Source: Adlercreutzia caecimuris B7 (GTDB lineage: Bacteria; Actinomycetota; Coriobacteriia; Coriobacteriales; Eggerthellaceae). Taken from it: a stretch of 64,000 nucleotides of DNA. The stretch lies in NCBI RefSeq assembly GCF_000403355.2, contig NZ_KE159646.1, positions 1,206,258 to 1,270,257 of the forward strand, written 5' to 3'. Positions 1 to 64,000 of this stretch are shown in pieces. The notes under the pieces were generated by a model that was given only the letters and a program-made list of their open reading frames with translations, was not told the origin of the DNA and ran no database searches. Every line of letters starts with the position of its first letter. The stretch's first letter is position 1. A program made the translations under genes and the position numbers.

Positions 1-484
1 CGAGCAGCACGGGCAGGGCGGCATTGTTCCACAAGGGCACCGCCTCCATGAGCGCCATGTAGAGCCCCGTGTACACCATGAGGGCGAGGGCGAGAACGAC
101 CGCCGCCCCCTCGAGCGCTATGCGCAGCGGCTCGGATACGACCCGCGGGGCAACCAGGTGCGCCGCAGCCAGAACGCCCGAAACGCCAAGGGAGGCGAGC
201 AGGGCGAAGGAGCCGAAGGTGAGCAGCGAGGGGGTTGGACGCGTGAACAGCAGGAAGAACCGCTGGGGACGCCCTAAATCAAGCAGCAGGCAGAACGCCG
301 ACACCGCGAGCAGCACGAAGGCGATGGCGGCCAAGATGCCCATTAGACCGTCGAAAGCCCGGCTCTGGGCCCGGCTGCGCGTGCGGGTGCGATGAAAGAG
401 CAGCGACCAGGCGGCGGCCGCGAGCAGCACGCCGGCGCCGCATCCGCCCAGAAACAGGTACATCACCACGAATGATCCTAGCAT
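1..484 (-). CDS. NrfD/DmsC-like membrane anchor subunit (partial, C-terminus outside window)
   Basis: Last visible gene of the DMSO-reductase-type operon. The reading frame starts with MLGSFVVMYLFLGGCGAG and is strongly hydrophobic, with several predicted membrane helices, and it has no stop before the window edge. NrfD/DmsC-family anchors carry quinol-binding membrane helices and pass electrons to the FeS subunit. The start is supported by an AGGGGAGG ribosome site six bases upstream, 59 bases after the TorD-like gene. Family assignment rests on hydrophobicity, the GGCGAG opening and position after DmsA, DmsB and the chaperone. The exact subfamily (DmsC, NrfD or PsrC) cannot be decided from this fragment. 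Confidence 0.75.
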   Translation of the reverse strand, partial: MLGSFVVMYLFLGGCGAGVLLAAAAWSLLFHRTRTRSRAQSRAFDGLMGILAAIAFVLLAVSAFCLLLDLGRPQRFFLLFTRPTPSLLTFGSFALLASLGVSGVLAAAHLVAPRVVSEPLRIALEGAAVVLALALMVYTGLYMALMEAVPLWNNAALPVLL

Positions 485-543
485 GGGCACCTCCCCTCGC
501 CCTCGCCTCAGCCTCGGCCCTCGATGCGGGCCCTGATCCGGCG

Positions 544-1335
544 CTAGCCGAGCCGCTTCTTGAACGCCTGGGCCGCCTCATCATAACGAATGCCGAAACG
601 CTCCGCATAGCAGGCGCACAGGCCGAAGACGAAATCGCCCAAGCCACGGAAGTAGTCGGTGCGGGCATGCTTCTCCACCGCATAGCGCCACGCAGCCAGC
701 CAGGGCAGCACGTGCTCGGTAAGAAACGCCTCCTGCTCGACAGCGGCCTCGTCAGCAGCCGCTTCGTCCCCCGCCTCGCGGGCCGCTCGCTCCTCTTGCA
801 CGAGACGCGCGAGGAAGCCGAGCATGAGGGCAAGGTGATCGTCGGGCTCCCTGCCGACGCGCTCGGACACAAGTCCGTGGCGACGGTAGGCGGCGCGCGC
901 CGTCAGCGCGGTGCGACCGAACATGTGGCTGTTGGGCTCGACGTAAAACGACTCCAAACACGACGCCTCGGGAGCGCCCGCGCCCACGAAAAGGCGCAGC
1001 CACTCGCGGCGCAACTCGCCCACGCGCTCGGCGAAGGAGACATCCTCGGCAAGGACGGCCGCGACTTCGGCGACGGCAGCCTCCGCAGGAACCGAGCCGC
1101 CCCCATCGACGGCCAGGCCGGCAGCTCGGACCGCTTCGGCACACCAGCCGTCCATGAGGGCGAGGCCCCGGGCAGCCCGGGCATTATCGGCAGCGAAAGG
1201 CGCGGAGGCGAATTGGCAGGCGGCCACCTGGGCCGCAACGGCCGGCACCGCGGGCTCGCTGTAGAGCAGCGCCGACGCCCCGGCAAGGCAGACCTCGACC
1301 GCCGCCAGCGTTTCGGATGAGAATGGTGCGTTCAT
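544..1335 (-). CDS. TorD/DmsD-family molybdoenzyme maturation chaperone
   Basis: Predicted 263-residue, Ala- and Glu-rich, all-helical cytoplasmic protein. It has the TorD-type central segment (ESFYVEPNSHMFGR followed by a conserved Tyr-Arg-His stretch). Such chaperones bind the Tat signal peptide of a DmsA-type enzyme and hold it until cofactor is inserted. The start at 1335 is chosen because GAGGT lies six bases before it; an ATG two codons upstream abuts the same site. It lies 172 bases after dmsB with a hairpin between, so it may be expressed at a lower level than the enzyme. Its likely client is the DmsA-type protein of this operon (inference). Confidence 0.8.
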   Translation of the reverse strand: MNAPFSSETLAAVEVCLAGASALLYSEPAVPAVAAQVAACQFASAPFAADNARAARGLALMDGWCAEAVRAAGLAVDGGGSVPAEAAVAEVAAVLAEDVSFAERVGELRREWLRLFVGAGAPEASCLESFYVEPNSHMFGRTALTARAAYRRHGLVSERVGREPDDHLALMLGFLARLVQEERAAREAGDEAAADEAAVEQEAFLTEHVLPWLAAWRYAVEKHARTDYFRGLGDFVFGLCACYAERFGIRYDEAAQAFKKRLG

Positions 1336-1448
1336 GAGCATACCTCGGATAGGAAGGGCGGCCCCGAACACGCGAAGAGAACCGTCGCGCATCCGGCAGC
1401 CGCATCGGAGCGGGAGGCCGCACGCCATGGCGCGGCCCGATGACGCGA

Positions 1449-1479
1449 AAGGGGCGTCGGCTCGAAACCGGCACCCCTT
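1449..1479 (-). terminator. Hairpin between dmsB-type gene and chaperone gene
   Basis: AAGGGGTGCCGG pairs with CCGACGCCCCTT (one mismatch, one G-U) around a 7-nt loop. Only a short T stretch follows on the minus strand, so this is better read as a partial terminator or mRNA-processing stem that lowers expression of the downstream chaperone and anchor genes than as a full operon end. Confidence 0.45.
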
Positions 1480-1507
1480 CCCATCTTAAGAGTACGAGCC
1501 AGAAGAT

Positions 1508-2134
1508 CTACAGCTCTTCCTCCAAATTGACGACGGAACCGGTGCCGGAGCCCGATTTCTGGGCATCGCGATGGGGCGTCACGATGAGGTTCGCCTCGGT
1601 GGTGTCCTGCGGCAGCGGCTCCACCTCCACATCGCCCTCGCCATACTTGTCCACCAGCTCCTCGCGGGTGCCGAAGTCCAGCGCGCGCATGGGGCAGCCA
1701 GTCACGCAGATAGGCTTGCCGCCACCCTCGACTTCGCTCTTGCACATGTCGCACTTGAGCATGTAGCCCTCGTCCTCACCGAAGGTGGGGGCACCGTAGG
1801 GGCAGGCGGTCTCACAGGTCTTGCAGCCGATGCACACATCGTGATCGGTCCAGACGATGCCGGTCTCCTCGTCCTTCTGCATGGCGCCCGTGGGGCAGTT
1901 GGCCACACACGCTGGGTTCGTGCAGTGGTTGCAGGCCAGCGACACGAAGTAGCCGAACACGCCGTCGGGCGCGTAATGGCCCGCCTCGGTGGCCTTCCAA
2001 GCGCCGCCCTGGTAGTTCAACACGCGCCGGTACAGATTGTTCACCGGCAGCTTGTAGGTCTCCTTGCACGCGACCTGGCAGGTTTTGCAGCCCGTGCACT
2101 TGCTGGAGTCGAAATGGAATGCGTACTGAGTCAT
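1508..2134 (-). CDS. DmsB-type four-cluster ferredoxin subunit
   Basis: Predicted 208-residue electron-transfer subunit with sixteen cysteines in four groups: CTGCKTCQVAC (from residue 13), CNHCTNPACVANCP, CIGCKTCETACPYGAP and CDMC...CVTGCP. This is the classical DmsB/NrfC/PhsB layout for four [4Fe-4S] clusters. It has no signal peptide, so it would be exported in complex with the Tat-bearing catalytic subunit. The gene begins 12 bases after the DmsA-type stop, with GGGGAGGTG as ribosome site. The acidic C-terminal tail (ending NLEEEL) is not part of the cluster-binding core. It passes electrons from the NrfD-like anchor to the catalytic subunit. Confidence 0.92.
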   Translation of the reverse strand: MTQYAFHFDSSKCTGCKTCQVACKETYKLPVNNLYRRVLNYQGGAWKATEAGHYAPDGVFGYFVSLACNHCTNPACVANCPTGAMQKDEETGIVWTDHDVCIGCKTCETACPYGAPTFGEDEGYMLKCDMCKSEVEGGGKPICVTGCPMRALDFGTREELVDKYGEGDVEVEPLPQDTTEANLIVTPHRDAQKSGSGTGSVVNLEEEL

Positions 2135-2146
2135 GGCGCACCTCCC

Positions 2147-4783
2147 CTATTCCTCGATGCCCACGGGCATGACGATGGGCGTGTTCTTGTCGGGATCGAG
2201 CGTGAGCGGCCCGTCGTACTTCTCCACCTGCACGAGGGTGCCCGTCCAAGACTGGGAGCCCTGGCCCGAAGACTTAGGCGCCTGCAGGATGTTCGGGTCG
2301 CCGCCCAGATCGATACCGGTCTCCTCGTCGATGCGGATCCACGCGCCGTCCTGGAGCGCCACCGCGCCCGGAACGATGGTGGGCAGCACCTTGGCCGGGC
2401 GCAGCACCTGGCCATGCGGGCTCGTCATGAGCACCAAGTCACCGGTCTTGATGCCACGGGCCTCGGCGTCCACCGTGCTCATGAAGCACTCCTGGGGGAA
2501 GGCCTCGCGCAGCGAGACGACGTTGTCGTTCACTGTGTGGGCGCGGCGCAGGGAGTGCGGGGTCCACAGCAGCAGCGGGAACTCGTCGGTCTGGGTGCCG
2601 GCGCCCTGCTCGGGGTCGGCGATCTGCCACTTCGCGATGGGCGAGAGCGTGGAGAAGCCGAGGGAATTCACCGTAGCGGCGAGGCCCATGGAGTAAATCT
2701 CGAATTTGCCTGTGGAGGTAGGCAGGGGATTAGCCTCGGGATCCTCGTAGAAAGCAGCCCACGGCAGGCTGGACAGAGCATCGCCCTTCGTGCGCGGAAT
2801 CTTGAAGAAGCCCTTCTCCTTGAACTCGGCCACGGTCATGAGGCCTTCCTGGGGAGCACCCTCCACGCCGAGCTCGTCGATATCGGACTGGGAGATGGTA
2901 AGCAGCGGGGCGTAGCCCATGGCATTGCGATCGGTCAAGTAGGCGGCGCCAGCCAAAGACGAATAGGTGCGCTCGGCGTCGGTCTGGGCGTTCACGACTT
3001 TGGGATCCACATCAAGCCGCTTCGCCAGCTCTTCGGCGATGTAGCTTTCGGGCTGCGATTCGAACAGGGGCTCCATGATGCGATCGGCCCAATACACGGT
3101 ATCGGAGTTGTTCATCCAGGCAATATTGCCCTTCTCCCACCAGGTTGCCACGGGCAGCACGATATCGCAGTACTGGCGCGACGGGTCGAAGAATGGGTTG
3201 GCGCCCCACACGAAGTCAACCTTCCGGAACGCCTTGATGGCGGCGTTCGCATTCGGCATGGAGTTGAGAGAGTTCTCGTAGCCACCGCAATAGATAACGT
3301 GGATATCGAGCGGATGCTTGCCGCCGGGCCAAACGTCGCGACCATAGGCGCCATCCAAAATGGACTGCCAGCATTCGGAGTAATCGATATTCTCCCACGC
3401 CGTCGGGTCTTCCATCTCGGAGAACAGGGGAACCGAAGAAAGCGCGGGGGGCTTGAGCGGATTCACCGGATTCAGCTCGCCCGAGGACGAGTCGCCCGCC
3501 ATGCAGAACGGCGCCGCCGACATGCCTTCGGCCAAGCCTACCCACGAGGCGTAGTTGCCCGGAGTGCCCAGGCCGCCGTGCATCATGGCCAGGGTGTAGA
3601 AGGCCTGGGCGAACATTTCGCCCGCGGGGATCTTCGTGGTAGACTGGCCCGCGAAGAAGTTCACCTTCTCGGTGGAGGCGATCTCCTCGGCCAAACGGCG
3701 GATGTCGGCCGCTGGCACACCACAGATGGCCTCGGCCCACTCGGGAGTCTTCGGCTCGCCGTCATGGGTGCCCAGCACATAGTCCTTGAAGTTGTCCTTC
3801 GGGTCGGCGCCCTCGGGCATATGCTCCGCGTCGAAGCCCACGCAGTACTTGTCGAGGAAATCCTGATCCTGCAGGTCGTTCTCGATCATGTGGTACATCA
3901 TGCCGATGCAGAAGGCCGTATCGGTGCCGGGGATGATGGGCACCCACTCGTCGGCTACCGCCTGGGCCGTCTGGTTCAGCCACGGCTCAACGATGATGAC
4001 CTTGCCGCCCTCGCGCTTGGCGTAGTCGAGCTGGTAGGCGGTGTTGCCGCCCTTGTTGGCCATCCAGTTATTGCCGAAGTGGAAGTGCAGCTCGGAATCT
4101 TGGATGGACAGCGAGTCGGGCGCGGCCAGCATGCCGCCGGTCATCATGATCTCGGGAACGGGCCACGAGCCCAAAGACACGGTACCCAACTCATGATGCA
4201 TCGCGCCGCCCTTGGCGTTCAGCAGGCAGATGACCTGATCGAAATAGGTGTCCCCAATATCGCTGTAAGCAGCAGCTAGGATAGATTTGGGACCCCAGGT
4301 GTCGTAGGCCTTCTTCATCTCGGCGGCAATGTAGTCGAGCGCCTCGTCCCAGCTGATGCGCTCCCACTCGTCGCGACCGCGCATCTCGCCGTTCGGATTG
4401 TCGGGACTCCACCCCTTGCGCTTCATGGGGTATTTGATGCGCGCCGGCGACATCATGTTGCCGATCTGCGCGCGACCGCGGGGGCATGCGCGACGCTGGG
4501 GCACCTCGATGGAATCCTCGTCTTCCTCGTCGGTGCGGATCTTCAGCGGAACCCCGTCCTCCACATACACCTTGAGCAGGCAGCGCGATGAGCCGCAGCT
4601 GCAGTTGTTCATGCAGGCGCCCGTCAGCCACGTGCCCGTCTCCTCGGCGGCATCCCCACCGGTCTGGGACAGCTCGTCATCGCTCTGCGAGGCGCAGCCG
4701 GTGAATCCCACCAGCGCTGTAGCGCCCGCGGCGGCCGTTCCCCATTGAACGAACCTGCGTCGAGTCAGTTGGCTTGTACCCAT
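2147..4783 (-). CDS. DmsA-type molybdopterin oxidoreductase catalytic subunit, Tat-exported
   Basis: Predicted 878-residue catalytic subunit of a DMSO-reductase-family enzyme. The N-terminus has the twin-arginine motif TRRRFVQWG and then a lipobox-like LVGFTGC ending at Cys30. The [4Fe-4S] site is Cys57, Cys61, Cys68 and Cys100; the spacing between the second and third Cys is wider than in E. coli DmsA and an extra Cys63 lies between them. AAYSDIGD is a candidate location for the molybdenum ligand. No in-frame TGA is present, so it is not a selenoprotein. Start 4783 is fixed by GGAGGG six bases upstream and by the Tat motif position. It is first in the operon with DmsB, TorD and NrfD partners. 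The substrate cannot be read from sequence; Eggerthellaceae carry many paralogues. Confidence 0.9.
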   Translation of the reverse strand: MGTSQLTRRRFVQWGTAAAGATALVGFTGCASQSDDELSQTGGDAAEETGTWLTGACMNNCSCGSSRCLLKVYVEDGVPLKIRTDEEDEDSIEVPQRRACPRGRAQIGNMMSPARIKYPMKRKGWSPDNPNGEMRGRDEWERISWDEALDYIAAEMKKAYDTWGPKSILAAAYSDIGDTYFDQVICLLNAKGGAMHHELGTVSLGSWPVPEIMMTGGMLAAPDSLSIQDSELHFHFGNNWMANKGGNTAYQLDYAKREGGKVIIVEPWLNQTAQAVADEWVPIIPGTDTAFCIGMMYHMIENDLQDQDFLDKYCVGFDAEHMPEGADPKDNFKDYVLGTHDGEPKTPEWAEAICGVPAADIRRLAEEIASTEKVNFFAGQSTTKIPAGEMFAQAFYTLAMMHGGLGTPGNYASWVGLAEGMSAAPFCMAGDSSSGELNPVNPLKPPALSSVPLFSEMEDPTAWENIDYSECWQSILDGAYGRDVWPGGKHPLDIHVIYCGGYENSLNSMPNANAAIKAFRKVDFVWGANPFFDPSRQYCDIVLPVATWWEKGNIAWMNNSDTVYWADRIMEPLFESQPESYIAEELAKRLDVDPKVVNAQTDAERTYSSLAGAAYLTDRNAMGYAPLLTISQSDIDELGVEGAPQEGLMTVAEFKEKGFFKIPRTKGDALSSLPWAAFYEDPEANPLPTSTGKFEIYSMGLAATVNSLGFSTLSPIAKWQIADPEQGAGTQTDEFPLLLWTPHSLRRAHTVNDNVVSLREAFPQECFMSTVDAEARGIKTGDLVLMTSPHGQVLRPAKVLPTIVPGAVALQDGAWIRIDEETGIDLGGDPNILQAPKSSGQGSQSWTGTLVQVEKYDGPLTLDPDKNTPIVMPVGIEE

Positions 4784-4905
4784 GTGTGACCCTCCCTCTT
4801 GTGATCGCATCAGGAAAGCTCCTGTACAGGCCGCTTCCCCTCTTTCCTTACACGACCTATGCATAGGCGAAACCGTCCTAAAGAAATATGACGGCTACAG
4901 GGCGC

Positions 4906-4934
4906 ATACTATCATGAGGCTATAGGACAGTCAA
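4906..4934 (-). promoter_or_regulatory. Promoter of the DMSO-reductase-type operon
   Basis: On the minus strand TTGACT (4934-4929) and TAGTAT (4911-4906) are separated by exactly 17 bases, giving a 5' leader of about 115 bases before the ATG at 4783. GTCCTAT lies directly after the -35 box, a heptamer also present in the spacer of the divergent promoter. The gap 4784-5211 otherwise holds only this promoter pair and operators. Confidence 0.7.
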
Positions 4935-5131
4935 TGGAATCGGCGGCTTTGATCTATCTATTTTGAGGATAATGTAGTTTCTCACCACTGTTCGTCACAG
5001 TTAACTTTCTCGGCCCCACTCCCGCGATTCGGCCTTATTTTCCGAGATGAATCATCTCATGCCGCCACCTTTTCCTCCTCTGCGATGTCAAAAGAGCACT
5101 TCAGAACTCCTTGTCTATACCCAATGTTGTG

Positions 5132-5160
5132 TTGAGAAACTAGCTGTCCTATGCTATTGT
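5132..5160 (+). promoter_or_regulatory. Promoter of the ferric-reductase-like gene
   Basis: TTGAGA (5132-5137) and TATTGT (5155-5160) with a 17-base spacer, about 45 bases before the ATG at 5212. The spacer carries GTCCTAT at 5146-5152, and the -10 box is covered by a perfect palindrome, so the promoter looks regulated. Confidence 0.65.
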
Positions 5161-5168
5161 GACAATAG
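5154..5168. promoter_or_regulatory. Palindromic operator over the -10 box
   Basis: CTATTGT-G-ACAATAG is a perfect inverted repeat of seven bases around one base, overlapping the -10 hexamer of the rightward promoter. A protein bound here would block RNA polymerase. The binding factor is not identifiable. Confidence 0.55.
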
Positions 5169-5211
5169 GGAAAGAAACGTCCTGGGTTTCCAGGCTGTCG
5201 GAGGAGGCGTC

Positions 5212-5928
5212 ATGAGGTTCGTCGTTGCCCTTATCCTGTCGTTCGCGCTCGTATGGTTGTGCGCCAAGCCCCTGAAGAAGCACCCCGTGCCGTTCTACGT
5301 CGGCGCCGTGGCGCTGGTGGCCCTATACTTCTGGGGCGTGAGCGCCAACGTGCGCGGCGAGGCGTGGTCGTATTTCCAACCGCTCATGCAGCGCTGCGCT
5401 CTTGCCTTTCTGCTGTTCTCCGTCGTGATGTTCGTGGGCGTGCTCGGCGAGAAGAACCCCCTGCGCGTGCACCTCATGCCCATTCGCCGGCAGTTGTCCA
5501 TCCTGGCGTGCATCTTCGCCTGCGGGCACATCGTCTTCTACGCCGCCTCCTATATCCCCCGCCTCACGAGCGCGTTTTCCGGCAACCTCGCCTTCTCACT
5601 GGGCCTGGCCGCGCTCATCACCGCGCTTATGGCGGTGCTGTGGGTCACCTCGGCCCAGCGCGTGAAGCACGCCATGAAAGCGACCAGCTGGAAGCGCATC
5701 CAAAGGCTCGCCTACCCCTTCTACGTGCTCACCTACGTGCATCTGGCGCTGCTGCTCATGCCGAGCGCCCTGGCAGGCAACTCGGTGGCCATGTTGAGCA
5801 TCGCCGTGTACTCGGCGGTGGTGGGCGTCTACGTGGTGCTGCGCGCGGCCAAGGCCCTGCGCGACCGGGCCGCCGAGGCAGCCGCCCCCGCCACCGAGCT
5901 CGACCTGGAGACCGCCGCGACCGTTTAG
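5212..5928 (+). CDS. Ferric-reductase-like / MsrQ-type haem-binding membrane protein
   Basis: Predicted 238-residue protein with about six membrane helices in the arrangement of the ferric-reductase-like transmembrane domain (YedZ/MsrQ) family. Helix histidines that could ligate haem b occur in the CGHIVFYAASY and YVLTYVHLALLL segments. Proteins of this family move electrons across the membrane to a periplasmic partner. No msrP-type partner gene lies next to it. Start 5212 follows GGAGGAGG and gives a helix directly at the N-terminus; an upstream in-frame extension to 5047 has no ribosome site. It is divergent from the DMSO-reductase-type operon and may be co-controlled with it. The tail is Ala/Glu-rich. 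Confidence 0.72.
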   Translation: MRFVVALILSFALVWLCAKPLKKHPVPFYVGAVALVALYFWGVSANVRGEAWSYFQPLMQRCALAFLLFSVVMFVGVLGEKNPLRVHLMPIRRQLSILACIFACGHIVFYAASYIPRLTSAFSGNLAFSLGLAALITALMAVLWVTSAQRVKHAMKATSWKRIQRLAYPFYVLTYVHLALLLMPSALAGNSVAMLSIAVYSAVVGVYVVLRAAKALRDRAAEAAAPATELDLETAATV

Positions 5929-6073
5929 GCCGTCTCGATACCGATCTTAACGCGAACGCGGAAGCAGCGTAGGCGCGTGCTATTTGGCAGGTGCCCCTAC
6001 ATCCCCTCTTGCAAGGTTTATCACCAATAGAGGAGGACGGGGATCTCGTTAAGCTTGCTAGCTGGGGTTTGTC

Positions 6074-6141
6074 GCTAATACGGAAAGAATATCTCTGATT
6101 TTGTAGCTAATACGGAAAATTCACTGAGCTAAAACGGAGAA
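6074..6141. repeat. Three direct repeats resembling an IS21-type terminal region
   Basis: GCTAATACGGAAA occurs at 6074-6086 and 6106-6118, and a degenerate copy GCTAAAACGGAGAA at 6128-6141, spaced 32 and 22 bases apart. Closely spaced multiple transposase-binding repeats are typical of IS21-family ends. No istA/istB gene is in the window, so this would be a relic or a solo end. The rest of the gap 5929-6136 shows no gene. Confidence 0.4.
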
Positions 6142-6164
6142 GGGAGCCCGAAGGCTCCCTTCTC
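6137..6164 (-). terminator. Rho-independent terminator of nifJ
   Basis: A perfect 12-bp stem (GAGAAGGGAGCC with its complement) around a 4-base loop, followed on the minus strand by CGTTTT. It lies 48 bases after the nifJ stop. Confidence 0.85.
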
Positions 6165-6211
6165 GTTTGCGGCCCGAAGAGGACCGACGGGTTCTAACGA
6201 TGGGCTCGCGC

Positions 6212-9763
<3,552 letters not shown>

Positions 9764-10158
9764 GTTCCTCTCCTTTGCATCTGGCCCGCGCGGGATCGGC
9801 CGGCTTGCGGCCTCGCGAACATCCGCGGGGTGGTACTGTCGCGGAGAGGTCGAGAGGACGGAAGCGCACCGACCGGCGAGTCGGATTTGCTCTGCGAACA
9901 GAAATACCTTTTGGATATTAGCAGCAGCGCCGCACCTGACGCGCCGTCAAACGCGGCGGCGCTCCCCCAGCAGCCCTCCCCCGTCGGTCGGCGGGGCGGC
10001 AGCGCCTATCGGCAGGTCGGCGGCAGCCAGGCCCGTCGTGCGCAAGGGAGCCTGCCCGCAGCGGTCCTGGCACGGCGGGTGCGGGCAGACTCGTGCGGGC
10101 GCGGGCGACGGGCGATTGACGTGTCTGTGGGGTTTCTATCGGGGGCAGCGCCGCCTTT

Positions 10159-10164
10159 TATAAT
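10159..10164 (+). promoter_or_regulatory. Candidate -10 box for the binding-protein gene
   Basis: A consensus TATAAT lies 33 bases before the ATG at 10198. A TTGACG at 10116-10121 is too far upstream to pair with it, so the -35 region is weak or activator-dependent. The rest of the 434-base gap 9764-10197 is GC-rich and shows no supported gene; the leftward nifJ promoter must lie here but no convincing hexamer pair was seen. Confidence 0.45.
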
Positions 10165-10197
10165 GAGGGGGAAACGATCCCGATTGCAGGAGTTCGC

Positions 10198-11844
10198 ATG
10201 AACGAGCTTGCCCTTTCCCGCCGCGCCTTCATGATCGGCGCTGCCTCCCTTGCCGCTGCGGCGCTTGCCGGCTGCTCCTCCGAGGGCACCGGCACCTCCC
10301 CGGCTTCGGATGCCACAGCGCCCGATGCCCCCGCCGGCTCCCCCGATCCCGAGATCAACGAGCGCGTGGCCTCGGTGCTGTCCGCCGCCGTGGCCTACGA
10401 CGATGGCAGCTGCAACCCTATCGGGTGCTCCTCCACGCTGTTCGTGGCCGCCGGCTGGCACGTGTTCGAGGGCCTCTACGAGCTCGATCTGCACACCTAC
10501 CGCACCGAGCTGGGGCTAGCTGCCGAGATCCCGCTTCAAGTGTCCGATCTGGAGTACGAGGTGACGCTGCGCGAGGGCGCGGTGTTCTCCGACGGCTCGC
10601 CGCTCACCGTGAACGACGTGTGCAACGCCTTCACGCGCAACAGGGAAAGCGACTTCTACGCCCCTCTGCTCTCGTTCATCCAGTCGGTCGAGGCAAAGGA
10701 TGCGAGCACGGTCTCCTTCAAGCTGGCCTTCCCCATGGGCACGCTGCTCCAGGAGCGCCTTGCCCTCGTGCGCATCTTCCCAGCCGCTCAAACCGACGAG
10801 GAACTGAATACGTTGCCGATAGGCTCGGGCCCCTGGCGCTACGACACCATCGACGCCGCGGATGGCGGCTTCATCACCTTCGTCCCTAACCCCCACTACG
10901 AGGGCGCCTTCCCCGCCACCTGCGAGCGCATGGAGTGGGCCGTGGCCACCGACGACGAGGCGCGTACCCAGCTGCTGTGCGACGGCCAGGTCGTCTGCGC
11001 CGAGGCGGCCCCCGAGGTGATGGCCGACCAGATTACCGAATCCGGAGCGGTGGTGGACTACGTGCCGGGCATGAACGTGCCCTTCCTGATGTTCAACTGC
11101 GAGAAGCCCCCCTTCGATGACGTGCGGGTGCGTCAGGCGCTCCTGTACGCCCTCGATGTGGACGGCATGATCGGGCGCGTGATGGCGGGTCATGCCCGCC
11201 CGGCCACGAGCCTTCTGCCCGACTACTTCCGCGGCTACCACCGCGCCGCCACCGTGTACAGCTACGACCCCGAGCGCGCCCGCGCCCTTCTGGCCGAGGC
11301 CGGGGCCGCAGACCTCACGCTCACCTTGCGCGTGAACGACAACTGGGTGCGCCTGCTGGCCGAATCGGTGGTGGGCGACTGGAATGCGGTGGGCGTTACC
11401 GCCGAGGTGGTCTACCTCGACCAGACGGCGCTGTTCGCCGACATCTCCGAGCCGCCCAAGAAGAAGCAGGTGCTTCCCTTCGACGCCGTGCTCTGCCCCG
11501 GCGATCCCTCGCGCTTCGGCAACGATCCCGATCTCATCATGAACTGGTGGTACGGCAGCAACGTCTGGACCCTGGCACGCAGCTGCTGGGCCTACAGCAA
11601 GGAGTTCGACACGCTGGCCGATCTGCTGCAGGAGGCGCGCGCGGTCAGCGACGAGAACGAGCAGCAGCGGCTGTGGAACCAATGCTACGATCTGATCGCC
11701 GCCGAGGCGCCGCTCTACCCGCTGTTCCACCGCGAGACCGCCACCGCCTACTTTGAGGGGCGCCTGTCGGGCTACGACCCTATTTCGGCTACGGGCCTGC
11801 TGTTCCTCGGCACCACGCCCATGAAGGAGAGCGATCCCATCTAG
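10198..11844 (+). CDS. Family 5 extracellular solute-binding lipoprotein (peptide/nickel type)
   Basis: Predicted 548-residue binding protein of an oligopeptide/nickel-type ABC importer. The signal has both a twin-arginine motif (SRRAFM) and a lipobox (LAGC), so it is probably a Tat-exported lipoprotein. The mature part shows SBP_bac_5 features: EVTLREGAVFSDGSPLTVNDV near residue 120, FDDVRVRQALLYALDVDGM around 300, and a C-terminal YPLFHRETATAYF block. The start has CAGGAG upstream. No permease or ATPase gene flanks it, so it is an orphan binding protein that must use a transporter encoded elsewhere or act in signalling. The ligand cannot be inferred. Confidence 0.85.
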   Translation: MNELALSRRAFMIGAASLAAAALAGCSSEGTGTSPASDATAPDAPAGSPDPEINERVASVLSAAVAYDDGSCNPIGCSSTLFVAAGWHVFEGLYELDLHTYRTELGLAAEIPLQVSDLEYEVTLREGAVFSDGSPLTVNDVCNAFTRNRESDFYAPLLSFIQSVEAKDASTVSFKLAFPMGTLLQERLALVRIFPAAQTDEELNTLPIGSGPWRYDTIDAADGGFITFVPNPHYEGAFPATCERMEWAVATDDEARTQLLCDGQVVCAEAAPEVMADQITESGAVVDYVPGMNVPFLMFNCEKPPFDDVRVRQALLYALDVDGMIGRVMAGHARPATSLLPDYFRGYHRAATVYSYDPERARALLAEAGAADLTLTLRVNDNWVRLLAESVVGDWNAVGVTAEVVYLDQTALFADISEPPKKKQVLPFDAVLCPGDPSRFGNDPDLIMNWWYGSNVWTLARSCWAYSKEFDTLADLLQEARAVSDENEQQRLWNQCYDLIAAEAPLYPLFHRETATAYFEGRLSGYDPISATGLLFLGTTPMKESDPI

Positions 11845-11864
11845 AAGACGGCCGGGGGGGCGTC

Positions 11865-14054
11865 CTACTTCCAGAACAGCGCGGTCTGGAGCAGATCCTG
11901 GTAGGCCCAGGGATACACGTTCGAGTACCAGCCGGTCTCCGGCACCAGGCACAGAAGCAGGCTGTAGGTGACGCTTGCGCATACGAGCGCGATGAGCAGC
12001 TTCAGCATGAGGTCATGCGCGCGACGCGTGCGGGCAAGCTGCTCGTTCACCACGAAGTACAAAAGCACCGCTGCCGCCAGGAACATGAAGCTGAAGTCGG
12101 CGTAGTAGCGCTGAAGGATACCCGCCAGCTCCGCATCGGCTAAGGCCACCACCACGCCCGAGCCCAGCAGCACCACGATGACGCCCATAATGGTGCGCGT
12201 CAGACGTTGGCGCGCGCGCATCCCCAAGATACGCTTCGAGAACGCGAGCACCCACAGCACCGGCAGGCACGCGAAGATACCGCCGAAGGTGACCTCCTTG
12301 ATGGTCTGCCCCATATAGGTAGTGTCGAAGGGAGCCGGCTGCAGAAAGGGAAATACGCCGGTCATGCAGGGCGGCTGGAGGAAGTAGGTGAAGAACGCCG
12401 GCGCCAGGCGCCCCGCGTTCATGCCACGCTTGGTCATATCGTTCACGGTGAGGTTGTAGTTCGCCCCGAAGTCGGTGAACGACCCGAACCGCGCGTAGTT
12501 GTAGCCCATGATGCCCGCCGCAACCATTACATAGGGTGCCGCCAGGCAGGCGAACTCCCGCGCGCCGGCTGCGGTGAGCAGGCGCCGCTCGGTGATGTAG
12601 GTGCGCCAGAACAGCGGGAAGGCCAAAAACGACAGCACGAGCAGCTGCGGTCGGCAGCCTGCCACAAGCGCCATGCACAGCGAGCCGGCGAACAGCCAGC
12701 CGCAGCGATGGCGCGCCATTGACGAACGAGACCAGCAGTACAGCCCCCACACCGAGAAAGCCAGGCCGCACATGATGGGCAGCGAGTAGAAGGTCGGGAA
12801 CTTCACCAAGTACAGAATGCCGCTGCAGGCCACGAGCGGTATCTGCAGAAGCAGGTACATACCGAGCGATACGGCACGGAAATGATAGCGAGCGAACCGG
12901 TCCAGCAATGCCGTAGCGCCGAGCACGAAGGCGATGGCCATGACGAGCACGCCGATGGCCGTGGGAAAGTTAGCGCCGGTGAGCAGATAGAACGGCAAGT
13001 GGAACAACAGCACCGGCACAACGCCGAAATACACGTAGTAATGACCGTCGTAATAGGCGACGTCGAACAGATAGGGCTCGCCGGTGGCCTTCTGCGCTTC
13101 ATCGCGAGCGCCCTTGTCGTAGGGGTCGGCCATGTCCTTCAGCCACTGCGGCGGCTCTTCTTCCAGATACAGCTTCCCCTCGGCCATGGACTTCGCCAGC
13201 TCGGCGTACTGCTGGGCGTTATCGCCACCCACCTCGAAGGTGTTCACAAGGGAGGCGCCGTCCCAGGAACCGTAGTTGTAGCCGGCGGTGGCCACGCCCA
13301 CCAGATTCGACCCGTAGAAGAGAAACAGCGTCAAAAGCGCGACCTCCACGGCCACGGCGCATACGATGCCTGCCTTCGATTTGCGGGGGTTCTCCACGAT
13401 GCGTATGCGGTAAATGGCCGACTTGGGACGAAAGAGGTAGGCGCCGAGCAGCAAGATGAGCACCGCGCCGAAACGCCATCCGCTGAACGCGAAGGGACGA
13501 TGGGCGTTCAGATAGACTCCGTCGAGCAAGATGGGATAGGAGACCTCCCCGCCCGCCCCCTCGCCGGCAATCTCTATGCGCAGGTTCTCCACGCGCCCGG
13601 CGGTTTGGAGGTTCACGAACATGCTCTGCTCCACCTTGGTGGAAATATCGGCCAAAGGCACGCCCACAGTGTATTCCGTCGAGTCGAAGTAGGTCTGGTG
13701 CGCATCGTCGGTGAACTGGATCTTCACCGAGATCAGCTGGGCAGGCTGGTCTGGATCGAAGGCGAGCCTGATGTTGCGCACCTCGGTGTTGAGGTTCCAA
13801 AACTCCATGACATGATCGACATCTGTGAGCACATAGGACCCGTCGTCGCTTTGAGTCAGCGAGAGCCGATCGGTCAGATCGATGGTGCGGTATTCCGCCG
13901 AGGCGAAGTAGTTCACGTTGAAGACGAACACCTCGAGCGCAAGCGCCGCCAGCACGATGAGCGCCACAGCCCGCGCCACCCGCACAAGGGTGCCGCGGTA
14001 GATGAGCATGAAATGCTCGAAGGTGTAGGCTATGTTCTCGCGCACGGTGGGCAT
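11865..14054 (-). CDS. Large polytopic membrane protein, GT-C glycosyltransferase-like
   Basis: Predicted 729-residue protein: one N-terminal membrane helix (about 25-45), an extracytoplasmic beta-rich region (about 50-190), then ten or more helices. Between the first helices of the second part lies a soluble loop with GGDNAQQYAELAKSMAEG and, further on, YYDGHYYVYFGVVPVLLFHLP, the kind of acidic/aromatic loop found in GT-C lipid-linked-sugar transferases (for example PMT/ArnT types). The function is therefore probably transfer of a sugar from a polyprenyl carrier in envelope assembly, but no catalytic residue can be assigned. It is convergent with the binding-protein gene and stands alone. 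TATAAT lies six bases before the ATG. Confidence 0.6.
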   Translation of the reverse strand: MPTVRENIAYTFEHFMLIYRGTLVRVARAVALIVLAALALEVFVFNVNYFASAEYRTIDLTDRLSLTQSDDGSYVLTDVDHVMEFWNLNTEVRNIRLAFDPDQPAQLISVKIQFTDDAHQTYFDSTEYTVGVPLADISTKVEQSMFVNLQTAGRVENLRIEIAGEGAGGEVSYPILLDGVYLNAHRPFAFSGWRFGAVLILLLGAYLFRPKSAIYRIRIVENPRKSKAGIVCAVAVEVALLTLFLFYGSNLVGVATAGYNYGSWDGASLVNTFEVGGDNAQQYAELAKSMAEGKLYLEEEPPQWLKDMADPYDKGARDEAQKATGEPYLFDVAYYDGHYYVYFGVVPVLLFHLPFYLLTGANFPTAIGVLVMAIAFVLGATALLDRFARYHFRAVSLGMYLLLQIPLVACSGILYLVKFPTFYSLPIMCGLAFSVWGLYCWSRSSMARHRCGWLFAGSLCMALVAGCRPQLLVLSFLAFPLFWRTYITERRLLTAAGAREFACLAAPYVMVAAGIMGYNYARFGSFTDFGANYNLTVNDMTKRGMNAGRLAPAFFTYFLQPPCMTGVFPFLQPAPFDTTYMGQTIKEVTFGGIFACLPVLWVLAFSKRILGMRARQRLTRTIMGVIVVLLGSGVVVALADAELAGILQRYYADFSFMFLAAAVLLYFVVNEQLARTRRAHDLMLKLLIALVCASVTYSLLLCLVPETGWYSNVYPWAYQDLLQTALFWK

Positions 14055-14060
14055 AGGCCC

Positions 14061-14066
14061 ATTATA
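14061..14066 (-). promoter_or_regulatory. -10 box placed for a leaderless transcript
   Basis: On the minus strand TATAAT is followed by six bases and then the ATG at 14054, so transcription would start at or next to the start codon. No ribosome-binding sequence fits in between, and no good -35 box is present (the region is the adk terminator). The same spacing recurs before tlyA. Confidence 0.5.
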
Positions 14067-14070
14067 TAGA

Positions 14071-14104
14071 GAAAACCCGCATCCCTTCGCGAGATGCGGG
14101 TTTC
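14071..14104 (-). terminator. Terminator of the rplB-adk operon
   Basis: An 11-bp stem (AAACCCGCATC with its complement) and a 9-base loop, followed on the minus strand by TTTTC. It is 74 bases after the adk stop and marks the end of the ribosomal operon. The usual map-infA-rpsM-rpoA genes do not follow. Confidence 0.85.
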
Positions 14105-14177
14105 AGAGGTTAAACGCCTCGGCTGGCAGCCGACGTCAACGAAGTCGCCTCCGCCGATTCGACGAAACGGGCCGAAC

Positions 14178-14804
14178 CTAGGCCAGCGCCTCCTTCACGT
14201 CGGCGTAGACCACCTCCGGGTCGCGGTCGCCGTCGATGGTGACGAGCAGATCGCAGCCGCGGTAGTAGTCGATGAGGGGGCTCGTGGAGGTCTCGTACAC
14301 ATCGAGGCGGTTGCGCACCGTGGCCTCGTTGTCGTCGTCGCGCTGGTACATCTCGCCGCCGCACTTCGGGCAGACATCGCCATCGGCCGCACTGCCGATG
14401 TAGCCGCAGGCGCGGCACATGCGACGAGAGGTGAGGCGACCCACGATGACCTCGGGGTCCACATCGATGAGCAGGGCCGCATCCAGCGGGCGACCCAGCT
14501 TGGAAAGCTCGGCGTCGAGCGCCACGGCCTGGGCCGAGGTACGCGGGAAGCCGTCCAGGATGAAGCCGTTGGCCGTGTCGTCATCCTGCAGACGCTCGGT
14601 GACCAGGCCGATGATGACATCATCGGGAACCAGATCGCCAGCATCCATGTAGGACTTGGCCTTCAGACCCAGCTCGGTCCCGGCCGCCACCGCCGCGCGC
14701 AGCATATCGCCCGTGGAGATGTGCGGGAGCTCGAACTCCTGCACCAGCTTGGCCGCCTGGGTGCCCTTGCCAGCACCGGGTGCTCCCAGAAGCACGATGT
14801 TCAT
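14178..14804 (-). CDS. adk: Adenylate kinase
   Basis: Predicted 208-residue enzyme interconverting ATP + AMP and 2 ADP. The P-loop GAPGAGKGTQ is at residues 7-16. The lid has four cysteines (CRACGY and CPKCG around residues 126-150), so it is the zinc-binding long-lid type. DGFPRT and the following Arg-rich segment match AMP/phosphate binding. It is the last gene of the operon, 35 bases after secY, as in many Gram-positive spc operons. The start has AAAGGATG upstream. Confidence 0.97.
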   Translation of the reverse strand: MNIVLLGAPGAGKGTQAAKLVQEFELPHISTGDMLRAAVAAGTELGLKAKSYMDAGDLVPDDVIIGLVTERLQDDDTANGFILDGFPRTSAQAVALDAELSKLGRPLDAALLIDVDPEVIVGRLTSRRMCRACGYIGSAADGDVCPKCGGEMYQRDDDNEATVRNRLDVYETSTSPLIDYYRGCDLLVTIDGDRDPEVVYADVKEALA

Positions 14805-14839
14805 GAAAACATCCTTTCGTTTCGAGTTGCGGCTCTTCC

Positions 14840-16120
14840 CTACTTGAAGAAGCCCTCGTAGTTGTACATCTTCAGCTGACTCTCGATCTTGCTCATGGTG
14901 TCCAGGGCAACGCCGATCATAATGAGGATCGAGGTGCCGCCGAAGGCCTGGATGAGCTGATTGTTCGTGAAGTAGAAGATAATGGTGGGCACCACGGCAA
15001 TGGCCGCGATGAAGATGCCACCGGGAAGCGTCACGCGGTTGATAACGTTCTTGATGTACTGCACGGTAGCGGTGCCGGGGCGCACGCCCGGAATGAAGCC
15101 GCCCTGCTTGCGAATGTTGTCAGCGGTCTCCTCGGGGTTGAACACCATAGAGGTGTAGAAGTACGCGAAGAACACGATGAGCAGCACCGTGAGCAGCCAG
15201 TTCAGCCAGCCAGTGGAGCACCAATTCGCGAACGTGGTCAGCCAATCGACATTGAAGATGGCCGCCAGCTGCGCCGGGAAGTAGATAAGGCAGCTCGCGA
15301 AGATGATCGGGATAACGCCCGCGGCATTCACCTTCAGCGGGATATAGGTGGACTGGCCACCCATCATCTTACGGCCCTGGACGCGCTTGGCGTAGTTCAC
15401 CGGGATACGGCGCTGGGCGCGCTCGACGAAGATGATGAGCGGGATGCACACCAGCACCACGGCCAGAATGACGAGGGTGAGCGCAATGCCCGTGCCCAAG
15501 TCGCTCGTGAGGTTCACCGACGAGAAGATGGCGGAAGGCACGCGGGACACGATGCTCACGAAGATGATGAGCGACATGCCGTTGCCGATGCCGCGCTGAG
15601 TGATCAACTCGCCCATCCACATGATGAACGCGGTGCCGGCCACGAGGGTGAACACGATGATGATGTTCGTCAGCGCCTCGGGAACCTCGGTGGAGAACTG
15701 CACGCCGTAGGCCGGGGACTTGAACAGCAGCAAGTAGCCGACCGCGTTGATGAGGCCCAGACCCAGCGTGAGATAGCGGGTGACTTGGGTGATCTTACGG
15801 CGCCCGGTGTCACCCTCGCGGGCCCAGCGGCCCACGGCGGGAATAACGCCCTGCATCAGCTGCATGATGATGGATGCGGTGATGTAGGGCATGATGCCCA
15901 GCGAGAACACCGAGAAGTTAGACAGCGCGCCACCGGTGAACAGATCCAGCATGGTCATGGCCACGCCGGTATCCTGGAAGGCCGTGGCAAACTCATGGAA
16001 GGGAATGCCCGGGACCGGCACGTAGGCACCGAAGCGGTAGAGCGCGAGAATCGCCAGCGTGAAGAGGATCTTCTTGCGCAGCTCCGGAACCTTGAATGCG
16101 TCAAGAATCGACCTTAGCAA
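14840..16120 (-). CDS. secY: Preprotein translocase subunit SecY
   Basis: Predicted 426-residue, ten-helix channel subunit of the Sec translocon. The N-terminus [18 protein letters not shown] and the motif [12 protein letters not shown] are typical. The start codon is TTG at 16120, overlapping the last codons of rplO by seven bases; the next ATG is far inside the first helices, so TTG is the only sensible start and translation is probably coupled to rplO. Position between rplO and adk is canonical. Confidence 0.97.
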
Positions 16121-16563
16121 GGCTCTTCGACCTTTCCTCCAGCCGCCTCGATCTTCGCCTTGGCGGTAGCGGACACCTTATCGACGCGCACGATGAGGGC
16201 CTTGGTGATCTCGCCGTCGCCGAGCACCTTCACAAGCGCGTCGGCATGCTTGATGATGCCCTTGGCCTTCAGGGAGTCGCCGTCCACCACGTCGCCGGCC
16301 TCGAACTTGGCCTCAAGACGGCTCACGTTCACGGGCAGGTACTCGACGCGGTTGAAGTTGCGGAAGCCGGGGAGCTTCGGCAGACGACGGGCGAGCGGGG
16401 TCTGGCCGCCCTCGAAGCCGGCGCCCTTGCCGCCGCCGGCGCGGGACTTCTGACCGTTCATGCCGCGGCCGGCGGTCTTGCCGGTACCGGAAGCCGGGCC
16501 ACGGCCCACGCGCTTACGGTTCTTGGTGGAGCCCTCAGCGGGGCGCAGATCCTTGAGTTCCAT
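16114..16563 (-). CDS. rplO: 50S ribosomal protein L15
   Basis: Predicted 149 residues with the glycine/arginine-rich N-terminal extension [20 protein letters not shown] that threads into the 50S core, then the compact L15 domain. The start [12 protein letters not shown] has AAGGAG upstream. It overlaps secY by seven bases at its end. A 152-base spacer with a hairpin separates it from rpmD, unusually long for this operon. Confidence 0.97.
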
Positions 16564-16660
16564 GTTGTGCTTTCTCCTTTTCGCTTTCCGACCTGGGCTT
16601 TCCTTTACCCAGACCGGTGCTGGCAGCTCGCCGCCAGCAAACTTCCTTGTATCATGGCAA

Positions 16661-16687
16661 CGGCGCACCCGCCAATCGGGTGCGCCG
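16661..16687 (-). other. Hairpin in the rpmD-rplO spacer
   Basis: An 11-bp GC-rich stem (arm CGGCGCACCCG) around a 5-base loop, with no T-run. It could pause polymerase, protect the upstream mRNA end or mark a processing site inside the operon. Confidence 0.5.
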
Positions 16688-16715
16688 GGAACCATCGAAA
16701 TGGGTGCGAGGGGAC

Positions 16716-16907
16716 CTAGATCTCCTCGACGGTGATGAGGTGCTTCACGGTAAAGATCATCCCGCGAACGCTCTCGTTGTCCACCTGATCGACGGAGCTG
16801 CCGATGCCGTGCAGGCCCAGGGCGCGCAGGGTGCGACCCTGGTTCGGCTTGCGGCCGATGGCGCTCTTCACCTGGGTCAGACGCAGAGTCTTCTTCGTCT
16901 CAGCCAT
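16716..16907 (-). CDS. rpmD: 50S ribosomal protein L30
   Basis: Predicted 63-residue protein of normal bacterial L30 length. It has the typical [23 protein letters not shown] core that contacts 23S/5S rRNA. Its ATG overlaps the rpsE stop by one base (TAATG), so translation is coupled to S5. GAAGGAG precedes the start. The C-terminus VEEI ends before the structured rplO spacer. Confidence 0.97.
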
Positions 16908-17440
16908 TAGTTCTCCTTCCCACCGAACATCTCGGCCACGGAGATGCCGCGACGAGCGGCCACCTCGGCGGGGCTCTCCATGTTCTTCAAGCCCTCGGCG
17001 GCGGCCTTCACGATGTTCATGGCGTTGTTGGTGCCGAGCGACTTGGTGATAACGTTCTGCACGCCCGCGAGCTCCATGATGGCACGGACCGGGCCGCCGG
17101 CGAGCACACCGGTACCGGCAACGGCCGGCTTGATGAGCACGCGGCCGGCGCCGTACTCGCCCATGATCTCATGGGGCACGGTGCCCTCGGCGGTCACGGG
17201 CACGGTGAACATGTTCTTCTTCGCGTCCTCCACGCCCTTCTTGATGGCGGTGGGCACTTCCTGGGACTTGCCCATGCCCACGCCCACACGACCGTTGCCG
17301 TCGCCCACGACCACGAGGGCCGACAGCTGCATGCGGCGGCCGCCCTTCACGGTCTTGGCGACGCGGTTGATGAAGACGACGCGCTCCTGCAGCTCGGGAG
17401 TCGTGCTCTCCTGCTGCTGGCGGTTGTTGTTACGAGCCAT
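16907..17440 (-). CDS. rpsE: 30S ribosomal protein S5
   Basis: Predicted 177 residues: an N-terminal disordered basic stretch ([10 protein letters not shown]), the double-stranded-RNA-binding-like fold ([19 protein letters not shown]) and the C-terminal domain with [18 protein letters not shown]5 shapes the mRNA entry tunnel and affects decoding accuracy. It lies between rplR and rpmD in standard order, with a 15-base spacer from rplR and a one-base overlap with rpmD. Confidence 0.97.
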
Positions 17441-17455
17441 AAGCTAAAACCCCTT

Positions 17456-17824
17456 CTAGAATTTCAAACCTGCTTCACGGGCAGCCTCGGCGAGAGCCTT
17501 CACGCGCCCATGATACAGGTGGCCGCCACGGTCGAACACAACTTCCGTCACGCCGTTTTCCTGAGCCAACTTGCCAACGATGGTGCCGAGCTCGGCCGCG
17601 CCCTCGACGGTCGCGCCGCTCTTGCCGGTGGCCTTGAAGGCCTCGCCGAGCGTGGACACACCGCAGATGGTGGTGTGAGCCACGTCATCGATGACCTGCA
17701 CGTACATGTTGCTGTTGCTGCGCGTCACGCACAAACGCGGACGAGCGGCAGTGCCGGAGATCTTACCGCGCACGCGACGATGGCGACGGGCAAGACGGGC
17801 CTGCTTCTCCTGTTGCTTATTCAT
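17456..17824 (-). CDS. rplR: 50S ribosomal protein L18
   Basis: Predicted 122-residue 5S-rRNA-binding protein. The basic N-terminus ([17 protein letters not shown]) and the C-terminal [20 protein letters not shown] are family hallmarks. It is 35 bases after rplF and 15 before rpsE on the same transcript. AAGGGAT upstream supports the start. Confidence 0.97.
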
Positions 17825-17859
17825 AGGTTGATCCCTTCAATCAGCTACCGTAATGAGGC

Positions 17860-18399
17860 TTAGTCTTTGCCGGCCTTGCCAGCCTTGCGGCGGACATGCT
17901 CGCCCTCGTAGCGAATGCCCTTGCCCTTGTAGGGCTCCGGCTTGCGCCACTTGCGGATGTTCGCGGCAACCTGGCCGACCTGCTCCTTGGAGGGACCCGA
18001 GACCACGATCTCGGTCTGCGAGGGAACCTCGAAGGTGATGTTCTCGGGGGCCTCCACCAGCACCGGGTGGGAGTAGCCGAGCTGCATCTCCAGGTCCTTG
18101 CCCTTGAGTGCCGCACGGTAGCCGACGCCGACGAGCTGCAGCTTCTTGGAGAAGCCGGCCGACACGCCCTCCACCATATTGGCGAGCAGCGAGCGAGTCA
18201 GGCCGTGAGCGCTCTTGGACTCACGGGTGTCGTCGGGACGGGTCACGATAAGCTCATCGCCCTCGCGGGTGATGGTCATGGACGGCAAAAACGTGCGGGT
18301 CAGTTCGCCCTTGGGGCCCTTGACCGTCACCGTCTGGCCGTCGATGGTCACATCGACGCCGGCAGGAACGGGAATGGGCATCTTACCGATACGAGACAT
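17860..18399 (-). CDS. rplF: 50S ribosomal protein L6
   Basis: Predicted 179 residues with two tandem L6 folds. It begins [15 protein letters not shown] and ends in [13 protein letters not shown] plus a basic tail, the segment that sits near the sarcin-ricin loop and factor-binding site. The length is normal. It lies 18 bases after rpsH and shows no irregularity. Confidence 0.97.
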
Positions 18400-18417
18400 A
18401 TGCTCTACCTTCCTTTC

Positions 18418-18816
18418 CTACCACAGATAGGCGATGACCTCGCCGCCGATGCCCTCTTTGCGGGCATCGCGGTCGGTCATAACGCCGCGGGACGTCGAGA
18501 TGATGGCAGTGCCCAGACCGCCGAGCACGCGGGGCAGCTCGTCCTTGCCGGCGTAGATACGCAGGCCGGGCTTGGAGATGCGCTTGATGCCGCGGATGGT
18601 CTTGGCCTTCTTCGGGCCATACTTGAGGGTGATCTCAAGCGTGGCGCGGGGCTCGCCGTCGATCACGTCGAAGCGCTGGATGTAGCCTTCCTGCTCCATG
18701 ATGCGCACGATCTCGACGAGCTTCTTGCTCGACGGCATGGAAACCGTCGCCTTGCCGGCAGACTGGCCGTTGCGCACGCGCGTCAGCATGTCTGCGATGG
18801 GGTCGGTCATTGTCAT
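18418..18816 (-). CDS. rpsH: 30S ribosomal protein S8
   Basis: Predicted 132 residues starting [16 protein letters not shown]. The C-terminal signature [20 protein letters not shown] is intact. S8 binds helix 21 of 16S rRNA and in many bacteria represses the spc operon by binding near the rplE start. The upstream spacer 18817-18917 contains a small hairpin (GAACCG with CGGTTC). Confidence 0.97.
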
Positions 18817-18917
18817 GTTGTGTTTCTCCTTTGATCCGTGATGAACCGTGCGTCCGGTTCGTCGGCGCCCTTAGCGCCTCCGCCTGTAACGCCGGCACAC
18901 CCAAAACGTGCCAGTAC

Positions 18918-19103
18918 TTACCAGGAAGCCTTGGTCACGCCGGGCAGCTCGCCTTTGTTGGCCAATTCACGCACGCAAATGCGGCACAGGCCGAACTTGC
19001 GATAGTAGGCGCGGGGACGTCCGCAACGGGTGCAGCGGTTATGCTGACGCGTCGAGAACTTCGGCTCGCGCTTGGCTTTGGCGATCATCGATTTCTTAGC
19101 CAT
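18918..19103 (-). CDS. rpsN: 30S ribosomal protein S14, zinc-binding type
   Basis: Predicted 61-residue short S14 (type Z). A zinc site is formed by Cys24, Cys27, Cys40 and Cys43, so this is the C+ form and not the longer zinc-free paralogue that some actinobacteria use in zinc starvation. The gene lies between rplE and rpsH as usual, and GAAGGACATGC precedes the start. Confidence 0.97.
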
Positions 19104-19197
19104 GCATGTCCTTCTTTCTTATGCCTTTTAAATCCGCGTCCTTTGCGGACTTAAAACCTGAGGTTTCGCGACGCAGGGCCCGCAGGCCCCGGTCGTT

Positions 19198-19749
19198 TTA
19201 CTTGCTCTTGAACGGGAAGCCGAGCGCCGAAAGCAGCGCGAAGGCACCCTCGTTCTCGCCGGCATTGGTGACAAAGGTGATGTCCATGCCGCGGGTACGG
19301 TCGATCTTGTCGTACTCGATCTCGGGGAAGATCAGCTGCTCGGTGATGCCGAGCGTGTAGTTGCCACGGCCGTCGAAGCTCTTCGGCGAGATGCCGCGGA
19401 AGTCGCGGACGCGGGGAAGAGCAGTGGCCAGCAGGCGATCGAGGAACTCCCACATGCGGTCGCCGCGCAGGGTCACCTTGCAGCCGATAGCCTGGCCCTC
19501 GCGCACATGGAAGCCGGCGATGGACTTCTTGGCGCGGGTCACGCAGGGCTGCTGGCCGGTGATGATGCGCATGTCGTTCATGGCGGCATCGAGCAACTTG
19601 GAGTCGCCGGCGGCGGCGCCAACGCCCATGTTCACCACGATCTTCTCGAGGCGGGGCACGCAGTTCACGTTCTTGATGCCGAGCTGCTCAACGAGCGCCG
19701 GCACGATCTCGGTCTGGTACTTGACCTTCAGACGAGGAGTCTCAGCCAT
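19198..19749 (-). CDS. rplE: 50S ribosomal protein L5
   Basis: Predicted 183 residues, normal length. It contains the [14 protein letters not shown] segment and the C-terminal [14 protein letters not shown] motif. L5 binds 5S rRNA and contacts the P-site tRNA. The gene is preceded by a 172-base structured spacer that includes a terminator-like hairpin, so its expression may be tuned relative to rplX and the genes upstream. Confidence 0.97.
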
Positions 19750-19777
19750 CAGTCTTTGCCTTTCTTCGATGGATTAA

Positions 19778-19819
19778 ACGCGGGATTTCCGACCCCGCGT
19801 CCCCGGGATCTTCCCGGGG
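19778..19819 (-). other. Structured spacer upstream of rplE
   Basis: Two short stems follow one another: ACGCGGG with CCCGCGT (19778-19800) and CCCCGGGA with TCCCGGGG (19801-19819). They fold close to the rplE start, where S8-type feedback sites sit in other bacteria. The match to an S8 site is not established. Confidence 0.4.
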
Positions 19820-19878
19820 CCATAGCGCGCACGCGCGCGATTGGATATTGTCCCACAGTCGGGGCCTCTATCCAAGAA

Positions 19879-19910
19879 GAAATCCGCTTCCTTCACAGGA
19901 AGCGGATTTC
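19879..19910 (-). terminator. Terminator-like hairpin between rplX and rplE
   Basis: A perfect 14-bp stem (arm GAAATCCGCTTCCT) with a 4-base loop. On the minus strand the stem ends in TTTC and is followed by TTCTT. It lies 12 bases after the rplX stop and inside the operon, so it should act as an attenuator with read-through. Confidence 0.65.
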
Positions 19911-19921
19911 AACGGTGGCAT

Positions 19922-20254
19922 TTACTCGGCGGCGGGAATGTCCTTGCCGCACTTCTTGCACACGCGGACGAGCTTGCCGTCCTCGCGGCGACGAGCCACG
20001 CGGGTGGCCTCGCCGCAGCTGGGGCACACCAGCATCACGTTGGACACGTGAATGGGAGCCTCGATGGTGGTGATGCCGCCCTGGGGGTTCTGCTGGGTGG
20101 GGCGCATGGCCTTCTTCGCCAGGTTCACCTTCTCGACCACCACGCGGGACTTCTCGGGAACCGAGCGGAGCACCTTGCCGGTCTTGCCGCGGTCCTTGCC
20201 GCTGATGACCTTGACGGTGTCGCCCTTGCGGATCGTCATCTTGTTCTGAGCCAT
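19922..20254 (-). CDS. rplX: 50S ribosomal protein L24
   Basis: Predicted 110 residues. The KOW motif is near the N-terminus ([16 protein letters not shown]), and a C-terminal four-cysteine stretch (CPSC and CKKC) suggests a small zinc ribbon. L24 starts 50S assembly. It is 13 bases after rplN and is followed by a strong hairpin. The ribosome site is GGGGAGG. Confidence 0.97.
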
Positions 20255-20267
20255 TCTGACACCTCCC

Positions 20268-20636
20268 CTACAGCGTTTCCGGTGCCAGAGACACGATCTT
20301 CATGTACTTCTTGTCGCGCAGCTCGCGGGCGACAGGCCCGAAGATACGGGTGCCGCGCGGAGAACCGTCCTGATTGATCAGCACGGCGGCGTTCTGATCG
20401 AAGCGGATGTAGGAGCCGTCGTTGCGGCGGACTTCCTTCTTCACGCGCACGATCACGCAGCGCACAACCTCGCCCTTCTTGACGTTGCCGTTGGGCATCG
20501 CTTCCTTGACGCTGCAGATGATCACGTCACCGAGGCCCGCATAGCGGCGCTTCGAGCCGCCCAGGACCTTGATGCACTGCACCTTGCGAGCGCCGGAGTT
20601 GTCGGCCACGGCGAGCATGGATTGCATCTGAATCAT
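20268..20636 (-). CDS. rplN: 50S ribosomal protein L14
   Basis: Predicted 122 residues beginning [20 protein letters not shown], the standard L14 N-terminus, and ending [15 protein letters not shown]-like. L14 forms an intersubunit bridge and contacts release and silencing factors. It lies between rpsQ and rplX in canonical order. Start support is GGAAC upstream, weaker than its neighbours. Confidence 0.97.
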
Positions 20637-20687
20637 GTGATGTTCCTAACTTTCCTTAACAATAGCCTTCGTGCCGGGGCACCAAAA

Positions 20688-20948
20688 CTATTTGGCCTTC
20701 TCGACGATCTTCAGCAAACGCCAGCGCTTCATCTTGGACAGCGGGCGCGTCTCCATGATCTGAACGGTGTCGCCGACGCCGGCCTCGTTGTTCTCGTCAT
20801 GGGCATGGAACTTCTTGGTGGAGGTGATCATCTTCTTATAGATGGGATGGGGCTTGCGCTCCTCCACGGCCACCACGATGGTCTTGTCATTGGCATCGCT
20901 CACCACGACGCCCTGACGAACCTTACGCAAATTGCGCTCTTCAGTCAT
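20688..20948 (-). CDS. rpsQ: 30S ribosomal protein S17
   Basis: Predicted 86 residues with the OB-fold motif [19 protein letters not shown] and the [15 protein letters not shown] segment. The ATG at 20948 is chosen because AAGGAAGG is eight bases upstream; a GTG three codons earlier overlaps that site. It lies 19 bases after rpmC. Confidence 0.96.
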
Positions 20949-20967
20949 TGTTTGCACCTTCCTTGAT

Positions 20968-21162
20968 CTACGCGCTCAGCTCGCGAGCCCGCATCTCAGT
21001 CATGATGCGCGCGATGTCCTTCTTAACCTGCTTCACGCGGGCGGTGTTGTCGAGCTGGCTCGTAGCCATCTGGAAGCGGAGGTTGAACAGCTCAGCCTTG
21101 GCCTCCTTCAACTTCACCTGCAGGTCCTCGGCAGAAAGTTCACGAATCTCTGCTGCTTTCAT
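20968..21162 (-). CDS. rpmC: 50S ribosomal protein L29
   Basis: Predicted 64-residue two-helix protein beginning [15 protein letters not shown]29 lies at the polypeptide exit and, with L23, helps dock trigger factor and SRP. Its ATG overlaps the rplP stop by one base (TAATG), so translation is coupled. Confidence 0.96.
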
Positions 21163-21584
21163 TATTGCTGCCCCTCCGTTTCACGAGTGACGATCTTGCA
21201 CTTGATGGGCAGCTTGTTGATGGCCAGACGCAGAGCCTCGCGGGCGGTCTCATCGTCCACACCGGCGATCTCGAACATGATGCGGCCCGGCTTCACAACG
21301 GCGACCCAGCCCTCGGGGTTGCCCTTGCCGGAACCCATGCGGGTCTCGGCGGGCTTGGAGGTGATCGGCTTGTCGGGGAAGATGGTGATCCACACCTTGC
21401 CGCCACGCTTCATGTGGCGGGTCATGGCGATACGAGCAGCCTCGATCTGACGGTTGGTAATCCAGTGGGCCTCCAGAGCCTGGATGCCGTACTCACCGTG
21501 GTTCAGGCGCGTGCCACCCTTGGCCTTGCCCTTCATGGAACCACGCTGCACCTTGCGGTGCTTGACGCGCTTAGGTACGAGCAT
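21162..21584 (-). CDS. rplP: 50S ribosomal protein L16
   Basis: Predicted 140 residues starting [19 protein letters not shown], with [18 protein letters not shown] intact. L16 organises the A-site tRNA elbow region. Its ATG directly follows the rpsC stop codon without spacer. The length and motifs are normal. Confidence 0.97.
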
Positions 21585-22298
21585 TTACTTGTCACCCCTC
21601 TCGCGGCGATCGTTACGACGGGAACGGTTGGGGCGCGAAGAGCCCTCGAGCGCGGGCTGGGGAGCCTTCTGGCCCGGCAGCACCTCGCCGTGGTACACCC
21701 ACACCTGCACGCCGATGGAGCCCATGGTGGTGGCGGCGGTGGCGAAGCCGTAGTCGATCTTCGCGCGGAGGGTGTGCAGCGGCACGCGACCCTCGCGGTA
21801 CCACTCGCGGCGGCTCATCTCGGCACCGCCCAGACGGCCGGAGCACTGGATGCGGATACCCTTGGCGCCGGACTTCATGGCGGACTGCACGGCCTTACGC
21901 ATGGCGCGGCGGAAGGCCACGCGGCCCTCGAGCTGCTCGGCCACGGACTGGGCGATGAGCTCGGCGTCCAGCTCGGGGCGCTTCACCTCGATGACGTCGA
22001 TGGACACGGGGCCATTGGCGACCTTCTCCAGGTCCTTGCGCAGGGCATCGATCTCGGCGCCCTTCTTGCCGATGACCACGCCGGGACGGGCGGTGGTGAT
22101 GGCGACCTTGATCTTGTCGCCGGCACGCTCGATCTCCACCTTGGAGACGGAGGCGCGGGCGAGACGCGCATCGAGGAACTTGCGGATGGCAATGTCGTTC
22201 TCAAGCGTGGCGGCGTAGTCCTTGCCGGCGTACCAGCGGCTGCGCCAATCCTCGGTAATACCGAGGCGGAATCCGGTAGGGCTTACTTTCTGACCCAT
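21585..22298 (-). CDS. rpsC: 30S ribosomal protein S3
   Basis: Predicted 237 residues: [20 protein letters not shown] at the start, a KH domain with [10 protein letters not shown], the C-terminal S3 domain, and a basic tail ([17 protein letters not shown]). S3 forms part of the mRNA entry helicase site. Only four bases separate it from rplV. The long Arg/Asn-rich tail is a lineage feature. Confidence 0.97.
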
Positions 22299-22302
22299 TA
22301 CC

Positions 22303-22644
22303 TTATGCCTCCTCTCGGGGTGCGACGACGATGGTGATGTGGCACGTGCGCTTGTTGATGCGCGACGCGGAGCCCTTGGCGCGGGGACGAATGCGCTTCA
22401 GGGTGGGGCCCTCGTCGACGAACGCGGTCTTCACGACCAGGTTGTCGCCGCGAAGGTGGTTGTTGTGCTCGGCGTTGGCGACTGCGGAGTTCAGCGTCTT
22501 GGCGACGTTCTCGGCGGCGGCGCGCTCGCAGAAGGCCAGGATCTCGCGGGCCTGGGTCACGGACTTACCGCGAACCAGGTCGACCACGGCACGGGCCTTG
22601 CGGGGAGCGATGCGGACGTAACGCGATACTGCTTTAGTTTCCAT
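22303..22644 (-). CDS. rplV: 50S ribosomal protein L22
   Basis: Predicted 113 residues starting [18 protein letters not shown], with the beta-hairpin region [18 protein letters not shown] that lines the exit tunnel and macrolide site. The start is placed at the ATG at 22644, with GGTGAGAAG upstream; a GTG four codons earlier lies inside that ribosome site. It follows rpsS by 19 bases. Confidence 0.97.
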
Positions 22645-22663
22645 GTAACTTCTCACCTATGCC

Positions 22664-22936
22664 CTATCGCTTCTTCTTGTCGGCCGCGTGACCCTTGAAG
22701 GTGCGGGTCGGCGAGAACTCGCCCAGCTTGTGGCCAACCATAGACTCGGTAATGTAGACCGGCACGTGCTTGCGGCCATCGTACACGGCGATGGTGTGAC
22801 CCACCATTTCCGGGAAGATGGTGCTGGCGCGGGACCAGGTCTTGATGACGTTCTTCTCGCCAGCCGCATTCATTGCCTCGATACGGGCAAGCAGGCGCGG
22901 CTCTACGAAAGGACCCTTTTTCAAACTTCTGCTCAC
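22664..22936 (-). CDS. rpsS: 30S ribosomal protein S19
   Basis: Predicted 90 residues starting [16 protein letters not shown], with the signature [17 protein letters not shown]19 sits in the 30S head and makes bridges to the 50S subunit. It lies 20 bases after rplB and is of normal length. Confidence 0.97.
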
Positions 22937-22956
22937 TTAAGACTCCTTCTATTCCG

Positions 22957-23787
<831 letters not shown>

Positions 23788-24016
23788 AGTAACAACCTTT
23801 CTTGACTTCGGACCTCCCCCGCCGCCGGCTGGTAGGGCAACCTGCACCGGGATCCGTCCCTTACCTTGGATCTTCCGCTCGCGCGCCTCTCCGCACACCG
23901 GAAGCTCCCTTACCTGGTGGTCAGGCGATTGCCGATCGGCTCCGATGGAGGCTCGAAGTCGCGACGCCGTCTAACCACGCGCCCGGGTGTATCCATCGCT
24001 GGCCACACAGACGCAA
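23788..24016 (-). promoter_or_regulatory. Long 5' leader of the rplB operon
   Basis: About 230 bases from the predicted transcription start to the rplB GTG. It contains a repeated GGTAAGGGA (around 23905 and 23860) and several GC-rich stems. Leaders of ribosomal operons often carry feedback sites; in E. coli L4 acts on the S10 leader. Which protein would bind here is unknown. Confidence 0.45.
23975..23996 (-). promoter_or_regulatory. Element shared with the rpsL promoter region
   Basis: A 22-nt sequence (minus strand: ATGGATAC, one variable base, CCCGGG, one variable base, GCGTGG) matches 49945-49924 upstream of rpsL at 20 of 22 positions. Here it lies about 20-40 bases downstream of the predicted transcription start, and it is followed by a TTAGAC that resembles a degenerate -35. 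Confidence 0.6.
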
Positions 24017-24022
24017 AGATGC

Positions 24023-24051
24023 ATTATAGGCGTGGCGTATGGCGCATTCAA
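24023..24051 (-). promoter_or_regulatory. Promoter of the rplB-adk operon
   Basis: On the minus strand TTGAAT (24051-24046) and a perfect TATAAT (24028-24023) are spaced 17 bases apart. This is the best-scoring promoter in the window by eye and gives the split-off half of the S10 operon its own transcription. Confidence 0.8.
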
Positions 24052-24202
24052 GAAGTTTTTCGCTCGGCGGCGCTCCCCCACATTTCTGCCACATACGGGG
24101 AAGATAGGGAATAGCCGATGGCAAGCTCGCTTCAACTGGGAGATGCAAAACGGAGGCCCTCCCCCTTTGGTACGAACTTGCCAAGATTTTACGTGCACAG
24201 AG

Positions 24203-24290
24203 AAGCGCCCCTCGGAGCAGATGAGGCTGCGATCCGAAGGGCGCTTAAAAGGAAATGAAGGCGCGGTGGGGAGGGGGATCAGCGCGCCTT
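24203..24290 (-). terminator. Two hairpins after the fumarate-reductase FeS gene
   Basis: First, 24258-24290: AAGGCGCG pairs with CGCGCCTT around a purine-rich loop, followed on the minus strand by CATTTCCTTTT. Second, 24203-24246: a 14-bp stem (AAGCGCCC...) with a 16-base loop. Together they close the flavoprotein/FeS operon before the rplB promoter. The 24052-24202 stretch between them and the promoter shows no gene. Confidence 0.65.
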
Positions 24291-24297
24291 TCCGGAG

Positions 24298-24990
24298 TTA
24301 GTCCTGCTTCACGAAACCGCGCTCGGTGGCGGCGTCGCGCAGCTTCTGCCAGATGGTCAGATGGTCGATCTCCAGCTGGTTGCAGTGGGCCGTGCAATTG
24401 CCGCACATAGTGCAATCCCACAGACCGCCCTGCACCGCCTCAACGATACGGTCGGCCTGATCATAGGGATCGAAGTGGCGGAAGGCCACGGCCAGCATAT
24501 GCGAGGGGCCGATGTATTCGGGGCTCATGGCTCGAGCCGGGCAGCCGGCAGTGCACACTTGGCAGCGGGCGCAGTAGTTGATGCCGAACAGCTCGTCGGC
24601 GTCGTCCATGTTGTAGGTCTGAATGTCCTCCTCGGTTAGAGGGGCCACGCGCACGCGCTTGTAGGTCTCGGCGATGCGGGCCTGCACCTGGCTCTTGTCC
24701 ACGACCAGGTCCTTCACCACCGGCACGCCGGCGAGCGGCTCTACAGTATGGGCGCCGTCGGTCAGGGGCTCCACGCACGCGAGCACCGGCTCGCCGTCGA
24801 GCATCATCGCGCAGCGACCGCACATGCGTCCGCGGCAAGAGAAGTCGAAGGCCAGAGGCTCCTCGTTCTCGTGAATGTACACGAGTGCCTGCAACAGGGT
24901 CATGTACTCGTCGTCGTGGGGAACCTCGTAGGTGGCCTCATAGGGCGCGTTGTCCTTGGAGGGGTCATAGCGCTTAACAGTAATCTTCAT
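24298..24990 (-). CDS. Succinate dehydrogenase/fumarate reductase iron-sulfur subunit
   Basis: Predicted 230-residue SdhB/FrdB-type protein. The N-terminal [2Fe-2S] domain has CRGRMCGRC and a later Cys (ACVEP); the C-terminal domain has CARCQVCTAGCP and CTMCGNCTAHCNQ for two further clusters. It has no signal peptide. It lies 34 bases after the Tat-bearing flavoprotein gene and is surely its partner, so the complex may be exported with the FeS subunit carried along (inference). No cytochrome b anchor gene follows, unlike sdhCAB or frdCAB operons, so electron entry is unclear. Confidence 0.93.
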   Translation of the reverse strand: MKITVKRYDPSKDNAPYEATYEVPHDDEYMTLLQALVYIHENEEPLAFDFSCRGRMCGRCAMMLDGEPVLACVEPLTDGAHTVEPLAGVPVVKDLVVDKSQVQARIAETYKRVRVAPLTEEDIQTYNMDDADELFGINYCARCQVCTAGCPARAMSPEYIGPSHMLAVAFRHFDPYDQADRIVEAVQGGLWDCTMCGNCTAHCNQLEIDHLTIWQKLRDAATERGFVKQD

Positions 24991-25024
24991 TGTCTATCTC
25001 CTCGGAATCAAGAGCTCTCATCGA

Positions 25025-26872
25025 CTAGTAGGCGATCTTCTCGTAGGACAGGCTGCCGTCCTCGGCGCGGGTATAGGCCAGGGCGCACTTCCAGTTCGCG
25101 TCGTCGGGCTCGGGGAAGTCCGGACGGATGAACGCATCACGGCTCTCCTCGCGCGCAAGCGATGCCTCCACAGTCAGGCGCGCGATGTCGAGGAGATTCA
25201 CCACCTCGATGGCGTCCTTCCAGTCGGCGTTCTGAACGAGGCTGTCGTCGGCGCATGCCATACGGGGAAGATCCTCGGCCATGATGCGATCGAGCTCGGC
25301 CTTGACCGTCTCCAGAACATCGGCGGGCCGCACGGGGCGGCCGGCCTCGGCGCAAGCGTGCTGGATGTTGCGGCGTACCGTGATGGGGCGCAGCGGGTCG
25401 TCCACGGTGCGCGTCCGCAGATCCTCGAGGCGAGCGATCTCGGCCGCCACCCCCTCGTAGGTCACGGAGGCGGGCTCTTCGTAGGTCGCCAGATACTCGA
25501 GCGCCTTCTTCATAGCGTAGCGCCCCATTCGGCGATTGGTGATGTTCATCATGCCGCCCTCGCTGCCAGCGTTAGCGCGAACGCAGAATAGGCCCTCGGC
25601 GTCGACGCACATGGCATTGTCGTCGGTAATGGGCTCGCCGCCATGCTCGTACATCTCCGGCACCACCTCGGTCGGCTGGGCGGTGAAGTCATAGCCGAAT
25701 TTCTCCTTCAGCAGCTGGGCGTTGCGCTGGTACATCCAGCGCATGGTAGCAAGGGATTCCTCTTTGCAGTCCAGATACACGCCACCGCTCTCACTGCCCT
25801 TGCCGGCACGCACCACCACGTCGACCGCCTGCATGACACCCGACTGGGTGGCAAGGTACTCTTTCTCAGCAATCTCGGGGTAATCCTTGAGGTACGTTCC
25901 CTCGGAGTCCATGAGGTCGCCCGAATGCACGCTGTCGGCACCGACCATGGAGCCTTCGGAAGCCGCGAAGCTGCGCGGGAAGGCGCCCATCATGTCATAG
26001 CTGCCGAACTCGGCGTTGGCGATCTTGCCGCCGTGGCGCAAAAGGGCCATTTCCACGTCGGCCGTGTTGTCGCACACGTTGTTCGTGGTGGGCGAGGTGG
26101 AGTTCCAGCCGTAGAACTGCGTACAGCCGCCCGTGGCCGTCAGCGTCACCTTGGCGCGGTAGACGCGATACTCACCAGTGGGAATATGAAGGCCCACCGC
26201 GCCCAGGCAGCGGCCGCCCTCGATAATGAGGTCGGTGATCATGGTACGATCATGCACCGTGATGTAGTCCTTGGCACGGAAGTGGTCGGACCAATGGCGC
26301 GTCATCGAGTGCTCGAAGCCACGCGTCGTCGGAAAGTCATAGATGTAGAAGGGCGTACCGTCCTCGTTGCGCGCCGAGAGGATCTCGCCCCAGTTGGCGC
26401 AGACCACGTCAGGGTTCAGCTCGACCTCGTTCTGAACGCCAGTCTTGCGGTAGAGGCTCTCGTTGCGAATCTTGGTGGCAACGGGCACCTCCTCTTCGGT
26501 TTCATAGAAGGCCCCAGGTACCCACGTGTTCATGATGTCGAAGTTCATACCGAACGCGCCGCCGAAGCCGTAGGGAGCTTTGTCGATCACCAGCATGTTC
26601 TGACCGGCCTTACATGCCTCCTGCATCGCAAAGCTGGCGCCATAGCCTGCACCGATGACAAGAATGTCGGTGTCGAACACCGCGTAAGGCACCGCCGCGT
26701 CCACCGTCTCGTTCTCGCCGCCGGTAGCCGCCATGTCGGTCTGGCTCTGAGGCGCACAACCGGCGAGCATGCCACCGGTAAGGGCCGCAGCGCCGGCGGT
26801 CAGGCCGCCCAGCTTGAAGAACGAACGTCGATCGATGCTGCGCATCTCCTTCTCTCCTTGCGTCTTCCCCAT
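25025..26872 (-). CDS. Tat-exported FAD-binding fumarate reductase/succinate dehydrogenase-like flavoprotein
   Basis: Predicted 615 residues from the ATG at 26872 (AAAGGAG eight bases upstream); an ATG nine codons later (MRSIDRRSFFKLGG) has an equally spaced AAGGAG and is a real alternative. The signal has DRRSFFK and a LAGC lipobox. The FAD fold begins ILVIGAGYGASFAMQEACKA. A C-terminal helical domain of the SdhA/AprA type (arginine-rich, with NADWKDAIEVVNLLDIARLT) is present. It makes a two-subunit oxidoreductase with the FeS protein. Eggerthellaceae carry many such enzymes for electron acceptors beyond fumarate; this substrate is unknown. Confidence 0.88.
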   Translation of the reverse strand: MGKTQGEKEMRSIDRRSFFKLGGLTAGAAALTGGMLAGCAPQSQTDMAATGGENETVDAAVPYAVFDTDILVIGAGYGASFAMQEACKAGQNMLVIDKAPYGFGGAFGMNFDIMNTWVPGAFYETEEEVPVATKIRNESLYRKTGVQNEVELNPDVVCANWGEILSARNEDGTPFYIYDFPTTRGFEHSMTRHWSDHFRAKDYITVHDRTMITDLIIEGGRCLGAVGLHIPTGEYRVYRAKVTLTATGGCTQFYGWNSTSPTTNNVCDNTADVEMALLRHGGKIANAEFGSYDMMGAFPRSFAASEGSMVGADSVHSGDLMDSEGTYLKDYPEIAEKEYLATQSGVMQAVDVVVRAGKGSESGGVYLDCKEESLATMRWMYQRNAQLLKEKFGYDFTAQPTEVVPEMYEHGGEPITDDNAMCVDAEGLFCVRANAGSEGGMMNITNRRMGRYAMKKALEYLATYEEPASVTYEGVAAEIARLEDLRTRTVDDPLRPITVRRNIQHACAEAGRPVRPADVLETVKAELDRIMAEDLPRMACADDSLVQNADWKDAIEVVNLLDIARLTVEASLAREESRDAFIRPDFPEPDDANWKCALAYTRAEDGSLSYEKIAY

Positions 26873-26965
26873 CCCTTTTTCTCCTTTCAAGTCGGGATCA
26901 GACAGACGGAAAGATTACACAGACCGCCAAAGGGCGGCAAAGGTTGCATCGATGGATCAATTGTT

Positions 26966-26989
26966 GACGCCATCGTGCACGATGGCGTC
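26966..26989. promoter_or_regulatory. Perfect 24-bp palindrome between flavoprotein operon and regulator gene
   Basis: The arms GACGCCATCG and CGATGGCGTC flank TGCA, giving 24 bases of perfect dyad symmetry, about 95 bases from either start codon. A second inverted repeat (TTTGGAA-N5-TTCCAAA, 27008-27026) lies closer to the regulator. Both are probable binding sites of the adjacent MarR-type regulator, which often controls its divergent neighbour. Confidence 0.6.
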
Positions 26990-27078
26990 CATAGCGACCA
27001 TTGCGCATTTGGAATATCTTTCCAAAGGGAGGGCAGCGAGCGTAAGATGGGCGCAACCCGAAGACAGGAGGGGTCTTA

Positions 27079-27952
27079 ATGGGTACATCGTTAAATTCGT
27101 GGGAGCTGGCCACCGAGACCGCGCTCATATTCGATCAATGGATGAGAGCTATCGCCGCGTCGTTGCGCGATGAAGGCGCCGGAAGCATCAACCAGTTCTG
27201 GATACTGCTCCTCGCCAGCGAGCGCCCCCCGAATACCCGTGGGCGCTGCCGCCGATGTGCTGGAGCTGAACTACACCACTACCGCCGAATGCGCTGCCCA
27301 GCTGGCGCAAGCGGGCACCATCGCGAAAACGACCTCGGAGGACGATGGCCGCCGCAGCCTCATCTCTCTCACCGCGACAGGCACGCAGCGCATAGCGGCA
27401 TTCGATCAGAGCCTCATGGGCATAGCCAAAATAGCGCTGGATCCTCTTGAGGGCGAGGGACGCATTCGGGCCATGCACCTGCTCTTCAGCGCCTGCAAGC
27501 GCCGCGACAAGAAACGAATGATGGGCAACCTCGTGCGCGGCGATAGCACGTTCATTATGACCTGCCAACAGATATCCATCGAATTCGGGCGGCTGTGCAA
27601 ACGTCAAGGCGTCAGCTCGATTCAGGCTCATGCCCTCGTGCATGTCGCGCAGCGGGAGTCGATTTCCGCCAAGGAGCTGCGAGGGCACTTGTGCCTCGAC
27701 GCACCGACGCTCTCACGCACCCTGACCGCCCTTGCCGATCGCGGCCTCATCTCGCGCCAAGCCGGAGCGAGCAGACGCGAGGTGGAGGCAACACCCACGG
27801 CCATCGGCCTGCAATACGCCTCCCTCATTGCAGAAGAGACCGATGCGCTGCTCGCCAACCTGTTCGGCGACGACTACGGCAGCCCGGCGCACCTCCAGAC
27901 CGTGGCCGCCCTGCGCACGTCGCTGGAGGCACGCACGGGGCAGTCTGCCTAG
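27079..27952 (+). pseudogene. Tandem MarR-type regulator interrupted by a frameshift at a C6 tract
   Basis: The frame starting at 27079 (AGGAGGGG upstream) gives an N-terminal winged-helix region (MGTSLNSWELATETALIFDQ...). It shifts at six cytosines (27225-27230) into the frame that continues to 27952. Removing one C joins the two parts into a protein of about 290 residues with two MarR-like domains; the second has ISAKELRGHLCLDAPTLSRT and LTALADRGLISR. It may be a dead gene, a phase-variable one or a sequencing error. Divergent from the fumarate-reductase-like operon, it is the obvious candidate regulator. Its last codons lie in a 100-bp repeat that recurs at the end of the Abi gene. Confidence 0.7.
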
Positions 27953-28010
27953 CGGCCTTTGAGGATGCCGCCTTTGCGGCCGTTGGCCTTCGGAGGCCTG
28001 CCGGAGCGCT
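27911..28010. repeat. Direct repeat, copy 1 (marR end plus remnant of ygiQ 3' end)
   Basis: One hundred bases match 29156-29255 at 85 positions without gaps. The first 42 bases encode the regulator's C-terminus (RTSLEAR...Q-A-stop). The remainder, read on the minus strand, encodes GRPPKANGRKGGILKGR-stop, almost the C-terminus of YgiQ, but without the rest of that gene. The gap 27953-28231 thus holds a ygiQ remnant and then the Abi promoter. Confidence 0.8.
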
Positions 28011-28114
28011 GCGCTGTAGGGCGGGTACGGTCGGGTCTGCGGGCGGGACGGCCGCGGTCGGGCCTGCAGGCAGCGCGATAAGTGCTGTCTCGGCAAGAAA
28101 ATGCGCTCCGGCGG

Positions 28115-28144
28115 TTGACTGAGCGGCGCCGTTGCTGATAAAGT
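28115..28144 (+). promoter_or_regulatory. Candidate promoter of the Abi gene
   Basis: TTGACT (28115-28120) and TAAAGT (28139-28144) with an 18-base spacer, about 90 bases before the ATG. It lies inside the segment bounded by the 100-bp repeats, so the Abi gene carries its own promoter. Confidence 0.45.
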
Positions 28145-28231
28145 TAGCGGCGTGAAGAGACTTGGCGACGGTACGTCCGGCCAAGTTCGCAGAGGCCGCC
28201 GCAAGGCGGTCTCTTGCGTTCTGGAGGGAGC

Positions 28232-29197
28232 ATGATGGACAAGCCGTTTCGTACCATTGAGGAGCAGATCGCCATCCTCAACTCGCGTGGCGTCGCCACC
28301 GACAAGTCAACGCCGGAAGTGCTCGCCCGCGAGGGATATTACTCGGTAGTCAACGGCTACAAAGATCTCTACCTCGATCCTGCGGCAACCAAAGCCGCCG
28401 GCGAAGATGTGTTTCGCAAAGGTACAACCTTCCAAGACATCTGTCGGCTCTTTCGATTCGATCGAGCGTTGCGCCAAACATTCTTCAGATACTTTGCCAT
28501 CGCCGAGGCAGCTCTCAAATCCCTTTGCGCCTATCACTTTGCGGAAGCGCACCAAGACGAGCCCGAGCCTTACCTTAACGCCACGAACTACGATGAATGC
28601 CAGCGCACCTATGTCGATTGGCTCATCAGCGATTTCGAGTCAGCACTTGCGAGAAACCCCCGCAAAAAACCGCAGCCCAAAGCCTATCTGGAGCATTATC
28701 TGAAAAACCACGATGAGGTGCCCCTCTGGGTATTGCTGCGCTATATGACCCTCGGGCAAGCATTCAAGTTCTACTGCTACCAAACCGAGTCTATGCGCAA
28801 TAAGATCGCCAAAGGCTTCGCCGTTCTCTACGAGCTGTCCTACGGAGAGAAAATCAACGTCTCACCGCGCAGATTGACACAAGCCTATGACCACATAAAA
28901 GACTTCCGCAATATCTGCGCCCACGAAGAACGCTTGTATTGCGCGCGAGTATCACCGGGACACGACATCTCCGTCGTCGATGCGCTGTCCGACCTTCAAC
29001 TCGTGCTGCCGAAAAATGAGGCGGCACAGCTCACAAACGACATACTCGATCTTCTCGCCAGTATCGGAGAGGACATGAGGGAAGCAGATTTTTCCAGGCT
29101 CGTAACGAGTATGGGAGCCGAACACCTCCCTGGGCTGAAAGAGCGCCGAAATGTTCCGCGCACGTCGCTTGAAGCTCGCGTGGCGCAACCTGCCTAG
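28232..29197 (+). CDS. Abi-family (Abi_2/AbiD/F-like) protein with HEPN-type RNase motif
   Basis: Predicted 321 residues beginning MMDKPFRTIEEQIAILNSRG, the opening typical of Abi_2 proteins. All-helical, with RFDRALRQTFFRYFAIAE near residue 75 and DFRNICAHEERLY near residue 235. The RNxxAH (R-x4-H) motif is the catalytic signature of HEPN RNases found in abortive-infection and toxin systems. GGAGGG precedes the start; the second ATG, 28235, is equally possible. No antitoxin gene is adjacent. The base composition is less GC-rich than its neighbours, and the gene lies between 100-bp direct repeats, both signs of recent insertion. Its stop overlaps the convergent ygiQ stop. Confidence 0.8.
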   Translation: MMDKPFRTIEEQIAILNSRGVATDKSTPEVLAREGYYSVVNGYKDLYLDPAATKAAGEDVFRKGTTFQDICRLFRFDRALRQTFFRYFAIAEAALKSLCAYHFAEAHQDEPEPYLNATNYDECQRTYVDWLISDFESALARNPRKKPQPKAYLEHYLKNHDEVPLWVLLRYMTLGQAFKFYCYQTESMRNKIAKGFAVLYELSYGEKINVSPRRLTQAYDHIKDFRNICAHEERLYCARVSPGHDISVVDALSDLQLVLPKNEAAQLTNDILDLLASIGEDMREADFSRLVTSMGAEHLPGLKERRNVPRTSLEARVAQPA

Positions 29198-29255
29198 CGG
29201 CCCTTGCGGATGCCGCCCTTGCGGCCGTTGGCCTTCGGAGGCTTGCCGGCCCGCT
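29156..29255. repeat. Direct repeat, copy 2 (Abi gene end plus intact ygiQ 3' end)
   Basis: It matches 27911-28010 at 85 of 100 positions. The left part encodes the Abi protein's last residues (RTSLEAR...Q-A-stop, the same ending as the MarR-type regulator). The right part is the true ygiQ C-terminus. The pair brackets the Abi gene over 1245 bases. Confidence 0.8.
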
Positions 29256-31398
29256 GGACCTTCGGAGCAGGGCGGCCCTTCGCGGGCTTGAAGGCGCCTG
29301 CTTTGCCGGCGCCCTTGCCGGCCTTCGGGCCGCGGGCGCCCGATTCGGCTCTGCCGCTCTTGCCCGGCACACCGCCCTTCCCCGCTTCCGACCGGCCGCC
29401 CTTCGCCGCTTTCTCGGGCGCGTTTCTCTTTGCCGCCTTCGCGGGCGCGCCGCCCTTCCCCTTGCGCGGGACGCTCGCGTCCTCGTCGCGCTTCTTGGGA
29501 CGGATGGGCCGGATGAGGCACTTCTCGTCCCAGCCGATGAGGTCTTGGCGGCCGGCCTTCACCAGCGCCTCGCGCACCAGGTCGTAATTCGCGGGGTTGC
29601 GGTATTGGATGAGCGCGCGCTGCATGGCCTTCTCGCGGGCGGATTTCGGCACGTAGATGGACTCCATGGTACGCGGGTCCAGCCCCGTGTAGTACATGCA
29701 CGTGGAGATGGTGGAGGGCGTGGGGTAGAAGTCCTGCACCTGCTCGGGGTTGAAGCCCATGTCGCGCACGTACTCCGCCAGCTCGACGGCCTCGGCAAGC
29801 GTGCTGCCCGGGTGCGAGCTCATGAGATAGGGCACCACGAACTGGTCCTTCCCCGCCGCACGGTTGGCCTCGTCGAAGGCCTCGCAGAAGGCGTCGTAGA
29901 CCGCCCGCGGCGGCTTGCCCATGGCGGAAAGCACCGTGTCGGACACGTGCTCGGGGGCCACGCGCAGCTGGCCGGACACGTGGTGGGCAGCCAGCTCGTG
30001 CAAAAAGGTGCGCTCGGGATCGGGATCGGCCATCACGTAGTCGAAGCGGATGCCGCTGCGCACGAACACCTTCTTCACCCCGGGCAGCCTCCGCAGCTTG
30101 CGCAGCAGACCCGTGTAGTCGCGGTGGTCGGCCTTCAAGGCCGGACAGGGCTTCGCGCCCAGGCAGCGGCGGTCGACGCAGGCGCCGCGGGTGCGCTGCT
30201 TGGCGCAGGCCGGCCCGCGGAAGTTCGCCGTGGGACCGCCCACATCGTGGATGTAGCCCTTGAAGTCGGGCTCGGCGGTCATGGCGCGGGCCTCTTCCAG
30301 AAGCGACTCGTGGGAGCGGCCCGTGACGATGCGGCCCTGATGGAAGGTGAGCGCGCAGAAGGCACACTCACCGAAGCAGCCGCGGCAGGAGGTGAGCGAG
30401 AACTTCACCTCGGCAAGGGCCGGCACGCCCCCGGCCGCGTCGTAGGAGGGGTGCCACGTGCGCGCGTAGGGCAGCCGGTAGACGGCGTCCATCTCGTTTT
30501 GCGTGAGGGGCGCGGCAGGCGGGTTCTGCACCACGTACACGCCATGGGGGTAGGCCTCCACCAGGCGACTGCCCGTGACCGGATCGCTCTCGCGGTACTG
30601 GGCGGCGAAGCTTGTCGCGAAGGCGCGCTTGCTGGCGGACACCTCCTCCCAGCTCGGCAGCATCTGGTAGTCCACCACGTGCTCAAGGGAGCGGGTGCGA
30701 AACACCGTGCCGTCGATGAAGGTGAGATCCTCCACCGCTAGGCCGGCGGCAAGCGCGTCGGCGATCTCCACGATGGAGCGCTCCCCCATGCCGTAGGAGA
30801 TGAGGTCAGCCCCCGAGTCCATCAGGATGGAGCGCTTGAGCGAGTCGGACCAGTAGTCGTAGTGGGCGAGCCGCCGCAGGCTCGCCTCGATGCCGCCCAG
30901 GATGATGGGGGTCTTCTTGAAGGTACGGCGGATGAGGTTGGAATACACCACCGCCGCGTGGTTGGGGCGCCGCCCGCCCTCGCCGCCGGGGGTGTAGGCG
31001 TCGTCGTGGCGGCGCTTCTTGTTCACCGTGTAGTGGTTCACCATGGAGTCCATGTTGCCCGCCGACACGAGAAACCCGAGGCGCGGCTCGCCGAACACGG
31101 CGATGCTCGCAGGGTCGTTCCAATCGGGCTGGGCGATGAAGCCCACCTTGTAGCCGTGGGACTCCAGCACCCGCGTGATGATGGCGCTCCCGAACGAGGG
31201 GTGGTCCACGTAGGCGTCGCCCGACACGTAGACGAAGTCGAGCTGATCCCAACCGCGCTCATCGGCCTCGGCGCGGGTCGTGGGCAGAAACGCCGAGGCG
31301 GGCACGGACTCGCGCGATGTCCGCGCAGCGCCCTTCGCGGACGACGGGGATTTCGGTCGCTTCGGCGCGGTTTTCTTCGACACGGCTACCTTCTTCAT
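29194..31398 (-). CDS. ygiQ: YgiQ-family radical SAM protein
   Basis: Predicted 734-residue UPF0313-type protein. An N-terminal cobalamin-like domain (residues about 40-300) precedes the radical SAM core, whose CFGECAFC (C-x3-C-x2-C) binds the [4Fe-4S]-SAM centre; GCFGECAFCALTFHQGR is diagnostic. The C-terminal 130 residues are Lys/Gly/Ala-rich and low in complexity, longer than in E. coli, possibly for nucleic-acid binding. The reaction is unknown. The start MKKVAVSKK at 31398 avoids overlap with tig, but its ribosome site is poor (GGGGAGG is about 15 bases away). It follows tig by 70 bases, probably co-transcribed. The 3' end overlaps the Abi gene by four bases. Confidence 0.88.
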   Translation of the reverse strand: MKKVAVSKKTAPKRPKSPSSAKGAARTSRESVPASAFLPTTRAEADERGWDQLDFVYVSGDAYVDHPSFGSAIITRVLESHGYKVGFIAQPDWNDPASIAVFGEPRLGFLVSAGNMDSMVNHYTVNKKRRHDDAYTPGGEGGRRPNHAAVVYSNLIRRTFKKTPIILGGIEASLRRLAHYDYWSDSLKRSILMDSGADLISYGMGERSIVEIADALAAGLAVEDLTFIDGTVFRTRSLEHVVDYQMLPSWEEVSASKRAFATSFAAQYRESDPVTGSRLVEAYPHGVYVVQNPPAAPLTQNEMDAVYRLPYARTWHPSYDAAGGVPALAEVKFSLTSCRGCFGECAFCALTFHQGRIVTGRSHESLLEEARAMTAEPDFKGYIHDVGGPTANFRGPACAKQRTRGACVDRRCLGAKPCPALKADHRDYTGLLRKLRRLPGVKKVFVRSGIRFDYVMADPDPERTFLHELAAHHVSGQLRVAPEHVSDTVLSAMGKPPRAVYDAFCEAFDEANRAAGKDQFVVPYLMSSHPGSTLAEAVELAEYVRDMGFNPEQVQDFYPTPSTISTCMYYTGLDPRTMESIYVPKSAREKAMQRALIQYRNPANYDLVREALVKAGRQDLIGWDEKCLIRPIRPKKRDEDASVPRKGKGGAPAKAAKRNAPEKAAKGGRSEAGKGGVPGKSGRAESGARGPKAGKGAGKAGAFKPAKGRPAPKVQRAGKPPKANGRKGGIRKGR

Positions 31399-31468
31399 AG
31401 AAAGGGGCGGGGAACCTCCCCGCCCTGGCGAATCTTCTGGCACGCAGCCGCCGAAGCGGCCGCGGCGG

Positions 31469-32842
31469 CTAGTTCTCGTCGGCCCTCGCATCCTCGGCCG
31501 GCTTCTCGGCCTCGGCTGCGGAGGTCTCGGAAGCGGGCGCGGCGGCGGGGGCCTCGGCCACGGTGATCTTGGCGTTGGCGGCCACGAAGCGGGCGGCCTT
31601 CAGACGCTCGGCAGTCTCGCGCAGGGCGAAGCCGCGACCCGAGGCCTCCAAATCCTCGCGCATGGCCTTGGGGTTGCCCTGGGGGTTCATGCCGTAGCAG
31701 GCGTCCTCCAGGTCCTTGTCGGTGAGCGTCATGCGCTCGTGGCGGTACACCGCGTCCAGGCAGAAGCCCTGCACGAGCACCTCGCGGGTCTGCATCATGA
31801 GCATCATGCCGAACTGCTGCTCGCCGCCGTTACCCTCCACGAACTGCTCCCAGGTCATGCCGGCCTGCTGCAGCTCCATGCGCAGGTTGTTCATGAGGTG
31901 GTCGCGGGTGGCCTCGTAGATCTCGTCGGCGATGCGGCCTTCGAAGCGGTGCGTGAGGGCGCCCACGGCCATCTGCTGCACGTAGCCCTCGTAGCTCTCG
32001 CGCTGCTGGGCCTCGAAGACGCGGCGCATATCGGCCACGAGGGCTTCCTTGCTCGCGAACATGGGCATGTTGGCCTTCACCCACGCGTCGTCGATGATCG
32101 GCACGACTTCCTTCTGCACTTCCTTCACCGTCACGGTGCAGGAGATGGGCTTGTTCACCACCTCCCCGCTCTCGGTGCCGAGCGGCGCTTCGAAGGTGAA
32201 CTCCTTGGTCTGGCCCGGCTCCATGCCGAGCAGCTCCTCGTCGAAGCCGGCGGGCATGTAGCCGCGACCCATGATATAGGTGCGGTCCTCGCAGGTGAGC
32301 GCCTTGATCTCCTCGCCGTCGTCGAAGCACTTCATGGCAATGGAGCAGGCATCCCCAGCCGTAAGCGGCTTCGCGTCGGTGGCCACGTAGGTCACCGAGT
32401 TCTTCGCGATCTCCTCCAGCTGCTGGTTGATGGGGCTCTCGTCGAAGACGAAGGGCGGCACGGTGATCTCCACCGGCTCGTAGCTCGTGAGCTCGTAGGT
32501 GGGCTTCACGGTGACGTTCAAGGCGAACGAGAACTTCTTGCCCCGTTCGAACTTCACGCTCGGCGTCGCCTTCGGCGGGAAAGCCGGCACGAGGTTGCGG
32601 CGATCGAGGGCGCGGGGCACGAGCACCTCGATGGCATTCATCTCGACGATCTTGTCCAGATCGGCAATGCCCAGCTGCTCCTGGCAGAGCTGCTCGATGG
32701 ACTTGCCCGGCTCGGGGCGCACGCCCATGGACAGCGCGAAGGCCTCGCCGGCCTCCTTCAGGGCGTTGTTCACCTCGATGGCCGTCGCCTCGCAGTCGAG
32801 CTTGATGACGCCGTCAGCCAGCTTCTTCTCGGTAACTCTCAT
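31469..32842 (-). CDS. tig: Trigger-factor-like chaperone / peptidyl-prolyl isomerase
   Basis: Predicted 457 residues with the three-part trigger-factor order: N-terminal domain (MRVTEKKLADGVIKLDCEAT), an FKBP-like domain about residues 150-240, and a long helical C-terminal domain ending in an acidic Ala/Glu-rich tail. Trigger factor binds L23 at the exit tunnel. Here the ribosome-docking loop reads GVRPEPGKS instead of the classical GFRxGKxP, so docking may be altered. It may be the main trigger factor or a divergent paralogue; a search of the rest of the genome would decide. GGAGGAG lies ten bases before the start. It is not next to clpP/clpX. Confidence 0.8.
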   Translation of the reverse strand: MRVTEKKLADGVIKLDCEATAIEVNNALKEAGEAFALSMGVRPEPGKSIEQLCQEQLGIADLDKIVEMNAIEVLVPRALDRRNLVPAFPPKATPSVKFERGKKFSFALNVTVKPTYELTSYEPVEITVPPFVFDESPINQQLEEIAKNSVTYVATDAKPLTAGDACSIAMKCFDDGEEIKALTCEDRTYIMGRGYMPAGFDEELLGMEPGQTKEFTFEAPLGTESGEVVNKPISCTVTVKEVQKEVVPIIDDAWVKANMPMFASKEALVADMRRVFEAQQRESYEGYVQQMAVGALTHRFEGRIADEIYEATRDHLMNNLRMELQQAGMTWEQFVEGNGGEQQFGMMLMMQTREVLVQGFCLDAVYRHERMTLTDKDLEDACYGMNPQGNPKAMREDLEASGRGFALRETAERLKAARFVAANAKITVAEAPAAAPASETSAAEAEKPAEDARADEN

Positions 32843-33119
32843 AGGTTCGGTGCTCCTCCTTCACGGGCGGGGCCGCCTTGTGCGGACCCTCAAAGGTTTG
32901 CCCGCTATGGTAGCACAGGCGTTTCCCGCCCCGACGCGCGCAGCGGGAAGCCCACAAATAAGCAGCGCGCGGAAGACGGGCGCGCCGCGGCGCGCGCCGT
33001 GCGCCGTTTCGACCCGAAGGGCCGCGCGACCGGCGGCGAGGTTTTTACGCACCTGCAACAGATCGCACGCGCAAAGGGGTATGATGATACGATCGATGAG
33101 GATTGCAGGAGGTTCGCCC

Positions 33120-33947
33120 GTGCCCCATAACCGCCAGAAGAAGATCGCGCTCGTGAACGACTACACGGGATTCGGACGTTGCTCGGTGGCCGTGCAGCTG
33201 CCGATCATCTCGCATCTGGGTGTGCAGTGCTGCCCGCTGCCCACGGCGGTGCTCTCCAACCACACCATGTTCGACAGCTTCAGCATCCAGGATTTCACCG
33301 CGCACATGGACGAGCACATCGCCGAATGGCGCAAGCTCGACCTGCGGTTCGCGGGCATCTGCACGGGATTTCTCGGCTCGGCCGACCAGATCGCCATCGT
33401 CGACGGGTTCATCCGCGAATTCGCGGGGGCGGGCACCACCGTGGTAGTTGACCCGGTGATGGGCGACTACGGGCGGCCCTACGCCACCTACACGCCGGAT
33501 ATGTGCGCGCGCATGGGCGAGCTGGTGGCTCGCGCTGATATCGTGACGCCGAACCTGACCGAGGCCTGCATCCTGCTGGGCGAGCCCTATCGCGCTGACG
33601 CGAGCCTGGAGGAAGTGGCCGTCCTGGCCGAGCGGCTGGGCGAGGCCGGCCCCGCCCGGGTGGTCATTACCGGCAATGTGCGCGACGGGCAGGTGGTGAA
33701 CGTGGGGTTCCAGCACGGCGAAGGATCCTTTATTGTGGCCACGCCCCAGTGCGGCGGCGACCGCTCGGGCACCGGGGATGTGTTCGCGGCCATCATCGCC
33801 GCCGACGCGGTGAACGGCATCGCCTTCCGCGCCTCGGTGGAGCGGGCGGCGGCCTTCGTCGGACGATGCATCGAGCGTTCGGCGGAGATGGGCATCCCCG
33901 TCACTGACGGGGTGGCCTTCGAGGAGGTTATTCGGGAACTGGACTAA
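33120..33947 (+). CDS. Pyridoxal/pyridoxamine kinase (PdxK/PdxY-like)
   Basis: Predicted 275-residue ribokinase-fold enzyme that phosphorylates vitamin B6 vitamers with ATP. Evidence: KKIALVNDYTGFGRCS at the N-terminus, VVVDPVMGDYGRPY near residue 110, a segment VTPNLTEACILLG typical of PdxK/PdxY, and the anion hole/catalytic motif SGTGDVFAA near residue 220. The start is GTG at 33120, seven bases after AGGAGG. The gap 32843-33119 holds the divergent tig/kinase promoters but no gene. Ten bases separate the kinase stop from the frame leading to the next gene, so both may be one transcript. Confidence 0.88.
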   Translation: MPHNRQKKIALVNDYTGFGRCSVAVQLPIISHLGVQCCPLPTAVLSNHTMFDSFSIQDFTAHMDEHIAEWRKLDLRFAGICTGFLGSADQIAIVDGFIREFAGAGTTVVVDPVMGDYGRPYATYTPDMCARMGELVARADIVTPNLTEACILLGEPYRADASLEEVAVLAERLGEAGPARVVITGNVRDGQVVNVGFQHGEGSFIVATPQCGGDRSGTGDVFAAIIAADAVNGIAFRASVERAAAFVGRCIERSAEMGIPVTDGVAFEEVIRELD

Positions 33948-34013
33948 CCGCCGCCGGTGCGGGCGGAGAAGCCCCGCGCCAAAGAAGAAGAGACCGAAGG
34001 AGGCACAAGACCC

Positions 34014-34646
34014 ATGACACGCACAATGACCCTGCTCTACGAGGTGTATGACGGCCTGTACGTGAACCTGACGAACCGCTGCTCGTGCCGCTGCACGTTC
34101 TGCCTGCGCAGCCAGGGCGAGAGCGTGTGCGGCTCCGACAGCCTGTGGCTTGAGCGCGAGCCCACCTTCGAGGAAGTGCGCGACGAGTTCGCGAAGTTCG
34201 ACATGAGCCGCTACGACGAAGTGGTCTTCTGCGGCTTCGGCGAGCCCACCGAAGCCTGGGAAGTGCTGAAGCGGGTGGCTGCCTACGTGAAGGAGGCCTT
34301 CGGGCTGCCCGTGCGCGTGAACACCAACGGCCAGGGCTCGCTCATCTGCGGCCGCGACATCGCGCCAGAGTTCGCGGGGCTGGTGGACGCGGTGTCCATC
34401 TCGCTGAACACGCCGAATCCCGAGCGTTACGCCGAGCTCACGCGCAGCCGGTTCGGAGAGGCGGCCTTCCCCGCCATGCTTGATTTCGCCCGCGAGGTGA
34501 AAAGCTTCGTGCCCGAGGTGACCATGACCACGGTGGAGACCACCCTCACTCCCGAGGAGGAGGACGCGTGCCGCGCCATCTGCGAGGACTTGGGCGTGAA
34601 CTATCGCATCCGCCTGTGGGTGGAAGAGGGCAAGGTCACGAAATAG
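34014..34646 (+). CDS. TatD-associated radical SAM protein
   Basis: Predicted 210 residues. LYVNLTNRCSCRCTFCLRS contains C-x3-C-x2-C for the [4Fe-4S]-SAM cluster, with one extra Cys between. CGFGEPTE and VRVNTNGQG match the SAM-binding strands. The short length and the LYxNLTNRCxCxCxFC opening fit the family that is often linked or fused to TatD; a tatD gene is present, but about 28 kb away in this window. No SPASM domain is present. The substrate is unknown. AAGGAGG lies ten bases before the start. Confidence 0.82.
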   Translation: MTRTMTLLYEVYDGLYVNLTNRCSCRCTFCLRSQGESVCGSDSLWLEREPTFEEVRDEFAKFDMSRYDEVVFCGFGEPTEAWEVLKRVAAYVKEAFGLPVRVNTNGQGSLICGRDIAPEFAGLVDAVSISLNTPNPERYAELTRSRFGEAAFPAMLDFAREVKSFVPEVTMTTVETTLTPEEEDACRAICEDLGVNYRIRLWVEEGKVTK

Positions 34647-34666
34647 CCTCGACCCAGCGGCTACCC

Positions 34667-37600
34667 CTACTCGTTGCTCTTCAGGCTCTCCACCATGTCG
34701 ATGCGGGCGAGCTTCGGGCGCATGACGAGCATGACCACGGCGGTGAACACGAGCGTCAGCGCAAAGGCGACAGCGAAGCTCGCCGCATGGATGGTGCGTC
34801 CGAACATCACCTGGTCCACCTCGGCGGTCACCACCACGAAGCCCTCCAGCACCACGCCAAGGGCAAGCCCCAGAAGCGCCCCCAGAATGGCAAGCAGCAC
34901 AATCTCGCGGAAGATGTAGGCGTTCACTTCCCGCGGCGTGAAGCCGAGCACCTTCAAGGTGGCGATCTCGCGGGCGCGCTCGGTGATGTTGATGTTCGTG
35001 AGGTTGTACAGCACGATGAAGGCGAGCGCCGCGGCGGCCACCACGAGCACCACCACGACCATGTCCACCGACTTCAGCATCTGGCGATAGGAGTCGATCA
35101 CCTCGTCGTTGTAGGCCACCGTGTCCACCGCACCGGTGGCCCGCAGCGCCTCGGAGAGGGCCGCGCGCTCGGCGGCATCATCGGTGGCACGGGCGTACAC
35201 GGTCAGGTTCGCCGGCTCCTCGCCGAAGGTGCGCTGGTAGGAGGCCGGGGTCATAAAGGCGTAGTCGCCGATATAGTTCTCGATGACGCCGGCCACGGGC
35301 ACCGCGTAGGTGGTGGCAGTAGCGTTGCCCAGATCGTCCTGCTCGGCGAAGGTGATGGCATCGCCCGGAGAAAGCCCCAGCTTCACCGCGAGCTTCTCGG
35401 TAACGACCGCCCCCTCGGTCGGCAGCGGCACCGTCTCGCCACTTGCGCGCTCGCGGAAGTGCCACAGGTCCTGGAAAGTCGCGGCATCCTCGGGGACCAC
35501 GATGGTGGTCATGGCCTCGGCACCGTCGGCGCCTTGGGCGATCATGGAGGCCTCCGTGGCGCGCACCGCCACGGACAGCGGCGCCGCATCGGACAGGATG
35601 GCGTCGGCCGTCTCCCGCGCACCGCTGTCGGCATCGGCCTTCTCGCCCACCACTACGTTGTAGTCCACCAACTCGCCGTACTGCACGTCGATGATGTCGT
35701 TGATGGAGTTCTGCAGCCCCAAGCCCGTCAGCAGCAGCGCCGTACAGCCGGCGATGCCGATCACGGTCATGACCAGGCGCCGCTTGTAGCGGAAGATATT
35801 GCGAAACGTCACCTTCCATGAGAAGGACAGCCGGCGCCACAGCGGCCCCACGTGCTCCAGCAGAATGCGCTTGCCCGCCTTGGGCGCCGGAGGCTGCATG
35901 AGGGCCGCGGGCGGCTCGCGCAGAGTGGCCGCCGCAGCCGCCCAGGTGGCCAGAAGCGTGATGCCCACGCCGAGGCCCGCGGCCGCGCCGGCAATGGGCC
36001 AGTCAATGGGCATGGCGCCCTGGGGCACGTAGTACACGATGGCGTAGGCGTCCATGATGACCCAGGGCAGCACTTGGGAGAGCGCGCCGATGCCGACGAT
36101 GCTGCCCAGCCCCGCAGCAAGCGCCGCGTAGATGAGATACTTCGAGGTGATGCGCGCCCGGGAGTAGCCGAGGGCCTTGTAGGTGCCGATGAGCATGCGC
36201 TCCTCGTCCACCATGCGCGTCATGGTGGTGAGCGCCACGAGCGCAGCCACGAGGAAGAAAATGAAGGGGAAGAACGAGGCGATGGCGTCAATGCGCTCGG
36301 AATCGTTCTCGAAGCTGACGAGGCCCACGTTCTTCGAACGATCCATGACAAGCCAGTCGGGCGGCTCGATGTTGTCGATATCCTTCTGGGCATCGGCGAG
36401 CTCCCGCTCGGCTTTGTCGAGCTCTTCGTTGGCGCGGGCGGCCTCCTTGTCGTACTCGGCCTTGCCCTTGTCGTATTCCGCTTGAGCCTCGGCGAGCTTT
36501 GCCTCGTTTTCCTTGTAGGCCGCCTTGCCCTCCTCCAAGCGCTTCTTGCCCTCGCGCACATCCACCTGGGCCTGGTCGAGCTTCTTCTGAGCCGCCGCCA
36601 TCTGGGCTTCGGCCTTTTTGCGCTCGGCGGCCACCTGGGCTTTGCTCTCGTCCAGCGTGGCCCGGGCCTGCTCCACCTCGCCAATCGACTTCTCCAGCTC
36701 CGCCTTCTGGGCCTCAAGCTGGGCCTTCTGCTCCTCGGGAAGATCGGGGGCCGAAAGGGCGGCCGTCACTTGGGCCAGCGACTCTCTCAGAGTGGGCAGA
36801 GCCGCCTCCGCCTCCGCAAGATTCGCCTCATTGGCCGCAATGGCGTCCTCGGCTTCCTTGAACTGCGCCTCGGCGTCTTTGCGGCGGGTGTCCAGCTCGG
36901 CAGCGCCCTTGGTGTATTCCTTCTCGCCATCCTTGATCTTCTTCTCGCTGGATTCCAGGGTGGATGCCGCCGACTTCAGCTTGCGCCGGCCCTCGTCCAA
37001 CTCTTCTTTCGCATCGTCCAGCTGCGCCCGCGCGTCGGCCAGCTCCTTTTGAGCCTTCGCCTCCTCGTCCTCGTATTCCGCACGGGCCTCATCCAGCTCC
37101 TCCTGCGCCTCGGCTTTCAGGCCGTCCACCCGAGCCTGCTCGCGCTCGGGTGCAATGGCCTCGATGGCGGATGCCACCTCGGCCACGCGCGCGTCGTAGG
37201 CTGCGCTGTCGGCCGGCAGAGCCGCCGCGCCGTCCACGGCCACGTAGGCTTCCACAAAGGGCATGTCGGCATTGAAGTCCTCCGGCAGCACGTACATGAA
37301 CTGCTCCACCGTGCCCGAACCGATGGTAGACGTGCCCATAGCCGTGGAGCTGACGTACAGCGGGGAATGGGCGAAGCCGACGACCGTGAACTCGGTGCGG
37401 GCCAGCGCGTCTTCCGCCTCCCCCACCGACAAGTCCACCGTCACCGTATCGCCGAGCGCCGTCGGGCCGCTCATGACGCGGTCGCTGAAAATGACACATT
37501 CGCCGGGCGCGCTCGGCCAGCGCCCCTCGGTCAAAATGAGCCGGTTCAAGTAATCGGGATCCTCGGAGGCCACGGTAGCGGCGTCCGCCTGCACGCTCTG

Positions 37601-37939
37601 CGGGGCGCTGGTCGGCAGCGAGTGCACACGCACGACGTACTGCTCGTCGTTCAAGGTCGCCAGCACATCGGCCGAATAGGCGCCCGCAACAGCGCTGACG
37701 CCTTTCACCTGGCGCAGCGCCTCGATGTCGTCGTCGGTAAGCCCCAGGGTGGATACCACGCGGATGTCCATGAGCGCCGTGCCGTCGTAGTAGGCATCGG
37801 CCGCCAACCTCATATCGGGCGCCGTCATGCGCAGGCCGGCATAGAAGCCCGTGCCGAGCGCCACGATGGCCGCGATGGCGACGAAACGCCCGAGCGAATG
37901 GCGAATGGAGCGCACGATGTCCTTGTTGAAAGCCCTCAC
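34667..37939 (-). CDS. ABC transporter permease, FtsX-type, with long coiled-coil insert
   Basis: Predicted 1090 residues. An N-terminal helix and a MacB-like periplasmic region are followed by a roughly 290-residue Glu/Lys/Ala coiled coil (about 255-540), then two FtsX cores (SFFPFIFFLVAALVALTTM... and VVVVLVVAAAALAFIVLYN...). Two FtsX modules in one chain mean one copy could make the full membrane part. The coiled coil is outside the membrane and may reach the cell wall. Two GTG starts are possible; 37939 has GGTGAT close by and begins RAFNKDIVRSIRHSLGRF. It follows the ATPase by 49 bases. Role: envelope export or mechanotransmission, substrate unknown. Confidence 0.85.
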   Translation of the reverse strand: MRAFNKDIVRSIRHSLGRFVAIAAIVALGTGFYAGLRMTAPDMRLAADAYYDGTALMDIRVVSTLGLTDDDIEALRQVKGVSAVAGAYSADVLATLNDEQYVVRVHSLPTSAPQSVQADAATVASEDPDYLNRLILTEGRWPSAPGECVIFSDRVMSGPTALGDTVTVDLSVGEAEDALARTEFTVVGFAHSPLYVSSTAMGTSTIGSGTVEQFMYVLPEDFNADMPFVEAYVAVDGAAALPADSAAYDARVAEVASAIEAIAPEREQARVDGLKAEAQEELDEARAEYEDEEAKAQKELADARAQLDDAKEELDEGRRKLKSAASTLESSEKKIKDGEKEYTKGAAELDTRRKDAEAQFKEAEDAIAANEANLAEAEAALPTLRESLAQVTAALSAPDLPEEQKAQLEAQKAELEKSIGEVEQARATLDESKAQVAAERKKAEAQMAAAQKKLDQAQVDVREGKKRLEEGKAAYKENEAKLAEAQAEYDKGKAEYDKEAARANEELDKAERELADAQKDIDNIEPPDWLVMDRSKNVGLVSFENDSERIDAIASFFPFIFFLVAALVALTTMTRMVDEERMLIGTYKALGYSRARITSKYLIYAALAAGLGSIVGIGALSQVLPWVIMDAYAIVYYVPQGAMPIDWPIAGAAAGLGVGITLLATWAAAAATLREPPAALMQPPAPKAGKRILLEHVGPLWRRLSFSWKVTFRNIFRYKRRLVMTVIGIAGCTALLLTGLGLQNSINDIIDVQYGELVDYNVVVGEKADADSGARETADAILSDAAPLSVAVRATEASMIAQGADGAEAMTTIVVPEDAATFQDLWHFRERASGETVPLPTEGAVVTEKLAVKLGLSPGDAITFAEQDDLGNATATTYAVPVAGVIENYIGDYAFMTPASYQRTFGEEPANLTVYARATDDAAERAALSEALRATGAVDTVAYNDEVIDSYRQMLKSVDMVVVVLVVAAAALAFIVLYNLTNINITERAREIATLKVLGFTPREVNAYIFREIVLLAILGALLGLALGVVLEGFVVVTAEVDQVMFGRTIHAASFAVAFALTLVFTAVVMLVMRPKLARIDMVESLKSNE

Positions 37940-37988
37940 AGGATCACCGCCCGGCGCACTGTGCGGCACGACGAGAGCGCACCGGCCC

Positions 37989-38690
<702 letters not shown>

Positions 38691-38765
38691 GCCAACCTCG
38701 CCTCACTGCGCGCCGCGCATCTTTGCTGCGGCAATCTTCTATCGCATCTTACGATACACGAGAAG

Positions 38766-38791
38766 GCCCGCGCCCGAAAGCGAGCGCGGGC
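38766..38791 (-). terminator. Terminator after the LuxR regulator gene
   Basis: An 8-bp all-GC stem (GCCCGCGC with its complement) and 10-base loop. On the minus strand CTTCTCGTG follows, a weak T-run. It lies about 100 bases after the regulator stop and before the ABC operon. Confidence 0.5.
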
Positions 38792-38893
38792 AAATCAACA
38801 GAAGCGGCGCATGAGGGAACCAGCCCGGACGACGCGGTCAAGTGCCGGAAGGATGGCGGCCGAGACGCGAGCGGGGCGGAAGGCGAAGACGCT

Positions 38894-40594
38894 TTACTCG
38901 GGGCGACCATCTTCGCGAATGAGGGCCGCCAGCTCGTCGGCGGAGTGCACGTTCGCTTTCGTGTAGATGGCGTGCACGTGCGATCTCACCGTGGCTACCG
39001 ACACCACGAGCGTCTCGCTGATCTCCTTCGGGCGGCGCCCCTCGGCCAGAAGACGCAGCACCTGGGCTTCGCGCTCGGTGAGCCCGCGGGCGGCCGCCAG
39101 CGCATCGCAGCGCTCGACACGGCGACGATCGAAGCGGCCCCGCGGATCCTCGTGGGGCAGAAGGCCCCAGACCGTCTTGGCATAGCGCTCCGAATTCATA
39201 TTGAACGTCACCAGGCACAGCAGCACGAACACCGCCGTGCCCACCACGCTGAACGCCGCCGTGTCGAGCACGACAACATCGTGCACCGCCGATCCGATGA
39301 CATTGCCGATGAGAAAGCCGACCGACCGAATGAGGAAGGCGCGGCCGAACACCTGGAAGGGCGCCGCGTGAATGGCCTGGCACACGGCATAGCACGCCGT
39401 GGCCAGCAGCGCGTCGAAGTAGTAGAGCGCGCAAGCTTGCATGACGAGCGCCGGCAAGAACTCCGTGGAAGCCGTCAGCGGCCCGAGCAGAGCGGCCACC
39501 GTCACCACGGGAAAGACAAAGCGGTAGAAGCATGTCCAGATACGCGAGACATCGCGGGCACGCGCGGCGGGCATCGTGACGGCGAAGAGCCCGAGCGCCA
39601 GGGCGCCGCCGATGAGAAACGAGCTGACCCGGGCAACCACTCCGAGCGGAATTGCCAACGGCACCACGTGGAGGAACCCGAACACGCCGCCGTACACACC
39701 CACGATGAGGAAGAGCCTCACGCAGAGGGGAATTTTGCGCCTCGGCCGGGCCGGCCGGGCGCCCTGTGGCAAGAAGCCCGTCGCCTGGTCGGCCTCGGCC
39801 TTCCTGCCGACAGCGGCCGCCGAGGCCGAGCCGTCGACGCCGCCCTCCCCCTCCTCGGGGGTGCCAGTCTGCGACCGGATGGGCAGGTACGACATCTCGT
39901 TCCAAGCCGCCACTAGGCACGACGAGGGAGAGAGGGCCTTCAGCGTGCACAGCAGGGCGGTCCCCACCAATGCCAGATGCAGCAACTCGGAGACGAAGAG
40001 GGGCGCATTGGTCTCCAGAACGCTGAACAGCCCTTGCACGACCAGCGTGGTTCCGCCGATGACCGCCACCGCCGAAAGCACGAACTGGCGCGGGGTCAGC
40101 GTCGCCGCCGCCTGGCTGGCCGCGACGAAGAACATCGCCCCCGAAGCCGCCCCCAGAAACTGCACGACCACAACGGCAAAGACCGGGCCTGTCCCCTCCA
40201 TCAACCAGTAGAAGGCAAGCACGTCCACGAACTGCACCGCGAAGAAGGCGACCCAGGTCGGCACATCCCGCACGCGCCGAGCGAACCAGCTGGCGTTAAT
40301 CTGGGTAATGGCGTAGCCGAACACCAAGCCGAGCGAATGGGCGTCGCACGAATAGGCCCGCATGTTCACCGCCCGGCCGCCGACCATGGCGTAATCGAGC
40401 GACCAGCTCGCCGATTCGTGCAGCAGCATAGCCGACGACACCAGCGCCACCACCGCTGCCAGTGTCCAACCCAAACCGACGGGCAGATCGGCCCGATTCC
40501 ACATCTTCGACGCCCCCGCATCGCCCGTCGGCATACCCCGATCCCCAACTTCCACCTGCACCCTCTCCTTCAAGCGCTCATTCCTCCTATTCAT
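38894..40594 (-). CDS. Membrane-bound LuxR-family transcriptional regulator
   Basis: Predicted 566 residues: about twelve hydrophobic segments between residues 40 and 470, then a cytoplasmic LuxR helix-turn-helix (GLTEREAQVLRLLAEG, then PKEISETLVVSVATVRSHVH). This one-component design, with a transporter-like membrane sensor joined to a LuxR output domain, is expanded in Eggerthellaceae and often next to redox enzymes. The start is uncertain: the first ATG has a poor ribosome site, and an AGGAGG inside the frame would fit a TTG at 40573. It is divergent from the cytochrome fusion gene, with tandem operators between; regulation of that gene is the natural guess. Confidence 0.85.
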   Translation of the reverse strand: MNRRNERLKERVQVEVGDRGMPTGDAGASKMWNRADLPVGLGWTLAAVVALVSSAMLLHESASWSLDYAMVGGRAVNMRAYSCDAHSLGLVFGYAITQINASWFARRVRDVPTWVAFFAVQFVDVLAFYWLMEGTGPVFAVVVVQFLGAASGAMFFVAASQAAATLTPRQFVLSAVAVIGGTTLVVQGLFSVLETNAPLFVSELLHLALVGTALLCTLKALSPSSCLVAAWNEMSYLPIRSQTGTPEEGEGGVDGSASAAAVGRKAEADQATGFLPQGARPARPRRKIPLCVRLFLIVGVYGGVFGFLHVVPLAIPLGVVARVSSFLIGGALALGLFAVTMPAARARDVSRIWTCFYRFVFPVVTVAALLGPLTASTEFLPALVMQACALYYFDALLATACYAVCQAIHAAPFQVFGRAFLIRSVGFLIGNVIGSAVHDVVVLDTAAFSVVGTAVFVLLCLVTFNMNSERYAKTVWGLLPHEDPRGRFDRRRVERCDALAAARGLTEREAQVLRLLAEGRRPKEISETLVVSVATVRSHVHAIYTKANVHSADELAALIREDGRPE

Positions 40595-40629
40595 CCGATT
40601 GCATCATATCACCTGGCATTTCATGGAAA

Positions 40630-40678
40630 TCAACAAGAGTTGTTGAGATGAGCGCAAAAGCTCAACAACCCTTGCTGA
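40630..40678. promoter_or_regulatory. Two tandem palindromic operators
   Basis: TCAACAA-GAG-TTGTTGA (40630-40646) is a perfect 7-3-7 palindrome; TCAACAA-CCC-TTGCTGA (40662-40678) is a second copy with one mismatch. They are 32 bases apart, close to three helical turns, so bound dimers would face the same side. They lie between the LuxR gene and the cytochrome gene. No other feature occupies the 40595-40793 gap. Confidence 0.7.
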
Positions 40679-40793
40679 TTTCAAGAGGCTTTCCCGAATT
40701 TAGAGTGAAGTACGGTTCGGAACGCGGCTTCCCGCAGGCAGAAAGAGCGGTTCCGGGCAAGAGTAGTTGGAGAAGAAAGGAAAGGAGAGGAAG

Positions 40794-42374
40794 ATGGGGA
40801 AGAGGGAAACCATGCGGTTCTCGAAGCTGGCCATGGGGCTGGCAGTCGTGGCCGCCGTGCTCGCCATCGCGCTCGCGCTCTGGGGGTGCGCCCCCAAGGC
40901 AACGCTGCCCGACACCGGCAACGCGGAGGGAGGTGCTACCGAGGAGGTCGCGTCGATGTACCCCGACTTCACCGAGAAGTCGTCGGGCAACTTCAACGAC
41001 ACCTTCACCACCACCGACATGCTGAATGCGGGCAACCGCGGCTGCATGTCGTGCCATGAGGACCTATGGGATGTCATGAACATGAAGGATGGCTACAAGC
41101 ACATCCTGACCCATGTGGGCTACGGCAAGGCAATTACCTATCAGGACTGCGAGCCCTGCCACCGCGGCCATACGGCGCTCACCGGTCCGTACCTGGGCGA
41201 CCTCATTCATGCGAGCCACTACGGCAGCGCCACCTTCGTGGAGGCCAACGGCAACTGCTGGAGCTGCCACGCGATGAACTCCGCCGGCAACCAGGGCGAC
41301 TACCAGCTGGTGTTGTGGGACGACATCTACGATGACCCGGCCCTCGGCGGCTATCCCAATATCGACGGCAACGAGATGGAGCAGGACTGGGTCGACTCCC
41401 GCGGCTTCTTCGGCGGCTTCATGAACGGCATGACCCAGGACAGCGCCCCGACCGTCGACGTGAAGCTCGACCAGGCCGTGACCGACCACGACGACGTGTT
41501 CATCGTGAACAACTGGGGCCCCGAGGTCACCGAGAAGAACGGCGAGCCCTTCAGCTTCGACGAGGTGTGCAGCGACGAGAACACCCTCACCCTCACCGGC
41601 GTGAAGAACCCGCGCTCATTCACCAAGGCCGAGCTTGAGGCCATGCCTCGGACCGAATTCACCATGGCCCTCGCCTGCGCCACCAACGGTCGCGGCGGCT
41701 CACTCGTGTCGAACATCCCCATGTCCGGCGTGTCGGTGGCCTATCTCATCGAGCAGTGCGGCGGCCTGGCCGACGGCGTGAACGCCGTGAACGCCACCGG
41801 CGCCGACGGCTGGAAGGCCTTCCCGCCCATGAACTTGGAGGCGAGCACCTACACCGAGAACGCCTATATCGCCCTGAAGTACTACGGCGAGGATCTCTCC
41901 GACGACGACGGCGCGCCCATGACGCTCGTATCGCTCGGCAACCCGGGCGCTCGTCAGGTGAAGCACATCCAGTCCATCGACTTCACCCAGGACGAGAGCT
42001 TCTTCGAGGGCCCCATGATGGCCGAGTCCGACGAGCCCTCCCCGAGCTACCCCATCAACGGCATGTGGTTCCAGGAGGACGGCATCACCGCCAAGGTGGG
42101 CGAGACCGTAACCCTGACCGGCGCCGTGTACAGCTGGAACCGCGTGGTGGGCGACTTGGCCAGCGTGAACTTTAGCTTCGATATGGGCAAGTCCTGGACC
42201 GACGTGCAGATCGCCGACCAGATTACCGACTTCGATCCGTTCCAGTGGGTGACCTACTCCCTTGACTGGACCCCCACTCAGGCCGGTAAGTATCAGGTGA
42301 AGCTGCAGGCCACCGACGTGAACGGCACCCAGATGAAGAAGCCCGTCACCCTGTTCGTGAACGTTGAAGAGTAG
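40794..42374 (+). CDS. Three-haem cytochrome c fused to a sulfite-oxidase-fold (molybdopterin) domain
   Basis: Predicted 526-residue exported lipoprotein (lipobox-like ALALWGC, Cys32). Haem motifs CMSCH (84-88), CEPCH (119-123) and CWSCH (155-159) occupy the first third. The second third matches the sulfite oxidase core: NPRSFTKAELEAMPR and the cofactor-Cys region TMALACATNGRGG (Cys295), then GARQVKHIQSI. The last third (FSFDMGKSW) is like the Mo-co dimerisation domain. An electron path from a molybdenum site to the haems in one chain is implied. The usual CxGNRR motif is CATNGR, so cofactor binding is unproven. Start 40794 has AAGGAG six bases upstream. It is followed by a small exported partner. 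Confidence 0.82.
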   Translation: MGKRETMRFSKLAMGLAVVAAVLAIALALWGCAPKATLPDTGNAEGGATEEVASMYPDFTEKSSGNFNDTFTTTDMLNAGNRGCMSCHEDLWDVMNMKDGYKHILTHVGYGKAITYQDCEPCHRGHTALTGPYLGDLIHASHYGSATFVEANGNCWSCHAMNSAGNQGDYQLVLWDDIYDDPALGGYPNIDGNEMEQDWVDSRGFFGGFMNGMTQDSAPTVDVKLDQAVTDHDDVFIVNNWGPEVTEKNGEPFSFDEVCSDENTLTLTGVKNPRSFTKAELEAMPRTEFTMALACATNGRGGSLVSNIPMSGVSVAYLIEQCGGLADGVNAVNATGADGWKAFPPMNLEASTYTENAYIALKYYGEDLSDDDGAPMTLVSLGNPGARQVKHIQSIDFTQDESFFEGPMMAESDEPSPSYPINGMWFQEDGITAKVGETVTLTGAVYSWNRVVGDLASVNFSFDMGKSWTDVQIADQITDFDPFQWVTYSLDWTPTQAGKYQVKLQATDVNGTQMKKPVTLFVNVEE

Positions 42375-42390
42375 GAAGGCCGGTGAAATT

Positions 42391-42882
42391 ATGAAATCCC
42401 AGACTTTGAAGACCATCGGGGGCGCGCTTTCTGCCGTCGCCCTCATTTCCGGCGGCGCGACCGTGGCCGTGGCCGCCCCGGCGGACGCCGCCAACGTGCC
42501 CGCGGCCGCCATCGAGGCCGCATCTGAGGTCGGCACCGGCGATGTGGTGAAGGCCAGTGCCGTTGAGGGCACCTTCTCGTTCGACCAGGCCGCCACGACC
42601 AGCAACGAGACCTTCTCGAGCATGTTCGCCAAGGCCGCCGCGGTTCTCTGCAACGGGCTTCCCGTGTACGAGGCGCAGGCCGCCCAGGCCGCTATCGAGG
42701 TCAACGGTGTCGACGGCAGCTCGTTTACGGCCACCGTGGACGAGATGGCCGAGGCGAACGGCGCCGAGAGCTACACCATGGCATGCGCCTGCTCCACGAA
42801 CACCCCGGGCGGCGGCGCCATCGCCAACGCCGAGGTAGAGGGCGTGAGCCTTGCCACCATCATGAAGATGATGGCCGCCTAG
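42391..42882 (+). CDS. Small exported protein resembling the cofactor lobe of the preceding fusion
   Basis: Predicted 163 residues with a Sec signal (MKSQTLKTIGGALSAVALI, cleavage likely after AVAAPADA). Its C-terminal half, with TMACACSTNTPGGG at 129-142 and GVSLATIMKMM after it, lines up with TMALACATNGRGG and GVSVAYLIEQ of the upstream protein, so it looks like a stand-alone piece of the sulfite-oxidase fold keeping the key Cys (134 here). The ribosome site is GGTG, five bases from the ATG. It starts 16 bases after the fusion gene and ends at a strong terminator. A role as cofactor carrier, subunit or decoy is possible; none is established. Confidence 0.7.
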   Translation: MKSQTLKTIGGALSAVALISGGATVAVAAPADAANVPAAAIEAASEVGTGDVVKASAVEGTFSFDQAATTSNETFSSMFAKAAAVLCNGLPVYEAQAAQAAIEVNGVDGSSFTATVDEMAEANGAESYTMACACSTNTPGGGAIANAEVEGVSLATIMKMMAA

Positions 42883-42941
42883 CCGCTCCCGGAAGAGCCG
42901 CTCGCTCCTCCCCTCCCATATGAGCGGCAATTCCGAGCGCC

Positions 42942-42970
42942 AAGCCCCGAGGGTTCCCTCGGGGCTTTTT
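42942..42970 (+). terminator. Terminator of the cytochrome-SUOX operon
   Basis: A 12-bp perfect stem (AAGCCCCGAGGG with its complement) with a tight loop, directly followed by TTTTT. It is 60 bases after the small gene. Confidence 0.93.
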
Positions 42971-43009
42971 CACGTGCCGGCGCAACACCACGGTACCGCA
43001 CGTCGGCCT

Positions 43010-43052
43010 GCACGCTCTGCGGAACGCCGGCATTGGGCCGCACGCTCTGCGG
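43010..43052. repeat. Twice-repeated 13-mer in the convergent gap
   Basis: GCACGCTCTGCGG occurs at 43010-43022 and 43040-43052, and once more inside the ABC permease gene (37591-37603). Nothing else but two terminators was seen in 42883-43183. Confidence 0.4.
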
Positions 43053-43144
43053 AGCGCTGAGCGCCCGCCTCATACCGAAGGCAGTCGCGAATAGCGCGGC
43101 ACCGCGCGTCGGCAGAGCCGCAAAATACGATTCCCCGCATGAAA

Positions 43145-43176
43145 AAGCGGCTCGCTCCGATGGGAACGAGTCGCTT
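43145..43176 (-). terminator. Terminator of the CAP-domain gene
   Basis: A 10-bp stem with one mismatch (AAGCGACTCG with CGAGCCGCTT on the minus strand) followed by TTTTTC, eight bases after the stop codon. Confidence 0.85.
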
Positions 43177-43183
43177 GCCAGGG

Positions 43184-44527
43184 CTACTTCGTCTTGGCCT
43201 TTTTAACGCTCGACCACTTTGAGTAGTATTTTTTACCGTCGATCTTGTGGTAGGTTCGAATCTTCACATAGTAGGTTTTCTTCGCCTTCAACTTCTTCAC
43301 CATAAGGGAAGTGGTTTTGGCTTTTTTGGCCGTCTTCTTCACCGTGGTCTTCTTCGTGAACCTCTTCGACGTGGAGCACCAAATCTCATAGCCCGTTACG
43401 TTCTTCGTCTGCTTCTTCCACTTGATCTTGAGAGACTTCTTCGCACCCTTGACCGAGGTGAACTTCGTCTTCGGCGGCTTAACGGCTTTGGTCGATACGG
43501 AAGGCTTAGACGCGGTGGACCCTGACGGCTTCGTTGCGGAAGGCGTCGAGGGCTTTGCAGCTCCCGCCGAAGACGACTGGGCTTTTACCGTCACCGCAAC
43601 CGCAGTCTGCAGCCCATTAGCCGATGCCGTGAGGGTGGCGGTGCCGGCTTTTTTGCCGACCACGGTGTTCCCGCTGATGGCGGCCACCGACGAATTGCTG
43701 CTCGTCCACACGGGGCTAGAAGCCCTCAGCGTCAGTGGGCTCGACGGCCAGCGGTCCCGCACGGTGAGGGACAAGTTCACCAAAGGCAACGCAACCGATT
43801 TCCCCGCCGTCACCGTCAGAGACGCCTTGGCGGGCTTGAGGGCTTTCTGGGAGATCATCGCATCGTCGATCGCGACAGGCACCGTGCGAGCACCATCAGC
43901 GACGGCTGTAGCAGGCGCCCCGGTGTTTGGAGAGCCGAAGTTTTGCACCCAATAGTGGACGCCGTTGAAAGTCACGTGCCCGATGCCAACCGCGGTAAAA
44001 CCGCTGTTGAGCATATTGCGACGATGACCCTGGCCCGCATAACCGTAGTTGTCCTCGCGCCAACTTGTAAAAGCGCTCGCAGCCGTTGTCTGCCCAGCAG
44101 CGATGTTCTCGCCCATTGCGTAAAGAGGGAGGGAGGAGAGCGCATCGAAGCAGCTGCCGCCATTCGGCCGAGTGTGAGAGAAGCTCACTGCGATCTCAGC
44201 CGCACGCAGCATAGCAGCCTGCTCAAGCGCGTAATCGTAGGTCAGCTCTCCCAAGTTCGCACACGTCACCTTCGTTGCGTCACCCCGATTCCAGTACCAC
44301 GCATCGCCGCCCGTTCGGAAGTCGTTAATCATTTTGATCATTTCGCGGGCCTCGGTCTGGCCGTAGGTGACAGGAACCTGGTAATCCGCCGTCGCGGCTT
44401 CGGCCGGCTGGGTCGGCAGAATCGTCATGGTAGCGGCGAGGGCCACGGCCAGCACGCCGCTTATCATCCGATTACAGCGAGCTACCCCCCCCCGAATGCC
44501 TTTTTCGCTCTTCGGCAATGCGAACAT
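43184..44527 (-). CDS. Secreted CAP/SCP-domain protein with Ig-like and fibronectin-like domains
   Basis: Predicted 447 residues: signal peptide (ISGVLAVALAATMTILPTQPAEA), a CAP domain (about 55-205; FSHTRPNGG, GENIAAG, GHRRNMLNSGFTAVGIGH and HYWVQNF are typical), a bacterial Ig-like domain (about 235-315), a Ser/Thr/Pro linker and a Lys-rich fibronectin-III-like end. Such proteins act at the cell surface; the enzymatic role of CAP domains is debated. Start 44527 has AAGGAGG five bases upstream. A run of nine G (coding strand) encodes part of residues 11-14, before the signal helix, so slippage would abolish the protein. There is no LPxTG anchor. Confidence 0.85.
   Translation of the reverse strand: MFALPKSEKGIRGGVARCNRMISGVLAVALAATMTILPTQPAEAATADYQVPVTYGQTEAREMIKMINDFRTGGDAWYWNRGDATKVTCANLGELTYDYALEQAAMLRAAEIAVSFSHTRPNGGSCFDALSSLPLYAMGENIAAGQTTAASAFTSWREDNYGYAGQGHRRNMLNSGFTAVGIGHVTFNGVHYWVQNFGSPNTGAPATAVADGARTVPVAIDDAMISQKALKPAKASLTVTAGKSVALPLVNLSLTVRDRWPSSPLTLRASSPVWTSSNSSVAAISGNTVVGKKAGTATLTASANGLQTAVAVTVKAQSSSAGAAKPSTPSATKPSGSTASKPSVSTKAVKPPKTKFTSVKGAKKSLKIKWKKQTKNVTGYEIWCSTSKRFTKKTTVKKTAKKAKTTSLMVKKLKAKKTYYVKIRTYHKIDGKKYYSKWSSVKKAKTK
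44485..44493 (-). repeat. G9 homopolymer in the CAP gene's 5' coding end
   Basis: Nine consecutive G on the coding strand (CCCCCCCCC on the plus strand). At nine the frame is open from the well-supported ATG. Homopolymers of this length are prone to slipped-strand change, and the tract is placed as in phase-variable surface genes. A -10-like TATACT lies at 44567-44562; the remainder of the 302-base gap 44528-44829 holds the rplW terminator and no gene. Confidence 0.7.
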
Positions 44528-44717
44528 GGAGCCTCCTTCTCGTATAAGCGAACCTTGTCGCAGTATACCCCTTTTGACGACCTATCAAGTTCACTTTACG
44601 GCAGTGGATCGATCGATCTCGATCACACACGATTGAATTATGGCCCCGAATCGCGTTTCGTGCCGCCACGCGTTTCGATTCAGGGCACGGATCCGGCGCG
44701 CAAGCACCAACCACAAG

Positions 44718-44747
44718 AAGGACCCCTCTCCAACGAGAGGGGCCCTT
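44718..44747 (-). terminator. Terminator of the rpsL-rplW operon
   Basis: A 13-bp stem (AAGGGCCCCTCTC with GAGAGGGGTCCTT, one G-U) and 4-base loop, followed by CTTGT. It lies 83 bases after the rplW stop and shows that transcription does not run on to rplB. Confidence 0.85.
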
Positions 44748-44829
44748 CAAGTCATTGCCCAGCCCACAAAGGAGCCGGCTGGCGCACATTTCGGCATTAT
44801 GCCAGCGATACAAGTCCCGAAGACTTATA

Positions 44830-45117
44830 TCATGCGCTGAAGACCTCGATGGTCTCGCCCTCGGCCAGGGTGACCATGGCCTTCTTCCAGGTGCGGGTGC
44901 GACCCTCCTGGTAGCGGACGCGCTTCGGCTTCGACTTCACGTTCAGCGTGTTCACCTTGACCACCTTCACCTTGAAGATAGCCTCGATGGCCTGGCGGAT
45001 CTCAACCTTGTTGGCATCCTTGGCCACCTCGAAGGTGTACACGTTGTTCTCCATGGCGTCGTAGCTGGCCTCGGTGATAACCGGGCGAATGATGACGTCG
45101 CGGGGATCCTTCTCCAT
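44830..45117 (-). CDS. rplW: 50S ribosomal protein L23
   Basis: Predicted 95 residues from MEKDPRDVIIRPVITEASYD. L23 lies at the polypeptide exit and docks trigger factor and SRP. The ATG overlaps the rplD stop by one base (TAATG). It is normally followed by rplB; here a terminator follows and rplB is about 21 kb away. Confidence 0.96.
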   Translation of the reverse strand: MEKDPRDVIIRPVITEASYDAMENNVYTFEVAKDANKVEIRQAIEAIFKVKVVKVNTLNVKSKPKRVRYQEGRTRTWKKAMVTLAEGETIEVFSA

Positions 45118-45743
45118 TATGCAAGCACCTCCTCGATGCGGGCCAGGCACGGCTCGGCGATGACGAGCACCTTGTTGTCAATGAGCTCGTAGGTGTTGAT
45201 ATCGCCCACCGGCAGAATGTTCACCTCGGGGATGTTGCGGAACGACAGAAACGCCTCGATGTCCTCGTTGCCGATGACAACGGTGATGCGCTTGCCCTCC
45301 AGGCCCAGGGCCTTGATCAGCGCCACGGCATCCTTGGTGCGGGGCTTCTCAAAATCGAAGTCCTTCACCACCACGAGCTCGCCGTCGGCCAGCTTGGCGG
45401 ACAGGGCCGAACGCATGGCCAGCTTGATCTCCTTCTTGTTGACCTTCTGGTCGTAGGAGCGGGTGTGCGGGCCGAACACGGTGCCGCCGCCGGTCCACTG
45501 GGGAGCGCGGATGGTACCCTGACGGGCACGGCCGGTGCCCTTCTGACGCCACGGCTTCTTGCCGCCGCCGCGGACCATGCCGCGGGTGCGCGTGTTGGCG
45601 GTGCCCTGACGCCACGATGCCTGCTGCGCCTTCACGGTGCGATGCATGACAGGCACGTTCGGCTCGATACCGAACACGGCGTCGTTCACATCGACCGTGC
45701 CGGCGGCAGCGCCCTTCACGTCCTTAATCTCAATAGTTGCCAT
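45117..45743 (-). CDS. rplD: 50S ribosomal protein L4
   Basis: Predicted 208 residues. The tunnel loop is recognisable (RTRGMVRGGGKKPWRQKGTGRA). L4 also represses the S10 operon in some bacteria. It lies 33 bases after rplC and overlaps rplW by one base. The N-terminus has a short VKGAAAGTVDVNDAVFGIE strand typical of the family. Confidence 0.97.
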   Translation of the reverse strand: MATIEIKDVKGAAAGTVDVNDAVFGIEPNVPVMHRTVKAQQASWRQGTANTRTRGMVRGGGKKPWRQKGTGRARQGTIRAPQWTGGGTVFGPHTRSYDQKVNKKEIKLAMRSALSAKLADGELVVVKDFDFEKPRTKDAVALIKALGLEGKRITVVIGNEDIEAFLSFRNIPEVNILPVGDINTYELIDNKVLVIAEPCLARIEEVLA

Positions 45744-45776
45744 AATTTCTGTAACTCCTTGTTACCGATCGATACC

Positions 45777-46397
45777 TTAAGCCATGCGAACGCGCACGAT
45801 GCCGTTCTTACCGCCCGGCACGGCACCCTTCACGAGGATCAGGTTCTGCTCCTCGTCGATGCGAACAACCTCGAGGTTCTTCACGGTCACGGTGTCGCAG
45901 CCCATGTGGCCCGGCAGGCGCAGGCCCTTGAACACGCGGGAAGGCGTGGCGCACTGGCCGACGGAACCGGGAGCGCGATGGAAGTGCGCACCATGGCCGC
46001 CCGGACCACCGGCAAAGCCGTAGCGCTTCATAACGCCGGCAAAGCCCTTGCCCTTGGACGTACCGGTGACGTCCACCTTCTTCACGTCGGCGAAGGCCGC
46101 GACGGTCTGCTCGTCGCCCACCTTGTACTCGCCGGCGTTCTCCACGCGCACCTCGCGCAAGTAGCGCTTCGGCTCGGTGCCCTGCTTGTCGAAGTGGCCC
46201 TGCATGGGCTTGTTCACGCGGCGGGGCTTGATGTAGCCGAAGCCCATCTGCACGGCCTCGTAGCCGTCGGTGTCGACGGTCTTCACCTGGCACACCGTGT
46301 TCGGCTCGGCCTGGATGACGGTCACGGGGACGATGCGATCCTCCTCGTCGAAGATCTGGGTCATGCCGATCTTCTTGCCATAGATAGCGTTAATCAT
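45777..46397 (-). CDS. rplC: 50S ribosomal protein L3
   Basis: Predicted 206 residues from [20 protein letters not shown], with the conserved [20 protein letters not shown] loop that reaches the peptidyl-transferase centre. AAGGAGG lies nine bases before the ATG. It follows rpsJ by 13 bases. Confidence 0.97.
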
Positions 46398-46410
46398 GTC
46401 CCAAACCTCC

Positions 46411-46719
46411 TTACAGCTTGATCTCGATGTCAACGCCAGCGGGGAGATCGAGACGCATCAGGGAATCGACCGTGTTGGGGGTCGGCTCCAGGATGTCGAT
46501 CAGGCGCTTGTGGGTGCGCATCTCGAACTGCTCGCGGGAGTCCTTGTTCACATGGGGCCCGCGGATGACGCAGTACAGGTTGCGCTCGGTGGGCAGCGGA
46601 ATAGGACCGGAAACTTTGGCACCCGTCTTCTGAGCGGTATCGACGATGAGGCGCGTGGACTGGTCCACGATCTCATGATCGTACCCCTTCAGGCGGATGC
46701 GAATCTTCTGACTTGCCAC
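46411..46719 (-). CDS. rpsJ: 30S ribosomal protein S10
   Basis: Predicted 102 residues starting [20 protein letters not shown], with [11 protein letters not shown] intact. S10 (NusE) also takes part in antitermination with NusB. It follows fusA directly after 41 bases; the tuf gene usually present between them is absent. Confidence 0.97.
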
Positions 46720-46760
46720 TTACATTACCTCCAAATAGAAGTTTCTCACGGACGCCCGGC

Positions 46761-48878
46761 TTAGGCGTTGCCGCCGGCCTTGCTGATGATCTCGTCCTGC
46801 ACGGACTTGGGCACGGGCTCGTAGGAATCGAACTGCATGGTGTACACCGCGCGGCCCTGGGTGCCGCTGCGCAGGTCGGTCGCGTAGCCGAACATGTTGC
46901 CCAGCGGAACCTTCGCCTCGATGACGACGGCGCTGCCACGCTGCTCCTGACCCTGGATGAGGCCGCGGCGGCTCGGGATGTCGCCCATGACGAAGCCAGT
47001 GTACTCCTCGGGCGTCTCCACCTCGACGGCCATAACGGGCTCGAGAATGACCGGGTTGGACTTGCGCAGGGCGTCCTTGATGGCCATGGAGCCGGCCACC
47101 TTGAAGGCAGCCTCCGAAGAGTCGACGTCGTGGTAGGAGCCGTCGATGAGCTCGACCTTCACGTCCTCGACCGGATAGCCGGCCAGCACGCCGGAGTTCA
47201 GCGCCTCCTGGATGCCCTTATCGATGGAGGGGATGTACTCCTTGGGCACCACGCCGCCGACGATCTTGTTCACGAACTCGTAGCCGGCACCGGGCTCCTG
47301 CGGGTACATGTTGATGACCGCATGGCCGTACTGACCGCGACCACCGGACTGGCGCACGAACTTGCCCTCGGCGCTCATCACCTCGTGGCCCGGACGCTCG
47401 CGGTAGGAAACCTGGGGCTTGCCCACGTTGGCCTCCACCTTGAACTCGCGCAGCAGACGGTCGACGATGATCTCGAGGTGCAGCTCGCCCATGCCGGCGA
47501 TGATGGTCTGACCGGTCTCGTGGTTGGTGGACACGCGGAAGGTCGGGTCCTCCTCGGCCAGCTTCTGCAGGGCGATGGCCATCTTGTCCTGCTCGGCCTT
47601 CGTCTTGGGCTCCACGGCGATGTCGATAACCGGATCGGCGAACTCCATGGACTCCAGGATGATGGGAGCGTTCTCGGCGCACAGGGTGTCGCCGGTGGAG
47701 GTGTCCTTCAGGCCCACGACGGCGACGATGTCACCGGCGGACACGGCGTCGATGTCGACGCGCTGATTGGAGTGCATCTGCAGAAGACGGCCGATGCGCT
47801 CCTTCTTGTCCTTCGTGGCGTTCAGCACGTAGCTGCCGGCATCCAGCGCACCGGAGTACACGCGCAGGTAGGTGAGCTTGCCCACGTAGGGGTCGGTCAT
47901 GATCTTGAAGGCCAGCGAGGAGAACGGAGCCTTCGGATCGGCCGGACGGTCCTCTTCCTCGCCGGTCTCGGGGTTGGTGCCCTTGATCGGGGGGATGTCC
48001 ACCGGGGACGGCATGTAGTCGACCACGGCGTCCAGCAGCTCCTGCACGCCCTTGTTCTTGTAGGCGGAGCCCACGAACACGGGATTGATCTGGCAGGCGA
48101 TGACGCCCTTGCGGATGGCGGCCTTCAGCTCCTCGACCGTCACCTCTTCCTCCATGAGCACCTTCTCCATGAGCTCGTCGTCGCAGTCGGCGGCGGCCTC
48201 CAAAAGCTCCTGGTGGTACAGCTCGGCGTCCTCGACGAACTCAGCCGGAATGGCATCCATGGGCTCGGGGTAGGTCATGCCCTTGTCGTCGGCCTTGAAG
48301 TCCCAGGCGGTCATGGTCACGAGGTCCACGATGCCCCAGAAGTTGTCCTCGGCGCCCATGGGGATCTGGGCGGCCACGGCCTTCGCGTCCAGGCGGTCGC
48401 GCATGGTCTGGATGGCATGGAAGAAGTCGGCGCCCACGCGGTCGTACTTGTTGATGAAGGCGATGCGGGGCACGCCGTAGCGCTCGGCCTGGCGCCACAC
48501 CGTCTCGGACTGGGGCTGCACGCCGGCAACGGCGTCGAACACAGCCACGGTGCCGTCGAGCACGCGCAGGGAGCGCTCCACCTCAGCCGTGAAGTCCACG
48601 TGACCGGGGGTGTCGATGATCTGGAAGCGATACTCCTTGCCGTCGGCAGCGCCGCCGGGGTACTTCCAAAAGCAGGTGGTGGCAGCGGCGGTGATGGTCA
48701 CGCCGCGCTCCTGCTCCTGGACCATCCAGTCCATGGTGGCAGCGCCGTCGTGCACCTCGCCGATCTTATGAGTCTTGCCCGTGTAATAGAGGATGCGCTC
48801 GGTCGTGGTGGTCTTGCCTGCATCGATGTGGGCCATGATGCCGATGTTGCGCGTATCCTTCAGATCGATTTTAGCCAT
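46761..48878 (-). CDS. fusA: Elongation factor G
   Basis: Predicted 705-residue translocase GTPase. G1 [13 protein letters not shown]3 DTPGHVDF and G4 NKYD (usually NKMD) are visible, followed by domains II-V ending in the usual basic/acidic tail. It lies 15 bases after rpsG on the same transcript. The full length and intact motifs indicate a working EF-G and not the ribosome-protection paralogue. Confidence 0.97.
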
Positions 48879-48893
48879 ATATCACACCAGCCT

Positions 48894-49364
48894 TTAGAAG
48901 CGGTAGTGCGAGAACGCACGGTTCGCTTCGGCCATCTTGTACATATCCTCGCGCTTCTTCACGGCAGCACCGGTGTTCTCGGAGGCGTCGATGATCTCGT
49001 TGGCGAGACGCTGAATCATGGTGTGCTCCTTGCGCTTGCGCGAGAAGTCGACGATCCAGCGGATGGCGAGGGTGGTGGCACGACGGGAGTTGACCTCCAT
49101 CGGCACCTGGTAGGTAGCGCCGCCCACGCGCTTCGGCTTGCACTCGAGGGTGGGGCGCACGTTGTCCATGGCCTTCTTGAACACGGCCAGCGGATCCTCG
49201 CCGGTCTTCTCGGCGACCAGATCGAAGGCGCCATAGACGATGTTCTCGGCGATGGACTTCTTGCCGTCAAGCAGGACCTTGTTGATCAGCTGCGTGACGA
49301 GACGGTTGTTGAACTTTGCGTCCGGCTGCGTTTCGCGGCGGACTGCTGCTGCACGACGCGGCAT
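48894..49364 (-). CDS. rpsG: 30S ribosomal protein S7
   Basis: Predicted 156 residues from [20 protein letters not shown], with [19 protein letters not shown] and the C-terminal HYRF ending. S7 nucleates the 30S head and regulates the str operon in E. coli. AAGGAGAT precedes the start. An 83-base spacer separates it from rpsL. Confidence 0.97.
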
Positions 49365-49447
49365 GTAAATCTCCTTTTGCATCTGCGCGCTTCGGGGCTG
49401 TGCGTATGCCCATTAGGTCCCGCAGGACCCGCGCGTCTTAACGAACG

Positions 49448-49819
49448 TTATTTGGGGCGCTTGGCGCCGTAGCGGCTGCGAGCCTGCTTGCGGTTGTCCA
49501 CGGCAGCGCAGTCGAGCGCGGCGCGGATGACCTTGTAGCGAACACCGGGGAGGTCCTTAACACGACCGCCGCGGATGAGCACCATGGAGTGCTCCTGGAG
49601 GTTGTGGCCCTCGCCGGGGATGTAGGCCGTGACCTCCATACCGTTGACGAGGCGCACACGGCAGACCTTGCGAAGAGCCGAGTTCGGCTTCTTGGGGGTG
49701 GTGGTGTACACACGGGTGCACACGCCGCGCTTCTGCGGGTTGCCCTTGAGCGCCGGGGTCTTCGACTTGTCGACCGACTTCTTGCGGCCCTTGCGGACCA
49801 GCTGGTTAATTGTAGGCAA
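49448..49819 (-). CDS. rpsL: 30S ribosomal protein S12
   Basis: Predicted 123 residues beginning (with a TTG start at 49819) [14 protein letters not shown]. The streptomycin-site segment [13 protein letters not shown] and [14 protein letters not shown] are wild-type in sequence, so no rpsL-type streptomycin resistance is evident. AAGGAAAGG lies nine bases before the TTG. First gene of the operon; its leader of about 65 bases includes a small CGCCTC-GAGGCG hairpin (49868-49882). Confidence 0.97.
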
Positions 49820-49891
49820 GACTCTTTTCCTTTCCTTTATCCACGGGCTTGCACTGCACAAAACAAACGCCTCCAAGAGGCGCGAGGGAGC

Positions 49892-49920
49892 ATATTACGA
49901 GGGTTTCCGCCGTGTGTCAA
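49892..49920 (-). promoter_or_regulatory. Promoter of the rpsL-rplW operon
   Basis: On the minus strand a perfect TTGACA (49920-49915) and TAATAT (49897-49892) are 17 bases apart. The shared 22-nt element lies directly upstream of the -35 box. Confidence 0.82.
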
Positions 49921-49923
49921 ACG

Positions 49924-49945
49924 CCACGCACCCGGGCGTATCCAT
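49924..49945 (-). promoter_or_regulatory. Element shared with the rplB leader
   Basis: The 22-nt sequence (ATGGATAC, CCCGGG, GCGTGG as constant blocks) matches 23996-23975 at 20 positions; similarity extends loosely another dozen bases upstream (GGCC...). Here it abuts the -35 box, a place for an activator or UP-type element. The remainder of 49946-50105 shows no gene. Confidence 0.6.
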
Positions 49946-50105
49946 ACCCGTCGGCCAGCGGCACAGAATGTTCATATTTGGCCGAGAAGAACCGGGGGAG
50001 TTATGCAGAGCGTGCATTTTCCAACAGATCCATTTTATGCATTCTACCAGCCATTATGGCGTGTATCACCAGGTCATAGCGATACAGGAAAAAGCTCGAT
50101 TTGCA

Positions 50106-51332
50106 CTAATTACGAGCGTACTCGGCGATGATGGCCTCCACATAGCGGGCCATGGCGCGCAGATCGGCCACCTCGATGTACTCGTCGACGGAATGGAAGT
50201 TGGTCATGCCGATGCCGAGGGTAATGGCGTCGGCCCCCTTGGCGGCGAGCACGTTGGCGTCGGCCCCACCGCCCGAGATGGCGTGACGCGACGCAAGGCC
50301 CGCGGCGCGGGCGGCGTCCTCCAGATGCGCGACGATGGCGTCGCCGGGCTCGTGCACCACAGCGGGGTAGTCCAGTTCCCAGGCCACTTCCACCGTACCG
50401 CCGAGCTGGGCGGCCGCATCTTCCAGGGCCGCCGTCATGGCGTCGCGCTGGGCGAGCACGCGATCCTCGTAGAGCGAGCGACACTCCCCTTCCAGCTCGC
50501 AAGCGGCCGGCACGATGTTCACGGCCACGCCGCCCTCGATGCGGCCGACGTTGGCCGTGGTGCACTCGTCGATGCGCCCGAGAGGCATGGCCGCCACAGC
50601 AGCGGAGGCGATCTGAATGGCCGACACCCCCTCTTCCGGCTCCACTCCGGCATGGGCGGCGCGCCCCTTGATGCGGGCCCGCAGCGTCCAGTGGTAGGGC
50701 GCCCCCATGATGATGGTGCCCGGTGCCCCGTCAGCGTCGAGCACGAACAGGGGCACCGGCTCGGCCGCGACCGCGCCGTCGTCCAGAAGCCCCGCAGCAG
50801 CGGTGCCGCGCGAGGCCGCCGGCAGATCGGCCGGCCACGCGAGCGCATCGTCGGCAAGGGCCGAGGAGCCGAGCAGGCTCTGCTCCTCGCAGGTGGTGAG
50901 CAGCACCGTGATGTCGGGGCGCAAAGCCCCGGACTCCACCACTGAGCGCACTCCCTCGAATATGGCCGCAATGCCGGCCTTGTCGTCAGCCGATAGAATG
51001 GTGTCCCCCGCCGAGCACACCACCTCAGCCATGCGGCAGGTCACCTCGTCGCAGATATGGCGCTGCTCGATGACGGCCTCAATGCCCGCACAGGGCTTCA
51101 CCGTGTCCAAGTGGGCCGAGAACGCCACGCGCCCCGGCACGGTGCCGGGCAAATGCGCGATGAGATTCCCCGTATCCGACCCCGTCTCGGCCGCCGAAGC
51201 GTCGAAGGAGACGGAGAAGCCCATCTCGGCGAGCTTCTCGGCGCAGTAGGCAGCCATCGGCGCCTCGTGCCACGACGGGCTCTCGATGGCCACCATCTCC
51301 AAAAACGATTCCAGCACACGATCGGGGTTCAT
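50106..51332 (-). CDS. M20-family metallopeptidase (PepT/ArgE-like)
   Basis: Predicted 408-residue two-domain zinc exopeptidase. Metal-site elements: HLDTV (near residue 92), ADDKAG (near 135), CEEQSLLGS (near 170, catalytic Glu then metal Glu), LDADG and FHSVDE near the C-terminus. The dimerisation lid lies in the middle (IKGRAAHAGVEPEEGVSAI). It probably removes N-terminal residues from small peptides; tripeptidase or deacetylase activity cannot be separated by sequence. The start MNPDRVLESFLEMVAIES has AAGGAA close upstream; an in-frame extension upstream has no support. It is monocistronic. Confidence 0.88.
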   Translation of the reverse strand: MNPDRVLESFLEMVAIESPSWHEAPMAAYCAEKLAEMGFSVSFDASAAETGSDTGNLIAHLPGTVPGRVAFSAHLDTVKPCAGIEAVIEQRHICDEVTCRMAEVVCSAGDTILSADDKAGIAAIFEGVRSVVESGALRPDITVLLTTCEEQSLLGSSALADDALAWPADLPAASRGTAAAGLLDDGAVAAEPVPLFVLDADGAPGTIIMGAPYHWTLRARIKGRAAHAGVEPEEGVSAIQIASAAVAAMPLGRIDECTTANVGRIEGGVAVNIVPAACELEGECRSLYEDRVLAQRDAMTAALEDAAAQLGGTVEVAWELDYPAVVHEPGDAIVAHLEDAARAAGLASRHAISGGGADANVLAAKGADAITLGIGMTNFHSVDEYIEVADLRAMARYVEAIIAEYARN

Positions 51333-51369
51333 AGGGTTCCTTCTTTCAGCAAAGCAAGTTGGCAAAGCA

Positions 51370-51525
51370 GCGGGAGAGGCGACGGGGCTGTCGGCGATCC
51401 TCTCTGAACACAAAATAGAAAAGCGACCGAAGGTCGCCCGTTAAATGCATGAAGGAGCGCAGCGCCTGAGCCGCAGGCGAATAGCGAAGCGGGAGGAGCG
51501 ACGACAGCCCCGTCGCCCCTCCCGC
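51370..51525. repeat. Inverted-repeat element (MITE/REP-like) with terminator-like right arm
   Basis: A 24-bp arm (51370-51393) recurs inverted at 51502-51525 with 23 matches. Between them are two more small palindromes (GCGACC-GAA-GGTCGC at 51423-51437; GCCTG-AGCCG-CAGGC near 51463). The right arm also folds on itself (51489-51525, 14 of 15 pairs) just after the pyrophosphatase gene. The whole 51333-51537 spacer is this structure. Confidence 0.5.
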
Positions 51526-51537
51526 GGACAAGCAAGT

Positions 51538-52506
51538 TTAGCTCGCGAGGATGGGCGCCGCCACCTGCTTCTTGCGGGACAGCACGCCGGGCATCCAGTT
51601 GCCGCCCTCGGTGCACTCGATATCGAACACGCGATTCACGCGAGCAGCATCGCCCTCCACGATGAACTGGCTTCCCTCGGCCAGAATATCGGTGACCAGC
51701 AGCAGGGCGAACTCATAGCCGTTGTCCTCCACAAGCTTCTTCATGTGCTCGCGAATCTCGGCCTCGCGGCCCATGACACAGGGCAGGTCCACCGTCTCGC
51801 GCTGGGCGATGAGCACGGTCACGTCGTCGTTGACCTTGAATTCCTTGGAATCGGCCTCCACCAACTTGGCGATGGGCATCTTGTCCTCGCCGCCGCGGGT
51901 ACGGAAAATTTCCATACCGAACTCCACCGCATCGAGTCCGAGCTTGTCGGCCAGGAACTTCACCTGGTCGATGTCGACCTGGGTGCAGGTGGGCGACTTC
52001 ATGATAACCGTGTCGGTGAGGATGGCCGACAGGAGCATCTGGGCGATGGAGTCGGGCAGGTCGATGCCGGTCTGGCGGAACTGCAGCGTAACGATGGTGG
52101 CGGTACTTCCGATGGGCAGATTCAGGAAGAGAATGGGGTTGGCCGTAGTCACATCGGCAATGCGATGGTGGTCGATGATCTCCACTACTTCGGCGTTCTC
52201 GATACCGGGGGCCGCCTGGGCCACCTCGTTGTGATCCACCAGAATGACCTTCTGCACCACGGTCTCGCCATCGCGCTCGACGGGGTTCACGCTGTCGATG
52301 AGCACAGGCTCGGGGATGTTGTTGCGCTCGAGGAGCCAGGCGCTTTCCACGGGCAGCGGGCCCAGGCGGGCGGGCACGTATTCCACGGCCTCGGCTTCGC
52401 CGTCGCGGGCGGCCAGGGCGTTCTTCAGATGCGCATACCCCACAGCGGCGGAAATGGAGTCGTTGTCGGGATTGCGATGGCCCACGACGAGAATCTTGGC
52501 GGTCAT
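51538..52506 (-). CDS. ppaC: Manganese-dependent (family II) inorganic pyrophosphatase
   Basis: Predicted 322-residue DHH-family enzyme that hydrolyses PPi to phosphate. Metal ligands lie in VVGHRNPDNDSI (residues 6-17), VDHNE, IDHHRIADV and the SAILTDTVIMKSPTCT stretch; the C-terminal DHHA2 domain ends in SRKKQV, which binds substrate. There are no CBS domains. The ATG at 52506 has AGGGGA upstream. It drives biosynthetic reactions such as those of the nearby translation genes. Full length, no irregularity. Confidence 0.95.
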   Translation of the reverse strand: MTAKILVVGHRNPDNDSISAAVGYAHLKNALAARDGEAEAVEYVPARLGPLPVESAWLLERNNIPEPVLIDSVNPVERDGETVVQKVILVDHNEVAQAAPGIENAEVVEIIDHHRIADVTTANPILFLNLPIGSTATIVTLQFRQTGIDLPDSIAQMLLSAILTDTVIMKSPTCTQVDIDQVKFLADKLGLDAVEFGMEIFRTRGGEDKMPIAKLVEADSKEFKVNDDVTVLIAQRETVDLPCVMGREAEIREHMKKLVEDNGYEFALLLVTDILAEGSQFIVEGDAARVNRVFDIECTEGGNWMPGVLSRKKQVAAPILAS

Positions 52507-52708
52507 GAGTTCCCCTTTCTCGGTTCTGTTCTTCGCCATTTTACGGTTTTGAAGCAGTATACCCCTCCCACCGCCGAAAAACGATGGGCTATGATAGCGT
52601 TCCTCGATGAATGCAGAAGCTCGGGTGGTCGCAGTAGCATGCCGCGCGGCCCGAGCAGCTGAACGCACGCGGACAATCGGCGGAAAAGCCGTCGCGAAAG
52701 GAGAAGGC

Positions 52709-54316
52709 ATGAAAACCTACGGCCTGCGGGACATTATCGGCCCCATTATGGTGGGCCCTTCCAGCTCTCACACAGCCGGCGCTCTTCGCATCGCGTCCAC
52801 GGCGCGCACGCTGTTCGGCGAGCAACCCGAGCGCGTCGTCCTGACCCTGTACGGCTCTTTCGCGGCCACGGGCAGCGGGCACGGCACCGACAAGGCGCTC
52901 GTGGCGGGCATCTTGGGCCTTGAGACCGACGATCCGCAGGTAGCACAGTCCTTTGCCCTGGCCGAAGAGGCTGGCGTGGCGGTGGATATCGTGTGGGACG
53001 CCTCCACCGATGTGGCGCACCCCAACACCGTCGACATCCGCTGCGAGGGCGCCGGCCGCACGCTGGAAATGCGCGGAGTGTCCATTGGCGGCGGCGCGGC
53101 GGTCATCCGGCGCATCAACGGCATCGATGTGGACATCACCGGCGAGCACACCAGCGTCGTGGTGCACCAGCACGATGCGCGCGGCGTGCTGGCCCACATC
53201 GCCAGCGTGCTGGCCGCCAACGACATCAACATCGCGAACGCGAATTTGCACCGTACCGCCAAGCGCGGGGACGCCTACACCGTCATGGAAACCGATAGCG
53301 ACGTGAGCGCCACCGTTCGCGACGAGCTTTTGGATCATCCCTCCATCATCAACGCCCGCGTGGTGCACGCCTCCGCCGCCGGCGACGGCGAGGAAGTGCC
53401 CGTGCCCGATGACGCGGAAGCCGTCTTCGCCCGCTGGGACTATGCCTCCGGCGAGGAGCTTTTGGCCCTGTGCGAACGCGAGGGCGTGACCATCGCCCAG
53501 GCCTTCCGCGCCCGCGAGGAGGCGCTGTGCGCCAAGCAGGGCGTGGTGCCAAGCATCGACGCTTACCTGGACCGCGTGCTCGAGGTGATGGGCCAGGCGG
53601 CTACCGAGCCTTTGGACAACCCGCAGCCCTCGGTGGGCGGTCTTATCGGCGGCGAGGCGGCGAAGCTGCGCGCGAGCCTGGAAGGCGCAGACGGGCAGCA
53701 GCGTCTCGTGGACCCGCTTGCGGCCCGGGCGGCCCAGTACGCGCTCGCCACCCTGGAGACCAACGGGCGTATGGGCGTCATCGTGGCCACTCCCACCGCG
53801 GGCTCGGCCGGCGTGCTGCCCGGCGTGCTTTTGGCCCTGCGCGATGAACGCGGCTTCACCCACGACGAGCTGCGCGAGGGCATCCTCACCGCCGCCGGCC
53901 TCGGCTACCTCATCGCCCGCAACGCCAGCGTGTCGGGCGCCGAGGGCGGCTGCCAGGCCGAGGTGGGCAGCGCGGCGGCCATGGCGGCTGCGGCGGCCGT
54001 GGCCCTGGCCGGCGGCACACCCGATCGGTGCCTCGCAGCGGGCGCGAACGTGATGATGTCGCTGCTGGGACTCGTGTGCGATCCGGTAGGCGGCCTGGTG
54101 GAGGTGCCCTGCCAGAAGCGCAACGCCACGGCAGCCTCGGTCGCCCTCGTAAGCGCCCAGATCGCGCTGGCTGGCGTGGAGAACCTCATCAGCTTCGACG
54201 AGGCCGTGGCCGTCATGGACGAAGTGGGCCGGGGCCTGCCCCCCGAGCTACGCGAAACCGCCCTCGGCGGCATCGCCAAAGCGCCCTCGGCCTGCCGCTA
54301 CTGCGCAGGGTGTTAG
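52709..54316 (+). CDS. sdaA: L-serine ammonia-lyase (iron-sulfur type), single chain
   Basis: Predicted 535 residues. The beta part comes first (IIGPIMVGPSSSHTAGA, then an ACT-like domain HDARGVLAHIASVLAANDIN), followed by the alpha part with the cluster cysteines (GAEGGCQAEVG, VCDPVGG, VEVPCQKRN). It converts L-serine to pyruvate and ammonia with an oxygen-sensitive [4Fe-4S] cluster, feeding nifJ's substrate pool. The order beta-alpha in one chain is as in E. coli SdaA; the ACT domain resembles the two-chain Bacillus form. AAAGGAG lies six bases before the ATG. The C-terminus ends in Cys-Arg-Tyr-Cys-Ala-Gly-Cys, where SdaA's self-inhibiting cysteine usually sits. Confidence 0.94.
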   Translation: MKTYGLRDIIGPIMVGPSSSHTAGALRIASTARTLFGEQPERVVLTLYGSFAATGSGHGTDKALVAGILGLETDDPQVAQSFALAEEAGVAVDIVWDASTDVAHPNTVDIRCEGAGRTLEMRGVSIGGGAAVIRRINGIDVDITGEHTSVVVHQHDARGVLAHIASVLAANDINIANANLHRTAKRGDAYTVMETDSDVSATVRDELLDHPSIINARVVHASAAGDGEEVPVPDDAEAVFARWDYASGEELLALCEREGVTIAQAFRAREEALCAKQGVVPSIDAYLDRVLEVMGQAATEPLDNPQPSVGGLIGGEAAKLRASLEGADGQQRLVDPLAARAAQYALATLETNGRMGVIVATPTAGSAGVLPGVLLALRDERGFTHDELREGILTAAGLGYLIARNASVSGAEGGCQAEVGSAAAMAAAAAVALAGGTPDRCLAAGANVMMSLLGLVCDPVGGLVEVPCQKRNATAASVALVSAQIALAGVENLISFDEAVAVMDEVGRGLPPELRETALGGIAKAPSACRYCAGC

Positions 54317-54358
54317 AAGACCATCGCAGGCCGCTGCCGCACATATTCGCGACCTTCG

Positions 54359-54388
54359 GGGCGCTCCCGGCCAGGAGTGCCCTTTTTT
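54359..54388 (+). terminator. Terminator of the serine dehydratase gene
   Basis: A 9-bp stem (GGGCGCTCC with GGAGTGCCC, one G-U) and 6-base loop, followed by TTTTTT, 42 bases after the stop. Confidence 0.85.
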
Positions 54389-54561
54389 CATGGCCAGAAT
54401 TCTTCCATAAGGAAAGGGCCCCTCCCCTTCCGAATTGCATCGCGGCGCCCCTTGCGAGGAGTGCCTTTTCGCTGGAATGAGTTCTTCTACAAGGCCATTC
54501 TCCCTTCCCATAAGTGCTACCATGTTGGTCAAGGTTTTCACCAGAAGGAGAGGAGATATCT

Positions 54562-55494
54562 ATGACCTTTGCACAGAAGCGACTTTCCGTTGTGGCTATA
54601 GCCACAACCCTCGTGCTTGCCCTAGCACTAGGCGGCCTGGCCGGCGGCTTTGCCCCCGAGCAAGCCTTCGCCGACGAGCCCGCAGCCGACCAGGCGGCTG
54701 CCAAGACCTACACCATTAAGTACAAGGGCGTATCCGGCGCCAAGAACACCAACCCGACCCAGGTGGAGAAGGGCAAGCTGAAGCTGAAGAAGCCGAGCAA
54801 GACCGGTTACACCTTCAAGGGCTGGTACCAGGGCAAGAAGAAGATCACCATCGTCAACGTGAAGAAGAACCTCACGCTGACCGCCAAGTGGAAGGCCAAG
54901 ACCTACAAGATCACCTACAAGAACGTGAAGGGCACCAACAAGAACGCCAAGAAGTTCACCTATGGCAAGGACGTGAAGCTGAAGAAGCTCTCCAAGAGCG
55001 GCTACACCTTCAAGGGCTGGTATTCGGACAAGTACCTGACCAAGAAGGTGTCGAAGGTGGGCGGCAAGACCGCGAAGAACATCACCGTGTACGCCAAGTG
55101 GGTACAGAAGCCGAGAAACGCTGCCGAGAAGCGGGGTATCAAACAGGCAAAAACGGAAGTTAAGAAGCTCAACAACCAGGGCGCGACCATGATGTCGAAT
55201 ACCCTCTTCTCCGAGACCGGCGTGTGGATTGATCCGACCGGCAAGAAGATCGGATGCTCCGCTAAGCTTCTCAAGAAGGCGTCGACCTATCCGACCAAGA
55301 CCACCAATTTCATCGTGAAGAACTGTGGTATCAACTGGTACACGCAGGCTCTGATGACCGCTAACTACTGCGCGGGACTCGCCGACTACGGCTTTGAAGC
55401 AAGCGATATCCGCGAGGTAACACGCGACGTTCTCAAGGAGTTCGGCTTCACTAAGGGCGAGATCAACTACGCCCTGAAGAACATGAAGATCTAA
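54562..55494 (+). CDS. Secreted protein with two InlB-type repeats
   Basis: Predicted 310 residues: signal peptide (VVAIATTLVLALALGGLAGG, cleavage near AFADEP), two InlB B-repeat units (about 49-112 and 113-182, each with GYTFKGWY and a closing TxxAKW), and a C-terminal helical domain of about 125 residues with three cysteines. The repeats are very lysine-rich. Proteins of this type are surface or secreted adhesin-like factors in gut Gram-positives; no wall anchor is seen. AAGGAGAGGAG precedes the start. The C-terminal domain is not recognised. The gene stands alone between terminators. Confidence 0.75.
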   Translation: MTFAQKRLSVVAIATTLVLALALGGLAGGFAPEQAFADEPAADQAAAKTYTIKYKGVSGAKNTNPTQVEKGKLKLKKPSKTGYTFKGWYQGKKKITIVNVKKNLTLTAKWKAKTYKITYKNVKGTNKNAKKFTYGKDVKLKKLSKSGYTFKGWYSDKYLTKKVSKVGGKTAKNITVYAKWVQKPRNAAEKRGIKQAKTEVKKLNNQGATMMSNTLFSETGVWIDPTGKKIGCSAKLLKKASTYPTKTTNFIVKNCGINWYTQALMTANYCAGLADYGFEASDIREVTRDVLKEFGFTKGEINYALKNMKI

Positions 55495-55519
55495 CGCGCA
55501 TCTTCCCCTCGCATCAAGG

Positions 55520-55560
55520 GCGGGCCCGGCGCACACAGCGACCGGGCCTGCTTTCTTTTC
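55520..55560 (+). terminator. Terminator of the InlB-repeat gene
   Basis: A 10-bp stem (GCGGGCCCGG with CCGGGCCTGC, one G-U) and 12-base loop, followed by TTTCTTTTCT, 25 bases after the stop. Confidence 0.85.
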
Positions 55561-55574
55561 TCGCCCAAAACGAA

Positions 55575-55608
55575 GTCCCCGGATGCAGGGAGGGATGCAT
55601 CCGGGGAC
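55575..55608 (-). terminator. Terminator of the second Tat flavoprotein gene
   Basis: A perfect 13-bp stem (GTCCCCGGATGCA with its complement) and 8-base loop. On the minus strand TTCGTTTTG follows, 33 bases after the stop. Confidence 0.85.
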
Positions 55609-55641
55609 TGTCGCGCGAACGCGGGAATGTCGGCCAAGCCT

Positions 55642-57204
55642 TTAGGCGATGCCCTCTTCAGCCGCCACGTTCTGGCCGGCGATGCGGCCGAAGGTGAGCA
55701 CGTCGGCCATGGAGGAGCCGCTGCCCATGTACCATCCGTAGATGGTACCGGCGTTGCGGCCCGCGGCATACAGGCCGGGAATGACATTGCCCTCAAGGTC
55801 GATGACGTGGGCATCAGTGTCGATCTTCAGGCCGCCGCAGCTGGCAGTGTACATGGTGTCGGAACCGGCGTAGTACACCACGAACGGCGCCTTCTCCAGA
55901 GCGGTCAGGTACTTCGCGGCCTTGCCGAACTCGCGGTCCTCGCCCTGGGCGGCCGAGACGTTGTAGAAGTCCACCGTGCTCTTCAGCACATCGACGTTCA
56001 CCCCTGTCAGCTGCGCCGCCTCCTCGATGGAACCCACCTCGCCGAGCGGCTCGCCGAAGCGCTGGCCCAGCTCCACCTCCTCGGTGTAGGGCTTCTCGAT
56101 GATGAGGTAGCAGTCGCTCGTGGGCGCCTGAATGGTGGCCTTGCCCACGTAGGCGTTGTACTCGTCCTCGGCCACAATGCGATGGCCGTTGGCGTCGACG
56201 ATGATGCAGTGCGCCGCCGCATCGCCCAGGGTGGAGACCGTCGTGCCGATCTGGAAGCAGCCCATGCCGTGGGTGTCGGCGCCGATGGCCTGGCCCATCA
56301 GGATGCCCGAGCCGTTCTCGTTGCCGGCAGCCGTAATCTGGGGCCCGCGACGGTTCGTATAGGGGTAGTAGGCATTCAGCATCTCGTCGTTGTTGCCGAA
56401 GCCGCCGGCCGTGAGCACCACGCCCTTGCGCGCCTTGATGGCCACTTCCCCGTCCTTGGTCTCGGCGATGATGCCGATGACGCGCCCGCTCTCATCAGTG
56501 ATAAGACGACGACCTGGCGCCTCAGTCATCACTTCCACGCCCTCGGCCTCCACTGTGGAGGACAGAGCGGCGAAGATGTCGGCGCCCGAGGAAGAGGGCT
56601 GGGGCATATGCCCGCGTGGCACCGGCATGGCTACCTTGGCGAACTCGCGCGCCTGCTCGTTGCCGCTGTAGCCCAGGCTGAAGCCGGCGTTGTAGCCGCC
56701 TAGATGATGCTCGGTGTCCACGTTACCGCTTGCGAAATCCATGCCGCACTCCACACACCAGTCGTACAGCTCGGGAGACTTGTCGGCCAGCACGCGGATG
56801 GCGTCCTTGTTCGCGTTCTCGCCGGCAGCGGCCACAAGGTAGTTGTAGAAGTTCTCGGTGTCGTCCTTCAGCCCGAACTGCTCCTGCAGCTTCGTGCCGC
56901 CCATCATGATGAAGCCGCCGCAGGCCACGGTGGAGCCGCCAGGGTTGGAAAGCTCCTCCAGCAGCACTACCTGGGCGCCCGCGCGGGCAGCCTCGATAGC
57001 GGCCGCCGATCCCGCACCGCCGAAGCCAACGACCACGACGTCGGTCTCCTTGTTCCACTCGATATCAGCCGTCGCACCGGTCGTCGCCAGATCGGCTTCG
57101 GCCTGAGGCGCCTGGGGCGCGCAGCCCGCAAGCCCCGCGCCAGCCGCTACTGCAGCGGCCGCGCCGAACCCCAGAAACGAACGACGAGAGATGTTCTCCT
57201 TCAT
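55642..57204 (-). CDS. Tat-exported FAD-dependent oxidoreductase (fumarate reductase/urocanate reductase-like)
   Basis: Predicted 520 residues. The signal has NISRRSFLGFG and a LAGCAPQ lipobox. FAD-binding begins VVVVGFGGAGSAAAIEAARAG; the catalytic-domain segments (GGFGNNDEMLNAYYP, YYAGSDTMYTASCGGLKID) and the closing NVIPGLYAAGRNAG...GSGSSMADVLTFGRIA are typical of single-chain fumarate-reductase flavoproteins. It lacks the cytochrome and FMN domains of Shewanella enzymes, so an electron donor must be supplied by others. AGGAGGG lies just before the ATG. A LysR regulator is divergent, so substrate induction is likely. The acceptor is unknown. Confidence 0.88.
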   Translation of the reverse strand: MKENISRRSFLGFGAAAAVAAGAGLAGCAPQAPQAEADLATTGATADIEWNKETDVVVVGFGGAGSAAAIEAARAGAQVVLLEELSNPGGSTVACGGFIMMGGTKLQEQFGLKDDTENFYNYLVAAAGENANKDAIRVLADKSPELYDWCVECGMDFASGNVDTEHHLGGYNAGFSLGYSGNEQAREFAKVAMPVPRGHMPQPSSSGADIFAALSSTVEAEGVEVMTEAPGRRLITDESGRVIGIIAETKDGEVAIKARKGVVLTAGGFGNNDEMLNAYYPYTNRRGPQITAAGNENGSGILMGQAIGADTHGMGCFQIGTTVSTLGDAAAHCIIVDANGHRIVAEDEYNAYVGKATIQAPTSDCYLIIEKPYTEEVELGQRFGEPLGEVGSIEEAAQLTGVNVDVLKSTVDFYNVSAAQGEDREFGKAAKYLTALEKAPFVVYYAGSDTMYTASCGGLKIDTDAHVIDLEGNVIPGLYAAGRNAGTIYGWYMGSGSSMADVLTFGRIAGQNVAAEEGIA

Positions 57205-57350
57205 ATTTCCCTCCTGAAAAACATGATTCGTTTTCTTTCGGGCAACGCCTTTGCGCCGCCCGATCTCATTGTATGGAGGAGCGTTCATCATGTATATTTG
57301 AATGTGCCTTAGCACCCTATGGTGTTTTCACAGGGCATCGGGGAGGAACC

Positions 57351-58244
57351 ATGAACGAGAATCAGATGCAATCATTCGCGGCGGCCGTAGAGCAGGGCTC
57401 TATGTCCAAGGCGGCGCGGGACCAGTTCCTGACGGTGCCGTCGCTCGTGCACCGCATCAACACGCTCGAAGCCGAGCTGGGTTACCGCGTGCTCGACCGC
57501 GGCCAGCAGGGCGTCACCCCCACACCGGAGGGCGAGCGCCTCTACCGCGCTGTCAAGCAGGCGCTGTCCATCCTCGCCGCTGCAAAGGCTGAACCGCACC
57601 CCGCAGACGAAGGGTCCCACGCTATCTCAGTTGGCATATGGTGGCGCATTCCTCCCCATTTCCTCAATGCGATCGAGGAGATCGACCTGCGCGAGCGAGG
57701 CATCTATCTCGATTACGTCTCTATGAACTTCAACGAGGCCGCCGAGGGGTTCGACCGCCATGTCATCGACTTGTACCTCTCGACGCGGTCACGCGAACTA
57801 GAAGAGCGGGGGCTGCGCTACGTGCCAATGACCACTGCGACCTACCAGTGCGTCTTCGCACCCGATTCGCCGCTGGCGCAGCGGGGGTGTCTGACCGCAG
57901 CCGACCTGCGGGACATCACCGTGTATGCCGGCGCCGACTACCGCGACATGCCGGATCTGGCGGTGAGCGCCGATGCGCAGGAGCTGTTCGCCATGGACAA
58001 CGTGGTGAAAGAGTCCATTTTCAGCGAGAAGCTCATCCAAGACTGTGCCCAGGGTACCGCCGTCGCCTTCTTTCCCCGCATCGGGCTAGCCAACGAGCTC
58101 GCCCACGCTTCAGCGCTCGGAAAGCTCGACAGCCGGCCCATGGCGTGGCCCGCCGTGAGCACCGGAGCCTACCTGGCAGACAATGCGTCCTTGGAAGCCG
58201 TGCAGCTCGTCGAAGACGTAGCCCGTATTTGCCGGAAAGCCTAG
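57351..58244 (+). CDS. LysR-family transcriptional regulator
   Basis: Predicted 297 residues. The N-terminal winged HTH is clear (MQSFAAAVEQGSMSKAARDQ, then PSLVHRINTLEAELGYRVL and TPEGERLY), followed by an effector domain. GGGAGG lies before the ATG at 57351. It is divergent from the flavoprotein gene and probably controls it. The 146-base gap 57205-57350 contains TACAAT on the minus strand as a candidate -10 but no clear T-N11-A operator. Its 3' end is convergent with pcrA, 46 bases apart. Confidence 0.9.
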   Translation: MNENQMQSFAAAVEQGSMSKAARDQFLTVPSLVHRINTLEAELGYRVLDRGQQGVTPTPEGERLYRAVKQALSILAAAKAEPHPADEGSHAISVGIWWRIPPHFLNAIEEIDLRERGIYLDYVSMNFNEAAEGFDRHVIDLYLSTRSRELEERGLRYVPMTTATYQCVFAPDSPLAQRGCLTAADLRDITVYAGADYRDMPDLAVSADAQELFAMDNVVKESIFSEKLIQDCAQGTAVAFFPRIGLANELAHASALGKLDSRPMAWPAVSTGAYLADNASLEAVQLVEDVARICRKA

Positions 58245-58290
58245 CCGCGCAGGCCGGGCACGCCAACATCCGAGAGAGACGTCGCCCGCC

Positions 58291-60735
58291 CTAGCCGATC
58301 TTCACGATGGGGGCGTAGTCTTTCAGGAGCTTCTTGGTCTGGCCCGTCTTGGCGAACTTGATGTGCAGGGTGTCGCCGTCCACCTTCACCACGGTACCGC
58401 GGCCGAAGGTCTTGTGATCCACGGTGTCACCCGCGGCGAAGGTGGCCCGGGCGGCGGCCTTCTTGCCCGCATTCGGGTTCACGCCCGCGCCGACGCGGCC
58501 CGCACCCGCCCCGGCTCCGACGCCGCTGCGCGACCGGCCGCCGGCACTGGCCGCGGCGCGCCCGCTGCCCGTGGCTGCGCGGTACTCGGCAAACGAACGG
58601 CCCTGGGAGCCCGACGCGCTCGAGCGGCCGAACACGCGGCCCTCCCCCGCCTCGGTGCCCGAGCCGGCGATGCCCCGGCGGCTTCCCCGCTTCTCCCAGC
58701 CCGTCCCCGCGAAGCCGGCCGAGCCCAAACCGGTCGTCTGGCGCAGCTCGCTCGGAATCTCGCCGATAAAGCGCGACACGGGGTTCGCGTGGGTCTGGCC
58801 GAAGATCTGACGCTGCTGGGCGCAGGTGAGGTAGAGCTTCTTGCGAGCGCGGGTGATGGCCACGTAGGCCAGCCGGCGCTCCTCCTCCACCGCGGCGGCG
58901 TCCATGGTGGAGTTCGAGTGCGGGAACAGCGTCTCCTCCATGCCGGCCACCCACACGCAGTCGAACTCCAGGCCCTTGGAGGAGTGCACGGTCATAAGCG
59001 TGACGGCCTGGCCGTCCTCGGTCACCGTGTCAAGGTCGGTGCGCAGGCGCACCCATTCGATGAAGTCGGCCAGCGAGTCGCCGCGCAGCACGCGCACCGG
59101 CTCGACCGTAGGATCGCCCGCGACCGTGGGGGCGGCGAAGTCGGCGTCTTCCACATCGTGGGTCTCCATGAACTCGTCCACAACACCCAGAAACTCCTGG
59201 ATGTTCTCCACGCGCCCGCGAGCCTCGTCGGTGCCCTCGTTCTGCAGCGCCTCGATAAGCCCCGCGTCGTCGATGATACGCTCGATCACCTTGCGCAGGT
59301 CGCCCTCGTAGCTGGCACCGTTCTTGAGCACCTGCACGAACTCGCCCACCGCGCGCCGCGTGGCCGGGCGGATGTCCTCGTCCACGATGGCCAGCTCGGC
59401 GGCCGTGAGGAAGGGCATGTTCAGCTCGCGGCCGAACTGGTCGATGCGCTCGATGGTGGCCTTGCCGATGCCGCGCTTCGGCACGTTGATGACGCGCTTG
59501 GCGGCGATGTCGTCGGCCGGGTTCACCACCAACGTGAGGTAGGCCATCACGTCGCGAATCTCGGCGCGGTCGAAGAAGCGCGTGCCGCCGACGATGCGAT
59601 AGGGCACGCCGGCGCGCAGCAGCATGTCTTCCAGCATGCGCGACTGGGCGTTGGTGCGGTAGAACACGGCCATGTTGTTGTAGGAGACGCCCTCGCCGCG
59701 GCGCTTCTCTATCTCGCCGGCGATCCAGCGGCCCTCGTCGCGCTCGTCGCTGGCCAGATACACCGAGATCTTGTCGCCGTCGCCGGCCGCCGTGAACAGG
59801 CGCTTCTCCTTACGCTGGCGGTTGTTGGCGATGACGGCGTTGGCCGCGGCTAGGATGTTGCCCACGCTGCGGTAGTTCTGCTCCAGCTTCACCACCCGCG
59901 CCTCGGGATAATCGCTCTCGAACTCCAGGATGTTGCGCAGATCGGCGCCGCGCCACGAGTAGATAGACTGGTCGTCGTCGCCCACCACCATGATGTTGCG
60001 GTGCCCCGCCGCCAGCAGTTGGGTGATGGCGTACTGGGCACGGTTGGTGTCCTGGTACTCGTCCACCATGATGTAGCGGAAGCGGCCCTGGTAGGCGCGG
60101 CGCACGTCCTCGTGCTGCTTGAGCAGCAAGTAGGCGTACAGCAGCAGATCGTCGAAGTCGAAGGCATTGGCGGCGCGCAGGCGCTCCTGCAGGCGCGTGT
60201 ACACCCGGGCGGCCTGGCGCCCCACCGGGTCGGTGGCTGCGCTCTCGAAGTCGGCCGGCACCATAAGGTCGTTTTTCGCCTGGGAGATGCGGTTCATCAG
60301 CTGGTTCACGGGGAAGCGCTTCGGGTCGATGTCCAGCTCGGCCATGATGTCCTTGTACAGGCGCTTCATATCGTCGGTGTCGTAGATGGTGAAGTTCTTC
60401 GTGAAGCCGATCCGCTCGGCATCGGCGCGCAGGATGCGCACGCACATGGAGTGGAAGGTGGACACCCACATACCGCGGGCGCGGCCGCCCACAAGCTGGC
60501 CCAAACGCTCGCGCATCTCGGCGGCGGCCTTGTTGGTGAAGGTGATGGCCAAGATCTCCCACGGCGCGGCCAGATCCCGATCGAGGATGTTCGCGATGCG
60601 ATAGGTGAGCACGCGGGTCTTGCCGCTTCCGGCGCCGGCCAGCACCAGCAGCGGGCCTTCGGTGGTGACGACCGCCTCGCGCTGGGGGCCGTTCAGAGTG
60701 TCGATATCGATGGGCACGGTTGCTTCCTTCGCCAT
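58291..60735 (-). CDS. pcrA: UvrD/PcrA-family ATP-dependent DNA helicase
   Basis: Predicted 814-residue SF1A helicase. Motifs in order: LNGPQREAVVTTEGP (Q motif), LAGAGSGKTR (Walker A), ITFTNKAAAEM (Ia), VDEYQDTN (II), GDDDQSIYSWRGA (III), EQNYRS (IV), TVHSSKGLEFD (V), YVAITRARKKL (VI). The C-terminus has a Gly/Ser-rich linker and a PcrA tudor-like domain (FGRGTVVKVDGDTLHIKF) that binds RNA polymerase. It acts in repair and in removing stalled complexes. The ATG at 60735 has no good ribosome site; a GTG six codons later (60717) has AAGGAAG and may be the true start. Confidence 0.95.
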   Translation of the reverse strand: MAKEATVPIDIDTLNGPQREAVVTTEGPLLVLAGAGSGKTRVLTYRIANILDRDLAAPWEILAITFTNKAAAEMRERLGQLVGGRARGMWVSTFHSMCVRILRADAERIGFTKNFTIYDTDDMKRLYKDIMAELDIDPKRFPVNQLMNRISQAKNDLMVPADFESAATDPVGRQAARVYTRLQERLRAANAFDFDDLLLYAYLLLKQHEDVRRAYQGRFRYIMVDEYQDTNRAQYAITQLLAAGHRNIMVVGDDDQSIYSWRGADLRNILEFESDYPEARVVKLEQNYRSVGNILAAANAVIANNRQRKEKRLFTAAGDGDKISVYLASDERDEGRWIAGEIEKRRGEGVSYNNMAVFYRTNAQSRMLEDMLLRAGVPYRIVGGTRFFDRAEIRDVMAYLTLVVNPADDIAAKRVINVPKRGIGKATIERIDQFGRELNMPFLTAAELAIVDEDIRPATRRAVGEFVQVLKNGASYEGDLRKVIERIIDDAGLIEALQNEGTDEARGRVENIQEFLGVVDEFMETHDVEDADFAAPTVAGDPTVEPVRVLRGDSLADFIEWVRLRTDLDTVTEDGQAVTLMTVHSSKGLEFDCVWVAGMEETLFPHSNSTMDAAAVEEERRLAYVAITRARKKLYLTCAQQRQIFGQTHANPVSRFIGEIPSELRQTTGLGSAGFAGTGWEKRGSRRGIAGSGTEAGEGRVFGRSSASGSQGRSFAEYRAATGSGRAAASAGGRSRSGVGAGAGAGRVGAGVNPNAGKKAAARATFAAGDTVDHKTFGRGTVVKVDGDTLHIKFAKTGQTKKLLKDYAPIVKIG

Positions 60736-60805
60736 GGGGTGGAACGTTCGCGGAGTTCGCTGCTCGCACGACGCCGAGCCAGGCGGCCCGGACGGCGAGC
60801 ATGAA

Positions 60806-60829
60806 AAGAGCCGCCCGAGAGCGGCTCTT
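60806..60829 (-). terminator. Terminator after the binding-protein remnant
   Basis: A 9-bp stem (AAGAGCCGC with its complement) and 6-base loop; TTTTC follows on the minus strand and CTATTCT on the plus strand, so it could act on both. It belongs to the remnant at 60933. Confidence 0.7.
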
Positions 60830-60932
60830 CTATTCTATCCTGTGCGCGGCGCTTTGGCCCCAAAGGCCACGAAGGCTTCACCACCTGTTCGATAAACGAG
60901 CAGCCAGCGGGGCGAACGAGGGTGCAAAGGCG

Positions 60933-61406
60933 CTAGGCCCCGGTGGAGTCCTGCACAGCTTCGGGGGCGTTCCCCGTGCCCTTCTCGCGCGATGCGGCGG
61001 CCTCGTTGATGATACCGGCGTCGCCGAACCAGGAATCGTGCAGGGCGTCGTAGGAGCCGTCGGCGCGCAGGGCGGCCAGGGCCTCGTTCACCGTCGCGAG
61101 GAGCGTCTCGTTGCCGGCGGCCATCTTCGCGGCCACGTCCTCGGGGCGGCCGGGGGTGATGTTCTGGTCGGCGTCCTTGTGGTTCACGGCCTTGGCGAAC
61201 TGCACGTCCAGGCCGGCGCGCTCGCCCACCAGCCGGAGCAGTTTCACGATGAAGCCGATCTGGTTCGTGCTAGTGGCCTGCTCATAGGGCTCGCTGTTGA
61301 GCGCCGAGGCCACCACGAGCACGCCGGGCTCGGCCGTGGCAGCTCCCTCGGCCGGCTCCTCAGCACCGGATCCCGCCGAGGCGGCATCATCCCCCGAGGG
61401 CGAATT
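60933..61406 (-). pseudogene. Remnant of an amino-acid-type ABC solute-binding protein
   Basis: The frame is open from 61406 to the stop at 60933 but has no signal peptide and no supported start (only GTG at 61322). The readable parts are binding-protein like: LVVASALNSEPYEQATS, AGLDVQFAKAVNHKD, and NETLLATVNEALAALRADG followed by SYDALHDSWFGD, which is the normal C-terminus of SBP_bac_3 proteins. The total of about 150 residues is far below the usual 250, so the N-terminus and middle are lost. A terminator still follows. No permease or ATPase gene is near. A short functional protein cannot be excluded. Confidence 0.6.
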
Positions 61407-61590
61407 TCAACGAAAGCGGAGCAGTTTCCCCAACAATTCCCCACTGCTCGCCCGCGCGGGGCCCCTTCGCGGCCCGACGCCCTACCATGGAGGCGAAAGG
61501 GACCGGCGCGCCCGAGCGGGAAGACGCCGAGGCCGACGCCGCGAGCCAGCGCGCTTTCGCCCCATGCCATTGTTGAGAGAGGATCCCCCC

Positions 61591-61968
61591 ATGAGCGACC
61601 ACAAAGCCCGAGAACTAGAGCACGACACGGCCCCCAAACACCGCGAGCGCAAAGAGACCTTCGCCGAGCGCGACCCCTTGGCCGCAGAGGAGCCCGACGT
61701 GCTGGAGTCGTCGGCCGACGATCCGGAATTTCCCGCCATGCAGGAGTTCGAGGTGGACGAGGGTGGCCCCAAGGCGAACACGCGCAAGCATCCCGGGCTC
61801 ATCTGGGCGATCATCGCCATCGTGGCCGTCATCGCGCTCTGCATCGCCTTCGCCGCCACCGGCGACTGGATGAGCCCCACCCAAGCCGAGAAGGTGCAGC
61901 AGACCGCGTTCGAGGAGCAGACCGTCCCCGAAGATTTAGGAGCCGGAGAGAACCCCGAGGCAGCCTAA
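61591..61968 (+). CDS. Small single-helix membrane protein, unknown function
   Basis: Predicted 125 residues: a charged, acidic N-terminal half (MSDHKARELEHDTAPKHRER...), one membrane helix (LIWAIIAIVAVIALCIAFAA, about 72-91) and a short acidic outer tail ending ENPEAA. Topology is probably N-in. AGAGGAT lies upstream of the ATG. It overlaps the convergent next gene by four bases. I do not recognise a family. The upstream 61407-61590 is GC-rich with no gene. Confidence 0.6.
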   Translation: MSDHKARELEHDTAPKHRERKETFAERDPLAAEEPDVLESSADDPEFPAMQEFEVDEGGPKANTRKHPGLIWAIIAIVAVIALCIAFAATGDWMSPTQAEKVQQTAFEEQTVPEDLGAGENPEAA

Positions 61969-62279
61969 GCCACTACGACGAAAGACTCTTCCTCCACGAC
62001 CACCTCGGTTTGGCGCTGAGCATCCAGACGGCGATTGCGGAAGTAGACGAGCCAGTTGGCGGCAATGCACACCACGTTGATGAAGTAGACGATCAGCACC
62101 CAGTTCAGATTGCCGGAAACGAACTTGGCCGCGATGCCGGCGAAGTAGCCGGCGGTGATCAGCGCGATGAACTGCCAGCTGGTGCCAGCCGCTGTGCCGG
62201 CCCGGTAGTTCTTATACGCGTTCAACGGCCATGACAGACCGAAGCAGATGAGCATAACGGCCTCGAGCAATTCCGCCAT
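61965..62279 (-). CDS. Small three-helix membrane protein, PQ-loop/SemiSWEET-like
   Basis: Predicted 104 residues: MAELLEAVMLICFGLSWPLN, a loop YKNYRAGTAAGTSW, and two further helices (FIALITAGYFAGIAAKFV, LNWVLIVYFINVVCIAANWL). The three-helix bundle with a Trp-Pro turn near the end of helix 1 and GTSW resembles SemiSWEET/PQ-loop half transporters, but the Pro-Gln pair is replaced by Trp-Pro. Function unknown. The start at 62279 has a weak ribosome site. A good promoter lies upstream. Confidence 0.6.
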   Translation of the reverse strand: MAELLEAVMLICFGLSWPLNAYKNYRAGTAAGTSWQFIALITAGYFAGIAAKFVSGNLNWVLIVYFINVVCIAANWLVYFRNRRLDAQRQTEVVVEEESFVVVA

Positions 62280-62329
62280 AAAATCGATCGCTTCCCTTGC
62301 AAATCGTCCTACGTTCCGTGCGTTTGTCG

Positions 62330-62357
62330 ATTCTAGAACACCCTGACCGTGCGTCAA
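62330..62357 (-). promoter_or_regulatory. Promoter of the small three-helix membrane protein gene
   Basis: On the minus strand TTGACG (62357-62352) and TAGAAT (62335-62330) with a 16-base spacer, about 50 bases before the ATG. The remaining 62358-62612 is very GC-rich; no gene, RNA or repeat was found there. Confidence 0.6.
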
Positions 62358-62625
62358 CCTTTTTAGCGGCATGGCGCCATCCGTTACCCGTCCGCCACGG
62401 CACACCCACAGAATCGGCAAACTGCGGGCAATGCCGCGAGGCGGCTGCCTTCTATACGCGCTCTTGCGGCCACGGCTTTTCCCGCGCTAGTCTCGAAACC
62501 CGCCCCCGCTCGCCCGGGCCGGCCCGATCCTACCCGCGCCCACTCGCCTCGCGCTCGGAGCTTCATCGGCTCCGCGCCCCCATCGCCCTCGCATCGGCCT
62601 CCTCGGCCGTGGTATGCTGCCGGCT

Positions 62626-63429
62626 ATGGAAAAACTCTACGACATGCACTGCCATGTGGGATTTGCGCCCGACCCCAAGGCCGCTGCGGCCGCAGGGGCC
62701 AAAGCGGGCATCGCCGCGCTCTCGTGCACGGTGTCTCCGGCAGAATACGAGCGACTGAGCCCTGCTTTGGCCGAAGTGCCGAACGTCGATACGGCGCTCG
62801 GCGCGCATCCCTGGTGGATCAACGACGGGCGCATGGGCGGCGCCGAGCTGGAGCGTTTCTGCGCTCTGGCCCCGGCAACGCGCTTTATCGGGGAGATCGG
62901 GCTCGACTTCGCCGGGCCGCGCGATACCGATGAGAGCCGCCGTGCGCAGATCGCGGCGCTAGATTGCATCCTGAGCGCCTGCGATGCAGCACCCGCAGCG
63001 GCGGAAACCGCGGGCAAGCTCATTTCGGTACACGCGGTAAACGCCGCTGCCGCCGCGCTCGATCTGCTCGAAGAGCACGGGACGACAGACCGCCACACGG
63101 TGATCTTCCACTGGTTCTCGGGCACCTCCGACGACCTGACCCGCGCACTGGCCGACGGCTGCTACTTCTCCGCAGGCCCCCGCATGCTGGTATCGCGACG
63201 CGGACGCGAGTACGCCCGGCAGATTCCCCTCGATCGCCTGCTGCTGGAAACCGACATGCCCTCCCGCGCGGGAGAAGCGCTTCCCGCCAACGTCTGGCAC
63301 GCCGAGCTGGGCAATGCGCTTTCCGGCATTGCCCAGCTGAAAGCCATCGACCGCGACCTTCTCACCGAGCGCCTGGCCACGACGAGCGCCGCCCTCTTAG
63401 GTACCGAGCGAGCGCCGCGGCCCCGCTAG
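62626..63429 (+). CDS. tatD: TatD-family metal-dependent hydrolase
   Basis: Predicted 267-residue amidohydrolase-fold protein. Metal and active-site elements: MHCHVG (near residue 7), GAHPWW, GEIGLDF, SVHAVNAAA, HWFSG and LLLETDMPSR. TatD proteins are Mg-dependent 3'-5' DNases or act on D-aminoacyl bonds; the exact role here is open. A TATGCT box ends seven bases before the ATG at 62626, and no ribosome site is present, so translation may be leaderless; an ATG four codons earlier lies within that box. A TatD-associated radical SAM gene is at 34 kb. Confidence 0.88.
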   Translation: MEKLYDMHCHVGFAPDPKAAAAAGAKAGIAALSCTVSPAEYERLSPALAEVPNVDTALGAHPWWINDGRMGGAELERFCALAPATRFIGEIGLDFAGPRDTDESRRAQIAALDCILSACDAAPAAAETAGKLISVHAVNAAAAALDLLEEHGTTDRHTVIFHWFSGTSDDLTRALADGCYFSAGPRMLVSRRGREYARQIPLDRLLLETDMPSRAGEALPANVWHAELGNALSGIAQLKAIDRDLLTERLATTSAALLGTERAPRPR

Positions 63430-63465
63430 CCAACGAGCCCCCGCCCCGCTTAGGCGGCCTCGCGC

Positions 63466-63471
63466 TATAAT
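63466..63471 (+). promoter_or_regulatory. -10 box placed for a leaderless tlyA transcript
   Basis: A consensus TATAAT is followed by six bases (GGCCCC) and the ATG at 63478, the same geometry as at 14066-14052. No ribosome site and no good -35 are seen. Confidence 0.5.
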
Positions 63472-63477
63472 GGCCCC

Positions 63478-64000
63478 ATGAACAAGAAGCCGAAGAAACA
63501 GCGCTTGGACGACCTGCTCGTCGAGCAGGGCGCGTTCCCCGACCGCGACGCAGCGCTGCGCGCTGTCATGGCCCGCGAGGTGCGGGTAGACGACGTGTAC
63601 GTTGCAAGCGCCGCCCAACTCGTGCGACCCGATGCGGATATCTTCCTGAAGGGCCGCAAGCAGTTCGTGTCGCGCGGCGGCAGGAAGCTGCAGGGAGCGC
63701 TCGATGCCTTCAGCCAGGACGTCGCCGGCATGAACTGCCTGGACATCGGCTCGTCCACTGGCGGCTTCACCGACTGCCTTCTGCAAGCGGGAGCTGCGCG
63801 CGTGGCGGCGCTCGACGTAAACTACGGGCAGCTGGCCTGGAAGATTCGCCAGGATGCGCGTGTGGACGTGTTCGAGCGCACGAACATCAAAGAAGCCGAC
63901 CCCGCTCTCCTCGGCGCCCCCTTCGATCTCATCGTCATCGACGTCTCTTTCATCGGCCTTGCCTCCCTCGCTCCGCTCTTCCCGCACTTCAGTCGCCCGG
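63478..64000 (+). CDS. tlyA: TlyA-family rRNA 2'-O-methyltransferase/haemolysin (partial, C-terminus outside window)
   Basis: The 174 visible residues start MNKKPKKQRLDDLLVEQGAF. An S4 RNA-binding domain (about 8-65) is followed by KGRKQFVSRGGRKLQGAL and an FtsJ-type methyltransferase fold: SAM motif LDIGSSTGGFTDCLL, ALDVNYGQLAWKIR, and DLIVIDVSFIGL. TlyA methylates 16S and 23S rRNA in actinobacteria and confers capreomycin sensitivity there. The stop lies beyond the window. In many bacteria it precedes nadK and recN, which cannot be checked here. Confidence 0.92.
   Translation, partial: MNKKPKKQRLDDLLVEQGAFPDRDAALRAVMAREVRVDDVYVASAAQLVRPDADIFLKGRKQFVSRGGRKLQGALDAFSQDVAGMNCLDIGSSTGGFTDCLLQAGAARVAALDVNYGQLAWKIRQDARVDVFERTNIKEADPALLGAPFDLIVIDVSFIGLASLAPLFPHFSRP

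Follow-up and report, generated by a model that had tools for sequence, protein, structure and literature searches.

A tri-haem cytochrome fused to a sulfite oxidase fold in Eggerthellaceae: a possible family of extracytoplasmic respiratory oxidoreductases

MsrPQ (YedYZ) is a quinone-fed methionine sulfoxide reductase with a sulfite oxidase (SUOX) fold that lies outside the cytoplasmic membrane. MsrP contains no haem, is exported by the Tat pathway and is paired with the haem membrane protein MsrQ. The fusion protein of Adlercreutzia caecimuris B7 described here is likewise a predicted extracytoplasmic SUOX-fold chain, but it has its own haems, lacks a Tat motif and scores far under the cut-off of the MsrP model. 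Its nearest solved relatives are the sulfite dehydrogenases SorT and SorA. The SorAB and SorT-SorU systems share with it the SUOX and Ig-like dimerisation domains, a c-type haem partner and the position of the cofactor Cys. In those systems the c-type cytochrome is a separate protein, whereas here three haems, probably bis-His, are fused N-terminally in the same chain. The fusion differs further in being a predicted lipoprotein without a Tat motif and in lacking the catalytic Arg and most pterin-phosphate ligands, and its locus adds a second SUOX-fold partner and a LuxR switch.

The respiratory reductases of Eggerthella (catechol dehydroxylases, Cgr2) offer a second comparison, as their hosts are also anaerobic gut Actinomycetota and their paralogues are many, often beside a membrane LuxR of their own. 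The flavin and molybdopterin reductases of Eggerthella are of COG1053 or COG0243 types, in contrast to the SUOX-haem type of the fusion, which belongs to neither reductase family that PMC13060105 defines. According to Dong et al. 2022 (PMC9734109), the Eggerthella lenta regulators DadR, HcdR and CadR have a multi-helix membrane N-terminus and a C-terminal GerE HTH, as the regulator here does, their genes also adjoin redox enzymes, and their family is expanded in Coriobacteriia including Adlercreutzia. The same paper describes LuxRs of this 10–12-TM type as activating adjacent reductases in E. lenta; DadR, HcdR and CadR control catechol dehydroxylases, whereas the putative target here is a haem-SUOX fusion. 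No operator sequence for the three was found in the passages searched, while here a two-site palindrome with a CAA-N3-TTG core is predicted. In the open-access literature searched, no description of this haem-SUOX fusion was found.

The window analysed is a stretch of 64,000 nucleotides, in which three genes encoding the fusion, its partner and a LuxR-type regulator are real and form one unit. The regulator gene (566 aa, 38894–40594, minus strand) is divergent from that of the fusion lipoprotein (526 aa, 40794–42374, plus strand), and the exported partner (163 aa, 42391–42882, plus strand) follows. The initial annotation had assigned all three genes to the interval 40594–42882, which holds the fusion and the partner and touches the LuxR gene at its 5′ end only. 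Translation of the fusion likely starts at ATG 40794 rather than at TTG 40767, given a strong Shine-Dalgarno sequence (AAGGAGAGG) that is kept in orthologues. A scan of 40560–43000 revealed no sigma-70-like promoter.

The fusion combines three CxxCH motifs and the SUOX motifs NPRSFTK, TMALACATNGRGG and GARQVKHIQSI in a single ORF, bearing out the proposal of one exported chain, and the dimerisation region is joined to both parts as an Ig-like Mo-co domain, as had also been proposed. A lipobox (LWGC, Cys32), from which the protein is predicted to be a lipoprotein, precedes a tri-haem c7-like region (approximately residues 65–200), the SUOX domain (approximately 225–402) and the dimerisation domain (approximately 420–526); residue positions of motifs follow P0001 numbering. 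The haem sites, all on the plus strand, are CMSCH (residues 84–88, 41043–41057), CEPCH (119–123, 41148–41162) and CWSCH (155–159, 41256–41270). Their Cys and His residues are invariant in 40/40 fusion homologues, as are His103, His139 and His142. Three CxxCH motifs with exactly three further invariant His residues suggest that the haems are probably bis-His, and the three distal His agree with a tri-haem cytochrome c7; the Pfam Cytochrome_C7 model matches with E 1.5e-5 (25.1 bits, cut-off 24.8). Across 40–54 homologues the observed features are kept far above chance.

A Tat motif is absent from 53 of the 54 fusions (present in one) and from essentially all partners; as a control, in the A. caecimuris B7 genome a similar pattern detects one at 15 of the 26 loci for bis-MGD Mo enzymes. 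Genes for CcmF/CcmC-like haem attachment and for MoaA and TatC are present in this genome, whereas ResB is absent. It also contains no NapC/NirT-type quinol cytochrome to supply the fusion with electrons, which weighs against a respiratory role.

Membership of the SUOX-fold superfamily follows from profile homology over both domains. Residues 261–402 match Oxidored_molyb (Pfam PF00174, E 1.4e-20), and a family profile aligns with SorA over positions 258–515, covering the SUOX and dimerisation domains (E 1.6e-34). Cys295 (codon 41676–41678, plus strand) had been placed at the Mo-ligand Cys position of sulfite oxidases, and the residue is indeed invariant there in 40/40 homologues. Lys or Arg at 390, corresponding to the third pterin-phosphate ligand (Lys301 of chicken sulfite oxidase), is equally invariant (40/40). 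The active-site Arg138 of the chicken enzyme, mapped through a single profile alignment, with 6y0k, has an Arg counterpart in 0/40 homologues. The other active-site residue, Arg190, is Arg in 4/40, among them the fusion of the window (Arg300), and of the remaining pterin-phosphate ligands His283 is kept in 2/40 and Arg288 in 4/40 (residue roles: PMC5856855). Among the hallmarks of a sulfite-oxidising Mo enzyme, the Mo-ligand Cys is thus present, and the Arg138/Arg190 pair, the full set of pterin-phosphate ligands and a Tat signal are not. The fusion has lost the catalytic Arg together with most of its pterin-phosphate ligands and shows no conserved Tat signal, which makes its binding of Mo doubtful.

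AlphaFold gave no usable model of the whole fusion (six-row alignment, pLDDT 38.5) or of residues 225–526 (pLDDT 49.6). For the latter model, the top 20 Foldseek matches were all SUOX enzymes (4e-13 to 8e-9), at an rmsd of approximately 12 Å. VIA-align rows (Z approximately 9–10) were discarded as fold evidence, as they reflect mostly the generic Ig-like domain, SoxYZ included. The initial annotation had named three findings that would overturn it: no SUOX fold in the C-terminal two thirds, Cys295 away from the cofactor position, or three genes never co-occurring elsewhere. None of these was encountered, although the structure models are too poor to count.

The small partner has a signal peptide, as annotated, but is not a separate kind of protein: its sequence is that of a second SUOX domain, of which only the N-terminal half is present (E 3e-6). 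It adjoins the fusion in 42/42 loci, directly downstream in 41 (with a usual gap of approximately 13 nt) and just upstream in one. The fusion had been taken for a self-contained redox module, which cannot stand, because a second SUOX-fold chain always accompanies it, here as the N-terminal half only. Between loci the partner is split at differing places, and the distal pieces lack signal peptides. Programmed frameshifting or stop read-through was rejected as a general explanation for joining the pieces, because the frame relation varies among loci (in-frame TAG/TAA/TGA, ATGA overlap, 2-nt gap) and because separate starts are present in the distal pieces.

It is very improbable that the partner is a functionless, decaying truncated duplicate. 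Only half a SUOX domain remains, a fuller version of 266 aa is encoded elsewhere in the same genome, and dN/dS is higher than for the fusion (0.32–0.55 against 0.12–0.21), though both ranges indicate purifying selection. Decay would not, however, be expected to give 31 half-length partners one common end point (profile position approximately 300–307), nor to keep the signal peptide, the constant adjacency and Cys87, Cys132 and Cys134, all three unchanged across 53 partner proteins; on these grounds a pseudogene was rejected. The free-standing C-terminal half is moreover almost confined to genomes with half-length partners (13/18, compared with 2/120 others; Fisher 1.4e-12), and all 15 genomes that have it also carry some fusion.

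The regulator has a C-terminal GerE HTH (residues 505–557, Pfam E 1.9e-13) and 11 hydropathy peaks, corresponding to approximately 11 hydrophobic helices. It is not a new type of protein and belongs to the 10–12-TM LuxR family of Coriobacteriia described in PMC9734109. Between the LuxR and fusion genes lies a predicted operator (40626–40682), with two TCAACAA-N3-TTGYTGA copies within a 22-nt inverted repeat (40630–40646 and 40662–40678, 32 bp apart). It is kept in four orthologues, and its sequence is unique in the genome but for one site with one mismatch. A divergent LuxR gene is found within 3 kb of the fusion in 29/42 related loci. LuxR and fusion divergence correlate (Mantel r 0.89 for 31 loci, 0.68 for 22 non-redundant loci), with nearest neighbours agreeing in only 6/22. 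The operator and the correlated divergence across the non-redundant loci lend support to the earlier suggestion that this LuxR may be a dedicated switch.

We give an even chance to the reading that these proteins constitute a lineage-specific, substrate-induced family of extracytoplasmic respiratory oxidoreductases in Eggerthellaceae, with direction and substrate putative; the three-gene unit is probably one among many substrate-specific respiratory enzymes. On sensing a small molecule at the membrane, the LuxR protein would activate the divergent operon through the conserved TCAACAA-N3-TTGTTGA sites. The fusion, exported by Sec and lipid-anchored on the outer face of the membrane as its signal suggests, would pass electrons, presumably from the menaquinone pool, through three covalent, probably bis-His haems to the SUOX-fold site at Cys295, which belongs to the same chain and would reduce a single specific acceptor. 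Universal adjacency and the shared domain suggest that the second SUOX chain pairs with the fusion, in the place that the other subunit has in the usual SUOX dimer. The many paralogues, each with a private regulator and a diverged operator, would then provide one enzyme per acceptor, a scheme that would resemble the Eggerthella catechol dehydroxylases.

Rival views of the cofactor refine this respiratory oxidoreductase reading rather than compete with it. Molybdopterin as the cofactor falls a little short of an even chance, and reuse of the SUOX fold without Mo is about as likely. Within the former view, sulfite oxidation is disfavoured. A conventional Mo sulfite dehydrogenase, acting on sulfite or a related S-compound and passing electrons to its own haems as a fused SorAB/SorT, would be in keeping with the kinship to SorT/SorA, with Cys295, Lys390 and the Arg190 equivalent Arg300 of the window protein, and with a genome that makes molybdenum cofactor. 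It is nevertheless very improbable, given the loss of Arg138, His283 and Arg288 (0/40, 2/40 and 4/40), scores far under the NCBIfam SorT, SoxC and SorA cut-offs and the missing Tat signal, and many paralogues with private regulators misfit a single sulfite-detoxifying enzyme. An MsrP-like Mo reductase of a sulfoxide or N-oxide, with the haems replacing MsrQ, is a stronger candidate, if still an unlikely one: the invariant Cys295 and Lys/Arg390, the haem domain in the same chain and the control of reductases by neighbouring 10–12-TM LuxRs (PMC9734109) agree with it, but most pterin-phosphate ligands are lost, the NCBIfam MsrP model gives only 13.5 bits where its cut-off is 207, and there is no Tat signal.

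We tentatively consider a SUOX fold without molybdopterin, in which a different metal or thiol site is built from the invariant fusion Cys and the three invariant partner Cys, or in which both proteins together serve as an electron-transfer or docking module for another terminal enzyme. The signals lacking a Tat motif, the lost Arg/His ligands and Cys87, Cys132 and Cys134 of the partners all point this way, yet Cys295 and Lys/Arg390 are the residues that a Moco protein would retain, and the domain is otherwise well preserved. Equally tentative is the fuller description of a lineage-specific expansion of a SUOX fold fused to a tri-haem cytochrome and Sec-exported without molybdopterin, with a second SUOX chain split at two different places into an exported N-terminal and a signal-less C-terminal piece, each copy being governed by a membrane LuxR of its own and a palindromic operator that has diverged. 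If true, this would be a new respiratory enzyme class whose active site has been repurposed or is assembled in an unusual way.

Anaerobic respiration in Eggerthellaceae modifies drugs, plant compounds and host metabolites, and the reductases counted so far are flavin or bis-MGD Mo enzymes. This repertoire would be widened by a third family, present in many copies and served by regulators of its own, and the operator sites would provide testable handles for finding inducers. The split partner and the missing conserved Tat signal raise the question of how, or whether, a SUOX-fold protein acquires its cofactor.

The three genes co-occur across genera. The family is present in 36/138 Eggerthellaceae genomes and 14/48 genera, often in many copies and at most in roughly a dozen, and full-length fusions occur in 36/398 Coriobacteriia genomes. 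For other Actinomycetota, the matches listed extend over the SUOX part only.

All the motifs noted in the initial annotation were traced to a single forward-strand open reading frame (40794-42374), a fusion of a tri-haem cytochrome with a sulfite oxidase (SUOX) domain. The probable start is the ATG at 40794, with AAGGAGAGG upstream and kept in orthologues. In the 526-residue product, a lipobox that ends at Cys32 is followed by three CxxCH motifs, an Oxidored_molyb domain (Pfam 1.4e-20) and, at the C-terminus, an Ig-like domain. Across 40 fusions there is no variation at the haem Cys and His residues, at three other His (103, 139, 142) or at Cys295; residue 390 is Lys in 36 and Arg in 4. Two predictions of the fusion structure, from six-row alignments, were too low in confidence to be usable (pLDDT 38.5 and 49.6). 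The top 20 Foldseek matches were SUOX chains (4e-13 downwards), but with an RMSD of ~12 Å the ranking adds little, and the SUOX fold is assigned because of the profile match to SUOX enzymes.

A protein search identified relatives in 36 of 138 Eggerthellaceae genomes (14 of 48 genera), reaching about a dozen per genome. The family profile is present in 36 of 398 Coriobacteriia, 33 of them in the same family and three outside it. Among the matches listed, those from other Actinomycetota cover profile positions from ~208 on only, and thus represent ordinary SUOX proteins that lack the haem portion. The three-gene neighbourhood first recognized in the window is conserved elsewhere: a SUOX-only partner adjoins the fusion in all 42 loci with flanks, immediately downstream on the same strand in 41 (usual gap ~13 nt) and just upstream in the remaining one (L069), and 29 of the loci have a divergently oriented luxR no more than 3 kb away. 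The A. hattorii unit is present as a tandem duplicate. In the window and in both orthologous loci whose flanks extend far enough (L006 and, from A. hattorii, L007) the unit adjoins genes that we take to be rplC and rplD, indicating a conserved position. A CAP-domain protein with a fibronectin-III-type domain (43184-44527, minus strand) is encoded between the window unit and the ribosomal protein genes.

The partner (42391-42882), an exported protein of 163 residues, corresponds to the Cys-containing half of the fusion's SUOX domain (E 3e-6; Pfam 0.0018). This second SUOX chain takes three forms across loci: a single chain of 344-422 residues; a chain of ~265-295 residues with a separate Ig-domain piece of ~90-104 residues; or, as in the window, a half of ~159-178 residues ending at profile position ~300-307, with a separate C-terminal half (starting at ~301-311) present or absent. 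Signal peptides are confined to the proximal pieces (median peak N-terminal hydropathy 1.91, vs 0.73 and 0.63 for the distal pieces). Cys87, Cys132, Cys134 and Gln66 are kept in 53/53 partner proteins of all three forms, Cys134 aligning with the Mo-ligand Cys, and the fusion and partner genes are both under purifying selection.

The window spans C1:1206258-1270257 of the A. caecimuris B7 genome (2.96 Mb, 99.9% complete). The genome's five PF00174 matches all come from this system: two are the window pair, two a second fusion and its partner, and the fifth a C-terminal half. The last (L074 6144-6752; C1:1940143-1940751) lacks a signal peptide and lies ~0.7 Mb from the window unit, beside genes that we read as menF- and menD-like (menaquinone synthesis). 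C-terminal halves occur in 15 genomes, all of which carry a fusion, and in 13 of the 18 genomes that have the close fusion type vs 2 of 120 others (Fisher 1.4e-12, in a test that ignores relatedness). None was found in two of the nearest orthologue carriers (G008 and G078), so this half is either not obligatory or was missed there. In L007 it (5303-6013) is located directly behind luxR on the same strand, overlapping the luxR end, between the two tandem unit copies. The second copy in the B7 genome (L073, C1:1754762-1757575) encodes a 551-residue fusion, a 266-residue partner and, after a TAG stop codon, a separate Ig piece that continues in frame.

Residue roles in chicken sulfite oxidase (PMC5856855; numbering verified) were mapped onto the fusions. 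Equivalents of Cys185 and Lys301 are kept; those of Arg138 (0/40), His283 (2/40) and Arg288 (4/40) are not, and that of Arg190 is kept in only 4/40, the window protein (Arg300) included. These losses make sulfite oxidation of the known type unlikely and leave it uncertain whether molybdopterin is bound. Nor is a twin-arginine motif conserved among the fusions (1/54) or the partners; as a control, a comparable pattern that also required hydrophobicity detected the motif in 15 of the 26 bis-MGD Mo loci of the B7 genome. Exported bacterial Mo enzymes normally require Tat. The same genome encodes TatC, MoaA and CcmF/CcmC-like proteins, so both cofactor routes exist. One of its 26 bis-MGD molybdopterin oxidoreductase matches lies in the window (3017-4441, minus strand).

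The divergent regulator (38894-40594, minus strand) combines a GerE HTH with ~11 hydrophobic helices and belongs to the known 10-12-TM LuxR proteins. According to Dong et al. (PMC9734109), E. lenta DSM 2243 has 83 TM LuxRs and 10-12-TM LuxRs activate neighbouring enzymes; the passages of that paper that were searched gave no operator. The gap between luxR and the fusion contains a predicted operator, a 22-nt inverted repeat in which TCAACAA-N3-TTGYTGA occurs twice at a spacing of 32 bp. It lies 36-84 nt ahead of the start of luxR and 116-164 nt ahead of that of the fusion. Four orthologues keep the dyads, with variable sequence between them, and genome-wide the pattern occurs only here and, with one mismatch, at C1:503335. 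Perfect 7-3-7 dyads, varying among paralogues (e.g., TCATCAA-N3-TTGATGA), occur in 13 of 29 divergent regions of the fusion family, five of these 13 being the window and its orthologues, vs 1.1 expected (200 mononucleotide shuffles, maximum 4). Distances of LuxR and fusion correlate (Mantel r 0.89 for 31 loci, 0.68 for 22 non-redundant), those of fusion and partner more weakly (0.53; 0.36 non-redundant), with all tests reaching the permutation floor (0.0005). Nearest neighbours seldom agree (LuxR-fusion 6/22, fusion-partner 5/22).

With the gene set, domains, conserved residues, distribution, and operator prediction and conservation established, a mechanism may be proposed. The fusion would be exported by Sec and then lipid-anchored, its haems probably bis-His ligated. 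Electrons could pass from menaquinone through the haems to a SUOX site that would reduce rather than oxidize its substrate, the two SUOX chains may pair, and the substrate might be sensed by LuxR. The kinds beneath the unit, the SUOX fold and LuxR-controlled respiratory enzymes, are known; no description of a haem-SUOX fusion or split partner was found in the open literature searched or in curated families. More novelty is possible should the site turn out to lack molybdenum or the split chain be shown to assemble.

Near another fusion unit, L077 encodes a five-CxxCH, cytochrome c552-like protein (14220-15335; Pfam Cytochrom_C552 1.6e-27). Three further proteins (L055 3480-4559; L046 13050-14000; L152 861-1898, B7 genome ~C1:2707360-2708397) join an Ig-like domain of the Mo-co dimerisation type, without a signal peptide, to a tyrosine-phosphatase domain, which is Y_phosphatase3 (Pfam) in L055 and L046 and assigned by similarity in L152.
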